Assembly (NCBI RefSeq): GCF_030814135.1
Contig: NZ_JAUSUQ010000008.1
Span: forward strand, 62,001-126,000
Source: Caldalkalibacillus uzonensis
GTDB taxonomy: Bacteria > Bacillota > Bacilli > Caldalkalibacillales > Caldalkalibacillaceae
Length of the DNA stretch: 64,000 nt
Direction of reading: 5' to 3'
Shown here: positions 1 through 64,000 of the stretch, piece by piece
Numbering within the stretch: the stretch's first letter is position 1
How the letters are laid out: each line of letters begins with the position of its first letter
Program-made: the position numbers and the translations under genes
The notes under the pieces: model-generated
The model's database searches: none
The model's input: only the letters and a program-made list of their open reading frames with translations
What the model was told of the DNA's origin: nothing

Positions 1-1494
1 CGCGGGCAAGCCACGGCCATTGTGCAGGAGATGGAGAAGTTAAATACGGAGCGCCAGCGTTTGGTCCAGCAGATTGTGCAGGAAGCCAAAGCTCTGATTG
101 AAACGGATTATCCTCACTCGAAGCCCAAAGCGCTTGTGGTGGCATCGGAAGGCTGGCACGAAGGTGTGTTGGGGATTGTAGCCTCCAAATTGGTGGAACA
201 CTATTATGTACCGGTTGTGGTGCTGACCATTGATGCAGAAAGCGGCCTGGCCAAAGGTTCAGCCCGCAGTATCGAAGGATTTGATATTTATCAAGCTTTA
301 TCAACTTGCCGGGAATGGCTGCCTCATTTCGGCGGACATCCCATGGCTGCCGGCTTAAGTTTAGCTGCTGAACATATTCCATACATACGCACCCGTTTGG
401 ATCAACTGGCAGAACAATGGTTGTCGGAAGAAGATTTACAGCCTGCTACCCGCATTGATATCCTCTGCACCGCCAGTGAACTGACGTTGGAGGCTATTGA
501 ACAGCTGCGCCGGCTGGCTCCGTTTGGTGAGGGCAATCCCAAGCCGGTGCTTCTCCTGGAACAACTGAGTATTCAGGAACTGCGCCAAGTAGGTACAGAT
601 GGGCAGCATTTAAAATGTGTATTTCACCAAGAAGATACATATCTGGAGACAATAGGCTTTGGCTGGGGTGAGATAGCCCACCAGATCAGCCCGGCAGCTA
701 AAGTCAACCTGATTGGGGAAGCGTCCATTAACGAATGGAATGGCCAGCGCAAGCCACAGATTATGATGACTGACCTGGAAGTCCGTGAACGCCAGTTCTT
801 CGATTGGCGCAGCAAAAAGGACTTGGCCGAACTGGACCGCCTGTTACCGGCTGATGAGACTGTGGCCGTGTGTTGCTTTCGGGACAGTCGGCCGGAGGGG
901 TTCCTGGAGCAAGCGCACCCTATCTCCGTTGCCCTTAACGGACAGCCGGACCAGCCCCCCTTACTTGGCCAGGCCGGACGTGTACTCTTGTATGACCTGC
1001 CCCGTTCAGAGGAACAACTGCACCGTTTTTGCCGCTATCTGGGACATGTGGGACGGATTTATATGATGTTTCACCATGATGGCAGCCATTTTTTCTCCAC
1101 CATTCCAACGCGGGAGCATTTTAAATGGTATTATGCCTTTTTGCAACACAAGGGTCCTTTTGATCTGAAGGCATGGGGCCCCCGGCTGGCCAAGCAGAAA
1201 GGCTGGACCATGGATACCCTGCAATTTATGACCGATGTGTTTTTGGAACTGGAATTTGCTACAATAAGAGAGGGTAAAATACAACTCATTCCCCATCCAC
1301 GGAAGAAAGATTTGAGCCAATCAACTTGTTATCAGCTGAAACAGGAAGAACTGAAGTTGGAGCAAGTACTGATTTATTCGTCATATCAGGAACTGATCCG
1401 TTACTTATCTCACCATATTGAGAGTCATCAGGCCGATGAAAGCAGTCAGGCCAACTCGGACATGAACAAGGAGGAAAAGGCTTATGGATTTTAA
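1..1494 (+). CDS. recJ: Single-stranded-DNA-specific exonuclease RecJ, C-terminal part (5' end outside window)
   Basis: The frame is open from the first base of the window, so this is the last 497 residues of a longer protein; Bacillus RecJ is close to 790 residues. RecJ degrades single-stranded DNA 5'-3' in recombination and base-excision repair. The DHHA1 signature GGHPMAAG lies about 110 residues into the visible part, followed by the OB-fold nucleic-acid-binding region and the roughly 200-residue C-terminal extension known from Firmicute RecJ. The N-terminal DHH motifs with the metal ligands are outside the window. The stop overlaps the apt start by 11 bases, and the apt ribosome-binding site lies inside the recJ end, so the two are translationally linked. 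Confidence 0.95.
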
Positions 1495-1999
1495 AGCAAA
1501 AATCAGAGTGATCAAGGATTTCCCCCAGCCCGGTATTCGTTTCAAGGACATTACCACACTGTTAAAAGATGGCCAAGCTTACCAGGCAGCCATTGACCAG
1601 CTGGCCAGCTTTGCTGAATCGAAAGGGGCAGACCTTGTTGTCGGACCGGAAGCCAGGGGGTTTGTCATCGGGGCACCGATCGCCTATAAACTGGGCAAGG
1701 GATTTGTGCCTGTGCGTAAATCCGGTAAGCTTCCCGCTGAAGCAGTCCAAGCTGAATATGACTTGGAATATGGCAAAGATGCACTGGCGATACATAAAGA
1801 TGCCATTGTCAAAGGACAGAAAGTACTGGTGGCCGATGACCTCTTGGCGACCGGGGGGACCATTTCCACAACGATCAACTTGGTTGAACAACTGGGCGGT
1901 GAAGTTGTGGGTTGCGTCTTTCTGATCGAATTGACCTATCTGAATGGCCGGGAAAAACTCGGTTCTCATTACGATGTTTATTCCCTTGTGCAGTACTGA
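1484..1999 (+). CDS. apt: Adenine phosphoribosyltransferase
   Basis: Converts adenine and PRPP to AMP and pyrophosphate in purine salvage. The 171 residues match the usual family length. The PRPP-binding motif [13 protein letters not shown] is near residue 110-122, and the N-terminal [12 protein letters not shown] segment is typical of Apt. The ATG at 1484 has an AAGGAGG-type ribosome-binding site inside the end of recJ and overlaps it by 11 bases. The recJ-apt-relA order is conserved in Bacillales. Confidence 0.97.
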
Positions 2000-2041
2000 G
2001 GGAGCTGAAGGATTCCAACCGTCTCAAAGGAGCAGTCTTTT

Positions 2042-2081
2042 ACATCGTCCTCACCAAGGGTGGGGGCGATGTTTCTCTTTA
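2042..2081 (+). terminator. Stem-loop between apt and relA, possible weak terminator
   Basis: ACATCG and CCTCACC arms can pair with GGTGGGG and CGATGT across a short AAG-type loop, followed by a T-rich stretch. It could partly terminate or protect the apt transcript 3' end. No convincing promoter was seen in the rest of the 2000-2163 gap. Confidence 0.4.
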
Positions 2082-2163
2082 CAATTCCCACCGTTTTAGA
2101 GATAATAATGGGAAAAACAAGTGAGGGAAAGGCATGTCCCCAAGCTTTGTAAAGGTGATCGGG

Positions 2164-4329
2164 ATGACCATAGAAGAGCTGGTAAACAAAGTAAAAGAAT
2201 ACCTTTCCCCCGATGATATCAAGTTTATCCAACAAGCATATGAATTTGCCCGGGAGGCCCATGAAGGCCAATACCGTCAGTCGGGGGAAGAATATATCAA
2301 TCATCCTGTTGAGGTGGCCGGTATCCTGGCCAACTTGCAACTTGATGCAGTCACCATTGCTGCAGCTCTTCTGCATGATGTGGTGGAGGACACCACTGCC
2401 ACTGTGGAAGAGCTGGAGGAGCAATTCGGGGAAGAAGTAGCTTTATTAGTGAATGGTGTCACAAAGTTAAAGCGTATCAAATATAAATCCCAGGAAGAAC
2501 AGCAAGCCGAAAATCACCGGCGTATGTTTGTGGCCATGGCCAAAGATTTGCGGGTCATTCTCATTAAGCTGGCCGACCGCTTGCACAACATGCGCACCTT
2601 AAAATATATGCCGGAAGAAAAACGGCGCAAAAAAGCAGAAGAAACACTGGAGATCTTTGCCCCTCTTGCTCATCGCCTGGGGATCTCCACCATTAAATGG
2701 GAATTGGAAGATATTTCCCTAAGATATCTTAATCCTCAGCAATACTACCGCATCGTGCATTTAATGAAACAAAAACGGGCCGAGCGGGAACAGCATATCC
2801 AGCAGGTGATTGACATTATTCGTCAGCAGATTGAGGAAGTGGGCATTAAGGCCGAGATCTCAGGGCGGCCCAAACATATCTACAGTATTTATCGCAAGAT
2901 GCAGCAGCAGAAAAAAGCGTTTAACGAAATTTATGATTTAATGGCTATCCGCATCATTGTGGAGACGGTGCGGGATTGTTATGCCGTGCTGGGCATCATT
3001 CACACCTGTTGGAAACCTTTGCCTGGCAGATTTAAAGATTATATTGCCATGCCCAAACCAAACATGTACCAGTCGCTTCACACCACTGTGATGAGTTATA
3101 AAGGGCAGCCACTGGAGGTGCAAATCCGGACTTATGACATGCACCGCACGGCTGAGTACGGGATTGCGGCTCACTGGGCTTACAAAGAAGGAAGAAACTT
3201 GACAGAGAGTTCTCCTTCCGCTTTGGATGAAAGGCTGACCTGGTTCAGGGAAGTGCTGGAGAGCCAGCAGGATGCCCAAGATGCCCGGGAATTTATGGAA
3301 TCCTTAAAAATGGACCTTTTTTCTGATGTCGTATTTGTTTTTACCCCCAAAGGAGACGTGGTTGAGCTTCCAGCAGGATCCGTACCCTTAGACTTTGCTT
3401 ACCGCATCCACACCGAAGTGGGTAACCGTTGTGTAGGGGCAAAAGTAAACGGTAAAATTGTGCCACTGGATCATGAGTTGAAAACGGGAGACATTGTGGA
3501 GATTTTAACCTCCAAACTCAGTTACGGACCAAGCAGGGACTGGCTCAAAATTGCCAAATCGTCTACAGCCAAAAGCAAAATTAAACAATTTTTCAAAAAA
3601 GAAAAGCGGGAAGAAAGCATTGCCAAAGGCAAAGAACTGGTTGAACATGAAATTACCAAGCACGGTTTTGACCTCAAGCAGGTGCTGACCGAGGAAAATG
3701 TGGACCAGGTGGCCAAAAAGTTTAACTTTAAAGGACAGGAAGATATGTATGCCGCCGTCGGCTACGGCGGTATTACGGCTGCCCAGATTGCCACCCGCCT
3801 GACTGAAAAACTCCGCCGTGAACAGCAATTGGAAAAACCCATTGAACTGCCGGAAGTACCGCAGAACAAAAGGCGCAGGAAGTTTGCCCACGGGGTGAGG
3901 GTGAAGGGTGTGGATAACCTGCTCATCCGCCTGTCCCGCTGCTGCAATCCTGTGCCGGGTGATGAAATTGTCGGCTTTATCACCCGCGGTCGGGGGGTCT
4001 CCGTTCACCGGCAAGACTGTCCCAACATACAGCGGGAAGAGGTGCAAGAGCGGCTGCTGCCGGTGGAATGGGAGGGTGAACCTGACCACAGCTATAATGT
4101 GGATATTGAGATTACTGCCCTGGACCGGCGCGGTCTGTTAAACGAAGTGCTGCAGGTGGTCAATGAAAGCAAAACCAATATTATTGCCGTTTCAGGACGA
4201 ACCGACCGCAACCGCATCGCTTCAATCTCGATGACGCTGGCTATCTCCAATATTGATCATCTGCACAAAGTGGTGGAACGGATTAAACAAATCAGGGATA
4301 TTTTTTCAGTACAGCGCGTGACACAGTAA
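2164..4329 (+). CDS. relA: Bifunctional (p)ppGpp synthetase/hydrolase Rel
   Basis: Makes and degrades (p)ppGpp in the stringent response. From the ATG at 2164 it is 721 residues, close to the 734 of Bacillus subtilis RelA. The domain order is an HD hydrolase (His-Asp near 71-72 in LLHDVVED), a RelA/SpoT synthetase (GRPKHIYSIYRKM region), TGS, a conserved Cys/His-type region (SRCCNPVPGD) and a C-terminal ACT domain. The RFKD motif in the synthetase is the form known from bifunctional enzymes rather than the EXDD form of synthetase-only RelA. An ATG 30 bases earlier at 2134 is in frame, but AAAGGTGAT at 2151-2159 is placed correctly for 2164. Confidence 0.96.
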   Translation: MTIEELVNKVKEYLSPDDIKFIQQAYEFAREAHEGQYRQSGEEYINHPVEVAGILANLQLDAVTIAAALLHDVVEDTTATVEELEEQFGEEVALLVNGVTKLKRIKYKSQEEQQAENHRRMFVAMAKDLRVILIKLADRLHNMRTLKYMPEEKRRKKAEETLEIFAPLAHRLGISTIKWELEDISLRYLNPQQYYRIVHLMKQKRAEREQHIQQVIDIIRQQIEEVGIKAEISGRPKHIYSIYRKMQQQKKAFNEIYDLMAIRIIVETVRDCYAVLGIIHTCWKPLPGRFKDYIAMPKPNMYQSLHTTVMSYKGQPLEVQIRTYDMHRTAEYGIAAHWAYKEGRNLTESSPSALDERLTWFREVLESQQDAQDAREFMESLKMDLFSDVVFVFTPKGDVVELPAGSVPLDFAYRIHTEVGNRCVGAKVNGKIVPLDHELKTGDIVEILTSKLSYGPSRDWLKIAKSSTAKSKIKQFFKKEKREESIAKGKELVEHEITKHGFDLKQVLTEENVDQVAKKFNFKGQEDMYAAVGYGGITAAQIATRLTEKLRREQQLEKPIELPEVPQNKRRRKFAHGVRVKGVDNLLIRLSRCCNPVPGDEIVGFITRGRGVSVHRQDCPNIQREEVQERLLPVEWEGEPDHSYNVDIEITALDRRGLLNEVLQVVNESKTNIIAVSGRTDRNRIASISMTLAISNIDHLHKVVERIKQIRDIFSVQRVTQ

Positions 4330-4385
4330 TGACGCGCCTTCACAGGACAAACCTTTGAACGAACACAGTGGACAAGGTGATTGAG

Positions 4386-4841
4386 ATGAAAGTGGTTGTA
4401 CAACGTAGTAAACAAGCCAAAGTAACAGTAAACGGAGAAGTCACTGGCCAGATTGACCGTGGTTTTGTGCTGCTGGTGGGCGTAACCCATGACGATACCA
4501 AGCAGGACGCAGAATATCTGGCCGACAAAGTGGCTTATTTGCGTGTCTTTGCAGATGAGGAGGGAAAAATGAACCGTTCCCTGTTGGAAGTGGACGGACA
4601 AGTCCTGTCTGTTTCCCAGTTTACGCTGTATGGGGATTGCCGTAAGGGAAGACGGCCCAACTTTATGCAAGCGGCTAAGCCGGATCAGGCCAAACAGTTG
4701 TATGAGCACTTTAACCAGAGCTTGAGGGAAAAAGGCGTTTCCGTGGAAACGGGAGAATTTGGGGCCATGATGCAGGTTGAGCTGGTCAATGATGGCCCGG
4801 TGACCTTAATCATTGACAGTCAGGAACGGTCTCAAAAATAA
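4386..4841 (+). CDS. dtd: D-aminoacyl-tRNA deacylase
   Basis: Removes D-amino acids (and glycine mischarged on tRNA-Ala) from tRNA. The 151 residues begin MKVVVQRS, the normal start of the family; B. subtilis Dtd has 147. The SQFTLYGD motif near residue 80 and a C-terminal NDGPVT motif form the active site. The ATG at 4386 is served by AAGGTGA about 7 bases upstream; a GTG at 4368 is in frame but has no ribosome-binding site. It follows relA by 56 bases on the same strand. Confidence 0.95.
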
Positions 4842-4885
4842 ATCACGCCAGATTCCTGGTGGTTCTCTCCTAATATAGTATCCAC

Positions 4886-4919
4886 AAAAAAGCTTGAGGG
4901 AAAATCCTCAAGCTTTTTT
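4886..4919. terminator. Bidirectional rho-independent terminator after dtd
   Basis: A 14-base perfect inverted repeat (AAAAAAGCTTGAGG with its complement) surrounds a 6-base loop and is flanked by A and T runs, so it can work in both directions. It closes the relA-dtd unit. Confidence 0.9.
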
Positions 4920-5027
4920 AAGTGATGGCCGCTAATTTTTAGCAATGCTTTTAATATTTGAATTAAATCAGGAGGTTGGGCAACACTAGTTACCAAAACC
5001 CGCCCTGAGGATTGAGGTGAACAGGGA

Positions 5028-5195
5028 ATGAGACGCAAGTTGAAAGAAATAGTCACTCAGCGGGCAATGGCCCGCAGGATGAGTGTTGATTTTCACGACC
5101 GGATCGAAACAGAATCCACTTGGCAAGACTTGGAGATTTCCCGGGAATTAATTGAAGGTGTCAGAGATGTCCGGCAACTGAAAAAACGTCATTAA
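5028..5195 (+). CDS. Small basic protein of unknown function (55 aa)
   Basis: A 55-codon frame starts at ATG 5028, preceded by GAGGTGA at 5014-5020 with a 7-base spacer, which is a strong ribosome-binding site. The product starts MRRKLKEIVTQRAMARR, has a mixed helical middle rich in Glu and Arg, and ends QLKKRH. No membrane segment, cysteines or known motif are visible. It lies between the dtd terminator and the hisS promoter, where B. subtilis carries lytH. I do not recognise it; base composition and codon use look like the neighbours. Confidence 0.6.
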   Translation: MRRKLKEIVTQRAMARRMSVDFHDRIETESTWQDLEISRELIEGVRDVRQLKKRH

Positions 5196-5212
5196 CAGAT
5201 GCCGGACAAGTC

Positions 5213-5241
5213 TTGACAATCATTTCAACGATCAGTATGAT
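5213..5241 (+). promoter_or_regulatory. Sigma-A promoter of the hisS-aspS T-box leader
   Basis: TTGACA at 5213-5218 and TATGAT at 5236-5241 with a 17-base spacer. Predicted transcription start near 5248. Confidence 0.85.
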
Positions 5242-5247
5242 AAAAAG

Positions 5248-5533
5248 CAATTGATACTGGCAAGCATGATCCAATGAGAGGAAGAGTAGGCAAGCAGCAC
5301 CTAGCCAGAGAGGAAACACCGTGGCTGAAAGTGTTTCCCTAGTGTGCCCTTGTTGAAAGACATCCTGGAGGACCGCTATTGAAAGGCAGGCTTGAGTATA
5401 GCCTGGTTGAGTAAATAGACGGCGTGGCCCGCGTTAAGGGTAAAGTGGATAAATGGCCAGGCCATTTATCAATGAGGGTGGTACCACGGGTGTCAACTCG
5501 TCCCTGATTCTTGGATCGGGGGCGGGTTTTTTA
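5248..5533 (+). promoter_or_regulatory. T-box riboswitch, hisS-aspS operon
   Basis: The antiterminator T-box core GGGTGGTACCACGG is at 5476-5489. It is followed by a 14-bp terminator stem (5496-5527, with several G-T pairs) and six Ts. Stem I includes an AGTA element (AGAGTAGG near 5285). The specifier lies in GAAA-GAC-A at 5355-5362: GAC (Asp) at 5359-5361. CAT (His) at 5361-5363 overlaps it by one base. The leader reads through when uncharged tRNA binds, so it couples hisS and aspS expression to tRNA charging. Confidence 0.93.
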
Positions 5534-5621
5534 ATATACCATCATGTATTCAGAGACACATACATATTGACCAACATCAACGATGACAAAGTAAATGAGA
5601 GCTGATAAAGGAGGAGCAAGG

Positions 5622-6902
5622 ATGACCATTCGAATCCCGCGTGGCACAGCCGATATTTTACCAGGGGAAGTGGAAAAATGGCACTATGTGGAGGCTAAAA
5701 TACGTGACCTTTGCCGGCGTTTTAATTATGCGGAAATCCGCACCCCCATTTTTGAGCATACAGAGCTGTTTCAGCGCGGTGTAGGGGAAACGACCGATAT
5801 TGTGGAGAAAGAGATGTATACTTTTGTTGACAAAGGGGAACGCAGCATCACTTTGCGCCCGGAAGGGACGGCAGCTGTGGTGCGCTCCTATGTGGAGCAT
5901 AAGCTGTATGCTGATCCCAAACAGCCGGTCAAACTGTTTTACGTTGGGCCGATGTTCCGTTATGAGCGTCCTCAAGCGGGACGGATGCGCCAGTTTACCC
6001 AGTTTGGCATTGAGGCGATCGGTTCCAAGGATCCGCTGCTTGATGCCGAGGTGATTGCCATGGCCATGCAGTTTTACGCTGAATTGGGCTTGACCGGTCT
6101 GCGCCTGGAATTAAACAGTGTGGGCTGTCAAACCTGCCGTCCCAAGCACAGGGAGGCGCTGGTGGGCTTTTTGCAAGATGTACAGGATGAGCTGGGAGCG
6201 GAGGACCGCTCCCGCCTGGAGCGCAATCCGCTCAGGGTGTTGGACAGCAAAGATCCAAAAACACGGGAATTAACGAAAGATGCACCTTCAATCCTGGACT
6301 ATTTATGTGCTGATTGCCGGCCCCATTTTGAGGCGGTGCAAAGCTACCTGGATGAGCTCGGCATTCCTTATGTGGTTAATCCGCGTCTGGTCCGTGGTTT
6401 GGACTACTATACCCAGACTGCGTTTGAGATTATGGTGGAGGGCATTGGTGCCATTGGTACCATCTGTGGCGGCGGCCGTTATAACGGCTTAGTGGCTGAA
6501 ATCGGCGGTCAGGATATGCCGGGCATCGGTTTTGCCCTCAGCATTGAGCGGCTGCTGTTAGCTTTGGGAACAGAAGGGATTGAACTGCCTATCCGGGATG
6601 AACTGGACTGTTTTGTGGTCACCCTGGGCGAGACGGCCAAGCAGAAGGGCTTGAAGCTAGTCCAGGAATGGCGGCAAGCCGGGTTAAAAGTGGATCAGGA
6701 TTTCCTGTGCCGTGGATTAAAAGGACAGCTAAAGGCAGCCGACCGGCACAAGGCCAAGTATGCCGCCATTGTGGGAGACAACGAATTGGCCAAAGGGGTT
6801 GTGGTGTTGAAAAATCTGGCCACAGGAGACCAGCAGGAGTATGCCTTGGCCCAAGCCAAAGCGTTTCTGCTTAAACAGAATGAACAGGGGGTTGGTTTAT
6901 AA
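5622..6902 (+). CDS. hisS: Histidyl-tRNA synthetase
   Basis: Class II synthetase charging tRNA-His. The 426 residues from ATG 5622 fit the family (about 424). Visible are motif 2 ([18 protein letters not shown]), the histidine-specific [14 protein letters not shown] segment and the C-terminal anticodon-binding domain. The ribosome-binding site AAAGGAGGA at 5608-5616 is spaced for 5622; an in-frame ATG at 5595 is poorly placed. The stop shares one base with the aspS start (TAATG), so the pair is an operon under the upstream T-box. Confidence 0.97.
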
Positions 6903-8674
6903 TGTCTATCGGGCGTACGCATGGATGTGGCACATTGTTCACAGCACATACAGGGGAAGAAGTCCATCTGCAAGGCTGGGTCAACAAACGGCGCGACCTG
7001 GGAGGCTTGATTTTTATTGATTTAAGAGACCGCTCCGGTATTGTGCAGATCGTCTTTGATCCAAAGTACCAAGCAGCGTTTGCCACAGCTGAAAAGGTGC
7101 GCAGTGAATATGTGTTAGCCGTGAAAGGGCGTGTGGTGGCCCGGGAGGAAGGGACAATTAATCCCAAACTGTCCACTGGCGAGATTGAAGTGTACGCCGA
7201 AGAGGTAGAGGTGATTAATCCGGCCAAGACACCTCCGTTTGCTTTGGAAGACAAAGTGGAGGTGGATGAAGCGGTCCGCTTAAAGTATCGTTACCTTGAT
7301 CTGCGCCGTCCGGCTATGCAGCGTGTGTTCAAATTGCGTCACCAAGCGGCCAAAGTGGTTCGCGACTTTTTGGATGAACATGGGTTCTTGGAAATTGAAA
7401 CACCGATGCTGACCAAAAGCACCCCAGAAGGGGCCCGGGACTATCTCGTGCCCAGCCGGGTGCATCCCGGTGAATTTTTCGCTTTGCCCCAGTCCCCGCA
7501 AATTTTCAAACAATTGTTGATGGTGGCTGGTTTTGAACGCTATTATCAAATTGTGCGTTGTTTCCGGGATGAGGATTTGCGGGCTGACCGCCAGCCTGAA
7601 TTTACCCAGGTGGACATTGAAACCTCCTTCCTGTCTGCCCGGGAATTGCAAGCCTTAATGGAGGAGATGGTCGCCCGGCTGTTTAAAGAAACGATCGGTG
7701 TGGAGGTTGCTCTCCCCTTCCAGCGTCTCACCTATGAGGAGGCGATCAGCCGTTTCGGTTCTGATAAGCCGGATTTGCGCTTTGGCCTGGAGTTGAAAGA
7801 TGTTTCAGAAACGGTGAAGCACAGCGGCTTTAAGGTCTTCAGCCAAACGGTTCAAAACGGTGGCCAAGTTAAAGGAATTAATGCCAAAGGTTGTGCCTCC
7901 TACAGCCGCAAACAAATCGATGAATTAACCGAATATGTGGGCCGCTACGGGGCCAAAGGCTTAGCCTGGCTGGCCGTAAAAGAGGGAGAAGTGAAGGGAC
8001 CGATCGCCAAGTTTTTCACAGCAGAAGAGCTGGAAGATATTAAACAGGTGCTGGAAGCAGAAGAAGGAGATCTGCTCCTGTTTGTCGCTGATCAAAAGCA
8101 GGTGGTAACAGAAGCGCTGGGAGCTTTGCGTCTCAAGCTGGGCAAAGAGCTTGATTTGATTAACCAGGATGAATTTAAATTTTGCTGGGTAACCGACTTC
8201 CCGCTGGTGGAATACGATGAAGAGGAAAAACGGTATGTGGCTTTGCATCATCCGTTTACCATGCCCAGGGAAGAAGATCTGGAGCTGTTTGAAACCAATC
8301 CGGAAGGAATCCGGGCCCAAGCCTACGACATGGTGCTGAACGGCTATGAGATTGGGGGAGGCAGCATGCGCATCTACCAGCGTGAGGTGCAGGAAAAAAT
8401 GTTTGCCCTCTTAGGCTTCTCCCCTGAAGAGGCTAAAGAAAAGTTTGGCTTCTTGATGGAAGCCTTTGAATATGGTACACCGCCTCACGGGGGCATTGCT
8501 TTTGGCTTTGACCGGATTGTGATGCTCTTGGCTGGAGTCAGCAACTTGCGGGAAACGATTGCCTTTCCTAAAACGGCCAGTGCCAGCTGTTTGATGACCG
8601 GCGCCCCCTCTGCCGTTGATGAGAAACAGCTGGAGGAGCTGGCCCTGGCTATTACTGCAAAGGTAAAGGCATAA
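6902..8674 (+). CDS. aspS: Aspartyl-tRNA synthetase
   Basis: Class IIb synthetase charging tRNA-Asp, 590 residues (B. subtilis 592). It shows an N-terminal OB-fold anticodon domain ([23 protein letters not shown] region), motif 2 in [16 protein letters not shown], a bacterial GAD insertion in the middle, and motif 3 in GGIAFGFDR near the C-terminus. It starts at the ATG overlapping the hisS stop and is the second gene of the T-box operon. Confidence 0.97.
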
Positions 8675-8693
8675 CATTCCTGTTGTTAAGTCA

Positions 8694-8722
8694 TTGCATT
8701 CCCGGTAAAGGTGTGTTATGAT
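8694..8722 (+). promoter_or_regulatory. Sigma-A promoter of the 6S RNA
   Basis: TTGCAT at 8694-8699 and TATGAT at 8717-8722, 17-base spacer. Predicted start at about 8729-8733 matches the 5' strand of the closing stem of the RNA. Confidence 0.8.
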
Positions 8723-8732
8723 AATGACACAC

Positions 8733-8920
8733 AAAGAGTCCTGAGTTGTACGTGATTTACGGAAGTTTTGAGCCAACACCAATACACAGGGAGCCCGGAG
8801 TCTCTTTGGGGAACATAGGCCTCTTCCCAGAGGACATGTGAACTATGGAGCAGGGCACCCACCTGCCGAGTCAGGGATTCAAAACCATGTAAATCACGGC
8901 AAATTCTGGGACTCTTTTTT
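8733..8920 (+). ncRNA. ssrS: 6S RNA (SsrS/BsrA type)
   Basis: The 5' end AAAGAGTCC pairs with the 3' end GGGACTCTTT, which runs into TTTTTT at 8915-8920. The 5' part reads AGTCCTGAGTTGTACGTG, resembling B. subtilis 6S-1, and a central open region lies between two long imperfect arms, with TGATTTACGG near the 5' end complementary to GTAAATCACG near the 3' end. About 188 nt is the usual size. Location after aspS is the position of bsrA in B. subtilis (from memory). 6S RNA binds sigma-A RNA polymerase as an open-promoter mimic. Confidence 0.88.
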
Positions 8921-8933
8921 CTGCCTGTGTAAA

Positions 8934-8970
8934 AAAGGCTGTTCACTGTGCTGGTGAACAGCCTTTAATT
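8934..8970 (+). terminator. Second hairpin terminator downstream of the 6S RNA
   Basis: AAAGGCTGTTCAC and GTGAACAGCCTTT form a 13-bp perfect stem around a 7-base loop, followed by AATT. Likely a back-up terminator isolating the 6S gene from the ABC ATPase. Confidence 0.75.
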
Positions 8971-9096
8971 ATTGACTGGAGTGAATGAGGTCTGAAAAAT
9001 TTGCTGACTAAAATAAAGAGTAGAGTTATTTTTTATAGCATCAAGAATTGATAAAATGTTAACATAGATATGACTTGGATAGAGGAGTGGGAAAAG

Positions 9097-9900
9097 ATGA
9101 GGCCAGAACAAATTGTGATTGATGTCCAACAGGTGTACTGGAGAAGGAATGGCCGAACCATATTGGATAACATTTTATGGCAAGTAAAAAAAGGAGAACA
9201 TTGGGCTATTGTCGGATTGAATGGCTCCGGTAAAACATCATTGCTCAATTTGATCTGTGCTTATGAATGGCCAAGCCAAGGGGAGATACATGTGCTTGGC
9301 CGACGTTTAGGGAAGGTAGACATTAACCGTCTGCGCCAGTCGATTGGCTGGGTGAGTCCGGCTTTGGCTGAACGCTACCGGGCCTATGACCATATGCCAG
9401 CAGAGGACATTGTGTTGAGCGGAAAATTTGCCTCCATCGGGTTATGGCAACAGGTTGAACTAGATGACGTGGAACAAGCCCGCTATTATCTGTCGTTATT
9501 CCAAGTAGAGCACAAAGCCCGCCAACCGTTCGGTTCACTCTCCAGCGGTGAGCAACAAAAAGTTTTGTTAGCCCGGGCCTGGATGGCTGAGCCGGCTTTA
9601 ATCATTTTAGATGAGCCGTGTTCCGGTTTGGATTTGCGGGCCAGGGAAGGGTTGTTGTCCAGTTTGGATCAGCTGGCCGCAAAAGAGAATGGTCCCACAC
9701 TGCTCTACGTGACCCATCACATTGAAGAAATTATGCCTTGCTTTAGCCATGTTCTCCTTTTAAAAGAAGGCCGCGTTGTGGCGGCCGGAGAAAAGGAGGA
9801 GGTGTTAACACCCCCTCTGTTGGCAGAAACCTTTGATCTTGCCGTTGATGTTGCTTGGAAGCAGGGGCGGGCCTGGATCAGTGTGAACGCCAGTATTTAA
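9097..9900 (+). CDS. ABC transporter ATP-binding protein (YlmA-like)
   Basis: A stand-alone ABC ATPase of 267 residues. Walker A GLNGSGKT is at 40-47, the signature SSGEQQ at 149-154, Walker B LIILDEP at 168-174 and the H-loop His near 207, so it should be catalytically intact. It resembles the YlmA/ModF-like branch of unassigned ABC ATPases; no permease gene is adjacent, so the substrate cannot be named. The ATG at 9097 has GAGGAG at 9082-9087; the earlier ATG at 9070 lacks a ribosome-binding site. Its 3' end overlaps the convergent rarA by 23 bases. Confidence 0.85.
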   Translation: MRPEQIVIDVQQVYWRRNGRTILDNILWQVKKGEHWAIVGLNGSGKTSLLNLICAYEWPSQGEIHVLGRRLGKVDINRLRQSIGWVSPALAERYRAYDHMPAEDIVLSGKFASIGLWQQVELDDVEQARYYLSLFQVEHKARQPFGSLSSGEQQKVLLARAWMAEPALIILDEPCSGLDLRAREGLLSSLDQLAAKENGPTLLYVTHHIEEIMPCFSHVLLLKEGRVVAAGEKEEVLTPPLLAETFDLAVDVAWKQGRAWISVNASI

Positions 9901-11194
9901 GGCGTTCTTTTATAGTACGCTCATAGCCATGTTCAGTAGGTGAGTAAAAGCTCCTCCCGACAAGATCATCGGGAAGATACTGCTGCTTGACGTAACCGCC
10001 TGGGTAGTTGTGAGGGTATTTGTAGCCTTTACCGTGGCCCAGCTTGTGGGCCCCTTTGTAGTGGCTGTCCCTGAGATGAAGGGGGACCTGGCCGCTTTTT
10101 TCTTTTTCCACCGCCTCTAAAGCGTCATCAATCCCTTTGATCACCGCATTGCTTTTAGGTGCAGTGGCGATATAGATTGTGGCTTCAGCCAAAGGGATCC
10201 TTGCTTCCGGCATACCCAGAAAATCGACGGCATAAGCCGCTGCATGGGCCATTTGCAGGGCTCTCGGATCGGCCATGCCCACATCTTCTGCGGCATGGAT
10301 GTAAAGCCGGCGGGCAATGAACCGGGGATCTTCCCCGGCATAAATCATGCGAGCCAGCCAGTACAAAGCCGCATCTGGATCTGAACCGCGCAAACTTTTG
10401 ATAAAGGCGGAAATGACGTCATAATGCTGGTCACCGTTTTTATCATATTGGACCATGCGCTGCTGGATTGATTCCTGGGCGACTTCCAGATCAATGACGA
10501 TGCGCCCCTGCTGATCGGGTGGGGTAGTCAGGGCCGCCAGTTCCACGGCATTTAATGCATTGCGGGCATCCCCATTGGCTACATTAACAATATGATCAAG
10601 GGCTTCCGGTGTCAGGGTAACGTTTTGTTCCCCCAATCCCCGCTCCCTGTCTGAGAGCGCGCGCCGGATAATCTCCCTGATGTGCTGGTCTTCCAAAGGA
10701 TAGAGGCGGAAGATACGGGAGCGGGATAACAAAGCTCCATTAATTTCAAACATCGGATTTTCGGTGGTAGCTCCAATCAGGATAATCGTGCCTTCTTCAA
10801 TAAAAGGCAGCAAAGCGTCTTGTTGGGATTTATTAAAATGGTGAATCTCGTCGATAAACAGGACGGTACGGATCTGATGCATCTTCAACCTATCTTTCGC
10901 TTCACTGATCAACTTGCGCACCTCGGCCACACCCGAGGTAACCGCGTTCACCTGTTCAAAATGGGACTTGGTTGTGTTAGCAATCACTTTGGCCAGTGTC
11001 GTTTTGCCGGTGCCTGGGGGACCGTAAAAAATCATGGGCGTCAGCCGGTCAGCTTCAATGGCCCGGCGCAGCAGCTTTCCCTGGCCAATAATATGTTCCT
11101 GTCCTACAATATCGTCCAGGGTTCTGGGCCGCATCCGGCTGGCCAAAGGTTCTGATAGGGGATGTTGCTTATGTAAGAAATCAAATAAATCCAT
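9878..11194 (-). CDS. rarA: Replication-associated recombination protein A (AAA+ ATPase)
   Basis: RarA/MgsA acts at stalled replication forks. The 438 residues contain Walker A GPPGTGKT at 58-65, Walker B VLFIDEIHH, a sensor in GATTENP and the C-terminal tetramerisation region with the conserved KGY-type segment. The ATG at 11194 is preceded by AAAGGATGA; an in-frame ATG at 11221 lies upstream. In B. subtilis the homologue yrvN sits near cymR as here. Its last 23 bases overlap the end of the convergent ABC ATPase gene. Confidence 0.94.
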   Translation of the reverse strand: MDLFDFLHKQHPLSEPLASRMRPRTLDDIVGQEHIIGQGKLLRRAIEADRLTPMIFYGPPGTGKTTLAKVIANTTKSHFEQVNAVTSGVAEVRKLISEAKDRLKMHQIRTVLFIDEIHHFNKSQQDALLPFIEEGTIILIGATTENPMFEINGALLSRSRIFRLYPLEDQHIREIIRRALSDRERGLGEQNVTLTPEALDHIVNVANGDARNALNAVELAALTTPPDQQGRIVIDLEVAQESIQQRMVQYDKNGDQHYDVISAFIKSLRGSDPDAALYWLARMIYAGEDPRFIARRLYIHAAEDVGMADPRALQMAHAAAYAVDFLGMPEARIPLAEATIYIATAPKSNAVIKGIDDALEAVEKEKSGQVPLHLRDSHYKGAHKLGHGKGYKYPHNYPGGYVKQQYLPDDLVGRSFYSPTEHGYERTIKERLKYWRSH

Positions 11195-11348
11195 GGTTGT
11201 CTCATCCTTTCTACACACCATGTTAACTTAAATGCAGGGTGTGGTACAATAGGAGTAAAGCTTAGCCGTTCGAAGCATCAATTTAAGGCTGTCATGGTCA
11301 TTTGTTAACGGTGCTGAGCTTGCAGACCATGCAAACCGCACTGTTTCG

Positions 11349-11357
11349 TGCTATAAT
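11349..11357 (+). promoter_or_regulatory. Extended -10 promoter before the YczE-like gene
   Basis: TGCTATAAT is an extended -10 element; no good -35 is visible at the usual distance. It predicts a transcript starting near 11364, only about 37 bases before the preferred GTG start, and argues against the upstream in-frame starts. Confidence 0.6.
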
Positions 11358-11400
11358 ACAGTGGAAAAGAATGTCTGAGTTAGAGAGAGAAGGGTTGTAC

Positions 11401-12102
11401 GTGAGAGGAGAACAGTGGTGGAGAGGAAGCAGCGTATTTGTCATACGCTGGCTTATTTTTATGTTGGGCGTAATCATCATGTCTTTTGGCATTGTGCTGA
11501 TGATTAAGGCCGACATGGGCAATGCCCCCTGGGATGTGTTTCATATTGGTCTTTATTATCAGTTTGGCCTGACCATCGGCTTATGGTCGATTCTCGTTGG
11601 TATTGTCATTATTGGTCTTACATGGCTGCTGACCCGTACCAAACCCCAGGTTGGCGCCGTGATTAACATGCTCCTGGTAGGGCTGTTTATTGATTTATTT
11701 TTGTTGATCCCCTGGTTGAAGACCCCTGAGCACTGGGGAGGGCAATTGGTGCTGCTCTTGACTGGCATCGTCGTGATGGGCTATGGTGTTGGCTTGTATA
11801 TAGCCCCCCGCTGCGGGGCCGGGCCCAGAGACGGCTTGATGATCGCTATTAGTGAAAAGACTGGCTGGAAGGTGCAGTGGGTTAGAACAGGGATGGAGGT
11901 GCTGGTCTTAATTTCAGGCTGGATTTTAGGCGGTCCTGTTTTTGTGGGAACTTTGCTGTTTTCAGTGCTTATCGGTCCTGTCGTCGGTTTTTCATTGCCA
12001 CAATGCCAGGTGTTGGTTGATAAGTTAATCGGAGGTGTTTCTTTTGAAAATCTCAACAAAAGGCCAGTACGGGTTAACCATCATGATGGAATTAGCCAAT
12101 AA
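11401..12102 (+). CDS. YczE/YyaS-family integral membrane protein
   Basis: A 233-residue membrane protein with about five hydrophobic segments. It carries the family features MIKADMGNAPWDVFHIGL and APRCGAGPRDGLM. YczE-like proteins are membrane proteins of unclear role; B. subtilis YczE influences surfactin production (from memory). The start chosen is GTG 11401 with GAGAAGGG at 11387-11394, downstream of the extended -10; an ATG at 11371 is possible. Its C-terminal 20 residues are encoded in the overlap with cymR, which starts 59 bases before this stop. Confidence 0.8.
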   Translation: MRGEQWWRGSSVFVIRWLIFMLGVIIMSFGIVLMIKADMGNAPWDVFHIGLYYQFGLTIGLWSILVGIVIIGLTWLLTRTKPQVGAVINMLLVGLFIDLFLLIPWLKTPEHWGGQLVLLLTGIVVMGYGVGLYIAPRCGAGPRDGLMIAISEKTGWKVQWVRTGMEVLVLISGWILGGPVFVGTLLFSVLIGPVVGFSLPQCQVLVDKLIGGVSFENLNKRPVRVNHHDGISQ

Positions 12103-12460
12103 TTATGGTAAAGGACCTATGTCGCTGCGCAAAATAGCAGAAATCCATGATTTGTCTGAGCACTACCTGGAACAATTGATTTCTCCCTTGCGCAATGCCG
12201 GCTTAGTGAAAAGCATCCGCGGCGCCTATGGAGGCTATGTCCTGGCCAAAGAACCCCGTGAAATTACAGCTGGTGACGTCATCCGGGTGTTGGAAGGGCC
12301 CATCAGCCCGGTGGAATTTGATGAGGAAAAAGATCCGGCCAAGCGGGATCTCTGGCGGCGCATACGGGACAGCATTTCAGAAGTATTGGATTCGACGACG
12401 TTAGAGGATTTGATCAATTATAAAGATGAGGGCGAAGAAAGCTATATGTTCTACATCTAG
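12044..12460 (+). CDS. cymR: Cysteine metabolism repressor CymR (Rrf2 family)
   Basis: Rrf2-type winged-helix regulator which in B. subtilis represses cystine uptake and cysteine synthesis together with CysK. The protein from TTG 12044 is 138 residues, the same length as B. subtilis CymR, and begins with the family sequence KISTKGQYGLTIMMELA. The recognition helix region LSEHYLEQLISPLRNAGLV and the GAYGGY wing are intact. The three Cys residues of Fe-S Rrf2 regulators are absent, as in CymR. GGAGGTG at 12031-12037 sets the TTG start. It is followed by iscS, consistent with sulfur control. Confidence 0.93.
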   Translation: MKISTKGQYGLTIMMELANNYGKGPMSLRKIAEIHDLSEHYLEQLISPLRNAGLVKSIRGAYGGYVLAKEPREITAGDVIRVLEGPISPVEFDEEKDPAKRDLWRRIRDSISEVLDSTTLEDLINYKDEGEESYMFYI

Positions 12461-12489
12461 ATAGTCAACTAAGATAGGAGAGTCAGACG

Positions 12490-13629
12490 ATGCAACACAT
12501 CTATGTGGATCATGCAGCAACCACACCTGTTCACCCCCAAGTGGTCAAGGCTATGATGCCCTATATGGACAAGCAGTTTGGCAATCCGTCCAGTATTCAT
12601 GCTTACGGGCGGGAAGCAAAAGCAGCACTGGAAGAGGCCCGGCGCACGATTGCCCGCCTGCTAGGAGCAGAACCCAAAAACATCACCTTTACCAGTGGGG
12701 GAACGGAAGCAGATAACCTGGCTATTTTTGGGGTGGCTTTTGCCGCCCAAGAAAAGGGTCGCCATATCATTACCTCCCAAATTGAACATCACGCGGTGCT
12801 GCACGCCTGTCAATATTTGGAATCTGAAGGATTTGAGGTCACTTATCTTCCCGTTGATGAGACCGGCCGCGTCAAACTGGATGATGTACGGGAAGCGGTG
12901 CGGGAAGACACGATTCTGGTCAGTCTTATGTATGCCAACAATGAAACAGGAGCCGTGCAGCCGATCGAAGAGATCGGGACGTTTTTACAAGAGCAAGGCA
13001 TCATCTTTCACACCGATGCGGTGCAAGCGCTGGGCATGATTCCCTTTGATGTGTCCACCCTTCCTGTAGACCTTATCTCTTTTTCTGGCCATAAAATCAA
13101 CGGGCCCAAGGGAAGCGGGTGTTTATATGTACGGGAACAGATACATCTTCATCCCTTGCTTTACGGTGGTGCCCAGGAGCGTAACCGCCGGGCGGGAACG
13201 GAGAATGTGCCCGCCATCGTTGGATTGGCTGAGGCCTTCAAACTGGCCCACCAGGATTTAGAGGCAAAACAACAGAGATACACCCAGCTGCGTCAGGTTT
13301 TTTTGGATATCCTAAAGGAAGAACAAGTGGCGTTCCAGTTTAATGGGGAGATAGAGCATTGTCTGCCCCATATCGTCAATCTCAGTTTTACCGGTGTTAA
13401 AGCAGACGCCCTGTTAATGAACCTGGATCTGGAAGGGATTGCAGCTTCAAGCGGTTCGGCTTGTACGGCAGGCTCATTGCAACCTTCTCACGTCATTTTG
13501 GCCATGTACAGTGATGAAGATCGGGCCCAAAGCGCCATCCGTTATAGTTTTGGGCTGGGCAACACGCTGGAAGAAGTAGAGGAAGTGGCTCGGAAAACGG
13601 GCCAAATCCTCAAGCGATTAAATTCTTAA
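12490..13629 (+). CDS. iscS: Cysteine desulfurase (IscS/YrvO type)
   Basis: PLP enzyme that moves sulfur from cysteine to acceptors; next to mnmA it supplies sulfur for tRNA 2-thiouridine. The 379 residues contain the PLP Lys202 in SFSGHKINGPKG, the cofactor-contacting His100/101 in IEHHAVLH, and catalytic Cys325 in SSGSACTAGS. ATG 12490 follows GATAGGAG. Operon with cymR (29 bases upstream) and mnmA. Confidence 0.95.
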   Translation: MQHIYVDHAATTPVHPQVVKAMMPYMDKQFGNPSSIHAYGREAKAALEEARRTIARLLGAEPKNITFTSGGTEADNLAIFGVAFAAQEKGRHIITSQIEHHAVLHACQYLESEGFEVTYLPVDETGRVKLDDVREAVREDTILVSLMYANNETGAVQPIEEIGTFLQEQGIIFHTDAVQALGMIPFDVSTLPVDLISFSGHKINGPKGSGCLYVREQIHLHPLLYGGAQERNRRAGTENVPAIVGLAEAFKLAHQDLEAKQQRYTQLRQVFLDILKEEQVAFQFNGEIEHCLPHIVNLSFTGVKADALLMNLDLEGIAASSGSACTAGSLQPSHVILAMYSDEDRAQSAIRYSFGLGNTLEEVEEVARKTGQILKRLNS

Positions 13630-13641
13630 TCCGCAGCTTAA

Positions 13642-14850
<1,209 letters not shown>

Positions 14851-14900
14851 TGGTGTGGGGTGTGCCCATGACAACAGAGATAAACAGTCCATATATGAAC

Positions 14901-14934
14901 AGGCAGCCCATTGTGGCTGCCTTATCATTTTTCG
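14901..14934 (+). terminator. Rho-independent terminator after mnmA
   Basis: AGGCAGCC and GGCTGCCT form an 8-bp stem around CATTGT-type loop bases, followed by a T-rich tail (TATCATTTTT). Ends the cymR-iscS-mnmA operon. Confidence 0.75.
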
Positions 14935-15160
14935 TCTGAGTCTACCCGGCAATCCACATTTTAATCCCCAAGTCCAGCAAGAATCAATCATCGCGGACAT
15001 AAAACTGTAAGAGAACACTCTGTATAAATGTTTGAAATATATTGACTTATAGGAGCGAAATTTGTTTTAAGATATAGGGAAATCACAACAGTTAGACAAA
15101 CTAATGAATCTGAAACAGATGTCACATATGATCGAGAGGACTGAAAAAAGAAAAAAATGA
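14935..15160 (+). other. Intergenic region before the M24 gene
   Basis: AT-rich stretch without a convincing gene. TTGACT at 15042-15047 could be a -35 element, with TAAGAT at 15068-15073 as a rather distant -10 (20-base spacer). No riboswitch or strong inverted repeat was found. Confidence 0.4.
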
Positions 15161-15177
15161 AAAAAGGAGGTTTGCTC

Positions 15178-16365
15178 ATGTTGCCCTTTGAAATATCTGA
15201 ATATAAGGAAAGATTGGGGAAAACAAAGCAAACAATGGAAGCAGCAGGTATCGAAGTTTTACTCATTACCGATCCCGCTAATATGAACTATCTATCCGGT
15301 TATGATGCCTGGTCCTTTTACGTGCATCAAATGCTGGTGGTGATGACAGATGAACCTCAGCCAGTCTGGATTGGGCGTAAGCAGGATGCCAATGGAGCCA
15401 AGCTGACCACTTGGCTTGATGCCCATGACATCATTCCCTACCCTGATGATTATGTACAGTCTCCCATTAAGCATCCCATGGATTTTGTGGCTGATATCTT
15501 AAAAGAGATGGGGCAGGCCAAACGCCATATTGGAGTAGAAATGGACAGCTACTATTTTACGGCCAAATGTTTTGAACGTCTTCAAGCCGCACTGCCCAAT
15601 TCCGTATTTAAAGATGCCACACTCTTAGTCAACCGTGTGCGTTTGGTCAAGTCTGATGCTGAGATCATGTATATGAAAAGAGCATCCAAACTGGCTGAAA
15701 AAGCAATGGCTGCAGCCATTGAAGCGATTAACGACGGGGTAAGGGAGTGTGAAGTGGCCGCCAGCATCTATCAAGCTCAAATCAGTGGAACGGAGGAGTT
15801 TGGCGGGGACTATCCCTCCATTGTGCCTTTAATGCCTTCAGGCAACAAAACCTGCACACCTCACTTGACTTGGACAGACAGCCGTTACACCAACGGGGAC
15901 CTGGTCATTGTTGAACTGGCTGGATGTTACAAACGTTACCACTGCCCGATGGCACGTACGGCAGTGATTGGCCATCCTGCACCACAAGTCAAAGAAGTGG
16001 CGGATATCGTCATCGAGGGTCTTAATGTTACTCTGGAAGCGATTCAGCCTGGCATGACCTGTGAAGAGGTGGAACAGGTTTGGAAGCGCTATCTTTCTGA
16101 TAAAAAACTGGAGAAAGATTCCCGTTTGGGTTACTCCATGGGTCTCAACTATCCTCCTGATTGGGGTGAACATACAGCTAGTTTACGCCAAGGGGACTTA
16201 ACCGTACTTGAGCCTAATATGACCTTCCATCTGATCCCCGGCATTTGGCTGGATGATTTCGGGGTTGAAATCAGCGAGTCCTTCAGAGTTACGGAGAAAG
16301 GATATGAAGTCCTGGCCGACTTTCCGCGCCAATTGTTTGTCAAACCGGTGTTAAAAGCCATGTAA
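15178..16365 (+). CDS. M24 (creatinase-like) family protein resembling ectoine hydrolase DoeA/EutD
   Basis: A 395-residue protein with the pita-bread C-terminal fold and a creatinase-type N-terminal domain. The motifs NYLSGYDAWSFYVHQ, ELAGCYKRYHCPMART and GYSMGLNYPPDWGEHT are the ones I associate with ectoine hydrolase DoeA/EutD rather than Xaa-Pro dipeptidase. The metal-ligand positions of M24 peptidases are altered: the usual first Asp is Glu in VELAG, and the second Asp is missing in CPMART. No other ectoine genes are adjacent, so the substrate is uncertain. AAGGAGG at 15162-15168 supports ATG 15178. It stands alone between two terminators. Confidence 0.75.
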   Translation: MLPFEISEYKERLGKTKQTMEAAGIEVLLITDPANMNYLSGYDAWSFYVHQMLVVMTDEPQPVWIGRKQDANGAKLTTWLDAHDIIPYPDDYVQSPIKHPMDFVADILKEMGQAKRHIGVEMDSYYFTAKCFERLQAALPNSVFKDATLLVNRVRLVKSDAEIMYMKRASKLAEKAMAAAIEAINDGVRECEVAASIYQAQISGTEEFGGDYPSIVPLMPSGNKTCTPHLTWTDSRYTNGDLVIVELAGCYKRYHCPMARTAVIGHPAPQVKEVADIVIEGLNVTLEAIQPGMTCEEVEQVWKRYLSDKKLEKDSRLGYSMGLNYPPDWGEHTASLRQGDLTVLEPNMTFHLIPGIWLDDFGVEISESFRVTEKGYEVLADFPRQLFVKPVLKAM

Positions 16366-16397
16366 TTCTAGGACAATTATATATTCATTTTGCTGGA

Positions 16398-16441
16398 GGC
16401 TTTCACCTGTTTTGTTGGGCTGAGGTGAAAGCCAATTTTTG
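16398..16441 (+). terminator. Rho-independent terminator after the M24 gene
   Basis: GGCTTTCACCT and AGGTGAAAGCC form an 11-bp perfect stem with a 14-base loop, followed by AATTTTTGTTT. Confidence 0.88.
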
Positions 16442-16449
16442 TTTGGCAT

Positions 16450-16480
16450 GGTATACTTAAATACAGCAGTATTACTGCTG
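16450..16480 (+). promoter_or_regulatory. recD2 promoter with a palindromic operator at the start site
   Basis: TGGTATACT (extended -10, TATACT at 16452-16457) is followed at 16464-16480 by the perfect inverted repeat CAGCAGTA-T-TACTGCTG. The repeat lies over the predicted transcription start and so looks like a repressor operator; it could also act as an RNA hairpin at the 5' end. It does not resemble the Bacillus LexA box. Confidence 0.55.
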
Positions 16481-16506
16481 AGCTTGTGGTAAAAGGAGTC
16501 TTGACC

Positions 16507-18813
16507 ATGAATGTGATCCAGCCTTCTCTGTTTGATGAAAGCCGGCCATATATCAAGGGTAGACTGGTGTATGAAATTTTCCATAACACGGACAACCTGT
16601 ATACGGTCAGCAAAGTCAAAATTGTGGAGACAACAGAAGAGATTGATGAGAAACACATCATCGTTGTGGGGCACTATCCTTCCCTCTTGGAAGGGGAAGT
16701 GTACACATTTTGGGGACAGATGAAGGATCACCCCCGGTTTGGCCTTCAGTATCACATTGATTATTTCAGAAAAGAACTTCCCCAGGGGCGGGAAGGCCTG
16801 ATCCAATATTTATCCAGTGATCTTTTTCCAGGGGTTGGTGAAAAAACGGCTGCCCGCATTGTGGACACCCTTGGTGAAAAGGCTATTAATGTTATTTTAG
16901 AAAATCCGGACGTTTTGCGGGAAGTGCCCCGCTTAAACGAAGAACTGCGCCAAACGGTTTACCGCAGGCTGTTGGAGTATCAGGGGCTGGAACAGATTAT
17001 GGTCAAGCTGGGTGAATTTGGGATCGGCTTGTCCCTTTCCATTCAGATTTACCAAACATATGCCGAACGGGCGATGCAGGTGTTGGAAGAAAATCCTTAT
17101 CAACTGATTGAGGATATTGATGGTATCGGTTTTAAACGGGCCGATGCCATTGCCCGCGCCATGGGCGTCAAGGAAGATGCACCGGAGCGAATCCGGGCTG
17201 CATGTCACTACTTTTTGTGTGAGCAGGCCGAGCAAAACGGCCATGTCTATTATCCGCTTGATCTGTTCATTCCTGGGGTGCAGAAATGGTTAAACCAACA
17301 AGGAGAAATGGACAACACTGGTCAGCTGCAGTTGGAACATGACAGGATTGAACAACAAGTGCTGGAAATGGCCGAAGAAGGCAAATTAATACTGGAAGAT
17401 GACCGCCTGTATCTGCCTTCACTATTTTTTGCCGAAAAAGGATTTGCCAAAAAAGTGAAGCAGCTCGTGAAAAGAGAGGTTGAGCTGCCTGTCTCCCATG
17501 ATCAATTTTTGCATGCGTTGGGAGAACTGGAAGAACGGTTGGGCATTCAGTATGCGGAGAGCCAAAAGCAAGCGATTGAGCAGGCTTTGCACAGCTCGCT
17601 TATGATTCTAACAGGAGGGCCAGGCACAGGAAAAACAACGGTGATCAAAGGTATTGTGGAGCTTTATGCCCAGCTGTATCATTTGTCCCTTGACCCCAAG
17701 GAGTATGCCAGAAAGGAGGAATCTTTTCCCTTTTTGCTGGTTGCCCCCACTGGAAGGGCTGCCAAGCGCATGGAGGAATCAACGGGGCTTCCTGCCTTTA
17801 CCATTCACCGTTTGTTAGGCTGGAAAGGCGGGCAGGAGTTTGATTACTCAGAAGAGAACCCTCTTAAGGGCAAGTTGCTTATTGTGGACGAAACATCCAT
17901 GATGGACCAGTGGCTGGCCAACCAGCTGTTCCGGGCGTTGCCGGACGATATTCAGGTTATTTTGGTCGGGGACCAGGATCAGTTACCCTCTGTTGGCCCA
18001 GGACAAGTGCTCTCCGACTTATTGGAAAGTAAACAGATTCCTGTTGTGGAGCTGAAGGATGTCTTCCGCCAGGCTCAAGATTCATCCATTATTACACTCG
18101 CTCACCAAATTAAGCGGGGTAAAGTAGAGGAAGATATTACCCACCCTAAGCCTGACCGCCGCTTTTTTGCCTGCACCGTTGACCAGGTGGTCCATGTGGT
18201 CTGCCAAGTGTGCCAATCTGCTCTGAACAAAGGTTATACACCAAAAGAGATCCAGGTACTGGCTCCCATGTACAGAGGTGCAGCGGGGATTGATGCACTG
18301 AACGAAGCTTTGCAGAAAACTTTTAATCCTCCAGCCGAGAACAAGCGGGAGCTGAAAGTGAAGGACCACGTCTTCCGGGTGGGAGACAAGGTATTGCAAC
18401 TGGTGAACAACCTGGAACAGCATGTGTTTAACGGGGATATTGGCGAAGTGACAGCGATCCTGCCGGCCAAGGAGACGAGGGAGCAGGAAGACCGGTTGGT
18501 GGTGGCTTTTGACCACAAGGAAGTCAGTTACAAGAAAAGTGAGCTTCATCAGCTTACTTTGGCCTATTGCTGCTCAATTCATAAGTCACAAGGGAGCGAA
18601 TACCCCATCGTGGTGATTCCTGTTGTCAGAGCATACCAGCGGATGTTAAGGCGCAACTTATTATATACGGCTATAACCCGGGGCAGAGACTATTTAATAT
18701 TTTGCGGTGAAAAAAGCACCTTTATCGATGCCATTGCCCGCGAAGAGGTGAGCACCCGCTATACATACTTAAAAGAGACGCTGCGAGAGTGGCTCACTGG
18801 CAATCACTCCTAG
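16507..18813 (+). CDS. recD2: ATP-dependent DNA helicase RecD2
   Basis: SF1B 5'-3' DNA helicase of the RecD2/YrrC family found without RecBC; involved in fork maintenance and repair. The 768 residues include an N-terminal OB-like region and helix-hairpin-helix motifs (PGVGEKTA near 108-115, DIDGIGFKRAD near 203), Walker A GGPGTGKT at 370-377, Walker B in LLIVDETSMMD and the C-terminal UvrD-like motif VI region (NLLYTAITRGRDYLIFCG). AAAAGGAG at 16491-16498 supports ATG 16507. The B. subtilis homologue also lies downstream of mnmA. Confidence 0.94.
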   Translation: MNVIQPSLFDESRPYIKGRLVYEIFHNTDNLYTVSKVKIVETTEEIDEKHIIVVGHYPSLLEGEVYTFWGQMKDHPRFGLQYHIDYFRKELPQGREGLIQYLSSDLFPGVGEKTAARIVDTLGEKAINVILENPDVLREVPRLNEELRQTVYRRLLEYQGLEQIMVKLGEFGIGLSLSIQIYQTYAERAMQVLEENPYQLIEDIDGIGFKRADAIARAMGVKEDAPERIRAACHYFLCEQAEQNGHVYYPLDLFIPGVQKWLNQQGEMDNTGQLQLEHDRIEQQVLEMAEEGKLILEDDRLYLPSLFFAEKGFAKKVKQLVKREVELPVSHDQFLHALGELEERLGIQYAESQKQAIEQALHSSLMILTGGPGTGKTTVIKGIVELYAQLYHLSLDPKEYARKEESFPFLLVAPTGRAAKRMEESTGLPAFTIHRLLGWKGGQEFDYSEENPLKGKLLIVDETSMMDQWLANQLFRALPDDIQVILVGDQDQLPSVGPGQVLSDLLESKQIPVVELKDVFRQAQDSSIITLAHQIKRGKVEEDITHPKPDRRFFACTVDQVVHVVCQVCQSALNKGYTPKEIQVLAPMYRGAAGIDALNEALQKTFNPPAENKRELKVKDHVFRVGDKVLQLVNNLEQHVFNGDIGEVTAILPAKETREQEDRLVVAFDHKEVSYKKSELHQLTLAYCCSIHKSQGSEYPIVVIPVVRAYQRMLRRNLLYTAITRGRDYLIFCGEKSTFIDAIAREEVSTRYTYLKETLREWLTGNHS

Positions 18814-18846
18814 TCATGTTTATATGTTAAACGCCGCACACTAAAA

Positions 18847-18875
18847 ACGTACGGAAAGGGGGCTTTTCCGTGCGT
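18847..18875 (+). promoter_or_regulatory. Hairpin enclosing the start of the PRC-barrel gene
   Basis: ACGTACGGAAA (18847-18857) pairs with TTTCCGTGCGT (18865-18875) in an 11-bp stem with one T-G pair. The 7-base loop GGGGGCT holds the Shine-Dalgarno bases, and the GTG start (18870-18872) is inside the 3' arm. Translation should depend on opening this stem. Confidence 0.6.
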
Positions 18876-19367
18876 CGCGCATGTGATGTGATTGGTTCCG
18901 TGGTGATGAATATTACTTCAGGCGAAAGTCTGGGACGGGTGGCCGATCTGGTCTTTGACCGGGAAGGCCGCCTGCAGGGACTTGTGCTGGAGAAGCAATC
19001 CTGGTTTGGCAAGCAACCATTTTTGCCCACCTTACACATCCAGAGTATCGGCGAAGACCTGGTCACTGTTGCCCATCAGCTTCCAGAAGCTACTTTTGAG
19101 CCGCGTGGTGGTTGGTTGTTATTTCAGCAAGCTGAACCGCGTATGATGGGAACCCCCGTGGTAACGCCCAACGGGAAACAATTAGGTGTTCTGGAAGATG
19201 TATACTTTGATGAGCACTCGGCAACAATAATAGGGTACGAAATATCGGACGGCTTCTTTAGTGACATGTTTGAAGGGCGTCACATGATACGGCAACCTGC
19301 TAAATTTTTGTTTGGCAAAGACGCTTTTGTTGTACAGATGTCCCACGATGACGCTTTTTACCAGTAA
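18870..19367 (+). CDS. PRC-barrel domain protein (YrrD-like)
   Basis: A 165-residue protein with two PRC-barrel modules, about residues 5-75 (IGSVVMNITSGESLGRVADLVFD-type start) and 90-160 (GTPVVTPNGKQLGVLEDVYFD). PRC barrels occur in RimM and photosynthetic proteins; this class has no established function. The start is GTG 18870 with AAAGGGGG at 18855-18862. The gene follows recD2 by 56 bases, as yrrD does in B. subtilis (from memory). Its start lies in a strong hairpin. Confidence 0.85.
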   Translation: MRRACDVIGSVVMNITSGESLGRVADLVFDREGRLQGLVLEKQSWFGKQPFLPTLHIQSIGEDLVTVAHQLPEATFEPRGGWLLFQQAEPRMMGTPVVTPNGKQLGVLEDVYFDEHSATIIGYEISDGFFSDMFEGRHMIRQPAKFLFGKDAFVVQMSHDDAFYQ

Positions 19368-19399
19368 GGTCAGAAGTCGGCAGTGCAGGAGGATGTGTG

Positions 19400-19597
19400 A
19401 TGGAGTCCATCTTTTGTCCCAATTGCAGAGGAAAAGATATTGGCAAAATTGCCACTAACCAATACTATTGCTGGGATTGCTTCATTGAATTTGCCTGTGT
19501 GAACGGCAAGTACGATGTGTTTCAAATTGAAGAAGACGGTTCACTCAGCTCGCTCAATGATTTGTTTGAAGACGATGACTTTGTTCATTCCGTTTAA
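19400..19597 (+). CDS. Small zinc-ribbon protein (YrzR-like by position)
   Basis: A 65-residue protein with CPNC at 6-9 and CWDC near 24-27, a likely four-Cys zinc ribbon, followed by an acidic tail (FEDDDF). AGGAGG at 19387-19392 with a 7-base spacer selects ATG 19400. It lies between the PRC-barrel gene and a small basic membrane protein, all on one strand with short gaps, so they may be co-transcribed. The function is unknown. Confidence 0.75.
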   Translation: MESIFCPNCRGKDIGKIATNQYYCWDCFIEFACVNGKYDVFQIEEDGSLSSLNDLFEDDDFVHSV

Positions 19598-19624
19598 TGG
19601 CGGAAACAAGAGAGGGGGATTGGC

Positions 19625-19816
19625 ATGAGACGCGGAATGTTAACCTCTCTGTTGACTATGGGTGGGTTAGTCCTTGCTGTGTGGCAATGGATGAGAATGC
19701 GCTCCCGCCCAAGAGGTTTCGGACGCATCATGGCTTTGATGGGAGAGATGGGAAGAGAGATGAACCGTTATATGAATCAAATCTTGAGCATGATCAGACG
19801 CCGGGCACGCATTTAA
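19625..19816 (+). CDS. Small basic membrane-associated protein (YrzQ-like)
   Basis: A 63-residue protein with one hydrophobic segment (LTSLLTMGGLVLAVWQW) followed by an Arg/Met-rich tail ending MIRRRARI. AGAGGGGG precedes the ATG. A similar tiny gene, yrzQ, occurs near yrrD in B. subtilis (from memory). Function unknown; the positive tail would face the cytoplasm. Confidence 0.7.
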   Translation: MRRGMLTSLLTMGGLVLAVWQWMRMRSRPRGFGRIMALMGEMGREMNRYMNQILSMIRRRARI

Positions 19817-19837
19817 GTCCCCCGTTCCGTCAACCCT

Positions 19838-19872
19838 GCCCTTTTCCTTACGGGAAAAGGGCTTCTTTAATA
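19838..19872 (+). terminator. Rho-independent terminator before the AI-2E permease gene
   Basis: GCCCTTTTCC and GGAAAAGGGC form a 10-bp perfect stem with a 5-base loop, followed by TTCTTTAAT. Confidence 0.8.
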
Positions 19873-19941
19873 CCGGAATGTATAACCAGCATGTGACTGC
19901 GCACACAATAAGCTTAATCACACCTCAAAGGAGAAGCGTCG

Positions 19942-21033
19942 ATGAGAACGTTTCTTTCGTTGCGTGGGTTGATTGCCACTGGTGTTATTGTGCTTAGTTT
20001 GATCATCCTGTATCTTCTGTTTCAGGTGGCCCCATATCTAAGCCCGGTGTTTCATTTGCTGGCCACGGTGTTCATCCCGCTCTTCTTAGCCATCATTATG
20101 GCCTATTTGTTACACCCAGTTGTGGAGATGCTCATGCGCCTTAAAATTAAACGATCCCTGGCTATTATCCTGATCTATATTTTCTTTTTTGGAGGCCTGT
20201 TTCTGGCCGGATGGCTTCTATTTCCCCTGCTAGCTCATCAGATCCGGGATCTGATGGCCCAGCTTCCTGCCGTCCAAAATCAGCTGATTGAGTGGTACCA
20301 CCTGTTTGACAGCCGGGTGGAACAGCTTCCCAGCGGCTTACATGAGGCCATAGATGACATTTTGCACAATTTTGAACAAAACATACGTCGCTGGGTGGAA
20401 GAAACGCTGCTTTCGCTTACCTCCTCACTGGGCCATTTTTTTATGTTGATGGTAGTTCCTTTTTTTACCTTTTACTTGTTAAATGATCTTGAAGGCATTC
20501 AGAAACGGCTGTTCCTGTTCATACCAAGATCAAAAAGGAAGATGGTGTTTCGCCTGTGGCGGGACATTGACAACTCCCTGGGAGAATACATACGCGGCCA
20601 GCTGATTGTCAGCTTCTTGGTAGGTGTTTTGGCAGTCAGCGGCTATTATTTGATCGGTTTGCCATATGCCTTATTTTTGGGGACAGTGGCGGGTGTGACC
20701 AACATCATCCCCTATTTTGGCCCCATTATCGGTACGGTGCTCAGCAGTTTTGTTGCCCTGGTCACTGATCCCAGCCTGATTGGCTGGGTGATCGGAGTCA
20801 ACATCGTCATTCAGATCTTAGAAGGCAATGTGATCAATCCTTACGTTGTGGGTAAAAGACTGCACATTCACCCTATGTTTATTATCTTGAGCTTGTTGGT
20901 CGGAGCAGAAGTGGGTGGCATGATTGGACTCCTCTTAGCCGTTCCTGTGTTTGTGATTATGAAAGTGATCGTGGTCAGCACGGTGTTGCATGTGCGGCGC
21001 TACCGCTCCATACAGAAGGTGGAGGACATGTGA
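19942..21033 (+). CDS. AI-2E family transporter (YrrI-like permease)
   Basis: A 363-residue polytopic protein with about eight hydrophobic segments. It has the family layout: two N-terminal TM pairs, a soluble amphipathic middle (about 95-145) and the C-terminal motif region TNIIPYFGPIIG. Members include the AI-2 exporter TqsA and Na+(Li+)/H+ antiporters; the substrate here cannot be read from sequence. AAAGGAGA at 19928-19935 supports ATG 19942. The gene lies directly before the alaS leader, as in B. subtilis. Confidence 0.88.
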   Translation: MRTFLSLRGLIATGVIVLSLIILYLLFQVAPYLSPVFHLLATVFIPLFLAIIMAYLLHPVVEMLMRLKIKRSLAIILIYIFFFGGLFLAGWLLFPLLAHQIRDLMAQLPAVQNQLIEWYHLFDSRVEQLPSGLHEAIDDILHNFEQNIRRWVEETLLSLTSSLGHFFMLMVVPFFTFYLLNDLEGIQKRLFLFIPRSKRKMVFRLWRDIDNSLGEYIRGQLIVSFLVGVLAVSGYYLIGLPYALFLGTVAGVTNIIPYFGPIIGTVLSSFVALVTDPSLIGWVIGVNIVIQILEGNVINPYVVGKRLHIHPMFIILSLLVGAEVGGMIGLLLAVPVFVIMKVIVVSTVLHVRRYRSIQKVEDM

Positions 21034-21053
21034 TCAAGTGGAGTGACCAAGCG

Positions 21054-21083
21054 TTGACAACTCCCCTGACAACTGGGTATAAT
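21054..21083 (+). promoter_or_regulatory. Sigma-A promoter of the alaS T-box leader
   Basis: TTGACA at 21054-21059 and TATAAT at 21078-21083, 18-base spacer. Confidence 0.85.
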
Positions 21084-21089
21084 GACCAC

Positions 21090-21412
21090 AAACAAAGATT
21101 GACAAGACGATGATGGAACGAAGTAGGTTAAGTTCCCCATACAGAGAGAAAGCTCCGGTGGTGTTCCTTGGCCAGTAAGGTCAGGGGCACCCAGGTTGAG
21201 AGAGCTTTTATGAGCGCCTTAACCGAAAGCCATTCCAGAGTGCAGCTAATCCCTGCCGGCCGGACCGTTACCCCGCCTGAGCGATACAAGAACAGCACAG
21301 CTGCAGTTGTTGGTTCGAGTCTGGAAGGCTGATCTTGTATAAGCAGGGTGGTACCGCGCAAGAGTTTCTCTTTCGTCCCTGATCACAAAGATCGGATGAA
21401 AGAGTTTTTTTA
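21090..21412 (+). promoter_or_regulatory. T-box riboswitch, alaS
   Basis: The T-box core AGGGTGGTACCGCG is at 21345-21357. The terminator stem CTCTTTCGTCC plus GATC pairs with GATC plus GGATGAAAGAG (21368-21404) and ends in seven Ts. Stem I closes with GGTTAAG (21125-21131) against CTTAACC, and the specifier GCC (Ala) at 21229-21231 follows GAAA and precedes A, the same geometry as in the hisS leader. Confidence 0.94.
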
Positions 21413-21461
21413 TTGCACTGTCTAATTCTGAACAAAATGAAACAGATAAGGAGGAACAAGC

Positions 21462-24104
21462 GTGAAACACTTAACTTCTGCTCAGATCAGAGAGATGTTT
21501 CTCACTTTTTTTAAGGAAAAAGGGCATAGCATAGAGCCCAGCGCCTCCCTGATTCCCCATGACGATCCGTCTCTGTTATGGATTAACTCTGGTGTGGCCA
21601 CACTTAAAAAATATTTTGACGGCCGAGTGATTCCTGACAACCCGCGTATCGTCAATTGCCAAAAGTCCATCCGCACCAATGATATTGAAAACGTGGGCAA
21701 GACGGCCCGCCACCATACCTTTTTTGAGATGCTTGGGAACTTTTCTATAGGCGACTACTTTAAAAAAGAGGCCATTCACTGGGCTTGGGAGTTTTTAACC
21801 GATCCCCGCTGGATCGGCTTTAACCCGGAGAAACTGTCGGTAACTATTCATCCGGAAGATGATGAGGCCTTTAACATCTGGCATAAAGACATTGGTCTCC
21901 CACAAAAACGGATTATCAGACTGGAAGAAAACTTCTGGGATATTGGCGAAGGTCCCTGCGGCCCTAACACGGAGATTTTTTATGACCGCGGGGAAGCATA
22001 TGGCAACGATCCGGATGATCCTGAGCTTTATCCCGGCGGGGAAAACGAGCGCTATCTGGAAATTTGGAACCTGGTCTTTTCTCAGTACAATCACAATCCG
22101 GACGGTTCCTATACCCCGTTGCCCAAGAAAAACATTGACACAGGCATGGGGCTGGAGCGGATGGCTTCTGTCTTACAAGAAGTGCCCACCAACTTTGACA
22201 CGGATCTGTTCCAGCCCATTATCCAAAAAACAGCAAAGTTGGCTGGCAAAGCGTATGGAAAAAACAGGGAAGATGATGTCGCCTTTAAAGTGATTGCCGA
22301 TCATGTGCGTACCGTGGCCTTTGCCATTGGAGATGGGGCTTTGCCTTCTAATGAAGGAAGGGGCTATGTGATCCGCCGTTTGTTAAGACGGGCGGTCCGC
22401 TATGGAAAAGTGCTGGGGATTAACAAGCCGTTTTTGTATCAGTTAACCCCGGTTGTGGGAGAGAATATGGGCTCCTTCTATTCAGAAGTCGTTGAAAAAG
22501 AGGAATTTATTTCCAATGTGGTTAAAACAGAAGAAGAACGTTTTCATGAAACGCTAAATGAGGGCTTGTCTATTTTGAGCAGTATGATTGAGGAGTTAAA
22601 AGCCAAAGGAGAAAAAAGGTTGTCCGGAAAGCAAGCTTTCACCCTCTACGACACCTACGGATTCCCGCTTGATTTAACCGAGGATTTTGCCGGAGAACAT
22701 GGCATTGAAGTGGACCGCGAAGGTTTTGACCGGGAAATGGAAGCTCAGCGGGAGCGGGCCCGGGCCGCGCGGCAGGAAGTGGACAGCATGCAGGTGCAAG
22801 GCGGCGTGCTGGGTGATTTTAAAGAGAAAAGTGAGTTTGTTGGCTATGACAAGCTGGAAACCCAAGCCAAAGTGCTGGCCCTTGTTGTGGATGATCAGTT
22901 TGTGGATATCGTTCCCAGCGGGCAAAGCTGCCAGATTATCCTGGATCAAACCCCGTTTTATGCCGAAAGCGGGGGGCAGGTGGCTGATAAAGGGGCACTG
23001 ATTGCAGACGGTCTGGAAGTACGTATTGAGGAAGTGCAAAAAGGCCCGGGCGGCCAGCATGTACATTGGGGAGAAGTAGTGCAAGGCTCCCTGACCAAAG
23101 GCAGTGTTGTGACCGCCAAGATTGATGAGGAGAAACGGGCGGCCATTGTCAAAAACCATACGGCTACCCACTTGCTGCACCAGGCTTTAAAAGATGTGCT
23201 GGGGGAACATGTCAATCAGGCCGGATCTTTGGTGGCACCGGACCGCTTACGGTTTGACTTTTCCCATTTCAGTGCCGTCAGTGCTGAAGAACTGCACCAG
23301 ATTGAATCTTTGGTGAATCAGTGCATTTGGCAGCATTTGCCGGTGGAAACCATGTACCGTTCGCTGGAGGAAGCGAAAGCCATGGGGGCCATGGCCTTGT
23401 TTGGTGAAAAATACGGTGAAACGGTACGAGTGGTGAAAGTGGGCGACTACAGCCTGGAATTGTGCGGCGGTTGCCATGTACGTAACACAGCGGAAATCGG
23501 TCTGTTCAAAATTGTCTCTGAGAGCGGTATTGGGGCTGGCACACGCCGGATCGAAGCGGTTACTGGCCAGTATGCTTACCAACATCTCAACCGTTTTCAG
23601 GCGCTCTTAACCGAGGCAGCTGCCAAACTGAAAACAAAACTGGACGCGGTTCCGGCCCGGATTGAAGCTTTGCACCATCAGTTGAAAGAACTGGAGCGGG
23701 AAAATGAAGCTCTGAAGGGTAAGCTGGCCAAGCTCGAAGCTTCCCGCTTGTTAGACCAGGTACAAGAGGTAGATGACGTTCCTGTTTTGGCCGCCAAGGT
23801 ATCAGCTGCTGGCATGGATGATCTGCGCACCCGGGTGGACAACCTCAAACAAAAACTGGGCTCTGCTGTCATTGTTCTGGGAGCCAGCGTGGAGGGCAAA
23901 GCCATGATTGTGGCCGGAGTAACCAAAGATTTGGTGGATAAGGGTTACCATGCCGGAAAATTAGTGAAGGAAGTCGCCTCTATCTGTGGCGGCGGAGGAG
24001 GGGGACGCCCGGACATGGCCCAAGCAGGGGGCAAAGATCCCCATAAACTGGACGAAGCCGTAAAAACTGTGCCGGAATTGGTTAAATCTGTTTTACAAAG
24101 CTAA
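21462..24104 (+). CDS. alaS: Alanyl-tRNA synthetase
   Basis: Class II synthetase charging tRNA-Ala, 880 residues (B. subtilis 878). It has the N-terminal catalytic core ([19 protein letters not shown]), an editing domain with zinc-type motif HTATHLLH near 566-573 and CGGCH near 668, a coiled-coil stretch (about 715-765) and a Gly-rich C-Ala domain ending in a [12 protein letters not shown]-type sequence. The start is GTG 21462 with AAGGAGG at 21450-21456. Expressed from the upstream T-box; followed by ireB. Confidence 0.97.
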
Positions 24105-24170
24105 GTTTTAGAGTACAATAGAAAGTAAGTGAGACTGTTGTCCGGACAATGATGCTGGAGGAAATGGGGG

Positions 24171-24452
24171 ATGAAGATGGGCTCCATGGACCGTACCATG
24201 AAATTCAACGTAAAAGGGGAGAAGATGGAGGTTGACCCGAAGGATGTGCTGTTAACCGTCTACCGCTCCCTCGAGGAAAAAGGTTATCATCCCATTAACC
24301 AGATTGTGGGGTATCTCCTTTCCGGAGACCCCGCTTATATTCCCAGGCATAACAATGCCCGCAGCCTGATTCGCAAACTGGAACGGGATGAATTGATTGA
24401 GGAGCTTGTCAAGGCCTATCTGGATCACTACCGGGAGGAGTTAAAGGGCTAG
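24171..24452 (+). CDS. IreB family regulatory phosphoprotein (UPF0297/YrzL)
   Basis: A 93-residue protein with the conserved family core [19 protein letters not shown] and [14 protein letters not shown]. In Enterococcus, IreB is a substrate of the Ser/Thr kinase IreK linked to cell-wall stress; this assignment is by family only. In-frame ATGs at 24171, 24177 and 24186 are possible; GGAGG at 24157-24161 favours the first. alaS-ireB-ruvX-DUF1292-mltG is a conserved Firmicute order. Confidence 0.93.
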
Positions 24453-24527
24453 ACTGTACAAAGCTGAGGCCGGGCAGACAAGAGTCTACCGGCCGGCAAC
24501 TGAGAGTGAGATGTGAGGAGCGAAAAT

Positions 24528-24941
24528 GTGCGGTTAATGGGCTTGGATGTTGGACAAAAAACAATCGGTGTCAGTATAAGTGATGAGCTGGGCTGGACAG
24601 CTCAGGGGCTTGAAGTGATCAAACGGACAAATTTAGAGCAGGATTTGGCCCGCTTAGAGGATTTGATCGGCCAATACCAGGTGAGTCAAATCATCGTTGG
24701 GCTCCCCAAAAATATGGATGGCACCATCGGGCAAACCGGGGTGCTCTGTCAAGCTTTTGCCCAAGCGTTGCAAGCAAAAACTGGCTTGCCGGTTAAGATG
24801 TGGGATGAGCGCTTGTCAACCCAGTCGGCTGAACGGATTCTTCTTGCTGCAGATATGAGCCGCAAAAAAAGAAAGCAAGTGATCGACAAAATGGCGGCCG
24901 TGATTATATTGCAAAGTTATCTGGATGCCCACACTAAATAA
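24528..24941 (+). CDS. ruvX: Putative pre-16S rRNA nuclease/Holliday junction resolvase YqgF (RuvX)
   Basis: RNase H-fold protein of 137 residues with GLDVGQKTIGVSISDELGWTAQG at the N-terminus (first acidic residue in GLD), GLPKNMDGTIG, and the DERLST motif near residue 98. The family is linked to 16S rRNA 5'-end maturation and was earlier proposed as a resolvase. GTG 24528 with GAGGAG at 24515-24520 gives the standard MRLMGLDVG start; the in-frame GTG at 24513 is upstream of that ribosome-binding site. Confidence 0.92.
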   Translation: MRLMGLDVGQKTIGVSISDELGWTAQGLEVIKRTNLEQDLARLEDLIGQYQVSQIIVGLPKNMDGTIGQTGVLCQAFAQALQAKTGLPVKMWDERLSTQSAERILLAADMSRKKRKQVIDKMAAVIILQSYLDAHTK

Positions 24942-24955
24942 AAAGAGGTGTTACA

Positions 24956-25279
24956 ATGATTAAAGGTCGTGAAGAGGAAGAACGCATTATTATCCCTGAT
25001 GAAGAGGGAAAAGAAGAAGTGTTTAACGTCTTGTGCAAATTTGATGTCGAACAGACTGGCAAACAGTATATTTTATTGGTTCCCGCTGACCAGGAGGAAG
25101 ACCCGGAAGTGGAGGAACAAGAAGTGTATGCCTTCCGGTACGAAGAGACCAGGGAAACTGACGGAGGCCGGGAACGCATCAACCTTTACCTGATCGAAGA
25201 TGATGAAGAGTGGAACATTGTGGAATCCACCTTTCAAACCCTGGTTGAGGAAGAGGAACTGGATGGCGACATTCACTGA
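24956..25279 (+). CDS. DUF1292 family protein (YrzB-like)
   Basis: A very acidic 107-residue protein (IIIPDEEGKEEVFNVL, EEWNIVESTFQTL). The family is widespread in Firmicutes in this exact position between ruvX and mltG; its function is not established. AGAGGTG precedes the ATG by about 7 bases. Confidence 0.88.
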   Translation: MIKGREEEERIIIPDEEGKEEVFNVLCKFDVEQTGKQYILLVPADQEEDPEVEEQEVYAFRYEETRETDGGRERINLYLIEDDEEWNIVESTFQTLVEEEELDGDIH

Positions 25280-25335
25280 ATGAGTGTCTGTCCAGAGGGT
25301 GGCATTCACGTGTTGGCTCCCCGGTAGCAAGATAA

Positions 25336-25374
25336 GAAGACCATCAGGTTGTTGTGATGGTTTTCTTTTTTTGA
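25336..25374 (+). terminator. Rho-independent terminator before mltG
   Basis: GAAGACCATCA pairs with TGATGGTTTTC (10-11 bp, loop GGTTGTTG) and is followed by a run of seven Ts. Confidence 0.85.
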
Positions 25375-25376
25375 TG

Positions 25377-25382
25377 TATAAT
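25377..25382 (+). promoter_or_regulatory. -10 element of the mltG promoter
   Basis: A perfect TATAAT lies 26 bases before the mltG start, just after the terminator. The best -35 (TTGTGA at 25352) has a long 19-base spacer and lies inside the terminator stem. Confidence 0.5.
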
Positions 25383-25407
25383 AGTCAGAGAAACGGGAGG
25401 GGTGCCC

Positions 25408-26619
25408 ATGACTGAAGAACAGAAAAGGCGGGCTGAAGAGCAGCGTGGCGAAGCAATGGAAACGAACGAAACAGCAACTGACCAGCCTGAAACGAAGCCA
25501 AGCGGAGTACGGGAGGAAAAAGAGCAGCAGGAAGTGGAATACGAGGAAGTGAAGGCTGCCTCTCCGCTGAAAGTGGTGCTGATTACCCTCGGTGTCATTC
25601 TCCTGCTTGTGGCCAGTGCTGCCGCAGTGGGGGGCTTATATCTGTACAGCCAGCTGCAGCCTGTCGACCCCGCCGCCGAAGATGAAGTGCTCGAGGTTGA
25701 GATCCCAATGGGCTCGTCCACGGCACGGATTGCTCAAATTTTACATGAGCAAGGCCTGATTAAAAATGAAAAGCTGTTTTATTTTTACGTGCGTTATTTG
25801 GGCGTGAGTGATTTCCAGGCGGGTCAGTATCAGCTTTCTCCCAGCATGTCTGCCGGGGAGATCATTAAGGAATTGCAAGAAGGACGCCTGCACCGAGAAA
25901 CCCTGCGCTTTACCATACCGGAAGGGTTAACAGTCGAGGAGACGGCTCAGCGTTTGGAAGAGCAGGGTGTGGTTGATGCCGATCGCTTTTTGCAGGTGGT
26001 GAACAATGGAGATTTTAGTGAATTTTCCTTTGTCCAGGACATCCCTGAAGCAGAAGACCGCAAGTACCGCCTGGAGGGATTCTTGTACCCTGAAACATAT
26101 GAAGTGTATAAGGGAACCACGGAAGAAGACATTGTGCGCCTCCTTTTGGAACAGTTTGAAAAAGTGTTCAAAGAGGAATGGCATGGTGCCTTGGAAGAAC
26201 ACGGGATGACAGTGTATGAAGCTGTCACGCTGGCCTCTATTATCGAGCGGGAGACTGTTGTGGATGAAGAACGGAAAAAGATCTCCGGCGTTCTTCATAA
26301 CCGGCTTGAAGAGGGAATGTTATTACAGGCTGATGCCACTGTGTTATATGCGTTAGGTGAACATAAGGAAAGAGTGTTATATCAGGATTTGGAAGTGGAC
26401 AACCCCTATAACACTTATAAGTATCCCGGGCTGCCCCCCGGTCCGATTGCGAGTCCGGGTCTTCCATCCCTTGAAGCAGCCATCTTTCCTGCTAAGCATG
26501 ATTACTTATTTTATGTCACTAAAAAAGATGGCAGCGGGACTCATTATTTTTCTAAAACCTATGCTGAGCATCGTCAGTACGACGAAAAAAGCCGGCGTCA
26601 TCTTGACCAGGCTGACTGA
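25408..26619 (+). CDS. mltG: Endolytic transglycosylase MltG (YceG family)
   Basis: Membrane-anchored lytic transglycosylase that cuts nascent glycan strands. The 403 residues start with a long acidic cytoplasmic region (about 1-52) and one TM helix (about 55-80), followed by a LysM-like part and the YceG domain. The catalytic Glu is at about 280 in LASIIERET, followed by the conserved VLHNRLEEGMLLQADATV. GGGAGGGG at 25395-25402 supports ATG 25408 over the GTG at 25402. The acidic tail is longer than usual. Confidence 0.93.
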   Translation: MTEEQKRRAEEQRGEAMETNETATDQPETKPSGVREEKEQQEVEYEEVKAASPLKVVLITLGVILLLVASAAAVGGLYLYSQLQPVDPAAEDEVLEVEIPMGSSTARIAQILHEQGLIKNEKLFYFYVRYLGVSDFQAGQYQLSPSMSAGEIIKELQEGRLHRETLRFTIPEGLTVEETAQRLEEQGVVDADRFLQVVNNGDFSEFSFVQDIPEAEDRKYRLEGFLYPETYEVYKGTTEEDIVRLLLEQFEKVFKEEWHGALEEHGMTVYEAVTLASIIERETVVDEERKKISGVLHNRLEEGMLLQADATVLYALGEHKERVLYQDLEVDNPYNTYKYPGLPPGPIASPGLPSLEAAIFPAKHDYLFYVTKKDGSGTHYFSKTYAEHRQYDEKSRRHLDQAD

Positions 26620-26634
26620 GGAGAAAAAGAGCAA

Positions 26635-27291
26635 ATGGTAATTGATGCAAACTTGAAAGCCTATCTTCAGCAGTTGACACCGCTTGATGATCCCCTTTTG
26701 GCTGAAATGGAGGCCGTAGCTCAAGAAAAAGGGATTCCTATTATTGAGCGCCCTTCCATTAAGTTAATACGAGTACTCTTACACACAAAATCAACCGTCC
26801 GGCGTATTTTGGAAATTGGAACAGCCATCGGCTACTCTGCCATCTGGCTGGCCCAGTCTGCACCGGACGCTCATGTTGATACGATTGAAAAAGATAAGCA
26901 ACGGGTGGTACAGGCCCGTTCCTATATTGAGCGGGCAGGACTGGCCCAAAGAATCAGTGTTCATCATGCTGATGCCAAAACGTATGCACAACAGCTCCAA
27001 CATCGGTATGATTGTATTTTTATTGACGCAGCCAAGGGGCAATACCGTCTCTTGTTCGAACAATACGCCACCAGATTAAACGACGGTGGCCTGATCATCT
27101 CGGACAATGTGTTTTTTCGGGGGGATGTGGCCGCTGAACAAATTCAAAATAAGCGTTTTCGTTCCCTGGTCAATAAATTAAAAGCTTACAACCAATGGCT
27201 GGCTGAACACCCCCGGTTTGAAACCAGTTTTGTGCCTATTGGTGACGGATTGGCCATCAGCAAGCTTAAAGCCGAATCACCTGAGAACTGA
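26635..27291 (+). CDS. trmR: tRNA 5-hydroxyuridine methyltransferase / O-methyltransferase (TrmR, YrrM)
   Basis: SAM-dependent O-methyltransferase of 218 residues with motif I ILEIGTAIGYS at 58-68, acidic motif II (DTIEKDK) and YDCIFIDAAKGQY. B. subtilis YrrM/TrmR makes 5-methoxyuridine at tRNA position 34; identification rests on similarity and on its place after mltG. The ribosome-binding site GAGGAGA at 26618-26624 straddles the mltG stop. Confidence 0.88.
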   Translation: MVIDANLKAYLQQLTPLDDPLLAEMEAVAQEKGIPIIERPSIKLIRVLLHTKSTVRRILEIGTAIGYSAIWLAQSAPDAHVDTIEKDKQRVVQARSYIERAGLAQRISVHHADAKTYAQQLQHRYDCIFIDAAKGQYRLLFEQYATRLNDGGLIISDNVFFRGDVAAEQIQNKRFRSLVNKLKAYNQWLAEHPRFETSFVPIGDGLAISKLKAESPEN

Positions 27292-27314
27292 CTGATGAGG
27301 GAAGGAGATAGCAC

Positions 27315-27956
27315 ATGGTAAAGCCTGTTGTGATTGGTGTGGCCGGTGGATCTGGCTCAGGCAAAACGACGGTAGCCAGTGAGATTTTTCGCGCTTTTCC
27401 AGACCAGTCCATCTTAATCTTGGAACAGGATGCCTATTACAAGGATCAATCTCACCTGCCTTTTGAAGAAAGAATTAAAACCAATTATGACCACCCGCTT
27501 GCTTTTGATCATGATTTGCTGGTTGAACATTTGGACCGTTTGTTGAACTACGAGGCTATCGACAAGCCGGTATATGATTATACCCGGCATACCCGGGCCA
27601 AAGAGACTGTCCGTGTAGAACCCAAGAATGTGATCATCCTTGAAGGCATATTAGTATTAGAGGACAGACGCTTAAGAGAGCGGATGGATATCAAGGTGTT
27701 TGTGGATACTGATGCCGATGTAAGAATCATACGCCGTCTGATGAGGGATATTAAGGAGCGAGGCCGGACTATTGACTCGGTAGTTGAGCAATATTTGCAA
27801 GTGGTCAGACCCATGCACAACCAGTTTATTGAACCAACCAAAAAATATGCAGATATCATCATTCCGGAGGGTGGCGAAAACCAAGTAGCCATAGATCTGA
27901 TGGTTACCAAAATAAAAACCATTTTACAGGAGCATGATTTGATTCAGACTCCATAA
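27315..27956 (+). CDS. udk: Uridine/cytidine kinase
   Basis: Phosphorylates uridine and cytidine in pyrimidine salvage. The 213 residues show Walker A GGSGSGKT at 11-18, [21 protein letters not shown], the lid region ([12 protein letters not shown]) and a [11 protein letters not shown]-type C-terminus. GGAAGGAGA precedes the ATG. Directly after trmR; the peptidase genes yrrN-yrrO found between them in B. subtilis are absent. Confidence 0.96.
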
Positions 27957-27978
27957 CAACTAAAGGGGGAAGACGAGT

Positions 27979-28455
27979 ATGGCGGAAAAAGAAACGCTTG
28001 TCACGGAAGAAGGTTTGCAAAAGTTAAAGGATGAATTGGACTATTTGATTACTGTCAAGCGGCCGGAAGTTGTGGAAAAGATTAAAATTGCCCGCAGTTA
28101 CGGAGACTTGAGTGAGAACTCGGAGTATGATGCGGCACGGGATGAACAAGCTTTTGTGGAGTCACGCATTCAGCAGTTGCAGAAAATGATTCGCAACGCC
28201 AAAATTATTGACACTTCCCAATATGATGGAGATGTGGTTACCGTCGGAAAAACGGTGGTGTTTCAGGAACTGCCGGACGGTGAACAGGAGGAATATACGA
28301 TTGTGGGCCGCACTGAAGCGGACCCCTTGTCAGGCAAGATTTCCAATGATTCCCCCATGGCCAAGGGCTTGCTGGGCAAAAGAGTGGGAGATACAGTCAC
28401 GATTCATACGCCTGGAGGGGATATTGAGGTTAAGATTTTAGAAATAAGAGTGTAG
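27979..28455 (+). CDS. greA: Transcription elongation factor GreA
   Basis: Stimulates transcript cleavage in backtracked RNA polymerase. The 158 residues have the N-terminal coiled coil (about 10-75, with acidic tip [18 protein letters not shown]) and a C-terminal FKBP-like domain with [31 protein letters not shown] precedes the ATG; 22 bases after udk. Confidence 0.96.
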
Positions 28456-28514
28456 TCCGTTGGCCCGTAATAAGTAAGTGATTATATCAAGTGTCAATCA
28501 AGCAGTGATTTTGT

Positions 28515-28548
28515 AAACGTCAGGTTTATGCCTGACGTTTTTTTTTGT
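28515..28548 (+). terminator. Rho-independent terminator after greA
   Basis: AAACGTCAGG and CCTGACGTTT form a 10-bp perfect stem around TTTATG, followed by a T run. Confidence 0.92.
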
Positions 28549-28596
28549 TCTTTCCTGTCCAAAATGGGAGTAGAGCGATGTTCAAGGGGGAGTATA

Positions 28597-30420
28597 ATGA
28601 AAAGCGTCAGTTTTAAGAGACTGGTATGGTTGTTGCTGCTCATGACGGGGGGTTTAGGACTGCTTCTTGTACGGCTGGCCTATGTCCAGTTGATCGATAC
28701 GGAAGGTTTTTCCAAGCACCAGATTAATTTGATCAAGCAGGCTGTCGGGCAAAGACAGCAACAACTGGTACTAGACAGCGGACGGGGAGAAATCACGGAC
28801 AGATATGGGAAGAGTTTAACCGGTGAAACGGCGTATGTACTTGTCTTATTTCCCTTATCCCAAAAGAATGACAACCATGATGAACAACTTCAACAACTAG
28901 CCGGGATATTGAAGGTTCCCTTTGAACAATTGAAAGCTGAGCTGGATGGTCTCTCTGAGCCACGGGTGTACAAGCAATATGGACAAATGGTGTATATCAC
29001 GGAAAGTCAGGCAGAAACCATTAATCAATTGGGTATTCCCGGTGTTTTGGGGTTGCCTTATGAACTTCGCTATCCCCCCGATCAGCGCATAGCCAGCCAT
29101 CTGCTTGGCTATCTGGGGGAAAATCCGGACTTTGTCCGGCAGGCATTTGCCGAGGAGTTGGCTCAAGGGGTTTTAACAGAAAACAGCAAGGTGGGTATTA
29201 GCGGTTTGGAGCGGACCTTCCAGCCTTTCCTGCAAGGTACAGGTCCTACCATACTAGCCTACTATGTGGATGGCAGAGGTTTTCCACTGCAAGGCCTAGG
29301 CTTGAAATATATGGCCCAAGACAATCCTTTTTATCCGTTGGTGCTGGAGACAACACTTGATGCTGATTTGCAGCAGCAGGTGGAACAGGTTTTGGATAGG
29401 AGGGGTGTAGATCAGGGGGCGGTGGTTATTCTGGATCAAGAGACTAGTGAAATTCTAGCGCTGGCCAGCCGGCCACATGTGGTGCGTGATCACCCCAGCC
29501 ACCCTTCCTGGCGTAATATAGCTTTGAACCGTTATCCCCCGGGCTCTGTGTTTAAAATTGTCATCGCTGCGGCCGCCTTGGAAGAGGAAGCAGCTACCCT
29601 TGACTCCCGTTACGAATGCCCAGGGGTATTGGCAGGGACACAGTTTCACTGCTGGAAAGAGGATGGGCATGGCTCCCTGACCTTTGCTGAGGCTTTCTAT
29701 CAGTCCTGCAACATTGTCTTTGGCCAATTGGCGATTGAACTTGGAGCAGAAACGTTAGAAAGGTATGCCCGTAAACTGGGCTTAATCGACTACAACGGCT
29801 GGCATGCGGATGCTGTGTATCACTTGTCAGATTTTCACCAGCTGGATAGGGAAGAGCAAGGACAGGTTTTTGCCCCGGACCGGCCCGAACACGAAAAAAA
29901 CGATGACCTGTATTTGTTAAGGACAGGCATCGGCCAATTAGATGTTCAGCTGACCCCTTTGGCCGTGGCTAATATGATGGCCACCATTACTAGAGGGGGG
30001 TTAAAGTATCAAGTCAAAGCTGTAAACAGGATCACTTACCAAACCGGTGGTTCGTTTTACAATTTCCCCGCACAACGCTTGCCTGGTCCATCCATCTCTC
30101 CCTATACCGCCTACCAGTTGCAAAAATTATTGGCAGGGGTTGTGCAGGAGGGAACGGCACAAGCCCTAAATGACAGACCGTGGCAAGCAGCAGGGAAGAC
30201 AGGTACAGCGCAAGCAAACGGGGGTCCTTTTTCAGCCCAGGCCGCTTTAAACCATCACTGGTTTGCTGGTTATTACCCTGCAAACCACCCTCGGTACACC
30301 ATTACTGTCTTGGCCTTAAATCAGCCAGAGAACACAGCTAATCTTGCTCTCGCTGTGTTTGCCGATGTGGTGGATTGGCTGGAGGGACGGGAAGCGAGAA
30401 AAGCGGGCACTAACGGTTAG
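28597..30420 (+). CDS. Class B penicillin-binding protein (PbpI/YrrR-like)
   Basis: A 607-residue peptidoglycan transpeptidase with an N-terminal membrane anchor (about 7-30), a PBP dimerisation domain (RGEITDRYGKSLTG near 63-76) and a transpeptidase domain. The catalytic Ser317 is in PPGSVFK (SxxK, Lys320), SCN is at about 370-372 and KTG at 534-536. B. subtilis YrrR (584 residues) lies in the same place after greA. AAGGGGGAG at 28583-28591 supports ATG 28597. Its stop overlaps the convergent small membrane gene by 4 bases. Confidence 0.9.
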   Translation: MKSVSFKRLVWLLLLMTGGLGLLLVRLAYVQLIDTEGFSKHQINLIKQAVGQRQQQLVLDSGRGEITDRYGKSLTGETAYVLVLFPLSQKNDNHDEQLQQLAGILKVPFEQLKAELDGLSEPRVYKQYGQMVYITESQAETINQLGIPGVLGLPYELRYPPDQRIASHLLGYLGENPDFVRQAFAEELAQGVLTENSKVGISGLERTFQPFLQGTGPTILAYYVDGRGFPLQGLGLKYMAQDNPFYPLVLETTLDADLQQQVEQVLDRRGVDQGAVVILDQETSEILALASRPHVVRDHPSHPSWRNIALNRYPPGSVFKIVIAAAALEEEAATLDSRYECPGVLAGTQFHCWKEDGHGSLTFAEAFYQSCNIVFGQLAIELGAETLERYARKLGLIDYNGWHADAVYHLSDFHQLDREEQGQVFAPDRPEHEKNDDLYLLRTGIGQLDVQLTPLAVANMMATITRGGLKYQVKAVNRITYQTGGSFYNFPAQRLPGPSISPYTAYQLQKLLAGVVQEGTAQALNDRPWQAAGKTGTAQANGGPFSAQAALNHHWFAGYYPANHPRYTITVLALNQPENTANLALAVFADVVDWLEGREARKAGTNG

Positions 30421-30668
30421 CTTGCTTGTTTTGTTCTCTTCCGCTCCAGCAAGCGGTCAATAACGTAACCCAGGAGAAAGTAAAATCCGATGGTTAAAGC
30501 ATAAACAAACAGCGGATTGACTGTATAAACTTCCCGGTACATTTCAATCACCCAGGCCGGGATGCTGACAAAAAAGAATAGAAGATTATCCCGGTCAAAT
30601 CCAAAGTAATTAAACAAGCAAACCAGAACAGCGCCTAAGGTTAACCAAAAACGAAACGTACGCAACAA
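30417..30668 (-). CDS. Small membrane protein of unknown function (83 aa)
   Basis: Two to three hydrophobic segments (FWLTLGAVLVCLFNYFGF, LLFFFVSIPAWVIEMY, PLFVYALTIGFYFLLGYVI) and a basic C-terminus. The TTG at 30668 is preceded by GGAGGGG with a 6-base spacer; a TTG at 30746 in the same frame is less likely because a TATAAT-like -10 lies at 30746-30751. I do not recognise the family. It converges with the penicillin-binding protein gene and ends 4 bases inside it. Confidence 0.6.
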   Translation of the reverse strand: MLRTFRFWLTLGAVLVCLFNYFGFDRDNLLFFFVSIPAWVIEMYREVYTVNPLFVYALTIGFYFLLGYVIDRLLERKRTKQAS

Positions 30669-30767
30669 GGCTGTCCCCTCCAACTCCGTATGGTGTCGCC
30701 CTTCAAATTTTATATTTACGGTTAGGATAAGCGGAAATAGCCGCAATTATACAAGTGCTGGCGTGGA

Positions 30768-30803
30768 ACAAAGAAAGCCCTGCGCTGTCATGGCACAGGG
30801 CTT
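30768..30803 (-). terminator. Rho-independent terminator of the ba3 oxidase operon
   Basis: On the minus strand AAGCCCTG pairs with CAGGGCTT around a partly paired loop and runs into TTCTTTGTT. It lies 45 bases after the subunit I stop. Confidence 0.75.
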
Positions 30804-30847
30804 GTTAGATTGGTCAACACTGAAATGAGAAATGATGTCTCAGGCCA

Positions 30848-32518
30848 TTACCACGGTCTAAACGGGGGTGACCCAGGAGGTGCGTTTTGAATCATATCCA
30901 TTAACGGGACAGTGTAAGCAACAAGGATTAAGGCGACAGCCAGCGCCACCCACAGTTTCCAGTTTTCCAGCAGGGGAGGCGTTTTGCTGGCATCACTCGA
31001 CACTTCTCCAATGGGGAATTCGGTTTGCTCCTTGGGGGCCAAAAAGGCTAGCTGAATCACATTATAAATCATCAGCAAGGCAGCGATAAACAGAATCACG
31101 CCCCCGATGGACATGGTCGCCTGATTAGCAAACATTCCCTCCAGCCACTGAAGGGCTGTCGGGTGATCCTGATAGGTGGTAAACGCTGTCCGGCGGGGTG
31201 CGCCGAGCAATCCTAAGAGATGCATGGCACCCGACATGAAGAACATACCCACCGCCCACAAGATGGTTTGGATCATGCCCAGGCGGTTGACAGAGGGTGT
31301 CAACCGGCGTCCCGTCAAGACTGGAATCAGCCAATAGGAGATGCCAAAGAAGGTCAGCAATACGGTTGTGCCAACGGTTAAGTGAAAGTGTCCCACGACC
31401 CACAGGGTATTGTGCACTACCGCATTCATCTGGTGACTGGCGTTGATGATACCTCCAGCACCTGCTGGGATAAAGGTCAGCATGGCGATGAAGGGAGCAA
31501 AGAAACGCACATCATTCCAGGGCAGCTTTTTCCACCAGCTAAATAACCCGGTTGCTCCTTTGGCCCGTCCTGTGATTTCAAAGGTGGCAAAGATGGAAAA
31601 GGCGGTTAACAAGGAGGGCACGACAACGGCAAATGTTAATACCGTCTGAATATACTTCCAGAACGGTGAAATCCCGGCCTCCATCAATTGGTGGTGGAAG
31701 CCGACAGGAATGGACAATAACAAGAACAAGATAAAGGCTAGGCGGGCCAGCGAATCGCTGAATAGTCTGCCGCCAATAATTTTGGGAATCACAATATACC
31801 AGGCCATATAAGCAGGCAACAGCCAGAAATAAACAAGTGGATGGCCGAAATACCAGAACAGGGTACGGCTCAGCAGGACATTTACCCGTTCGCTGATGCC
31901 AAGAGACCACGGTAAGAGTTGAAGCAGGACAGTTGCCGCTACGCCAATGGTTGCGACGATCCACAGCAAGATGGTGGCGACGGTCATAAAACCAAACAGG
32001 GGGGTTAACTGTCCCGGATTTTCCCGCTTCCAGTTAAAGTAGTGGGCCAATAAGGCACCGCCGGCAACCCATGTTCCAACCACAAACAGGGTAAGTCCCA
32101 GATAAAACAGTGGATGTGCTTGCAAAGGAGCGTAGAACGTATATAAGACCGTTCCTTCATTGAGCAGGACCATGATCGTGGTCAGCACCGTACCAAGGGT
32201 TAAGACAAGGAACCCAATCCAGCCCGTTTTCCGGTATTTATCCGGGAAAGCGCCCAGTGTTTTACTCATGCCCGCATTAAGGAAGGCAAAAATAAAGTAG
32301 GTTGTAAATACAAGAGCCAATAATAAACCGTGAGCGGTGAGGACTTGGTAATAGTTAATGCCGGCCGGCAAGTCGATGAATCCCGCCCGTTGCAATCCTT
32401 GAACCACACCAGCTATAGCACCGATCAGAAAAGCCGTAAAAGCGACATAGATATAAGCCATACTCAGTTTGGCATCGGAGGGATTCACTTCTGTTCCCGC
32501 TTTCACTTTGGCTATCAT
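30848..32518 (-). CDS. cbaA: b(o/a)3-type cytochrome c oxidase subunit I
   Basis: Haem-copper oxidase catalytic subunit of the B family, 556 residues with about 13 TM helices. The CuB and cross-link region is HPLVYFWLLPAY, the paired CuB His are in GFHHQ, and haem His ligands are in VGHFHLTVG; the first haem ligand is in LTAHGLLLALVFT. The short length and HPLVYFWLLPAY pattern identify the ba3 rather than the caa3 type. The ATG overlaps the subunit II stop (ATGA), so translation is coupled. Confidence 0.95.
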   Translation of the reverse strand: MIAKVKAGTEVNPSDAKLSMAYIYVAFTAFLIGAIAGVVQGLQRAGFIDLPAGINYYQVLTAHGLLLALVFTTYFIFAFLNAGMSKTLGAFPDKYRKTGWIGFLVLTLGTVLTTIMVLLNEGTVLYTFYAPLQAHPLFYLGLTLFVVGTWVAGGALLAHYFNWKRENPGQLTPLFGFMTVATILLWIVATIGVAATVLLQLLPWSLGISERVNVLLSRTLFWYFGHPLVYFWLLPAYMAWYIVIPKIIGGRLFSDSLARLAFILFLLLSIPVGFHHQLMEAGISPFWKYIQTVLTFAVVVPSLLTAFSIFATFEITGRAKGATGLFSWWKKLPWNDVRFFAPFIAMLTFIPAGAGGIINASHQMNAVVHNTLWVVGHFHLTVGTTVLLTFFGISYWLIPVLTGRRLTPSVNRLGMIQTILWAVGMFFMSGAMHLLGLLGAPRRTAFTTYQDHPTALQWLEGMFANQATMSIGGVILFIAALLMIYNVIQLAFLAPKEQTEFPIGEVSSDASKTPPLLENWKLWVALAVALILVAYTVPLMDMIQNAPPGSPPFRPW

Positions 32519-32988
32519 TGTTCAATCACCTCGATTGTCATTTGCATGTAGTGGTGGCCAGCGCCACAGTATTCGTTACATAACACTAAATAAGAACCTG
32601 GTTCGGTGAAGGTGTGTCTCGCCTGGTTGACGTGGCCAGGAGTGACCATCATGTTCACATTGGTACCGGGAATGGTGAAACTGTGTATGACATCCTCGCT
32701 GGTCACTTCGAAGATTACGGTGGCTCCTGCAGGTACTTCAATGACATTAGGGCGGTAGCCGAAGGTCATAGCCACAATATTGGCCACATACGTTTGATCA
32801 TCAATTTGAACAAGCCCCGGATCATCAAATGGGGGCGTTTCACTTACGTTGAGCGGGTCAACAACCGCATCGTGACTGGGCGGGTACTGTCCCATGGCAA
32901 AGGCACCGACACCTAAAACAGATAAAAAGACAATTAATGTGCCAATTCCGAAATAGAGCCAATATTTTTCATAACGATGAAGATGCAT
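32515..32988 (-). CDS. cbaB: ba3-type cytochrome c oxidase subunit II (CuA)
   Basis: A 157-residue protein with one N-terminal TM helix (about 10-32) and an extracellular cupredoxin domain. CuA ligands are visible: His102, Cys137, the Glu139 backbone position, Cys141, His145 and Met148 (CNEYCGAGHHYM). The outer domain is rich in Asp and Glu, fitting an alkaline exterior. AAGGAGG precedes the ATG. Middle gene of the IIa-II-I operon. Confidence 0.94.
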   Translation of the reverse strand: MHLHRYEKYWLYFGIGTLIVFLSVLGVGAFAMGQYPPSHDAVVDPLNVSETPPFDDPGLVQIDDQTYVANIVAMTFGYRPNVIEVPAGATVIFEVTSEDVIHSFTIPGTNVNMMVTPGHVNQARHTFTEPGSYLVLCNEYCGAGHHYMQMTIEVIEQ

Positions 32989-33011
32989 CGGTCATAAACC
33001 TCCTTATCTGG

Positions 33012-33182
33012 TTATGAGCGTGACAGAAAGAGTGCAAAAACGGCCAGCCAGCTAATGACAATAAACAGACCCAGGCCAAACACGGAGAATAATGTTCCTT
33101 TCAGGGATGTATCCGTTTCCGTTTCTTGCCGGATGGAAGTTACATTTTGCTTCTTACTGGTCTCCAAGTCAGGGCGTGCCAT
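33012..33182 (-). CDS. Cytochrome c oxidase subunit IIa-like small protein (56 aa)
   Basis: A 56-codon frame beginning MARPDLETSKKQN with a hydrophilic N-terminus and one C-terminal TM helix (VFGLGLFIVISWLAVFALFL). This is the size and layout of the ba3 oxidase subunit IIa, which supplies the helix missing from the short subunit II. AAAGGAGT with an 8-base spacer precedes the ATG at 33182; it lies 23 bases before subunit II as the first gene of the operon. Confidence 0.85.
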   Translation of the reverse strand: MARPDLETSKKQNVTSIRQETETDTSLKGTLFSVFGLGLFIVISWLAVFALFLSRS

Positions 33183-33215
33183 GGTACCTACTCCTTTCCT
33201 TTGTTTTACATTTAA

Positions 33216-33258
33216 ATCATAGCGCTAAGATGCCCTTAAGCATGTGATATATGTCACA
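33216..33258 (-). promoter_or_regulatory. FNR/CRP-type activator site and -10 of the ba3 oxidase operon
   Basis: On the minus strand TGTGACATATATCACA (33243-33258) matches the FNR/CRP consensus TGTGA-N6-TCACA exactly. The -10 TATGAT is at 33216-33221, with predicted start near 33209. The site centre is therefore about 41.5 bases upstream of the start, the class II activator position, and no -35 consensus is present. Confidence 0.7.
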
Positions 33259-33349
33259 ATCAATGGGAGTATGCACCAAATGTCATGATATTGTCAAAAT
33301 TCCATGCCAAATAAAGGACAAGCAACGTGAAATCAAAAAGGACCATCAG

Positions 33350-33390
33350 CTGCCTGGCTTGCAACCATCTTGTGATCAGCAGTCAGGCAG
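33350..33390. repeat. Inverted repeat between the oxidase operon and comA-like gene
   Basis: CTGCCTG at 33350-33356 and CAGGCAG at 33384-33390 could form a 7-bp stem with a long loop. No T run follows on either side. The 33259-33421 gap otherwise shows nothing recognisable. Confidence 0.3.
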
Positions 33391-33421
33391 GTGACAGTCC
33401 TCTAATGTTCAACAAACCATT

Positions 33422-34204
33422 TTACTCTCCCGCTGCACATTCTTCAAATAGATACAGAGTGTCAGACCTTAAGCCCAGTCTTAGGGTTTCTACAGAAATA
33501 ATGTCTCCAAAGGGGATATTGGCCAAATTAACGTTCGTTCCAAACTTCCTGATAAAGTAAGTTTGCAGCTGTTTGTTCGGAGCTTCAAAGATGAGGCGGT
33601 TTATATCCACATCCGCTTCAATCAGCTCCTCGATCAGACCATGTCTTAACTCTCCATTTTCTCTGCATATTCCGCTTGTTCCGCTTTCCCTTGCCTCGGT
33701 GATTACCATCGCTGCTCCTGCTTGTAAGTCCTCTTCGATATACTCAATCCACCTGGAAGGATGGAGCTCCCGGGATCGTTGCTGGTCCTTATATCCCACT
33801 TCACTGAAAACGGTGAACTCATGAGCAAAATCAGCAATGAAACTGGCTTTATCCCTGTTGCTCAGCGGAACCGTGCCATTTGAGATCTCAACATGCTGGC
33901 AGCCGTGCTGGAGGCAGAAATGATAATAATCCGTTACTTTTTTCTGCAGCAGGAACTTCTCAAACAAAGTTCCCCCAAAAAAGAAAGCCACGTTATTGAC
34001 TCTCAAACAGCCTATCTTTTCTTCAAGACAGTCGGAGACAAGGGAAGTTCCCCAGCCAAATTTGACAAAATCAATATAGCCGGCGTGGGTGCTGATGACG
34101 TCCTTGAAGTAACCGACAGGCATCCCCTTATCAATAACTATGGTTAACCCGCATGTTCTGGGTTTAGCTGGCCTGGGTGGCAAGGATAATGAATGCTGAT
34201 TCAT
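33422..34204 (-). CDS. Phosphosulfolactate synthase (ComA/YitD family)
   Basis: Adds sulfite to phosphoenolpyruvate to give phosphosulfolactate. The 260 residues show the ComA-type sequence GLTIVIDKGMPVGYF, DFVKFGWGTS, HVEISNGT and VITEARESGTSGI. In B. subtilis the homologue YitD belongs to the sporulation yitABCD group, where sulfolactate accumulates in spores; no partner genes lie here. AAGGAGTG at 34215-34222 fits ATG 34204; upstream ATGs at 34228 and 34252 are less likely. Confidence 0.85.
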   Translation of the reverse strand: MNQHSLSLPPRPAKPRTCGLTIVIDKGMPVGYFKDVISTHAGYIDFVKFGWGTSLVSDCLEEKIGCLRVNNVAFFFGGTLFEKFLLQKKVTDYYHFCLQHGCQHVEISNGTVPLSNRDKASFIADFAHEFTVFSEVGYKDQQRSRELHPSRWIEYIEEDLQAGAAMVITEARESGTSGICRENGELRHGLIEELIEADVDINRLIFEAPNKQLQTYFIRKFGTNVNLANIPFGDIISVETLRLGLRSDTLYLFEECAAGE

Positions 34205-34348
34205 AACAGATAAGCACTCCTTCCTGGGCATCTGCCCCATCTTAGCTAGCACATTTTATTCTGCTGGACAGCAAGTGGTTCCAGTTACAAACAGCATTTC
34301 AATCATGAAGTGACCAAAAAAATTGCACTCTTGAACTTACAAAATCTA

Positions 34349-34432
34349 TGTCAAATTATCTTACAGATTAGTTGCGACATAACGACTAAGATGTGAAAAT
34401 ATAACTAACGTTATATGTTAACTATATTTACG
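34349..34432 (+). promoter_or_regulatory. TnrA/GlnR-type sites upstream of amt
   Basis: TGTCAAATTATCTTACA (34349-34365) matches the TnrA/GlnR consensus TGTNA-N7-TNACA at every fixed base. TGTTA-N7-TTACG (34416-34432) matches with one mismatch. TTGCGA at 34372 with GAAAAT at 34395-34400 is a possible promoter with 17-base spacing. It would place the first site about 50 bases upstream of the start, the activating position for TnrA, and the second downstream of the start. Confidence 0.7.
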
Positions 34433-34492
34433 TTAAATGGGCGGTGCGACGTGTGCTGCTCATGTAAAACAAAGAAAGGAGTTGGATCGGAA

Positions 34493-35785
34493 ATGGGAGA
34501 GTTGTTTTACCTTAATGCACTGTGGGTGATGGTGGCCACGATTTTGGTCATCCTGATGCAAGGGGGATTTATTCTCCTTGAGGCAGGTTCAACGCGGATG
34601 AAAAATGCCGGCCATATCGCTGGCAAAACTATTTTTACATTCGGTATTGCCTCTCTTGTGTTTTGGGCTGTAGGTTATGGCTTTATTTATGGTCAAGGTA
34701 ATTTGTTTATCGGCTTTTCTGATTTCTTCTACGGCGATTTTACTTCTGTGGTTGATGGTTTGCCTGGTTCAATTGACTTTATGTTTCAACTAGCTTTTGC
34801 TGGGATTGCACTAACCATCGCTTTCGGCGGTTTTGCCGAGCGGGCCAAACTGTCGGTTTACATCTTATTTGCCATTTTCTTTTCAGCTTTTGTCTACCCG
34901 GTTGTAGCCCACTGGATTTGGGGAGACGGCTGGCTGGCAGGATTAGAAAAACAAGACTTTGCCGGCTCCACTGTGGTGCACTTGACAGGAGCTATGGCTG
35001 CACTGGCTGCCACCATACTGCTTAAACCGCGGATTGGTAAGTACAACAAAGATGGCACAGCGAACGATATGCATGGTCATAATCAGGTTTATACCGCTTT
35101 AGGTGTTCTGCTGCTCTGGGTAGGCTGGTTTGGTTTTAATGCAGGAAGCACATTAGGTGTTGATGAAGGATTTTTTGGGTTTGTCGCGCTGAACACCAAT
35201 CTTGCGGCGGCTGCCGGTGCCATCGCGGCCTTATCTACCGCCTGGATGCTTTCCGGCAAGGCGGATGTACCAACCGTGTTAAATGGCGCCTTGGCCGGAC
35301 TGGTGGCCATCACTGCCTCTTGTGCCTTTGTTGAACCGTGGGCAGCGGTGCTGATCGGACTGATAGCCGGTGTGATTGTCTATTACAGCATGAAGTTCTT
35401 TGATAAAGCCAAAATTGATGACCCCATCTTTGCTTTGTCAGTGCACGGTGTGGCTGGGGTGTGGGGCACCTTGTCCACAGGTTTCTTTGCCACGCCGGAA
35501 CTGGCTGCCATGAACGGCGGGTTGCCCGGGCTGTTGTACGGGGGAGGATTGACTCAGTTGGGTGTGCAAACATTGGGAGTTGTCTCAGCAGGACTGTATG
35601 CGTTTCTAACCTCTGTCATCCTGCTGCTGGTCATTAGAGCCGTTGTAGGATCGCTGCGCGTGACGGAAGAGGAAGAGTTACTGGGCTTGGATTTAAGTGA
35701 GCATGGCAGCTATGGGTATCCAGAGATGGTACAGCCGGCTGCCAATGCACAATTTGGTGTTCATGAGCCAGTTGTTAAAATATGA
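34493..35785 (+). CDS. amt: Ammonium transporter (Amt family)
   Basis: A 430-residue channel with about 11 TM helices conducting ammonium. It has the paired pore histidines His163 (VVHLTG) and His318 (SVHGVAG), and Asp155 in DFAGST at the binding site. No PII gene (glnK/nrgB) is adjacent, which is unusual for amt. AAAGGAGTT at 34476-34484 fits ATG 34493. The stop codon overlaps the ATG of the following nucleotidyltransferase gene (ATGA), the first link of a four-gene operon ending in glnA. Confidence 0.95.
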   Translation: MGELFYLNALWVMVATILVILMQGGFILLEAGSTRMKNAGHIAGKTIFTFGIASLVFWAVGYGFIYGQGNLFIGFSDFFYGDFTSVVDGLPGSIDFMFQLAFAGIALTIAFGGFAERAKLSVYILFAIFFSAFVYPVVAHWIWGDGWLAGLEKQDFAGSTVVHLTGAMAALAATILLKPRIGKYNKDGTANDMHGHNQVYTALGVLLLWVGWFGFNAGSTLGVDEGFFGFVALNTNLAAAAGAIAALSTAWMLSGKADVPTVLNGALAGLVAITASCAFVEPWAAVLIGLIAGVIVYYSMKFFDKAKIDDPIFALSVHGVAGVWGTLSTGFFATPELAAMNGGLPGLLYGGGLTQLGVQTLGVVSAGLYAFLTSVILLLVIRAVVGSLRVTEEEELLGLDLSEHGSYGYPEMVQPAANAQFGVHEPVVKI

Positions 35786-36645
35786 CCATATACTCAGCGC
35801 CGCCAGTCAGGCTATCACAGACAGAGGGTACTCCGCCGGCCGCTTTCACTTGGTTTTTGATGGGCAGCGCCGGCCGAGGAGAGCATCAGCCAGGAAGTGA
35901 CCAGGATCATGGCCTTGTTTATGATCAGGGGGGAGAAGAAGTCCAACAGTACTTTCTGGCACTTGGAAGGGAGATCAGCCGCCGTTTGGCAGACAGGGGA
36001 TACCCATTATGCATGGGGCATGTGATGAGTTCCATTCCAAGGTGGTGCCGCTCAAGGTCAGGCTGGCAGTCCCAACTGGAGCAGTGGCTAAGAGAAAAGC
36101 GGTGGGAAACCTTGCGCTATGTGTTGATTTTTATGGATGCCCGCCCACTTGTGGGGGACTCTCAGCTGGTCATTGATCTGAGAGAACGAGTGTACGGGTA
36201 CTGCGCAAAGGATCCTGCTATCTTGCTGCGTCTGTGGGAAAACACAGCATGGTTGAAGAAAGGAATGGGCCTATTCGGGCAATTTCTGACTGAGGAAAAA
36301 GGTCCTCATGCGGGGGCTATCAACCTAAAAGAAACAGGGTTGTTTCCATATATCAACGCCATACGCCTCCTGGCCATCAGAGAGAGTGTGCATGAAACCT
36401 CTACCGCCCTCCGCTTGGAACGTTTGTGTGCACTTGCTTCCTATGGGTGGCTGGAAACATACCAGGCTTACTTCAAGCGGCTCATGGCCTACCGCAAAAG
36501 AGCGGGGGTCACCAATCACCCTGACTACATCAGGGTGGCTGACCTCAGCCGGGAGGAGAAAAAAGAGTTGAAGCACCTGATAAGGAAAGGAGCTGAATTA
36601 TACCGGCGTACGGGACAATGGTTAAAGAGAGGGACCGTGTGGTGA
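35782..36645 (+). CDS. DUF294-type GlnD-like nucleotidyltransferase
   Basis: A 287-residue protein with the nucleotidyltransferase core MGSAGRGEHQPGSDQDHGLVYD at residues 27-48 (Gly28-Ser29, Asp40 and Asp42 as metal ligands), then a helical DUF294 C-terminal region (about 150-280). The motif is the same type as the uridylyltransferase domain of GlnD. DUF294 proteins usually carry cNMP-binding and CBS domains in front; these are absent, so only the catalytic part remains. The start overlaps the amt stop as ATGA; the stop overlaps the next start as GTGA. The target is unknown; the neighbourhood of amt and glnA suggests nitrogen control. Confidence 0.8.
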   Translation: MTIYSAPPVRLSQTEGTPPAAFTWFLMGSAGRGEHQPGSDQDHGLVYDQGGEEVQQYFLALGREISRRLADRGYPLCMGHVMSSIPRWCRSRSGWQSQLEQWLREKRWETLRYVLIFMDARPLVGDSQLVIDLRERVYGYCAKDPAILLRLWENTAWLKKGMGLFGQFLTEEKGPHAGAINLKETGLFPYINAIRLLAIRESVHETSTALRLERLCALASYGWLETYQAYFKRLMAYRKRAGVTNHPDYIRVADLSREEKKELKHLIRKGAELYRRTGQWLKRGTVW

Positions 36646-37418
36646 AGTTTCAAGCTGTTGCCCAGAGGATGAAACAATTGTCTGAAAGGGTGGGTTCACA
36701 TCTCTATGCCGCTCTCAGCAACAGAGAGAAGAGAGAGGTGTGGCCGCAAGCCAGCTTTTTACGCCAGCTTGAAAAGGAGCTGCGGGAGGAGAACTACTTG
36801 GAACGGCCCCTCAACGAACTGCCTGTGGTCGTCTTTGATGTGGAGACGACAGGATTTTTTCCTGAACAAGGGGATCGCATCCTGTCCATAGGAGCTGTGC
36901 GTGCCGTTGGCCAGCACATCCTGGAAGAGGATTCCCTGTACACATTGGTTCGCTCAGATGTATCCATTCCCAGAGAAGTGAGCCAATTGACCGGCATCAC
37001 GGAGGACGATCTTGCTTCTGCGCCAGCGCTAGCTGATGTACTGACTCAATTTTTCAATTTTATCGGCACGGATCTCCTTGCCGCCCATCATGCCGGGCAT
37101 GAGAAAGCCTTTATGCAGCAAGCGGTACGGGAGATTGGAGGCCGTTCCTTTCAACACCGTATTGTGGATACATCGTTTCTGGTTAGGGTTGTTGACCCCG
37201 GATTGAAGCAAAGTCAATTGGAAGTCTGCTGCTCCTTGTACAACATTAAGCCGGAAAACCGCCATCATGCCTTAGGTGATGCCCTGCTGGCGGCCAGGTT
37301 ATGGACCTGTTTAGTGCAGGATATGACCGCCAAAGGAATCAATACTTTACAAGACGCGTATCTGGCTTTAAGCCTTAATAAAAATAACTGTACAATTAAC
37401 AATTTGGGAGGGGATTAA
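36642..37418 (+). CDS. DEDDh 3'-5' exonuclease family protein
   Basis: A 258-residue protein with an N-terminal helical part (1-55) and a DnaQ/PolC-like exonuclease domain: Exo I FDVETTG (Asp66, Glu68), Exo III HHALGD (His209, Asp213). The Exo II position reads [10 protein letters not shown], where the usual Asp is Glu154. The GTG at 36642 overlaps the upstream stop (GTGA) with GAGAGGG before it; an ATG at 36618 is also in frame. It ends 1 base before glnA. Possible roles are nucleic-acid trimming or cleavage of a nucleotidyl-protein bond made by the preceding enzyme; the second is inference only. Confidence 0.8.
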
Positions 37419-37419
37419 A

Positions 37420-38754
37420 ATGGGAAAGTACACGAAAGAGGACATTTTAAAAATAGCTAAAGAAGAGGATGTGCGCTACATCCGGCTGCAATTTACCGAT
37501 CTGTTGGGAACCGTCAAAAATGTGGAGATACCCGTCAGCCAGTTGCCCAAAGCCCTTGATAACAAAATGATGTTTGATGGTTCCTCTATTGAAGGATTCG
37601 TGCGCATTGAAGAGTCTGATATGTATCTCTATCCTGATCTGGATACATGGCTCATCTTCCCGTGGGAACTTGAAGAAGGCAAAGTGGCCCGTTTGATTTG
37701 TGATGTATATAATCCAGACGGAACGCCGTTTGCCGGAGATCCGCGGGGTGTCTTGAAGCGGATGCTGAAAGAGGCAGAAACGCTAGGCTTTACGGCCATG
37801 AACGTCGGGCCTGAACCGGAGTTCTTCCTGTTTAAGCTAGATGAAAAAGGCGATGCAACATTGGAAGTGAATGATCAAGGCGGTTATTTTGATCTGGCTC
37901 CCACCGATTTAGGTGAAAATTGCCGCCGGGATATTGTGCTCACCCTGGAAAAAATGGGCTTTGAAATTGAAGCCTCCCACCATGAAGTGGCCCCGGGACA
38001 GCATGAGATTGACTTTAAATATGCCAATGCTGTCACTGCAGCCGATTATATCCAAACCTTTAAAGTGGTAGTGAAAAACGTAGCTAAACAACACGGATTG
38101 CACGCCACGTTTATGCCCAAACCGCTGTTTGGGGTAAACGGATCAGGCATGCACTGTCACCAATCCCTGTTCAGGGGAGAGGAGAATGCCTTCTACGATG
38201 AACAGGATGAACTGGGCCTTAGTGACACCGCCAAACAATATTTGGCCGGCATTCTGCATCACGCCAGAGCCATGGCCGCCATTACAAATCCAACTGTCAA
38301 CTCTTACAAACGTTTAGTGCCTGGCTATGAAGCTCCTTGCTACGTAGCCTGGTCGGCCAAAAACAGAAGCCCGCTGGTCCGAGTGCCGGCATCACGTGGT
38401 TTAAGCACGCGCATTGAATTGCGCAATCCGGACCCGTCTGCCAATCCGTATCTGGCCCTGGCCGTCATGCTGGCTGCTGGATTGGATGGTATCAAGAAAA
38501 AGCTGCCTCTGGTTCCGCCGACTAATCAAAATATCTATACCATGACAGAAGAGGAGCGCAAGGAAAACCGCATTGACAGTCTGCCATCCACGTTAAAAGA
38601 AGCGATTGAAGAGTTGAAACAAAATGAGGTGCTTAAAAAAGCGCTAGGTGAGCATGTTCTCGCTCACTTCATCGAAGCCAAAGAAATTGAATGGGATATG
38701 TTCAGAACCCAGGTGCATCCCTGGGAGCGCGACCAGTATCTCACCGCTTATTGA
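37420..38754 (+). CDS. glnA: Glutamine synthetase type I
   Basis: Joins ammonium to glutamate with ATP. The 444 residues match the Bacillus GSI-alpha type (no adenylylation-site Tyr segment of GSI-beta): [22 protein letters not shown], the GPEPEFFLF and [16 protein letters not shown] metal-site segments, and [21 protein letters not shown] at the end of the exonuclease gene serves the ATG 1 base after that stop. There is no glnR beside it; instead it is the last gene of the amt operon. Confidence 0.97.
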
Positions 38755-38773
38755 GAACCAAAGAGTATAAAGG

Positions 38774-38810
38774 AAAGCTGTCCCCATCGCTTGGGACAGC
38801 TTTTCTGTTT
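38774..38810 (+). terminator. Rho-independent terminator after glnA
   Basis: AAAGCTGTCCC and GGGACAGCTTTT form an 11-bp perfect stem with an 8-base loop, ending in TTTTCTGTTT. Confidence 0.9.
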
Positions 38811-38815
38811 GAAAA

Positions 38816-39775
38816 TTAACGGATTCCCCAATTCTCTAGCTGCTGGGTTGAGCCAATCCAGACGGGAGTGTGCTCCGGCAACAGCTCATACAAGTATTCC
38901 ACATCATGATTGTGCATGCGCACACATCCCAGTGAAGCATACGTCCCAATGCTGGCCGGATTATTGGTGCCATGAATGCCGTAAGTGCCTCCTCCCCCAA
39001 TATCAAGACCCAACCAGCGGGATCCCAGCGGGTTGTCAGGATGACCGCCAGCGACAGGAGGGGCAATGCCAGCCCCGCCCCAGGCCGGGTCAATGGCTTT
39101 GAAGACAATCTTAAATTGTCCTTCCGGAGTAAGAGAAGCATTTTTTCCTGAGGCGACAGGATAATCGGCGATCGCTCTTTCACCCTGGAACAAAAGCAGG
39201 CGGTTAGTGGACTTGTTGACCGCCACCCAGTAGCCTTGAGTAGGAGGATGAGCCGCCTTAATTCCTACCGGCTCAGTGATCCCCTGTTGATTTAAGGCGT
39301 GGTTCAGTTTCTCTGCCGTTGCTTTGTCCAAGCGTCCGCTGACCGGAAGCCCGTGATCCTCCTGAAAGACCAGCAGCTTTTGTTGGGTTTGTGGTCCAAA
39401 GATCCCATCTTGGACCAGTTCATAGCCGAGTAAACCCAATGCCTGCTGTAAATCGTTTACTCTTAACCCTCTGTCTCCTTGACTGATTTCACCGGAGAAC
39501 AAAAATAAACTTAAGTAATTCTCCTCTTTTGCTCGAGTTTGATGATGCTGTTCCTTCCAGTTCTCCAGAGCGGTAAGCCACTCCTGTTCTTTTGCGTGCA
39601 CATAGCGACGGAATAATGGCTCATCTTCCTCTACTGAGAGTTGCAAGTTCAAAACGAGTTGTGCTTGCTGAAGTTGGAATTGAATGACCTCAGGATTCTT
39701 TTCAGCCCTGGTTATACCCGGGATAAAAAGAAGCAACCCCAAACAAACGATTAGAAACGATCCTCGCTTATTCAT
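38816..39775 (-). CDS. L,D-transpeptidase (YkuD) with peptidoglycan-binding domain
   Basis: A secreted 319-residue cell-wall enzyme: signal peptide (MNKRGSFLIVCLGLLLFIPG), a helical linker, a PG_binding_1 repeat (GDRGLRVNDLQQALGLLGYE, about 98-160) and a YkuD domain with the catalytic HGTNN and SLGCVRM motif (nucleophile Cys near 294). It cross-links peptidoglycan by L,D bonds. AAGGGAG with a 9-base spacer fits ATG 39775; an ATG at 39820 is in frame but weaker. It converges on glnA. Confidence 0.9.
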   Translation of the reverse strand: MNKRGSFLIVCLGLLLFIPGITRAEKNPEVIQFQLQQAQLVLNLQLSVEEDEPLFRRYVHAKEQEWLTALENWKEQHHQTRAKEENYLSLFLFSGEISQGDRGLRVNDLQQALGLLGYELVQDGIFGPQTQQKLLVFQEDHGLPVSGRLDKATAEKLNHALNQQGITEPVGIKAAHPPTQGYWVAVNKSTNRLLLFQGERAIADYPVASGKNASLTPEGQFKIVFKAIDPAWGGAGIAPPVAGGHPDNPLGSRWLGLDIGGGGTYGIHGTNNPASIGTYASLGCVRMHNHDVEYLYELLPEHTPVWIGSTQQLENWGIR

Positions 39776-40005
39776 CACATGCACTCCCTTAGTAACCTTT
39801 AGACAGATATGATTTATCATATTAAGCAGCGGTTTAGATGGCTACTAAAGATCATATGTGCATAGACCTGTATTATTACATAAATTGGTAGAGTTGTCCA
39901 AGTAAGGTAAGAGGGTAAAAGGACATAAAAAATAACTGGGACATACAAGGACAATGACTGCCGCTCATATAGATAGGTTATAAGACAGCATGGGAGGTGG
40001 AGGCT

Positions 40006-40725
40006 TTGGCGGGTATTTTCTCAACCATCGCCTTATTGATTAAGGAATTGATGGTTTTTGTTTCATATGTCAAAAACAATGCCTTTCCACAGCCTTTGAG
40101 TGAGAAAGAAGAAGAGAAGTATTTAAAGCGGATGCAGGAAGGTGACCAAGAAGCCCGCAATTTGCTCATCGAACATAATCTAAGATTAGTTGCCCACATC
40201 GTCAAAAAATTTGAAAATACTGGCGAGGATACGGAAGATCTGATATCCATAGGCACCATCGGTTTGATCAAAGGCGTTGAAAGCTACTCACCAGATAAAG
40301 GAACCAAGCTGGCCACCTATGCTGCCAGGTGTATCGAAAATGAGATTCTGATGCATTTAAGGTCCTTAAAAAAGACAAAAAAAGATGTGTCTCTTCATGA
40401 TCCCATCGGAACTGATAAAGAAGGGAATGAAATTACGTTGATAGATGTCTTAAAAGCAGACATAGAGGATGTTTTGGACGAAGTACAGTTGCAAATGGAG
40501 AAAGACAAAATCTATCAATACATTCATGTGCTCGATGACCGGGAGAAAGAGGTGATTATTGGCCGGTTTGGCCTGGATATGGAGGAGGAGAAAACCCAGC
40601 GTGAATTAGCCAAAGAGCTAGGCATTTCCCGTTCGTATGTGTCGCGGATTGAAAAGCGGGCCTTGATGAAATTGTTTCATGAATTTTATAGAGCCAAAAA
40701 ACATTCGGGGCAAAACAGAGGCTGA
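40006..40725 (+). CDS. sigK: RNA polymerase sigma-K factor (mother-cell sporulation)
   Basis: A 239-residue protein very close to B. subtilis pro-sigma-K over the whole length. A hydrophobic pro-sequence (about 1-20, [24 protein letters not shown]) is followed by region 2 ([21 protein letters not shown]) and region 4 ([16 protein letters not shown]). The gene is continuous, with no skin-type insertion. TTG 40006 has GGAGG 8 bases upstream and gives a pro-sequence of normal length; GTG 39997 is an alternative. Controls late mother-cell genes after processing. Confidence 0.94.
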
Positions 40726-40746
40726 ACTTGGGCCTCTTTTATAAAA
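40717..40746 (+). terminator. Short hairpin terminator after sigK
   Basis: AGAGGC and GCCTCT form a 6-bp stem overlapping the sigK stop, followed by TTTTATAAAATATTT. Confidence 0.65.
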
Positions 40747-40862
40747 TATTTACAAAGATTAAAACCATGCTCTGTGTTAATTGGTAACGAGCAAGGTTGC
40801 CGCTTAAAACTCACCTTGCCCAGAAAAAATACGAAGCAGGTATGAAATAATATCATTCTTCA

Positions 40863-40897
40863 AGTGGATATTATTTCCACTGGGTATATGCTATGAT
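40863..40897 (+). promoter_or_regulatory. Promoter and inverted repeat before the LuxR-type gene
   Basis: TGCTATGAT (extended -10, TATGAT at 40892-40897) is preceded by the inverted repeat AGTGGA-N7-TCCACT at 40864-40882, which covers the -35 region. It is a candidate operator. Confidence 0.5.
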
Positions 40898-40950
40898 AAT
40901 GGGAAGTTTCAAAAGGAGTTAGCTGGGTTGTTGGAAAGGGGAGAGGAATT

Positions 40951-41378
40951 TTGCAGGTCGTCACAACAATACACCTGAATGAGAAAGAACGGGCCCTCAT
41001 CCGTTTTGCCTTAGAGCATACCTTGCGTTATGCCGAGATTGACGAACAGGTCAAAAAATATAAGCAAGGTTTAGCTGAATTGCTGACCAACTTCAAACAA
41101 GCGGAACCTTTGATTCGAGGGCGGGGAGCATCTCTGTTTTTAGACACTGTTAAAAAAAACTAACTAACAGGGAATACCAGATTTTCCTGAAAATCTTAAA
41201 GGGTATGACCAATGAGGAGATCGCCCAGCATTTATACATATCGCAGCATACAGTTAAAACCCACATTCAACGGATTTACAAAAAGTTGGGTGTTCAAAAC
41301 CGGACAGAGCTGATCGTCGCATATTTTAAGGGGAGAGAACATGAACAGAGTGGTAATAACGAGTGCAGTAACAGATGA
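40951..41378 (+). CDS. LuxR-type HTH regulator interrupted by a -1 frame change
   Basis: The zero frame (TTG 40951, GGGGAG upstream) gives 70 residues ending DTVKKN and stops at TAA 41161-41163. In the -1 frame the sequence continues without a gap as LTNREYQIF, GMTNEEIAQHL, ISQHTVKTHI and YKKLGVQNRTEL, a complete GerE/LuxR DNA-binding domain, to TGA 41376-41378. The junction is A-AAA-AAC (41154-41160), a canonical -1 slippery heptamer inside a run of eight As and directly before the zero-frame stop. A slip would give about 142 residues. The alternatives are a recent frameshift mutation or a homopolymer read error. The 3' end overlaps the HD-GYP-like gene by 38 bases. Confidence 0.75.
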
Positions 41379-41973
41379 TGTACGCCAATTGTTATACAAA
41401 TTGGACAGGCACTCCACAGAAACTGTTCAGCATAGTATGAGGGTAGCGAATTTGTTCATGGCTTGCCTTGAGCATTATCAATTATTTCGGGATATATGGG
41501 GCTCACTTTTTTTGGGGGCATTACTTCATGACTTTGGGAAGTATTTTGTTCCACATACCATTTTAAATAAAAAGGGATCGTTAAATCACAAGGAATGGGA
41601 GATTATGCGCTATCATCCCGTATTCGGCTATACTGTCGCCAGGCAATCATTACGAATCGGGCTACCAGGCCAGCACTTGATTTTGTATCACCACGAGCGA
41701 TGGGATGGTTACGGCTATTTATATGGCCGCAAAAAAGCTGAAATTCCGGAGTATGTGCAGTTATTTTCCATCATTGATGCCTTTGATTCCATGACAAATG
41801 TACGCTCGTATCAGAAAACGCCTATGTCAGCGGCACAAGCAAAGAAAGAAATAAGAGACCATCGAGGCACACAGTTCAGCCCCACATATGTGGACTTATT
41901 TATCGATTTTCCTCTTGAACCCTTTCAACAGCCGTCCGGTTCATTGTTTTTTCAAAGCGAATACCGACGTTAA
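41341..41973 (+). CDS. HD-GYP-like phosphohydrolase domain protein
   Basis: A 210-residue stand-alone HD domain. The His-Asp pair is in ALLHDFGKYFVP (about 62-73), a second pattern in MRYHPVFGY and a third in LYHHERWDGYGYLYG, ending with IIDAFDSMTNVRSY. This is the layout of HD-GYP cyclic-di-GMP phosphodiesterases, but the GYP proline is replaced by Leu. No sensor domain is present. AGGGGAGA precedes ATG 41341, which overlaps the end of the LuxR frame, so the two are co-expressed. Confidence 0.8.
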   Translation: MNRVVITSAVTDDVRQLLYKLDRHSTETVQHSMRVANLFMACLEHYQLFRDIWGSLFLGALLHDFGKYFVPHTILNKKGSLNHKEWEIMRYHPVFGYTVARQSLRIGLPGQHLILYHHERWDGYGYLYGRKKAEIPEYVQLFSIIDAFDSMTNVRSYQKTPMSAAQAKKEIRDHRGTQFSPTYVDLFIDFPLEPFQQPSGSLFFQSEYRR

Positions 41974-41990
41974 AAAAGAGAGGTTAAAAC

Positions 41991-42019
41991 AAAATCTCCG
42001 TCGTTTGACGGAGATTTTT
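41991..42019. terminator. Bidirectional terminator between the HD-GYP-like gene and mtnE
   Basis: AAAATCTCCGTC and GACGGAGATTTTT form a 12-bp stem with a 4-base loop, with A and T runs on both sides. It overlaps the last codon of mtnE by a base or two. Confidence 0.85.
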
Positions 42020-43214
42020 AGGTTGAAGATATTTGGCTAGTGCCGGTAAACAATCCTAATCCTTCGATTCTTTCTACGGCTTTAAGCAACATCTCTTCTG
42101 AACTGACTAGTCCCACACGGATATATCCTTCACCATGGGCTCCGAAACCGATACCCGGTGCCACAACAATATCACTTTTTTCCAGCAGCAGATCAGCAAA
42201 GGAGACAGAGCTGAAGCCTGGGGGAACGGGCAGCCAGGCAAAAAAGGATCCTTGTGGCGGTTCAACCTCCCAACCGATATCCCTTAGCGCTCCGATTAAT
42301 GTGTCCCTTCTCTGCTGATAGGTCTCCCTTAAGTCGTGAACACATTCCTGATTACTTAACAAGGCTGTTGCTGCAGCCTCTTGAATGGCTCCGAACACAC
42401 TGCAATAGTAGTGGTCTTGAATCAGTTCAATTGCTTCAATCACACTTTGATTGCCTACCGCAAAGGCGATCCGCCATCCTGCCATGTTATAAGTTTTGGA
42501 GAGCGTGTAGATTTCAATGCCCACATCTTTGGCCCCTGGAATCTGCAGGAAACTGGGCGGCTGGTGATTGTCATAGTAAATAGCACCGTAGGCAAAATCA
42601 TGGACGACACAGATCTGATGGCGCCGGGCTAAGTCGACTGTTTGTTCATATAAAGTTTTGGTTGCCACGCTAGCCGTTGGATTGTTGGGATAATTAAGAA
42701 ACATGAGCTTAGCCCTTGCTAAGTGGCTAGCTGAAAGTTGGCTGTAGTCGGGTAAAAACTGATTTTCCGCTGTTAAGGGCATCATCACCATTTTTCCGCC
42801 AGCGAGAGCAATCCCTGACCAATAATCGGGATAGCCCGGGTCAGGGACGAGGGCAATGTCACCAGGATTAAGCAAACACTGGCTTACTTTAACCAGCCCC
42901 GCTTTTCCTCCAAATAACACAGCCACTTCCTTCTCCGGGTCCAACTGTACTTGATACTCCCGCTCGTAAAATTGAGCGACCGCTTCCTTTAAAAACAGAT
43001 GGCCTTTAAAGGGAGAGTAACGGTGATAGAGCGGATTTTCGGCTGCCTTTTGCAGCGCTCTGACAATGTGTGGCGGGGTAGGGAGGTCAGGATTACCCTG
43101 GCCTAAATTAATGATGTCACGCCCTTCCTTAACATAACGTGCCGCTTTTTGCGTTAGTTTGGCAAAGAATTGTTCCGGCAAAGCTTTAAGCGTAGCAGAA
43201 GGCTCAAACTGCAT
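42018..43214 (-). CDS. mtnE: Methionine-salvage transaminase MtnE
   Basis: PLP transaminase that makes methionine from 2-oxo-4-methylthiobutyrate using glutamine. The 398 residues align along their length with B. subtilis MtnE (YkrV) from memory, including NLGQGNPDLPTPPHIV, VLFGGKAGLV, YPNNPT and the PLP-Lys motif YTLSKTYNMAGWRIAFAVGN. It lies head to head with the omega-amidase gene mtnU, its functional partner. No other salvage genes are in the window. Confidence 0.92.
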   Translation of the reverse strand: MQFEPSATLKALPEQFFAKLTQKAARYVKEGRDIINLGQGNPDLPTPPHIVRALQKAAENPLYHRYSPFKGHLFLKEAVAQFYEREYQVQLDPEKEVAVLFGGKAGLVKVSQCLLNPGDIALVPDPGYPDYWSGIALAGGKMVMMPLTAENQFLPDYSQLSASHLARAKLMFLNYPNNPTASVATKTLYEQTVDLARRHQICVVHDFAYGAIYYDNHQPPSFLQIPGAKDVGIEIYTLSKTYNMAGWRIAFAVGNQSVIEAIELIQDHYYCSVFGAIQEAAATALLSNQECVHDLRETYQQRRDTLIGALRDIGWEVEPPQGSFFAWLPVPPGFSSVSFADLLLEKSDIVVAPGIGFGAHGEGYIRVGLVSSEEMLLKAVERIEGLGLFTGTSQISST

Positions 43215-43307
43215 GTGTCCATCACTTCCTCATCTCTGTTTCAATCTAATTGAAATTATCATAAGACGGATAACTCGTATTGTAAAGAGGGTTTGGAAAG
43301 AATTTGA

Positions 43308-43337
43308 TTGACAAATAGGGGCAACGTGTACTAGAAT
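43308..43337 (+). promoter_or_regulatory. Sigma-A promoter of mtnU
   Basis: TTGACA at 43308-43313 and TAGAAT at 43332-43337, 18-base spacer. No S-box RNA is visible in the 43215-43395 divergent region. Confidence 0.7.
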
Positions 43338-43395
43338 CCGTACAAATATATTTTACCTTAACAATATAACTGAGCTGGGAAAGGAGCTTGTGAAG

Positions 43396-44172
43396 GTGAA
43401 AGTCGCATCAGTCCAATTTGAAATAAGGGATGGGGAAACAAAGGATGAGCGCATTGAACGCATGATTGGCCTGCTAAAGAAGCTAAAAGGGTATGATTTG
43501 ATCGTGTTGCCGGAAATATGGGCGACAGGCTATTTTTCCTTTGATCGTTATAGGGAAGAGGCGGAGCCGTTCTCCGGCCCTTTTGTGCAGCGTATGGCCC
43601 AGGTGGCGCGCCAGCTGAACAGTGTTTTGTTCGCTGGCAGCTTTGTGGAACAAGAAGGGGAGCAGTATTACAATACCGGTGTCCTGTTTGACGCTAACGG
43701 TGATCTATTGGCTACGTATCGCAAAATCCACCTTTTTCGCTATGGATCAAAGGAAGGGGAGCTGTTAACCCGCGGCGAGGAAATTACAGTGACTGAGACT
43801 AAGGTAGGGCGGGTAGGATTGTCTACCTGTTATGATTTAAGGTTTCCTGAACTTTACAGGAAGCAGGTTGATTTGGGGGCGGAAATCTTCCTGGTGACCT
43901 CGGCCTGGCCACACCAGCGCTTGGCGCACTGGCAATTGTTTAATGCTGTACGAGCTGTAGAGAACCAGTGTTTTCTCATCTCTGCCAACTGTGTGGGGCA
44001 CACGCGTCATGTTTTGCTGGGCGGGCACAGTCAGGTTGTTGACCCGTGGGGCGTTGTCCGGGCACAGGCGGGGGAATCTGAAGCCATTGTCACGGCTGAG
44101 ATTGACCTGGATGAAGTGAAGCGGATACGGGAGCACTTTCCTCAATTAAAACATCGGGTACTGACATCATAA
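43396..44172 (+). CDS. mtnU: Nitrilase-family omega-amidase (MtnU-like)
   Basis: Carbon-nitrogen hydrolase of 258 residues with the Glu-Lys-Cys triad: VLPEIWATGY (Glu near 40), YRKIHLF (Lys near 112) and STCYDLRFPE (Cys near 146). In methionine salvage it hydrolyses the 2-oxoglutaramate left by MtnE. GTG 43396 is spaced properly from AAAGGAG at 43380-43386; GTG 43390 is too close. Identification as MtnU rests partly on its divergent pairing with mtnE. Confidence 0.85.
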   Translation: MKVASVQFEIRDGETKDERIERMIGLLKKLKGYDLIVLPEIWATGYFSFDRYREEAEPFSGPFVQRMAQVARQLNSVLFAGSFVEQEGEQYYNTGVLFDANGDLLATYRKIHLFRYGSKEGELLTRGEEITVTETKVGRVGLSTCYDLRFPELYRKQVDLGAEIFLVTSAWPHQRLAHWQLFNAVRAVENQCFLISANCVGHTRHVLLGGHSQVVDPWGVVRAQAGESEAIVTAEIDLDEVKRIREHFPQLKHRVLTS

Positions 44173-44208
44173 AAGGCCATGGCCTCATTAGCCATGACCT
44201 TTTTTTAT
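44172..44208. terminator. Bidirectional terminator between mtnU and tetR
   Basis: AAAAGG-CATGGC pairs with GCCATG-CCTTTT around CTCATTA (one unpaired base on each side), with a run of seven Ts on the plus strand and an A run on the other side. Confidence 0.85.
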
Positions 44209-44244
44209 TCAGGGCACGGAAATAAATTTTGGTCCAGAGATAAG

Positions 44245-44838
44245 TTAGGGTCGGGGAGGGAGTGACTGGCACAGCCCGTAGTGCAATATATCTAAGACAT
44301 CGTCAACTGAAAATGTGTCGGAACCGTAAGGAGGCAAAAAAACACTGAGACAGGAAATAATCAGCGCTGCTGCTAAGTTGGGGTTAACGGGACGAAACTC
44401 TTCCGTTTTGATACCTGCCTCGACGATGCGGGCAATGTAGGCCATAAAGTCTGCTTTTTCCTGTTCCAACCAGGCCCGAAATGCTTCATTAACAAAGGCA
44501 AAATCATGGATATGGAGTTGCGCCAGAGATGGATTTTCCTGCAGCAAGGAAGCATGGGTGGCATACATCACTTTCAATTTGGCCAAAGGATGTTCCTCTT
44601 CGCTCATCCTCTTTTTCAGCTCGGACAAGTTTTTTTTAATCATCGCTTTTAACATTTCCCGCAACAGCTCTTCTTTGCTGGGAAAATAGAGATATACCGT
44701 TCCTTTGCCGATGCCGGCCAGCTGGGCCACTTCATCCACTTTGGTCTGCTGATATCCTTTTTTGGTAAAGACAGCAAAGGCGCTGTCTAATATTTTTTGC
44801 CGTTTATCCGCATCTCCGTAACCTCCTCCTGTAGACAT
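44245..44838 (-). CDS. TetR-family transcriptional regulator of the RND efflux operon
   Basis: A 197-residue repressor-type protein: the HTH is at about 12-58 (RQKILDSAFAVFTKKGYQQTKVDEVAQLAGIGKGTVYLYFPSKEEL pattern), followed by a variable ligand-binding helical domain. GGGAGGTG precedes the ATG. It is the third gene after the adaptor and RND pump, 39 bases downstream of the pump. The operator in the pump promoter (49320-49337) is its likely target, giving autoregulation. Confidence 0.9.
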   Translation of the reverse strand: MSTGGGYGDADKRQKILDSAFAVFTKKGYQQTKVDEVAQLAGIGKGTVYLYFPSKEELLREMLKAMIKKNLSELKKRMSEEEHPLAKLKVMYATHASLLQENPSLAQLHIHDFAFVNEAFRAWLEQEKADFMAYIARIVEAGIKTEEFRPVNPNLAAALIISCLSVFLPPYGSDTFSVDDVLDILHYGLCQSLPPRP

Positions 44839-44877
44839 GTGAACACCTCCCTCTCTTAACCTTTTTATCCTGTTTTT

Positions 44878-47800
44878 CTAACTGAGTTCATCAATGGGTT
44901 GAGTTCCACGCTGTAGAAGGCTTTTAAACCAGTTGGTGAGACGATCCATATAAATGTACATGACCGGAACTAAAAACAAGGTAATCAATGTGGCAAACGA
45001 TAAGCCAAACACGATGACAGTGGCCAAAGGGGCCTGTAATTCTGCTCCCTCGCCTAAGCCGATGGCCAAGGGGGTCATGGCCAGCACAGTGGTCAGCATG
45101 GTCATCAAGATGGGACGCAGCCGCTCTTGGCCAGCTGTTAAGACAGCCTCCTCCCTGGTCAACCCCCGCTGGCGCAAGGTGTTAATGTAATCCACCAGAA
45201 CAATGGCATTGTTAACCACAATTCCGGCCAGCATTATCAGACCAATAAAAGCCGGGGTGCTTAACGGGTGGCCGGTCAAGGCCAGGCCCACAATAACACC
45301 TATGCAGGTGGCCGGCAGACTGAACATAATAATAAACGGATACATCAGTTTTTCAAATTGGACGGCCATCACCGCATAGACCAGAAAGATAGCTAGCCAT
45401 AAAGCCAGGGTCAAGTCGCCAAAGGCATCGAGCATCTGTTCATACTGACCGCCAAGCTCATATTGGTAACCGTCAGGGAAGGTGACATCTTCCAACTGGT
45501 TGCGAATATCTTCAATGACACTGCCCAAATCCCGTTCAGAGGTGAGTTCGGCACTGACGGCCACCCCCCGCTGTTGATTTTGGCGGGAGATGACGGGCGG
45601 TCCTTCCACCTGTTCAAAGCGGGCAATGGAACTCAGGGTAATGCTGTCTCCCAGGGGAGTTAACAAAGTCAACCGGGACAGATCGTCAACAGATTGCCTG
45701 TTATCTTCAGGCAGCAAGACCCGGACGTTAATTTCTTCCCCGGCTTGGCGGATCACTGTAGCTACTTGTCCCTGAAAGGCAAGGCGGATGGTCTGCATCA
45801 CCTCACTTTGGCTTAAGCCATACTGGCTGGTCAGATCCCGGTCTATGATTACTTGCAATTCTGGACGGGTATCTTCCAACGATGAGGTGACATTGGTAAT
45901 ACCAGGCACGCTGGAAATGGCTGCGCTCACTTCTTGCGCCAGATCGGCCAAAGTATCCAGATCGTGGCCAGTGATCTCAATTTGGACGGGCGCTTCATCC
46001 ATCCCAGTACTGTCCAGACCAGTGACCGTCACTTCAGCGTCGGGGATGGACTGGGCCAAGTGACGAAGGTGCTCCATCACTTCTGACGTCGCCATTTCCC
46101 GCTGATTGGCTGGAAGCAGGCGGATATACATGCTGCCGCTGTGTGCGGCAGAGCTTGAACCCATGTTCATATTGTCTTGGCCTACTGTGGTAAAAACCAG
46201 TTCGGCTTCATCAAGCCCTAAAACCTGCTGCTCCAGTTCAGCCAGTACAGCTGCTGTGTGTTCCAGGCTGGTGCCCACGGGCAATTCCACTTCCACCAAG
46301 ATTTCACCCTGATCCATGGCGGGTAAAAATTCGACACCAATAAATGGAACCAGGGCCAGGCTTCCTCCCAGCAGCAGCACTGTGGCTATAAGCACCGTTT
46401 TGCGATGGTGGATGGCCCAGTGCAAGGCTTGCCGATAAATGGCAGCCGTTTTGTCAATGGCTTGGCCCAATCTGTCACCTAAGCGGGAGCAGAAGCCTTT
46501 AGTTTCAGCCCTGTTTTGTTTGGGCATCAGCCGGCTGGCCAGCATAGGCACCAGTGTTAAAGCCACAATGAGAGAAGCCAAGAGAGTAAAAGCAACAGTA
46601 ATGGCCAATGGGAAAAAGATTTCCGCTGCCAAACCGGTGGTAAATACAATCGGCAAAAAGACAACCACACTGGTTAAAGTGGAGGCAATCACTGCGCTGC
46701 CAATCTCTTTGGCCCCCTGCTTGGCTGCTTCCACAGGACGATAGCCCCGTTCCCGGTATTTGTAGATGTTTTCCAAAATGACTATAGAGCTGTCCACCAT
46801 CAACCCAATCCCTAAGGCTAAACCGCCCATGGTCAAGATATTCAGGGTTTGACCTGAAAAGTAAATCAGGGTGAAGGCGGAAATAAGGGCAATGGGAATA
46901 GAAGCAGCGATAACCACTGTACTGCGGATACTGCGCAGAAAGACCAACAAAATCAGGATGGCCATACTCCCGCCCAGCACCATGTTACGCGCCACGTTGT
47001 TGATTGACTCCTGGATAAACTGGGAGGTGTCCATAATAGTGTTCACTTGGACAAAGGAGGGCAACTCTGCCTCTAGGGCTTCTAACTCCCTGCTGACCGC
47101 CCTGGCCACAGCCACTGTGTTGGCATCCGATTGTTTGGTAATATTTAAACTAAGTGTTGGTTCGCCATTGACAAAGGCATATGATTGGGAGGGCGCCAGG
47201 GTATCTTTAACTTCAGCCACATCACCCAGCTTGATGCTCTCTCCTGTGGGCAAAGGAATGGGGAGTTGGCGCACATCCTCACTATCCTTAAGTTCCCCTG
47301 TCACCCGGAGGGACATCTCCTGCTGTCCCCGGGGCAGTGTGCCAGCTGAAGTGCTGATGTTATCTGCCCCCAGCAACTGGACAATGTTCATCATACTTAA
47401 TTGATAGGCGGCCAAGCGCTGGGGAGCAACTTCCACATGAATTTCCCGGGGTGTTTGCCCGATGAGACTGACCTGTGCCACGCCGGGCAGGCGTTCGAGA
47501 CGGGGAATCACGGTTTGCTCAGCCAGATGGGTCAGTTGATCTTCAGCAACGGTACCGGATAAACTTAATTGCATAATGGGAAAGGCATTGGGATCGAAGC
47601 GGAACAGTGCCGGATCATCGGCCCCGTCGGGCAAGGCTTGCCGCACCAAATCCAGTCTGTCCCGGATCTCCAGCATAGCTTGATCCATATTGGTGCCAAA
47701 ATCGTAAATTAAGATAATGACCGACTGGTTGGGTACAGACAGGGATTGAATGCTGTCTAGTCCCTCCACAGTGCTCAAGCCTCCCTCAAGGGGGCGGGTG

Positions 47801-47988
47801 ACAAGAGATTCTACTTCTTGAGGGGCAGCACCGGAATAGGACGTCATCACCACTGCTACAGGCAGGTTAATGTCTGGCAGAAGATCAATAGCCAGGTTGG
47901 TTAAGGATATGGCTCCAAGAATCATGACGGCCAGGACAATGATCACAACGCCCACCGGGCGTTGGACAGATATATTAGTCAGCTTCAT
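44878..47988 (-). CDS. RND-family efflux permease (AcrB/SwrC type)
   Basis: A 1036-residue pump with the RND layout of 12 TM helices and two large extracytoplasmic loops. The N-terminus is MKLTNISVQRPVGVVIIVLAVMILG, TM4 has GLMVDSSIVILENIYKY, and TM10-11 has MLAGIVVNNAIVLVDYINTLRQRG. Proteins of this class in Bacillus include SwrC (surfactin export). Substrates cannot be predicted. ATG 47988 follows AAGGAGCG and overlaps the end of the adaptor gene by 14 bases. Confidence 0.94.
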   Translation of the reverse strand: MKLTNISVQRPVGVVIIVLAVMILGAISLTNLAIDLLPDINLPVAVVMTSYSGAAPQEVESLVTRPLEGGLSTVEGLDSIQSLSVPNQSVIILIYDFGTNMDQAMLEIRDRLDLVRQALPDGADDPALFRFDPNAFPIMQLSLSGTVAEDQLTHLAEQTVIPRLERLPGVAQVSLIGQTPREIHVEVAPQRLAAYQLSMMNIVQLLGADNISTSAGTLPRGQQEMSLRVTGELKDSEDVRQLPIPLPTGESIKLGDVAEVKDTLAPSQSYAFVNGEPTLSLNITKQSDANTVAVARAVSRELEALEAELPSFVQVNTIMDTSQFIQESINNVARNMVLGGSMAILILLVFLRSIRSTVVIAASIPIALISAFTLIYFSGQTLNILTMGGLALGIGLMVDSSIVILENIYKYRERGYRPVEAAKQGAKEIGSAVIASTLTSVVVFLPIVFTTGLAAEIFFPLAITVAFTLLASLIVALTLVPMLASRLMPKQNRAETKGFCSRLGDRLGQAIDKTAAIYRQALHWAIHHRKTVLIATVLLLGGSLALVPFIGVEFLPAMDQGEILVEVELPVGTSLEHTAAVLAELEQQVLGLDEAELVFTTVGQDNMNMGSSSAAHSGSMYIRLLPANQREMATSEVMEHLRHLAQSIPDAEVTVTGLDSTGMDEAPVQIEITGHDLDTLADLAQEVSAAISSVPGITNVTSSLEDTRPELQVIIDRDLTSQYGLSQSEVMQTIRLAFQGQVATVIRQAGEEINVRVLLPEDNRQSVDDLSRLTLLTPLGDSITLSSIARFEQVEGPPVISRQNQQRGVAVSAELTSERDLGSVIEDIRNQLEDVTFPDGYQYELGGQYEQMLDAFGDLTLALWLAIFLVYAVMAVQFEKLMYPFIIMFSLPATCIGVIVGLALTGHPLSTPAFIGLIMLAGIVVNNAIVLVDYINTLRQRGLTREEAVLTAGQERLRPILMTMLTTVLAMTPLAIGLGEGAELQAPLATVIVFGLSFATLITLFLVPVMYIYMDRLTNWFKSLLQRGTQPIDELS

Positions 47989-49240
47989 CGATTGTACGCT
48001 CCTTACGTATGTTCACTTGTGCGCCATCATACAGGCTGAATTGTCCCTGAATGACGATCTGCTCACCTTCTTCCAACCCGGATTGTACAACGATCCATTG
48101 GGCTGTCTCCTCACCGGGTGTAATAGCCCGTTGCTTGGCTACACCGTCTTCCACGACATAGACATAATAAGTATCGTTTTGGCGAAGAACGGCATCTATG
48201 GGAACCAGGAGCCGGGCTTTATCCTCCGCCAAATCAAGTTCGATTTGAGCAATCATGCCAGGGACTATTCCCTCTGGAATCTCCTCCCATTCCACCTCAA
48301 GGGGGTAGGAGCGGGATTGCTGGCCGGGAATCGGGCTGATATATCTAATCTGTCCGACTGAGCGGCTTCCCGCCGCATTAACGGTAATATCCACTTCTTG
48401 TCCCACCTGCACCCACTTCAGCTGAGCTTCACTCACTGTGGCCCGTATAAATGGCTGTGACACATCCACAACGTTCATAAGTGCCATCTGGGGTGAAACC
48501 GTTTGTCCCACAAATACGGCGAGATCGGTCACTTGGCCGCTGATTGGTGCGATAATACGCAACTGTTGCCGTTGCTGCTCAGCCATTTTCACGCCTATCT
48601 CTGCTTGATGGACAGCAGCTTCGGCAGCCTGAACCGATTCAGTTCCTTTGGCTTGCTCCAGGGCCAGCTCAGCTGCTTTGACTGCCATTTCAGCCTGCTG
48701 GATCTCCATTTCCCGTTGGGCTGTGTTCATTTCCAAGAGGGGGCGCAAAGCTTCAGTCAGCTCATTCTCTTCATCAATATCCAAACTAAGATTCTCACTT
48801 TGATCAGACTGGGCCAGTTCATAGGATCGCCGGGCTTGTGCCAACTGTTGTTCAGCCTGACGGATTCCTTGCTCTCTCATCGCTTTGGCACTGGCCAGCT
48901 GGGCTTCAGCCGCTTGAAGGCCAGCCTGGGCTTGTTCCACGCTTAGTTCTATATCCTGGGAGGCCAATTCAACCAGAAGCTGTCCTGCTTCAACAAGATC
49001 CCCATTGTTGACGTGCACTTTTTTCACCTCCCCGGGCAGGGATGGAAATACAGCAGCTTGCTCGCTGGCCATCACCGTGCCCGAAATGGTGACCGTTTGT
49101 TCCACAGTGCCTTCGGTAACGGTCAGAACATCAACAGGATAACGCTCTTCGGCCGCTGGCTCTTCTGGTGCTGTCGTATTGCAGCCGCTCAAAACAATGA
49201 CAAGCAAAATGACAAGTGGCAATAAACAGGTTTTCCACAT
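47975..49240 (-). CDS. RND efflux adaptor lipoprotein (membrane fusion protein)
   Basis: A 421-residue adaptor with lipobox LSGC (Cys about 20), a biotinyl-lipoyl-like half (ERYPVDVLTVTEGTVEQTVTISG), a long Gln/Glu/Ala-rich coiled coil (about 105-215) and beta-barrel domains. As a Gram-positive lipoprotein it would sit on the outer face of the membrane with the RND pump. First gene of the adaptor-pump-TetR operon. Confidence 0.93.
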   Translation of the reverse strand: MWKTCLLPLVILLVIVLSGCNTTAPEEPAAEERYPVDVLTVTEGTVEQTVTISGTVMASEQAAVFPSLPGEVKKVHVNNGDLVEAGQLLVELASQDIELSVEQAQAGLQAAEAQLASAKAMREQGIRQAEQQLAQARRSYELAQSDQSENLSLDIDEENELTEALRPLLEMNTAQREMEIQQAEMAVKAAELALEQAKGTESVQAAEAAVHQAEIGVKMAEQQRQQLRIIAPISGQVTDLAVFVGQTVSPQMALMNVVDVSQPFIRATVSEAQLKWVQVGQEVDITVNAAGSRSVGQIRYISPIPGQQSRSYPLEVEWEEIPEGIVPGMIAQIELDLAEDKARLLVPIDAVLRQNDTYYVYVVEDGVAKQRAITPGEETAQWIVVQSGLEEGEQIVIQGQFSLYDGAQVNIRKERTIDEAD

Positions 49241-49308
49241 CTTCCTTTAACCTCCCCTTATGTTCGCTGCTGGGCGCGATAAAAGTAAGAATAAAAAGTC
49301 ACGATAAC

Positions 49309-49338
49309 AGTATAAATTCTGACTGACGGGTCAGTCAA
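49309..49338 (-). promoter_or_regulatory. Promoter and TetR operator of the RND operon
   Basis: On the minus strand TTGACT (49333-49338) and TATACT (49309-49314) are 18 bases apart. The perfect palindrome TGACTGAC-GG-GTCAGTCA fills 49320-49337, covering most of the -35 and the spacer, where a bound repressor would block RNA polymerase. Confidence 0.8.
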
Positions 49339-49422
49339 TAAAGTAAAGTGTGACAAATTGATGACAACCGCCAGTGGTGGACCTTCCTGGCAAACACACT
49401 GCCCAGGAGAGGGAGCGGATAT

Positions 49423-49465
49423 GGCAAAGCCTGAAGTGCACTTAAAAAGCACTTCAGGCTTTGCC
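49423..49465. repeat. 17-bp perfect inverted repeat after the cytochrome c gene
   Basis: GGCAAAGCCTGAAGTGC (49423-49439) and its exact complement (49449-49465) flank a 9-base AT-rich loop. It lies about 40 bases after the cytochrome c stop. Neither side has a T run, so it is an atypical terminator or an mRNA-stabilising hairpin. Confidence 0.6.
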
Positions 49466-49506
49466 GCTTCTTGCCCGGTTCAGAGGACCAGCTGCTTGAC
49501 GGGAAG

Positions 49507-49866
49507 CTAGTCCAAGGTAAGCAGATAAGCGATGACAGCTTCTTCTTGTCCACCGGCCGTTCCACCGGGCATGGCCCCTATCCCGTTGACCAAAATGTCA
49601 TGCAGTTGATCAGGGGTGTACTTTGCGGACAATCCATGTAAGGCAGGGCCCATGCCGCCTTCAAGATTCTCACCATGGCAGGAAATACAGTTTTTTTGTA
49701 CCACGGCTTCCCCTTCAGCAATTAATTGGGCGTCAGCCTCATCTGGTGCTGTTTCCTCTTCGGTCATGTCGTCGTCCGGTGGTGCCTCATCGGCTGGTCC
49801 GCACCCACCCACCAACAAAAAAGTAAGCACTGTGCATAACAGCATCCCTCGTTTAAGAAACTTCAT
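49507..49866 (-). CDS. Cytochrome c-551-like lipoprotein (CccB type)
   Basis: A 119-residue lipid-anchored small cytochrome c: lipobox VGGC (Cys near 22), an acidic linker (about 24-45, nearly all Asp, Glu and Pro), haem motif CISCH near 60-64 and likely axial Met in AMPGG. It would carry electrons on the outer membrane face, possibly to the ba3 oxidase encoded 17 kb away. GAGGAGA precedes the ATG. Its promoter region contains a half copy of the RND operator. Confidence 0.9.
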   Translation of the reverse strand: MKFLKRGMLLCTVLTFLLVGGCGPADEAPPDDDMTEEETAPDEADAQLIAEGEAVVQKNCISCHGENLEGGMGPALHGLSAKYTPDQLHDILVNGIGAMPGGTAGGQEEAVIAYLLTLD

Positions 49867-49892
49867 CTATGTCTCCTCACTTTCTACAAAGA

Positions 49893-49902
49893 GGTCAGTC
49901 AA
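49893..49902 (-). promoter_or_regulatory. Half-site of the TetR operator before the cytochrome c gene
   Basis: TTGACTGACC on the minus strand is identical to the -35 plus left half of the RND operon operator. The second half is absent, so binding is doubtful. Confidence 0.35.
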
Positions 49903-49967
49903 CGTTAGTATTTGTCACTTTTATTATAAAATACGTGGTTGATGGGAAGAGGCAGCAGTTGTAAGTG

Positions 49968-51308
49968 CTAGGCATAAGCAGGATGGCTGCCTACATACCG
50001 CAGTGCACTTCTAAGCCTGCTGCTAAGGGTAGAGGACTGCCAATCATCTTCATTGATGAGAACCGGGTAAAGGGTTGCTTCTTGACAGAGACTGATCGCT
50101 TCCCGCCAGTTGGGATTCAGTTTTAAAAGCCCTGTGCCAAGCTGCTCTGTTTCTTCACAGTACAGCCATTCTCCTTGACAGTTTTTGATCAATCTCTCCA
50201 GCCCCTGCTGTCCTTTCGACTGCCGCCAAAAAGCGATAATGTAATCGCTTGTATTGTGCAGGGAGGGCTGATTCTCATCGGCTCTGTTACTTTGCTGTGC
50301 ATCATTTTCCTCGAAAGGGATCAGAGAGACATTATTGGATGGAACATATCCGGCTTTAAACTGGCGGTGACAGAAGACTAAGTCTTCAAGCATGGCACTC
50401 GCTGTTGGCTTCTTGCCTGCTCCAGGTCCTTGGAAGACCAACTGGCCCACCAAATCACCCGTGACCATGATGGCATTTGTTACCCCATTCACTTGGGACA
50501 ACGGATGTTCAGCAGGTAAAAAGACAGGTTCAACCCGACCTTCAACCCCTCGTGCCGTTTTTGTCAGAAGCGCAGCCAGCTTCAGGGTCAAGCCCAATTG
50601 CCCGGCCACTTCCATATGCCAGGGTTCAACTCCGGTAATGCCCCGGCATGTTAAAGTGGCACTGTACTCCCAAGTTCCCGTAACATAATAGGCTAAAATT
50701 TGCAGCTTATATAAAGCATCCCATCCCTCAATGTCTGCGGTGGGGTCAGCTTCGGCATACCCTAATGCTTGTGCCTCATGCAAAACGTCACTGAAAGGCT
50801 TCCCTTCCTGACTCATCTTGGTCAGGATATAGTTGGTTGTTCCATTAAGGATACCTTGGAGTTGTGAGATTTGATTAAACAGCAAAGAAGTTTTCAAAGC
50901 AGACAAAATGGGAATGCCGCCGGCCACACTGGCCTCATAACTGAGGTAGGTCCCGGCTTGCCTGGCGATCTGTTCCAAGCGATGTCCCCGTTTGGCAATC
51001 AGCTCCTTGTTGGCCGAGATGACAGGAATGCTGTTTTCTAATAGGTAAGAGACATAAAAGTAAGCGGGATCCACCCCCACAATGGCCTCAAATACCACAT
51101 CAGGTTTACAGGCGACAAATGACTTAAAATCTGTCACCAGCAGTTCCCGGGGGACATGAGGACGTTCCTTACGGCTGTTTTTGATAAGAATGCTGACTAC
51201 TTCTACCTCATCACCCAGCAGCCGTGTCAGCCTTTCTTTTTCGGTGGAAATGGCTTCATAGACACCGCTACCCACTGTACCTAATCCCAACAATCCGATC
51301 CGCAGCAT
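49968..51308 (-). CDS. hom: Homoserine dehydrogenase
   Basis: Reduces aspartate semialdehyde to homoserine, the branch to methionine and threonine. The 446 residues show the NAD(P)-binding LRIGLLGLGTVGSGV, SANKELIAKRG, the substrate segment GILNGTTNYIL, EADPTADIEGWDALYK and GAGKKPTASAMLEDL. The C-terminal part (about 345-446), where the ACT domain sits in Bacillus Hom, is divergent. ATG 51308 is 8 bases from AGGGGA; ATG 51314 is too close. It is alone (no thrC-thrB) and under a SAM riboswitch, suggesting a role in methionine supply. Confidence 0.94.
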   Translation of the reverse strand: MLRIGLLGLGTVGSGVYEAISTEKERLTRLLGDEVEVVSILIKNSRKERPHVPRELLVTDFKSFVACKPDVVFEAIVGVDPAYFYVSYLLENSIPVISANKELIAKRGHRLEQIARQAGTYLSYEASVAGGIPILSALKTSLLFNQISQLQGILNGTTNYILTKMSQEGKPFSDVLHEAQALGYAEADPTADIEGWDALYKLQILAYYVTGTWEYSATLTCRGITGVEPWHMEVAGQLGLTLKLAALLTKTARGVEGRVEPVFLPAEHPLSQVNGVTNAIMVTGDLVGQLVFQGPGAGKKPTASAMLEDLVFCHRQFKAGYVPSNNVSLIPFEENDAQQSNRADENQPSLHNTSDYIIAFWRQSKGQQGLERLIKNCQGEWLYCEETEQLGTGLLKLNPNWREAISLCQEATLYPVLINEDDWQSSTLSSRLRSALRYVGSHPAYA

Positions 51309-51389
51309 CAACATATTCCCCTTTCGTTTGCCATTAAGGTCTTCTGCTCAACAGAACCTATTCTCAAGTTCACTACAAACACGATAAAT

Positions 51390-51555
51390 GAAAAACCCCC
51401 TTCTTGAGGAAGGGGGTGCATATACTTACAAGCATCCTTCCTCTTATCTCTCGAAGATGGAACCATCTTCGCAGGAATTGGCACCTTTCCAGCCTAAGCT
51501 GGCGGTTGCCGGGCTTCATTGGGCCAGTCCCTCCGCCTCTCTTGATAAGAGTGAT
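51390..51555 (-). promoter_or_regulatory. SAM-I (S-box) riboswitch controlling hom
   Basis: Reading the minus strand: CTTATCAAGAGAGGCGGAGG, GGCCC, AATGAAGCCCGGCAACC, AAGGTGCCAATTCC and AGATAAGAG are the conserved S-box blocks in order (aptamer about 51441-51551; P1 CTCTTATC/GATAAGAG). A terminator CCCCCTTC-loop-GAAGGGGG with TTTTT follows at 51391-51416. High SAM should end transcription before hom. The promoter upstream was not clear. Confidence 0.95.
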
Positions 51556-51631
51556 GACACAAGCTATTCAAATAATCAACATTGCTAATCTTTGGTATTA
51601 TCTTAAGTGAAATGCCTCTCATTGTCAATCA

Positions 51632-51715
51632 TTATCTGTCCCTTATTTTCTTTTTCAATTTATTCGTGATTATAACCAAAAGCAAGCCGATAATGGCCGC
51701 ACATACTTCAAGCAT
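51632..51715 (-). CDS. 27-residue hydrophobic peptide, possible type I toxin-like
   Basis: ATG 51715 has GGGGGAG six bases upstream and encodes MLEVCAAIIGLLLVITNKLK plus a basic tail (KKIRDR). One TM segment with a strongly positive C-terminus is the form of type I toxins and of many small membrane regulators. It lies on the same strand as the mrp and hom units in an otherwise empty gap. No antisense RNA can be shown from sequence alone. Confidence 0.5.
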   Translation of the reverse strand: MLEVCAAIIGLLLVIITNKLKKKIRDR

Positions 51716-51733
51716 GATCACTCCCCCTCAACC

Positions 51734-51758
51734 AAACTTTTAAATATTTAAAAAGTTT
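51734..51758. repeat. AT-rich inverted repeat upstream of the 27-residue peptide gene
   Basis: AAACTTTT and AAAAGTTT flank a 9-base AT spacer. On the minus strand TATTGTATAAC-type -10 sequences lie just upstream (around 51780-51795), so the repeat would be at the 5' end of the peptide mRNA. Confidence 0.4.
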
Positions 51759-51888
51759 CCTTACACCAATTTTTTTGCTGTTATACAATATGCTGAAAAG
51801 TAACAAGGAGGTTCAATCCATCAGTGATTTTGAGTCACTGTGAAAGAGTCTAATCTGTTGTCTGAAGCTGGTGTGTTGTTCGTTAAAT

Positions 51889-51920
51889 GAAAAAACGTGC
51901 CCGGGTGTAAAAGGGCACGT
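51889..51920 (-). terminator. Rho-independent terminator of the mrp operon
   Basis: On the minus strand ACGTGCCC and GGGCACGT form an 8-bp stem followed by TTTTTT. It lies 44 bases after mrpG. The 51759-51888 stretch holds only a short repeat (CAGTGA-N7-TCACTG at 51821-51839). Confidence 0.85.
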
Positions 51921-51963
51921 AATCACTCGTTGTTTGGTTTCATTTGGAGAATTCAATTGGCTG

Positions 51964-52338
51964 TTATTTGTTTGAATGCAGCTCCTGATTTTGAGTGTAG
52001 TATTGCTTAAGATCATCTTGCACTGATTTTTCCCATAATGGAACTTGAATGTGATAGGCGGCCCGGCAAATCAGATGGCCGGCCACTGGTGCCGTAACAA
52101 AGACGAAAACAATACCGAGTAAGAGCCCTGCACTAAAGATGCCTTTGACCCACCAAAAATAGAGGAAAGCCCCGGTCAAAATACACAGGACACCAAGAGT
52201 GGAACTTTTGGTGGCAGCATGAGAACGTGTGTATACATCAGGAAGTCTAATCATGCCAATGGCACTTAATAAACTTAAAACCGCACCCAAAAGCAAAAGC
52301 AAACCGACAATTCCTTTACTGATCTCGACGACGCTCAA
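51964..52338 (-). CDS. mrpG: Na+/H+ antiporter subunit MrpG
   Basis: A 124-residue protein with three TM helices and the subunit signature GMIRLPDVYTRSHAATKSSTLG. TTG 52338 has GAGGGG six bases upstream; TTG 52344 would overlap that site. The start lies inside mrpF (23-base overlap). Last gene of the operon. Confidence 0.92.
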   Translation of the reverse strand: MSVVEISKGIVGLLLLLGAVLSLLSAIGMIRLPDVYTRSHAATKSSTLGVLCILTGAFLYFWWVKGIFSAGLLLGIVFVFVTAPVAGHLICRAAYHIQVPLWEKSVQDDLKQYYTQNQELHSNK

Positions 52339-52600
52339 TGACAACCCCTCTTTCTAAAAACTTGGCATAGGAAATTGTACCAATAAAGGCCAATATGCCG
52401 ATCAACAAAATAATTTCCAGGAATGCCTGTGTTTCCAGCATCATGGAGATAATAGCCACCATGCCGATAATGTTGATGCCAATGGTGTCGACAGCAATGA
52501 TGCGGTCGGGCATGGACGGGCCTCTAATCACACGGTAAAGTGATATAAGAATTGAAGCTGCGATGATCATGAGGGCAGTCATGAGGAGATAAGCAAACAT
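52316..52600 (-). CDS. mrpF: Na+/H+ antiporter subunit MrpF
   Basis: A 94-residue protein with three TM helices and the motif GPSMPDRIIAVDTIGIN typical of MrpF. It begins 1 base after the mrpE stop and overlaps mrpG. Confidence 0.93.
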   Translation of the reverse strand: MFAYLLMTALMIIAASILISLYRVIRGPSMPDRIIAVDTIGINIIGMVAIISMMLETQAFLEIILLIGILAFIGTISYAKFLERGVVIERRRDQ

Positions 52601-52601
52601 G

Positions 52602-53078
52602 TTATCTGCTCACCTCCATAATGGCCTGCTCAAAGGAGTCCTTAATTTGGGCAATGGTTTGTTCGGCGTCAGGAATATCTATGGCGTGAATGTATAATAT
52701 ACTTTTGTCCGGGGTGACGCTGACGGTTAATGTTCCCGGTGTCAGCGAAATCAAACAGGCCAAAGTTGTAATTTCCCAGTCAGATTTTAATTGTGTTTCA
52801 AAGGCAAAGATCCCGGGACGAATATCCAGATCAGGTTTTATGATTTGCTTGATGACACTAATGCTAGAGAGGATAAGCTCTTTTAAGAACAGCAGCAGCA
52901 GCTTGACAACGGCCACAATTTTCTGGCCATAGAACGAATAGGGCAGAAACCGTCTTAAGGCAAAGATGAGTAGAAACCCAAGCACATAACCAATGGAAAA
53001 TGTGACCAAATCCCAACTGTTATTTAACAAAACCCAGATAAGGGCCAGGATAAGGTTAAGCAAAATTTGAAAAGGCAT
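52602..53078 (-). CDS. mrpE: Na+/H+ antiporter subunit MrpE
   Basis: A 158-residue protein with N-terminal TM helices (LLNLILALIWVLL, FSIGYVLGFLLIFAL) and a cytoplasmic C-terminal half including CLISLTPGTLTVSV, the conserved MrpE segment. It sits 7 bases after mrpD. Confidence 0.92.
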   Translation of the reverse strand: MPFQILLNLILALIWVLLNNSWDLVTFSIGYVLGFLLIFALRRFLPYSFYGQKIVAVVKLLLLFLKELILSSISVIKQIIKPDLDIRPGIFAFETQLKSDWEITTLACLISLTPGTLTVSVTPDKSILYIHAIDIPDAEQTIAQIKDSFEQAIMEVSR

Positions 53079-53085
53079 GATCCAT

Positions 53086-54564
53086 CTACTCCTTTAGCAC
53101 GGCCTGAATATATAACTCGGGGTTAAGCAATGTTTCGGTTGCAATCTGAATGTAAGGAATTACCCATTCCGCCCCCAGTCCCAGCCCAACGGCCAGGGCA
53201 ACCAGAAAGCCACAGGGAACAAGGTGACGGGTGATAGAGCCATTCCCTTGGGCTTGATGATTCTTTTCTTCTCCCCAGAAACCGTTCATAAAGATTTTCA
53301 GCATGGAATACAAAACCAGCAAGCTTGTCCCCAGACTGACAGCTACCAGCCAATACAAACCTTGCTCCAGGCCTCCCTGAATCAGCAACAGTTTCCCGAT
53401 AAAGCCGCTTAAAGGAGGAATGCCTGCCAGAGCAAGAGCACCAATGAAAAACATCCAGCCTAGAACCGGATAACGCTTGATCAAACCGCCCATTTTGCGC
53501 AATTGACCGGTACCTGCCACGGCAATCATGGAACCCCCCAACAGGAAGAGAAGCGCTTTGATGATCATGTCATGAAGCAGATAATAGATGGCACCGGATA
53601 GGGCGGTAGAGGATGATACGGCCAGTCCAAATACAATAAAGCCCACGGCGACCACAATGTTATAGGCCAGAATTTTTCTTACATCCCAGTGTGCCACAGC
53701 CCCAAGGACACCCAGCACCATGGTTAGTCCGGCCAGCCAGGCCAGCAGTTGATGTGTCACTTCAGGCTGATGATAAAAAATCAGTGTAAAGGAGCGGAAC
53801 AAAGCATAGATCCCCACTTTGGTTAACAGTCCCCCAAAAAGAGCCGCAATGGGTGCAGGGGGAGCACTGTAGGAACCGGGCAGCCAGTAATAGAGAAACA
53901 AAGCTGATTTCAAACTGAAAACAATCATGAATAAGATGGCTATAACGGTCACAATGCCTTCTTGTCCTACTGCAGCCACTCTGAGCGATAAATCAGCCAT
54001 GTTTAAAGTTCCCAGTGTGGCATACAGGTAAGCCACTGCCATGACAAACATAACGGAAGAGATAATGTTGACCAGGACGTACTTCAGTGATTCACGCAGC
54101 TGGCGCTTCTCTCCACCTAGAGAAATCAAAGCGTAGGAAGCAATCAGCATCACTTCAAAGAAAACGAACAGGTTGAAAATATCACCGGTCAAAAAAGAGC
54201 CGCATACACCTGCTACGATAAACTGCACGAGTGGATAATAAAAGTAGGATTCCCGGTCCTTGTCAATGGCGCTGAATGAATACAACAGACAGGCCAGGCT
54301 AACGATTCCCGCAGTCAGGACCAGCAAAGAGGCAAACATGTCAGCCACCAATACAATGCCAAATGGCGGTACCCAGCTGCCAAGATATAAGGTTTGGATG
54401 CCCTCAGTTGCCGCCAAATGAACGAGCCTTCCAGCGGCAACTATTAATGCGGCAAAAGAGAGCACGCTTAACGAGCGCTGCAAATTCAGATTTTTTTTGG
54501 CCAGAATGAGTACAATCCCTGTGATAAGCGGTATAACGACAGGTAAAATCACTACATTATTCAT
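53086..54564 (-). CDS. mrpD: Na+/H+ antiporter subunit MrpD
   Basis: A 492-residue, roughly 14-TM protein homologous to complex I NuoN/NuoM proton-pumping subunits. It has conserved Glu in FVFFEVMLIASYALIS, Lys in FSLKSALFLYYWLPGSYSAPPAPIAALFGG, and LAGIPPLSGFIGKLLL. ATG 54564 is six bases from AAGGGGAA; ATG 54570 has no space. Essential for antiport in Mrp complexes. Confidence 0.95.
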   Translation of the reverse strand: MNNVVILPVVIPLITGIVLILAKKNLNLQRSLSVLSFAALIVAAGRLVHLAATEGIQTLYLGSWVPPFGIVLVADMFASLLVLTAGIVSLACLLYSFSAIDKDRESYFYYPLVQFIVAGVCGSFLTGDIFNLFVFFEVMLIASYALISLGGEKRQLRESLKYVLVNIISSVMFVMAVAYLYATLGTLNMADLSLRVAAVGQEGIVTVIAILFMIVFSLKSALFLYYWLPGSYSAPPAPIAALFGGLLTKVGIYALFRSFTLIFYHQPEVTHQLLAWLAGLTMVLGVLGAVAHWDVRKILAYNIVVAVGFIVFGLAVSSSTALSGAIYYLLHDMIIKALLFLLGGSMIAVAGTGQLRKMGGLIKRYPVLGWMFFIGALALAGIPPLSGFIGKLLLIQGGLEQGLYWLVAVSLGTSLLVLYSMLKIFMNGFWGEEKNHQAQGNGSITRHLVPCGFLVALAVGLGLGAEWVIPYIQIATETLLNPELYIQAVLKE

Positions 54565-54895
54565 CGTCATTTCCCCTTAGTTTTTCCATATCGTCAGTTC
54601 CTAATTGCTGGTAGCTTCTGTAGGCCAGGACAAAGAAAAAGGCCGTCACACCAAAACTGATCACAATGGCGGTCAGGATCAGGGCTTGTGGAAGAGGATC
54701 CGTATAGGATCCAGCCTGTTCCCCCAACAACGGAGGCGCACCCGTCTTCAAACCGGCCATGGTTAATAACAGCAAATGGACACCGTGGCTTAAGACAGCT
54801 GTTCCCAAGATGATCCGCAGCAAACTTTTGGTCAAAACCAGGTATGTGCCCACCGTAAAGAGGACACCGACAACAATTGACATCAGGATTTCCAT
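54557..54895 (-). CDS. mrpC: Na+/H+ antiporter subunit MrpC
   Basis: A 112-residue, three-TM protein related to complex I NuoK, with LRIILGTAVLSHGVHLLLLTM and DPLPQALILTAIVISFG. It overlaps mrpB by one base and mrpD by 8 bases. Confidence 0.94.
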   Translation of the reverse strand: MEILMSIVVGVLFTVGTYLVLTKSLLRIILGTAVLSHGVHLLLLTMAGLKTGAPPLLGEQAGSYTDPLPQALILTAIVISFGVTAFFFVLAYRSYQQLGTDDMEKLRGNDDE

Positions 54896-55320
54896 TATCC
54901 CTCATCCTCTCCGATTGTCAGAATAATGGTCATGGTGACCCCTACGACGGTAAGGTAGACACCAATATCAAACAGGACGGCTGTTGCCAGCTCTGTTTCA
55001 CCCAGAACAGGCAGATCAAAATAGCCAAATGTATGGCTTAAAAAGGGAACACCGAAGAAAAATGAGCCCACACCTGTTAACACGGCCGTCAGTAAACCAA
55101 CAGCGGTAACCATTTTAAAATCAAGGGGGATAGCTTTATTCATTGTGTCCATATCAAAGGCAATGTACAGGAGGACAAGGGCGGAGGCCGTCATCAATCC
55201 GCCTATAAAGCCTCCACCAGGGTCATGGTGTCCGGCAAAAAAGATATAAATGGAGAACGTCAAAATGATAAAGGCCACCGCTTTGGTCACGGTTTGTAAA
55301 ATCACATCATTAAACCTCAA
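54895..55320 (-). CDS. mrpB: Na+/H+ antiporter subunit MrpB
   Basis: A 141-residue, four-TM protein with the MrpB signature FAGHHDPGGGFIGGLM. It overlaps the mrpA stop by 4 bases, indicating translational coupling. Structural subunit of the hetero-oligomeric antiporter. Confidence 0.94.
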   Translation of the reverse strand: MRFNDVILQTVTKAVAFIILTFSIYIFFAGHHDPGGGFIGGLMTASALVLLYIAFDMDTMNKAIPLDFKMVTAVGLLTAVLTGVGSFFFGVPFLSHTFGYFDLPVLGETELATAVLFDIGVYLTVVGVTMTIILTIGEDEG

Positions 55321-57725
55321 CTTTCATTCCCCCTAGGCTTGCGCAGCTTAATCAGAGCAAAAATGCCAAGCGAAGCGATACCAAGGACCAGGATCTCCAA
55401 CAGGGTATCAAATCCACGGAAGTCAACCAGGATGACGTTGACCACATTTTTGCCTCCTGCTTCTTTATAACTGGCTTCCAGAAAATATTGGGATATGGAT
55501 TCAAAATAACGGGTTGAATGGGCGGAAAAGGCAATTAGTGTGACTGTCAGCCCCACGCCTAAAGCGATGAGCAAGTTGGTTAATTTGAAACGGACTTTGG
55601 ACATTTCTTGTTTTAGTTCAGGCAAATGGTAAAAACTGAGCAGGAACAAGGTGACTGATACAGTTTCAACAATCAGCTGGGTCAGCGCCAGATCCGGTGC
55701 GCGGAATATAACGAAAAAGAGAGCCAATGTATAACCGACAACCCCCGCTGCAATGATGGCCATTAAACGAGTTTTAGCTAAAGGAATGGCACAGGCCGCA
55801 ATGACCATCACCACACTTAAAATCAGCTCGTAAAAACTAATGGGAGCAGAGTGTACGAACTCAAGATTAAAGGCATTCAAAAGCACCAGGGCGCTTAACA
55901 ATATCACAATAAAAAAGGCAAATATATAGGCAAGATAATCGCGGATAAACCCAGTCATATGCAAGCGGGTTACGCGGGAAGAGAATCTTTCCAGTCCGAT
56001 ATGACTTTGATCATATAAGTGATTCAGGGCCAATCTTTGCGGGAACAAACCGTAAACCCCTGTCCAACGGTTTAGCCCCACAAACAACAAGGTGCCCAGC
56101 CCGACAACCCCCATGGTCATGAACAATTCAGTTGAAAAACCGTGCCAGAAAGTAATATGAACGATAAAGTGTTCATTGGGGCCGACTAACGCAGGCAAGA
56201 TGGAAGCCATTGTCGGCTCCAGGATAGTATAGGACAAAATATTGGGGAAAAAGCCAAAGACAACAACAAGCGAGGCCAGAATAATAGGCGGCACCAGCAT
56301 GCCCATGGGTGCCTCGTGCGGTTTTTTGTCCAGTTTCTCAGGCTGGTATTTCCCGGTGAATGTTTTAAAGACCAGAATCATACAGTAAACAAAGGTAAAC
56401 ACACTGGCAATCCAGCCTAAAACAGGGAAGAGATAGCCCCAAGTCTCTGCATTGAAGATATCCAATTTGGTGGCCAAGAGCACACCGGTGAAAAACATCT
56501 CTTTGCTTAAAAAGCCGTTAAACGGCGGCAGTCCGGCCATTGAGAAACCACCAATGACGGCCAGTGTAAACGTAATGGGCATCAACGTCATCAGCCCGCC
56601 TAATTTACGGATATCCCTTGTGCCTGTTTCATGATCCACTATGCCGACAACCATAAACAGGCACCCTTTAAAGGTGGCATGGTTAATCAAATGAAACATT
56701 GCGGCCAGCACTGCTTTAGTATAAATCAGTGATTCATCACCATAACCGTAATACATGGCGGCCGACCCCAACCCCAAAAGACACATAATCAGGCCCAGCT
56801 GGCTCACTGTTGAAAAGGCAAGAATCGATTTTAAATCGGTTTGTTTCACAGCTGAGAATGAGCCCCAAAAAAGGGTCACAATTCCGAATCCGGAGACAAG
56901 CCAGAACCACTCTGCCCCACCGGCAAAAACAGGCGTCAAACGTGCTACAAGGTAAATTCCGGCTTTGACCATCGTAGCTGAATGCAGATAAGCACTGACA
57001 GGTGTCGGTGCTTCCATGGCATCTGGCAGCCAGATATGGAACGGAAATTGCGCTGACTTGGTAAAAGCACCTACGAGAATCAGCAGCATCGCTGGTAAAA
57101 ACAAAGTATGTTCAGCGACAACATCAGCTTGTCCAATCAGTTCACGAATACTGAATGTACCGGTGATCACATAGAGCAGAATGAAGCCGGCCAGCATGGC
57201 AAAACCGCCGCTTACTGTAATCAGGGTTGACTTCAGGGCACCGTACAGGGATTTCTCCCGATGGAACCAGTAGGCAATCAACAGGGCGGAAGCCAAACTG
57301 GTTAATTCCCAAAACACATACAGGACCATTAAATTATCGGAAAGGACCACACCAAGCATGGCGCCCATAAACATCAACAGATAGACATAGAAGTTATTTA
57401 AAGCCTCTGTTTTTTTAGATAAGTAATAAATGGAGTACAAAACAACCAAGGCCCCGATGCCTGTGATCAACAAGGCAAATAACAGCCCTAAGCCGTCGAC
57501 ATATACGGTAAAGTGAATATCCAGTGCAGGGATCCAAGGAACGGTTGCAGTGACAGGTTGTCTACCTGATACATTAGAAATAAATTGAAGGAGATAGGTA
57601 AACGAAAGTATGGGTAAGGGTAGAACAAACCATCCGGTATGAATATTGCGGAAAGTCTTATATAGAAAAGGAACTAGAATAGCCAGGATAAACGGTGCCA
57701 GAATGATAATATGTAATAATGTCAA
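55317..57725 (-). CDS. mrpA: Na+/H+ antiporter subunit MrpA
   Basis: An 802-residue protein with a NuoL-like N-terminal part (FWELTSLASALLIAYW, KSAQFPFHIWLPDAMEAPTPVSAYLHSATMVKAG pattern) and a C-terminal MrpA-specific, MbhD/NuoJ-like extension (FRAPDLALTQLIVETVSVTLFLL). Mrp exchanges cytoplasmic Na+ for H+ and is needed for growth at high pH and Na+ in alkaliphiles. The start is TTG 57725 with AAAAAAGGAGGT seven bases upstream. First gene of the seven-gene operon. Confidence 0.96.
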   Translation of the reverse strand: MTLLHIIILAPFILAILVPFLYKTFRNIHTGWFVLPLPILSFTYLLQFISNVSGRQPVTATVPWIPALDIHFTVYVDGLGLLFALLITGIGALVVLYSIYYLSKKTEALNNFYVYLLMFMGAMLGVVLSDNLMVLYVFWELTSLASALLIAYWFHREKSLYGALKSTLITVSGGFAMLAGFILLYVITGTFSIRELIGQADVVAEHTLFLPAMLLILVGAFTKSAQFPFHIWLPDAMEAPTPVSAYLHSATMVKAGIYLVARLTPVFAGGAEWFWLVSGFGIVTLFWGSFSAVKQTDLKSILAFSTVSQLGLIMCLLGLGSAAMYYGYGDESLIYTKAVLAAMFHLINHATFKGCLFMVVGIVDHETGTRDIRKLGGLMTLMPITFTLAVIGGFSMAGLPPFNGFLSKEMFFTGVLLATKLDIFNAETWGYLFPVLGWIASVFTFVYCMILVFKTFTGKYQPEKLDKKPHEAPMGMLVPPIILASLVVVFGFFPNILSYTILEPTMASILPALVGPNEHFIVHITFWHGFSTELFMTMGVVGLGTLLFVGLNRWTGVYGLFPQRLALNHLYDQSHIGLERFSSRVTRLHMTGFIRDYLAYIFAFFIVILLSALVLLNAFNLEFVHSAPISFYELILSVVMVIAACAIPLAKTRLMAIIAAGVVGYTLALFFVIFRAPDLALTQLIVETVSVTLFLLSFYHLPELKQEMSKVRFKLTNLLIALGVGLTVTLIAFSAHSTRYFESISQYFLEASYKEAGGKNVVNVILVDFRGFDTLLEILVLGIASLGIFALIKLRKPRGNES

Positions 57726-57779
57726 ACAGAATACCTCCTTTTTTCACTCCGATGGATGTCCTGTATAAAATCCTTTTAA

Positions 57780-57817
57780 ATTATAACGTAAAATTAAAGC
57801 CCTTGCACCATATGGTG
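57780..57817 (-). promoter_or_regulatory. mrp operon promoter with a palindrome at -35
   Basis: The minus-strand -10 TATAAT is at 57780-57785. The perfect palindrome CACCATATGGTG (57806-57817) overlaps the -35 position, and no -35 consensus is present. It is a candidate regulator site. Confidence 0.5.
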
Positions 57818-57985
57818 TGTCATTTAACGGTTTTTCACACCCCGTATTCAAGATCTATTAAATATGAAGAAAGACAGGGGGCAAACAGATTGTGAAAAAT
57901 TTGTGAACAAAATTGTGACAAATGTTGAATATGTATAAACTGCTCCTTTTTCATCCATGATAAGAAAAAGGAGTGTGGATATGAT

Positions 57986-58231
57986 ATGTGGACAAAAGCA
58001 GGAATTGCACTGGGCATTTTCATACTGCTTTTATCCTCGGCGTGGTATGCTGATCAAACAATTAACCGGTTCCATCAATCCCCATTGCAGCCAACGGATG
58101 ATAATGACAACTTCGATATTGAAATTCAGCAAGTGGATCCTGAGCAAAACCCCCAGCTGTATATTGAGCCGGTGATCGAGCCGTTTAAACCCCGGGAGTA
58201 TATACGTATTTATGAACTGCCTTTACCTTAG
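57986..58231 (+). CDS. Short membrane-anchored protein of unknown function (81 aa)
   Basis: Hydrophobic N-terminus (AGIALGIFILLLSSAWYA, a signal anchor or signal peptide) followed by an acidic, Pro-rich outer part (PTDDNDNFDIEIQQ, YIEPVIEPFKPREYIRIYELPLP). AAAAAGGAG at 57965-57973 is 12 bases from ATG 57986. It is divergent from mrpA. I do not recognise the family. Confidence 0.55.
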   Translation: MWTKAGIALGIFILLLSSAWYADQTINRFHQSPLQPTDDNDNFDIEIQQVDPEQNPQLYIEPVIEPFKPREYIRIYELPLP

Positions 58232-58256
58232 CATCCTGTATGGGATGCTTTTTTTG
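58230..58256 (+). terminator. Rho-independent terminator before yqeG
   Basis: AGCATCC and GGATGCT form a 7-bp stem with a 6-base loop that overlaps the preceding stop codon and is followed by seven Ts. Confidence 0.8.
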
Positions 58257-58339
58257 CTGACTAGAGAAGAAAAAGAAGCGAGCACGGTCCAATATTTTGT
58301 TACAATATGATATGATGGACAGACTGGAGGTGAAGTTTG

Positions 58340-58867
58340 GTGCTTTACAAGTTACTCCCGGATTTATATGTCCCCTCGGTGTATGATATTGACCTTGACG
58401 CCTTAAAGGAGCGAGGTGTAAAAGGTATCATTACCGATTTGGATAATACACTGATTGAATGGGATCGTCCCAGTGCCACACCTGAGCTGGCTGACTGGCT
58501 AAAAAGGGTGGAGCATATGGGCTTTAAAATTGTGGTGGTCTCAAACAATAATGAAGACAGGGTGCGGCACTTTTGTCAGCCTTTAAGCATCCCGTTTATA
58601 CATAGAGCGAGAAAACCGTTCCGTTTTGCATTTAAGCGTGCGCAGCAAATGATGAATTTATCCTCCCGGGAAGTGGTGGTGATCGGCGACCAATTGCTGA
58701 CCGATGTGCTGGGTGGTAATCGCCTGGGCTTATATACGATTCTGGTTGTCCCTGTTGCTGAGACAGACGGTTTTTTTACGCGCTTTAACAGAGGCATCGA
58801 ACGAATCGCTTTTTACTGGATGAGGAAAAAAGGGATGCTGGCCTGGGAAGAAGAACAAAGGAGGTAA
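58340..58867 (+). CDS. yqeG: YqeG family HAD IIIA-type phosphatase
   Basis: A 175-residue HAD-fold protein with motif I ITDLDNTLIEWDRP (nucleophile Asp near 36), VVSNNNE (motif II), and VVIGDQLLTDVLGGNRLG (motif IV). Substrate unknown. TGGAGGTGAAG precedes GTG 58340; TTG 58337 is adjacent. First gene of the yqeG-rsfS cluster, 4 bases before yqeH. Confidence 0.92.
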   Translation: MLYKLLPDLYVPSVYDIDLDALKERGVKGIITDLDNTLIEWDRPSATPELADWLKRVEHMGFKIVVVSNNNEDRVRHFCQPLSIPFIHRARKPFRFAFKRAQQMMNLSSREVVVIGDQLLTDVLGGNRLGLYTILVVPVAETDGFFTRFNRGIERIAFYWMRKKGMLAWEEEQRR

Positions 58868-58871
58868 GCGT

Positions 58872-59972
58872 ATGGCTGTATTCTGTACGGGATGCGGGGT
58901 CAAACTGCAGAGTGAGAATCCTGAACAGCCAGGCTATGTTCCCGCTTCGGCTATGGAACGGGAACAAGTGATATGCAAGCGCTGCTTTCGCATTAAGCAC
59001 TATAATGACCTTACCCCTGTACCCATGGACAAAAATGACTTCCTGCAAATTCTGCACCGGATCGGCGAAACGAAAACCTTGGTGGTGAAGATCGTTGATC
59101 TGTTTGATTTTAATGGCAGTTGGCTGCCTGGGCTGATGCGTTTCGTTAACTTTAACCCCGTGTTGCTTGTGGCCAATAAAACCGATTTATTTCCTCACGT
59201 CAATTGGGGACGGATCGAACAGTGGGTCCGGCTCCAGGCCAAACAGGGGGGGCTCAAACCTGTCGATGTGGTTTTCTGCAGTGGAGAAAAGGGAACAGGA
59301 ATTAAGACATTGATGGAAGCAATTGAAAAGCATCGCCAGGGAGGGGATGTGTATGTGGTTGGTGCCACAAATGTGGGCAAGTCCACTATCATTAATCAGA
59401 TGTTAAAACATGCTGGAGCGGAGGAAACAGCCCCGCTGTTGACCACATCCAGATTTCCGGGCACCACATTGGATATGATCAAAATTCCCCTCGATGACGG
59501 GCAGGCCTTGTATGATACCCCCGGAGTGATTAATGAGCATCAAATGGCCCATTATATATCTCATGAAGAATTGAAAGTGATCTTGCCCACCAAACCGGTT
59601 AAACCGAAAATTTATCAGCTTCATTCGGCACAAACGTTATTTTTCGGTGGACTGGCCCGTCTTGATTTCAATGCTGGAGAGCGGCAATCCTTTGTCTGCT
59701 ATATGTCCAATGAGCTGCTGGTGCACCGCACCAAGCTGGAAAAGGCGGATCAGCTGTATGTCCAACATTTGGGTGAGATGTTAACGCCGCCAGGAAAGAA
59801 ATCACTCCAAGAATGGAAAGAGCTAGAGCCCCACCAGTTTAGTATCGGAGAGGAACCTGTCGACATTGTCTTTTCTGGGCTGGGCTGGGTCGCTGTGAAG
59901 GGAACAGGTGCCCACTTGACTGCCTACGCACCTGAAGGCGTGGGTGTTTATGTCCGTCCGTCATTAATCTAA
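58872..59972 (+). CDS. yqeH: Ribosome biogenesis GTPase YqeH
   Basis: Circularly permuted GTPase needed for 30S assembly, 366 residues. The N-terminal zinc finger has CTGCG near 5-9 and CKRC near 37-40. Motif G4 NKTD comes before G1 GATNVGKST and G3 DTPG (permuted G4-G5-G1-G2-G3 order). The C-terminal domain carries the family's RNA-binding part. ATG preceded by AGGAGG-type bases from the yqeG end. Confidence 0.95.
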   Translation: MAVFCTGCGVKLQSENPEQPGYVPASAMEREQVICKRCFRIKHYNDLTPVPMDKNDFLQILHRIGETKTLVVKIVDLFDFNGSWLPGLMRFVNFNPVLLVANKTDLFPHVNWGRIEQWVRLQAKQGGLKPVDVVFCSGEKGTGIKTLMEAIEKHRQGGDVYVVGATNVGKSTIINQMLKHAGAEETAPLLTTSRFPGTTLDMIKIPLDDGQALYDTPGVINEHQMAHYISHEELKVILPTKPVKPKIYQLHSAQTLFFGGLARLDFNAGERQSFVCYMSNELLVHRTKLEKADQLYVQHLGEMLTPPGKKSLQEWKELEPHQFSIGEEPVDIVFSGLGWVAVKGTGAHLTAYAPEGVGVYVRPSLI

Positions 59973-60012
59973 TGAACATGTTAAAGTTTAACAAGTGGAG
60001 AGGAGAATGGGG

Positions 60013-60918
60013 ATGTCCGGCAGTGAGAAACAGTTATTTGGTTTGTTTGCCCACCCGGTTGGACACAGCTTATCCCCTGTTATGCACAACCGGGCTTTTC
60101 AGGCTTTAGGTTTACCCTATCATTACCACCCCTTTGATGTGTCCCCTCAAGACTTGCCTGAAGCCGTAGCCGGCTTAAAAGCTTTGGGAATCAAGGGGAT
60201 CAATGTCACCATCCCCCATAAGGAGCGTATCGTTCCGCTGCTTGATGAACTGGATCCTGAGGCGAAAGCGATTGGTGCTGTGAATACAGTTGTATTATCC
60301 AAACAGGGGCGGTTAGTGGGGTATAATACAGATGGAGCCGGTTACGTGCAATCGCTGCTCACGGAAACCGGAGTTAATCTGGAACAGACGCGCGTGTTAC
60401 TGTTGGGTGCAGGTGGAGCGGCTAAAGCCATTGCCATCTATCTCATCAAAAATGGCTGCACAAGTGTCACGATTGCCAATCGGACAGAACAGAAAGCAGA
60501 AACACTGGCCAACCACATTCGCCATTATGCTAATGCAAAAAACAGACAAGAAACGAACGGACCGTTAACTTCTCTACAGGTAGACGTGCTAAGCTGGACG
60601 TTTCTTGAACAACAGGGTGTCACAGATTACCAATTAATTATCAATACGACACCGGTCGGCATGTGGCCCCATGTGGAACAAACACCGCTTGCTCTACAAG
60701 GGCTAAAGCCGGGCACTGTTGTTAGTGATATTGTATACAATCCGCTCTGTACCGCGTTTTTGAATAACGCCAAACAACTTGGTGCAACCGTTCATCAAGG
60801 CTTAGGTATGTTTATCTATCAAGGGGCTTTGGCTTTCAAGTTATTTACCGGTTATGATGCGCCCCTAGATGTGATGCGCCAAGTTGTCCTGAAGCAGCTT
60901 AACTTATCGTCAGCATAG
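60013..60918 (+). CDS. aroE: Shikimate dehydrogenase (NADP+)
   Basis: Reduces 3-dehydroshikimate in aromatic amino-acid synthesis. The 301 residues contain the substrate motif HPVGHSLSPVMHN, catalytic Lys in NVTIPHKERI, NTDG, the nucleotide-binding GAGGAAKAIA and TTPVGMWP. ATG 60013 is 8 bases from GAGAGGAG; the ATG at 60007 is too close and the GTG at 59995 too far. Confidence 0.95.
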   Translation: MSGSEKQLFGLFAHPVGHSLSPVMHNRAFQALGLPYHYHPFDVSPQDLPEAVAGLKALGIKGINVTIPHKERIVPLLDELDPEAKAIGAVNTVVLSKQGRLVGYNTDGAGYVQSLLTETGVNLEQTRVLLLGAGGAAKAIAIYLIKNGCTSVTIANRTEQKAETLANHIRHYANAKNRQETNGPLTSLQVDVLSWTFLEQQGVTDYQLIINTTPVGMWPHVEQTPLALQGLKPGTVVSDIVYNPLCTAFLNNAKQLGATVHQGLGMFIYQGALAFKLFTGYDAPLDVMRQVVLKQLNLSSA

Positions 60919-60931
60919 GAGGAATACCATA

Positions 60932-61222
60932 ATGTTAACCGGAAAACAGAAACGTTATTTGCGGTCAATGGCCCACCATCTCACCCCCATTTTTCAAGTG
61001 GGGAAAGGGGGCGTTAACGACAATATGGTTCAGCAAATCAGGGACGCTCTTGAAGCCCGGGAGCTGATCAAGGTATCCGTTTTGCAAAACTGTGAAGAAG
61101 ACAAACATGAGGTGGCCGAACAATTGGCAACACGCGCCGGGGCCGAACTGGTACAAGTGATTGGCAAGCAGATTGTCCTATACAAAGAGTCGGAGGAAAA
61201 CAAACAGATTGAGTTACCGTAA
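60932..61222 (+). CDS. yqeI: YhbY/YqeI family RNA-binding protein (CRM domain)
   Basis: A 96-residue CRM-domain protein, LTGKQKRYLRSMAHHLTPIFQVGKGGV, with the GKGG loop typical of ribosome-associated YhbY. Likely role in 50S assembly. ATG 60932 follows GGAGG; it overlaps nadD by 14 bases. Confidence 0.93.
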   Translation: MLTGKQKRYLRSMAHHLTPIFQVGKGGVNDNMVQQIRDALEARELIKVSVLQNCEEDKHEVAEQLATRAGAELVQVIGKQIVLYKESEENKQIELP

Positions 61223-61817
61223 GATTGGTCTTTTAGGTGGAACATTTGACCCGGTGCATCTGACCCATTTGCATATGGCTGAAGTGGCCAGGGATGAATG
61301 TAACCTGGATGAAGTATGGTTTGTCCCGGCCAATGTGCCCCCTCATAAGCAGGACCGTCCCGTTACACCGGGAGAAGAGCGGATTGAGATGTTAAAGCTG
61401 GCTATTGAGCATATACCTTATTTCAAGCTCTCACTAGTAGAATTTGAGCGGAAAGGCCCATCGTTTACCATAGACACCATTAAGGAGCTTAGGCGCATCC
61501 ATCCTCACTGCTGTTTCTCTTTTATTATCGGTGGGGACATGGTCGAAAACTTGCCTGAGTGGCATCAAATCGAGGAACTGGTCAAGCTCGTCCGCTTTAT
61601 CGGTATCAGACGCCCGGAATCCCGTTCCAACCCTGGGGCCGAGTGGGAAAATTACGTTGATTTTGTAGACATGGTCCCTTCTTATGTGTCTTCCTCACTG
61701 ATCCGGGAACGGAGACAACAAGGGAAAAGCATCCGCTTTCTCGTACCGGAGCCAGTTTATCAATATATAGAGCGTCAAGGATTGTATCAGCCTGAGGATA
61801 GACACAGTAGCGGATAA
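61209..61817 (+). CDS. nadD: Nicotinate-nucleotide adenylyltransferase
   Basis: Forms deamido-NAD from nicotinate mononucleotide and ATP. The 202 residues have LLGGTFDPVHLTHLHMA (nucleotidyltransferase HxGH-type motif, here HLTH with Thr replacing Gly), PPHKQ, and the C-terminal SSSLIRER. TTG 61209 with GGAGG at 61192-61196 gives the expected MSYRKIGLLGG start; further upstream in-frame starts would extend into yqeI. Overlaps yqeI by 14 bases. Confidence 0.93.
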   Translation: MSYRKIGLLGGTFDPVHLTHLHMAEVARDECNLDEVWFVPANVPPHKQDRPVTPGEERIEMLKLAIEHIPYFKLSLVEFERKGPSFTIDTIKELRRIHPHCCFSFIIGGDMVENLPEWHQIEELVKLVRFIGIRRPESRSNPGAEWENYVDFVDMVPSYVSSSLIRERRQQGKSIRFLVPEPVYQYIERQGLYQPEDRHSSG

Positions 61818-61831
61818 AAAGGAGGATGAAC

Positions 61832-62464
61832 ATGTTTAAGCAGGGGAAACTGAGCCGGGAAGCCATGTTAGCGGTTGTTAAAAAAGCATTGCCCACTCAC
61901 CGTTACCAGCATACACTTGGCGTTTTAGAAACCGCTGTCCAACTGGCTGAACGGTATGGGGCCGATGTGGAGCGAGCGGAGGCGGCCGCTATTTTTCATG
62001 ATTACGCCAAATACAGGCCGGAAGATGAAATGCGCAGGCTGATCGAAACACGGGAAGAGGTTCCGGATGACATATTAGATTACAACAAGGAGTTATGGCA
62101 TGCGTTTGTAGGGGCGTATCTAGTCCAACATGAAGTGGGCCTTGTTGATCAACAAGTTGTGGATGCCATTCGTTATCATACAACAGGCAGGCCCTGTATG
62201 AACCTGTTGGAAAAAGTGGTTTATCTGGCTGACTACATTGAACCGGGACGCGATTTTCCCGGTGTTGACGAGGTGCGCCAAAAAGCCGGGCAGGACTTAA
62301 ACCAGGCGGTTGGCATGGCTTTGAAGCGGACTATTCGGTTTCTTGAAGAAAAAGGAGAAAAAGTGTATCCTTTGACCAGAGCAGCCTACGCTGATATAAG
62401 TGATAAGAAGGAGGAAAGTGATGGACACACAGGATCTGCTAAAAGCGGTGGTGGACAGTGCTGA
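61832..62464 (+). CDS. yqeK: YqeK family HD phosphohydrolase (Ap4A hydrolase)
   Basis: A 210-residue HD-domain protein, HRYQHTLGVLETAVQLAERYG with AAIFHDYAKY (His-Asp). Family members symmetrically hydrolyse Ap4A. AAGGAGG at 61819-61825 supports ATG 61832 over 61826. The C-terminal 20 or so residues, an odd Gly/Ser tail, are coded in the 44-base overlap with rsfS. Confidence 0.92.
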   Translation: MFKQGKLSREAMLAVVKKALPTHRYQHTLGVLETAVQLAERYGADVERAEAAAIFHDYAKYRPEDEMRRLIETREEVPDDILDYNKELWHAFVGAYLVQHEVGLVDQQVVDAIRYHTTGRPCMNLLEKVVYLADYIEPGRDFPGVDEVRQKAGQDLNQAVGMALKRTIRFLEEKGEKVYPLTRAAYADISDKKEESDGHTGSAKSGGGQC

Positions 62465-62771
62465 AGAAAAAAAGGCACAGGACGTCGTGGTGCTCGATAT
62501 CAGAGGGTTGTCTGTCGTTGCTGATTACTTTGTGATTTGTCACGGTAATTCGGAAACACAGGTACAAGCCATTGCAGAATCTATACGGGATAAAGCTGAG
62601 GAATTGGGCCTCAATCCCAAGCCAATGGAGGGCCTTGACCAGTCCCGCTGGGTATTGCTTGATCTGGGGGATGTGGTGGTTCATGTCTTTCACAGAGAAG
62701 AGCGGGAGTTTTATAATTTGGAGAAAATCTGGGCAGATGCTTCACGAGTGGAACTCTCTCTCGGGTTGTAA
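62421..62771 (+). CDS. rsfS: Ribosomal silencing factor RsfS
   Basis: A 116-residue protein that binds L14 and blocks subunit joining in starvation. Typical segments are VVLDIRGLSVVADYFVICHGNS, VQAIAESI, GLDQSRWVLLDLGDVVVHVFH and REFYNLEKIWADA. AAGGAGG six bases before ATG 62421. In B. subtilis the methyltransferase gene yqeM follows; here the leuS leader follows directly. Confidence 0.95.
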   Translation: MDTQDLLKAVVDSAEEKKAQDVVVLDIRGLSVVADYFVICHGNSETQVQAIAESIRDKAEELGLNPKPMEGLDQSRWVLLDLGDVVVHVFHREEREFYNLEKIWADASRVELSLGL

Positions 62772-62838
62772 ACAAGTTTAAAACATGAGTAAAATGGCAA
62801 GAATGAGCAAATACAAACAAAGATGGGTGTTTAAACTG

Positions 62839-62867
62839 TTGACAGGCCCGGCGGTTGTGCATATAAT
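62839..62867 (+). promoter_or_regulatory. Sigma-A promoter of the leuS T-box leader
   Basis: TTGACA at 62839-62844 and TATAAT at 62862-62867, 17-base spacer: a perfect consensus promoter. Confidence 0.9.
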
Positions 62868-62874
62868 TCATACT

Positions 62875-63196
62875 AAACCATCTTTACGGAACAAAACTTA
62901 ACAGTAGTATAACATTACAAGGGCAATGATCAGGAGTAGTAGCTTCTGTATTGCTACACAGAGAGTTGACGGGTGGTGCAAGTCAACAGCAAAAGGAAGT
63001 GAACTCGCCTGGGGAGTCCGTAAAGGCGAACCAAGTAGTCTTTACCGTTTTCCGCGATAAGGAGCAATGAAGGAAACAGCGTTAAGCTCAATCACCGCTG
63101 TTTCAAATTAGGGTGGTACCACGGGAAGGTATGCTGACAATGTGAACGAACCTCTCGTCCCTAGCGAAAGACGCTGGGGGTGGGAGGTTTTTTGGT
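62875..63196 (+). promoter_or_regulatory. T-box riboswitch, leuS
   Basis: The T-box core AGGGTGGTACCACGG is at 63110-63124. The terminator arm AACCTCTCGTCCC pairs with GGGTGGGAGGTT (63149-63189) and ends in six Ts. The specifier CTC (Leu) at 63004-63006 follows GAA in stem I, close to the arrangement in the other two leaders. Confidence 0.94.
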
Positions 63197-63265
63197 GACG
63201 GTCACTTATGCAATGATACTTATATAAAGATACATAAATAACACCAAGACAAGGAGGTTCTGTTG

Positions 63266-64000
63266 ATGTCAAAACAAGGTACAAGTTATCCGTTTCGTGA
63301 TATTGAACAGAAATGGCAAGCGTATTGGGAAGAACACAAAACCTTTAAGGCGACCGATGACCCAGATAAAGACTATTTTTACGTGCTGGATATGTTTCCC
63401 TATCCTTCAGGAGCCGGACTGCATGTGGGCCATGTGGAAGGATATACGGCCAGTGACATAGTGGCCCGCTACAAGCGGATGAATGGCTATAATGTATTGC
63501 ACCCCATGGGTTGGGATGCGTTCGGTTTGCCTGCTGAACAACACGCTCTTGATACCGGTGAACATCCACGGGAGATTACCAAACGCAACATTGATAACTT
63601 CAGACGCCAGTTGAAATCCCTGGGTTTCTCTTATGACTGGGACCGGGAATTCAGCACAACTGACCCTGACTATTACAAATGGACGCAGTGGATCTTTTTG
63701 AAACTGTATGAAAAAGGGTTGGCTTATATTGACGAGGTGCCTGTCAACTGGTGCCCAGCCTTGGGTACGGTATTGGCCAACGAGGAAGTCATCGATGGCA
63801 AGAGTGAACGGGGCGGCCACCCTGTGATACGCAAACCGATGAAGCAATGGATGCTCAAAATAACGGCTTATGCTGACCGGTTGCTGGAAGATTTGGACGA
63901 ATTGGATTGGGATGAAAGCATCAAGGAGATGCAGCGCAACTGGATTGGCCGTTCAGAGGGGGCCAACATCACCTTCCAGGTCGACGGACACGATGAAAGT
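63266..64000 (+). CDS. leuS: Leucyl-tRNA synthetase, N-terminal part (3' end outside window)
   Basis: The first 245 codons of a class I synthetase for tRNA-Leu; complete bacterial LeuRS is about 800 residues. The HIGH motif variant HVGH is in [19 protein letters not shown] (about 48-66), followed by [18 protein letters not shown] and the start of the zinc/editing region ([17 protein letters not shown]). AAGGAGG at 63251-63257 serves ATG 63266. The frame is open to the end of the window. Confidence 0.96.

Follow-up and report, generated by a model that had tools for sequence, protein, structure and literature searches.

A recurrent amt-DUF294-exonuclease operon in Bacilli as a candidate PII-free control unit for ammonium uptake

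We found that the genes of an ammonium transporter (amt), a DUF294 nucleotidyltransferase and a DEDDh exonuclease recur in one order in Bacilli. The operon is preceded by a conserved GlnR/TnrA box, its Amt nearly excludes PII as a partner, the active-site residues of both enzymes are conserved, and the transferase has a predicted fold like those of GlnE and DrrA. We infer that the DUF294 protein would transfer a nucleotide to a protein of ammonium uptake, that the DEDDh enzyme would remove it, and that transport would be affected, so that the pair takes the place of PII (GlnK). The probability we give to this reading is about 0.42.

The window (the whole stretch of 64,000 nucleotides that was analysed) carries the following features:

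34349..34365, + strand, perfect GlnR/TnrA box TGTCAAATTATCTTACA, 0 mismatches, ahead of amt
34416..34432, + strand, second GlnR/TnrA-like box, one mismatch
34493..35785, + strand, amt, ammonium transporter, 430 aa, TIGR00836 408.9 bits (cut-off 343.3), C-terminal tail EHGSYGYPE
35766..35820, + strand, deletion scar over the end of the Amt tail and the start of DUF294, from comparison with a same-genus relative
35782..36645, + strand, DUF294 nucleotidyltransferase, 287 aa, PF03445 105.6 bits and PF10335 78 bits (cut-offs 21 and 22.5)
36642..37418, + strand, DEDDh exonuclease of PRK07740 type, PF00929 84.2 bits (cut-off 24), NF005836/PRK07740 277.5 bits (cut-off 261)
37420..38754, + strand, glnA, type I glutamine synthetase, 444 aa, TIGR00653 610.7 bits (cut-off 429.15)
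38774..38803, no strand assigned, terminator-like inverted repeat of 11 pairs past glnA

The gene order amt, DUF294 nucleotidyltransferase, DEDDh exonuclease and glnA proposed by the first-pass annotation was confirmed, together with its junctions. The amt and DUF294 genes share ATGA (amt TGA at 35783-35785, DUF294 ATG at 35782), DUF294 and the exonuclease share GTGA (DUF294 TGA at 36643-36645, likely exonuclease GTG at 36642), and a single base separates the exonuclease stop, ending at 37418, from glnA, starting at 37420. The ATG at 34493, with AAAGGAG just ahead, is the likely start of amt and is preferred over 34415; the exonuclease has an alternative start at the in-frame ATG 36618. A terminator closing the unit is plausible from the sequence. 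An inverted repeat is present there, but the scan lists it as terminator-like on the - strand only, and the 6 terminator-like sites in the region are no excess over a mean of 5.0 in shuffles.

We take the GlnR/TnrA consensus to be TGTNAN7TNACA. After 2 of the 114 related loci had been dropped, 99 of the remaining 112 showed a perfect box close to the start of amt, compared with 28 of 895 control ORFs; these counts rest on called starts. The second box of the window is weak alone, because chance alone yields many matches with at most one mismatch (33 in the window versus 25.9 expected). MerR genes lying by the operon or pair were tested in three cases, and two of them (L144 and L019, not L136) scored over the TnrA-family cut-off. 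As noted earlier, no glnR lies beside the operon's glnA; the genome carries two glnA, and a MerR-family, glnR-like gene adjoins the other copy. The missing neighbour had been read as a departure from GlnR control. It argues nothing of the kind, because a perfect box precedes amt and is conserved in relatives. Judged by this box, the amt operon is a candidate GlnR/TnrA-controlled unit.

The order amt-DUF294-exonuclease on one strand was present in 110 of the 114 related Bacilli loci examined. These loci consist of the best 80 of 156 found by motifs covering part of the active site, together with 34 (L132-L145, L149-L168) hand-picked among the 164 matching genomes out of 398, the long CBS form being left out. 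In 20 further short-DUF294 loci, likewise chosen without the long CBS form, Amt was directly beside the pair and in the same orientation in 14, lay 3-4 kb off in 3 and was not found in the remaining 3; the exonuclease was adjacent in 18. Thus, the arrangement is not unique to one strain. Outside the class Bacilli, no short form was seen among the matches at E 1e-40 in a 388-genome phylum sample; 56 of these genomes matched at this level, and the frames of the other classes had at least 489 codons. Among the 61 plasmid records with a match, every best place was below 60% identity.

It had been pointed out that no PII gene lies beside amt, and this holds for the whole genome: the PII search gave no match there, while the same search used as a control matched 13 of 14 genomes. 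We then counted the partners of the 150 best Amts from 398 Bacilli genomes. DUF294 was the partner of 38, PII of 37, both of 1, and neither was listed for 74. The last number is an upper bound, because the count took, among the matches listed, 150 places each for Amt and DUF294 plus 109 for PII, and hits to PII less significant than about E 1e-14 were dropped. Where the Amt is DUF294-linked, 5 of 38 genomes have a strong PII, versus 57 of the 99 that lack such an Amt; of all 137 genomes with an Amt among the matches listed, 75 have no strong PII. In the Amt tree, 59 of 61 DUF294-linked Amts belong to one supported clade of 67, into which the window's Amt falls; row L206 kept its label 'other' there, though it carries DUF294-exonuclease-Amt. 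Only 14 changes of label are required on the tree, so the exclusion of PII partly reflects shared ancestry. Compared with amtB-glnK operons, the window also has Amt and a would-be regulator in one nitrogen-controlled operon, but a nucleotidyltransferase and a nuclease occupy the place of PII. Actinobacteria have amtB-glnK-glnD operons.

In the C-terminal tail of Amt, G408, P410 and E411 are invariant in the 59 DUF294-linked Amts of the clade, whereas position 408 is Ala in all 23 PII-linked Amts. Y407 is found in 55 of the 59, with Ser or Phe in L155, L163, L168 and L194. The tail motif persists in same-clade Amts of four genomes without a DUF294 match (L197, L202, L204, L205) and is altered in two others (L200, L208). 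Because Y407 varies and the motif outlives DUF294, Y407 was rejected as a proven modification site, and the tail is better regarded as a clade mark.

The transferase of the window has the catalytic core, with the motif GSAGRGEHQPGSDQD described before, and the DUF294_C helical domain, and it lacks sensor domains as claimed. At E 0.01, Pfam gave no match in it to GlnD_UR_UTase, HD or ACT, nor to PF03710 of the GlnE family, which the full-length relative L052 does not match either. Residues G28, S29, R32, E34, D40, D42 and D119 were conserved in 118 of 118 sequences. Because 80 loci came from active-site motifs, we also give the result for the 37 loci found by protein or profile search instead, where the same residues were kept in 37 of 37.

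A PDB sequence search with the full-length DUF294 of L021 gave nothing at E 1, so a fold search was run, using the model of the full-length relative L052 (pLDDT 95.9). The three best matches, over 289-295 residues, were the GlnE adenylylation domain 3k7d (Z 23.5), the GlnE N-domain 1v4a (Z 23.4) and DrrA 6yx5 (Z 23.1); the next, a DrrA fragment, had Z 11.4. The full-length relative is thus predicted to fold end to end like the protein AMPylases GlnE and DrrA, with the same G-S..R.E....D.D core as GlnE, and a GlnD/GlnE-type function is plausible from the model. GlnE itself is a tandem of adenylylase and removase halves and removes its own nucleotide, whereas the window's DUF294 is one unit of 287 aa and its system would use a separate DEDDh enzyme. 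GlnD is of the same broad nucleotidyltransferase type, as pointed out earlier, and PMC3710099 places the GlnD/GlnE and DUF294_C helical domains in one group. The window protein, however, lacks the accompanying domains of GlnD, and the genome lacks its PII substrate.

For the exonuclease, the DEDDh residues D74, E76, H216 and D221 were found in 117-118 of 118 sequences, and position 162 is Glu in 101 and Asp in 16. The window protein has D74, E76, E162, H216 and D221 and, by score and residues together, is a putative nuclease of the DEDDh (PRK07740/NF005836) type. To our knowledge, no DEDD nuclease acts as a protein de-AMPylase. Removal of a nucleotide by such an enzyme is chemically plausible, given that an oligoribonuclease of the DEDDh class cleaves TMP p-nitrophenyl ester (PMC6390093).

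A similar pair, a transferase gene followed by an exonuclease gene, adjoins actP in some Pseudomonas (PMC9927547, sections available to us). In Pseudomonas putida, deletion of the exonuclease gene pp_0353 impairs growth on pyruvate, as does deletion of actP-I, whereas deletion of the nucleotidyltransferase gene pp_0354 does not. This difference would be expected if the exonuclease undoes an effect of the transferase on the transporter. The pp_0353 exonuclease could also act alone; the same sections report single mutants and no double mutant.

In the proposed mechanism, the conserved unit would be a nitrogen-regulated Amt operon in which a GlnE-like transferase and a DEDDh phosphodiesterase stand in for GlnK. 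The DUF294 protein would attach AMP or UMP to an ammonium-uptake protein, with Amt, at its cytosolic face or C-terminal tail, as the first-choice target and GlnA as the alternative. The nucleotide on Amt would close or tune the channel, and the DEDDh enzyme would hydrolyse the nucleotide-protein ester and reopen it. The window's own transferase, which is without its N-terminal helices, may be weak or inactive; the exonuclease, the channel and GlnA look intact.

The same writer and eraser chemistry could be directed at glutamine synthetase, as it is with GlnE, amt being merely a co-regulated neighbour. Both GlnE domains are the best fold matches, and glnA is the last gene of the operon both in the window and in one of the two copies of the same-genus relative. 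It is also found beside DUF294-exonuclease pairs in L195, L191 and L224, and in L088 and L090 it lies some 4.4 kb upstream. However, a place for glnA in the conserved unit is not supported: the four-gene order was seen only in the window's genus, and glnA lies within 5 kb in 2 of 113 loci, whereas Amt is adjacent nearly everywhere. Pairs by SSF-type symporters (L015, L225, L227) also have no glnA called in the stretch fetched. Bacillus GlnA is controlled by feedback inhibition and GlnR/TnrA, not by adenylylation. We regard this reading as unlikely.

We consider an action on RNA quite improbable. The transferase would then add nucleotides at the 3' end of a tRNA or transcript, which the exonuclease would trim, so that the operon tunes its own message. 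Most of the solved structures nearest to the exonuclease in sequence are DNA polymerase III proofreading enzymes, and PMC9927547 raises mRNA degradation by pp_0353 as a speculation. Tailing enzymes, however, were far below GlnE and DrrA in the fold comparison (TUTase rows with E at least 0.3 and TM about 0.2), and the unequal P. putida phenotypes speak against this action. Those phenotypes would fit a transferase that makes a small nucleotide signal, which the exonuclease degrades much as oligoribonuclease clears away short oligonucleotides. The transferase has a weak fold likeness to CD-NTase second-messenger synthases (E 0.1 or worse), but the protein AMPylase matches are much stronger and full-length, and a signal of this kind is very improbable.

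It is also conceivable, although unlikely, that the module is decaying in this strain, where the transferase would be a non-functional remnant and only amt, the exonuclease and glnA would count. At the scar, about 106 + 11 nt are absent that both copies of the same-genus relative keep, and residues 4-13 of the window's DUF294 look like frame-shifted relics. The PF03445 match begins at profile position 38 in the window and at position 8 in L052, and the protein has 287 aa, whereas the lengths called for 113 related loci are 303-404 aa. Accordingly, the 'short DUF294 form' is no distinct type or family; its shortness is a deletion, a local loss of the N-terminal helices in one strain. The window protein and the relative L011 lack the His of the N-terminal LNxFHD motif, which 115 of 118 sequences keep. 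In the predicted models, mean confidence at residues 31-40, part of the active-site loop, is 71 in the window and 95-97 in the matching blocks of L052. Because the transferase is truncated in the window and its frame is split in one of the two copies of the same-genus relative (the C5 copy), it seems dispensable in this genus. Against decay, the catalytic residues are retained, dN/dS of the core is 0.20 versus the relative's unsplit copy, and the truncated protein is still modelled at pLDDT 91.4.

The module had been called undescribed for this group, which holds only in part. Footnote d of Table 1 in PMC3412718 (2012) records amtB apparently in an operon with a DUF294 gene and dnaQ in Anoxybacillus/Geobacillus, three common genes in the same bacterial class. 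This footnote gives no function and makes no link to PII exclusion or a GlnE fold, and the terminal glnA is seen only in the window's genus. Among open-licence PMC papers, PMC3412718 was the only one found for DUF294 with amtB, and no report was found for DUF294 with exonuclease and nucleotidyltransferase.

Many Bacilli have Amt without PII, and the boxed two-enzyme partner of Amt is a candidate check on futile ammonium cycling. A wider claim, possible but doubtful, is that PII-free control of ammonium uptake extends across Bacilli, with a minimal GlnE-like enzyme marking the channel and the DEDDh 'exonuclease' acting as a de-nucleotidylylase, and that a pair with sensor domains (CBS, cyclic-nucleotide) controls acetate/pyruvate symporters elsewhere. 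If the proposed mechanism is true, DUF294-exonuclease pairs by acetate-type symporters are predicted to work alike, and for a DEDDh enzyme the erasing of protein nucleotidylation would be a novel enzymatic function. The mechanism could also account for the growth defect of the P. putida exonuclease mutant (PMC9927547).

The suggestion of a recurring transporter-linked module was borne out, beside Amt across Bacilli and beside a sodium:solute symporter (PF00474) in the same genome (L015). We take this symporter to be ActP-like. The L015 transferase has cNMP-binding and CBS sensor domains, the type linked to actP, whereas the Amt-linked form has neither. Among 19 long-form loci, the exonuclease was adjacent in 10, and an L015-like symporter lay within about 3 kb in 10.

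Domain searches supported all four names in the plus-strand gene order given by the first-pass annotation (amt, DUF294 nucleotidyltransferase, exonuclease, glnA), and the junctions between the four genes are overlapping or one-base:

34349-34365, perfect GlnR/TnrA box, 0 mismatches
34416-34432, second GlnR/TnrA-like box, one mismatch
34493-35785, + strand, amt (domain search)
35782-36645, + strand, DUF294 nucleotidyltransferase (domain search)
36642 or 36618 (start) to 37418, + strand, DEDDh exonuclease (domain search)
37420-38754, + strand, glnA (domain search)
38774-38803, inverted repeat 3' of glnA

A divergent phosphosulfolactate synthase gene (ComA, PF02679; 33422-34252) lies upstream of amt, and the same-genus genome G001 has remnants or copies of it at the corresponding place near amt. 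Residue 162 of the exonuclease (37101-37103, numbering from ATG 36618) is one acidic position of the DEDD set; among the 118 exonucleases of this set, 101 carry Glu there and 16 carry Asp, and the symporter-linked paralogue of the window's genome has Asp.

We examined the recurrence of this arrangement in 114 loci, 80 from a genome scan (the best 80 of 156 relatives) and 34 picked from the profile matches, which were found in 164 of 398 Bacilli genomes. The order amt, DUF294, exonuclease was present on one strand in 110 of the 114. Among the exceptions, L060 had no exonuclease by tblastn, L166 is a short contig with Amt on the other side, L168 has an additional intervening ORF, and the DUF294 gene of L167 was uncalled as an ORF yet present by tblastn. 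In 20 further loci of the short form (DUF294 without sensor domains), the exonuclease was adjacent in 18; a same-strand Amt directly adjoined the pair in 14 (on the exonuclease side in L276) and lay 3-4 kb away in 3. The other 3 loci showed no Amt, and two of these are close to contig ends. We found glnA within 5 kb in just 2 of 113 loci. It adjoins DUF294-exonuclease pairs in L191, L195, and L224; the Amts of L191 and L195 are placed in the other main branch of the Amts. In L224, a long DUF294 protein and its exonuclease are divergent from the adjoining glnA, a further link between the pair and glutamine synthetase. One more exonuclease of this type sits at the edge of L195 (1-639), a locus that also contains glnA, DUF294, its exonuclease, and amt.

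We searched for TGTNAN7TNACA, which we take to be the GlnR/TnrA box consensus. In 99 of 112 loci, a perfect box was present in the interval from −300 to +60 relative to the called start of amt; the corresponding figure for other ORFs of those loci was 28 of 895. A gene with a BLAST match to the glnR-like protein of the window's genome (described below) was present within 4 kb in 43 of 113 loci; of three such genes tested, two (L144, L019) passed the TnrA-family cut-off and the 79-residue gene of L136 fell below it. Judged from these sequences, amt-DUF294-exonuclease is a real, conserved, nitrogen-regulated module. A further perfect match inside the amt coding region (35371-35387) may be due to chance, because each strand of the whole genome has 78 matches, and the reversed pattern has 59.

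Among the best 150 Amt places in the 398 genomes, 38 had DUF294 within 2.5 kb, 37 had PII, 1 had both, and 74 had neither among the matches listed. Of the 38 genomes that have a DUF294-linked Amt, 5 had a strong PII match, versus 57 of the 99 that lack one (Fisher's test, p = 2 × 10−6, uncorrected for relatedness). In three genomes with both (G343, G137, G083), PII adjoins a different Amt. In an Amt tree of 101 rows (quick search), 59 of 61 DUF294-linked rows fell in one clade of 67 (SH-aLRT 99); the two outside were the glnA-linked L191 and L195. Within the 59, G408, Y409, P410, and E411 were invariant and Y407 was found in 55, and PII-linked Amts had Ala at 408 (23/23). This tail motif is no proof of a modification site, since it persists in clade members L197, L202, L204, and L205, whose genomes have no DUF294 match; it is altered in L200 and L208, likewise without a match.

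The full-length DUF294 relative L052 was modelled by AlphaFold2 with a 47-sequence alignment (pLDDT 95.9) and compared by Foldseek and VIA-align. The predicted fold resembled GlnE and DrrA over 289-295 residues: the GlnE adenylylation domain 3k7d (Z 23.5, 289 aligned), the GlnE N-terminal domain 1v4a (Z 23.4, 295 aligned), and DrrA 6yx5 (Z 23.1, 294 aligned). The next matches were a DrrA fragment (Z 11.4) and then aminoglycoside nucleotidyltransferases (about 10). GlnE and DrrA AMPylate tyrosines. Because no GlnD structure was among the matches listed, this comparison leaves GlnE-like and GlnD-like unseparated; the helical domains of GlnD/GlnE and DUF294_C have been placed in one group, where DrrA is also listed (PMC3710099).

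The exonuclease pp_0353 of Pseudomonas putida KT2440 is encoded in one operon with the CBS-domain protein pp_0354, and their homologues adjoin actP in some other Pseudomonas (PMC9927547). Growth on pyruvate was impaired by deletion of pp_0353 or actP-I but not of pp_0354, and on 20 mM acetate none of the three deletion strains was impaired. The authors offer mRNA decay as a speculation and leave other mechanisms possible; we read the single-deletion pattern as that of a writer (nucleotidyltransferase) and an eraser (exonuclease). For Pflu5625 of P. fluorescens, which has cAMP-binding, CBS, and nucleotidyltransferase domains, nucleotidylation was the predicted mode of action; the mutant showed no phenotype (PMC5715377). 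DEDD-family oligoribonucleases can cleave an aryl ester of TMP (PMC6390093, PMC6768110), which would be chemically close to a tyrosyl-nucleotide bond. The best, though unproven, reading is that the module would reversibly nucleotidylylate Amt (or GlnA).

The first-pass annotation considered such a module not described for this group. In outline the operon is known: a table footnote in PMC3412718, the sole open-licence PMC source found with DUF294 and amtB together, mentions an apparent operon of amtB with a DUF294-domain gene and dnaQ in Anoxybacillus/Geobacillus strains. The class-wide spread, the near-exclusion with PII, and the GlnE-like predicted fold are not in the passages concerned.

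The window's genome has a second DUF294-exonuclease pair (L015), in the order SSF-family sodium:solute symporter, 654-residue protein (cNMP-binding, two CBS, DUF294, and DUF294_C domains), and 219-residue exonuclease. No PII was found in this genome. Of its two glnA genes, the one outside the operon is preceded by a MerR-family gene, labelled glnR-like from its position, with every NCBIfam match below cut-off; a perfect box lies just ahead, at C1:146192.

G001 has two copies of the amt-DUF294 region. L012 retains all four genes with DUF294 split across two frames, and L011 runs into a contig end inside the operon. Compared with both, about 106 nt are missing from the window where Amt and DUF294 meet, as are a further 11 nt, so the N-terminal helices of its DUF294 protein are gone, and the first dozen residues look like a frame-shifted relic. 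The shortness previously taken as a distinct form is, on this alignment, a local deletion scar. What remains of the core shows purifying selection (dN/dS 0.20 against L011) and keeps all catalytic residues. The truncated protein was predicted with pLDDT 91.4 overall, but only 71 at residues 31-40, within the active-site loop, versus 95-97 in the intact L052 model. The writer is damaged in this strain.

Stretches of 33600-41000 are about 97% identical to L012, and the synonymous distance in amt, the exonuclease gene, and glnA is 0.03-0.13, against 1.5 for the symporter gene beside the second pair; thus, this block was likely exchanged recently between species. Identity falls to 73-86% in 35550-36300, a stretch that covers the end of Amt and the core of the nucleotidyltransferase. 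Contig C78 of G001 starts with a transposase-like ORF, named from reading its sequence.
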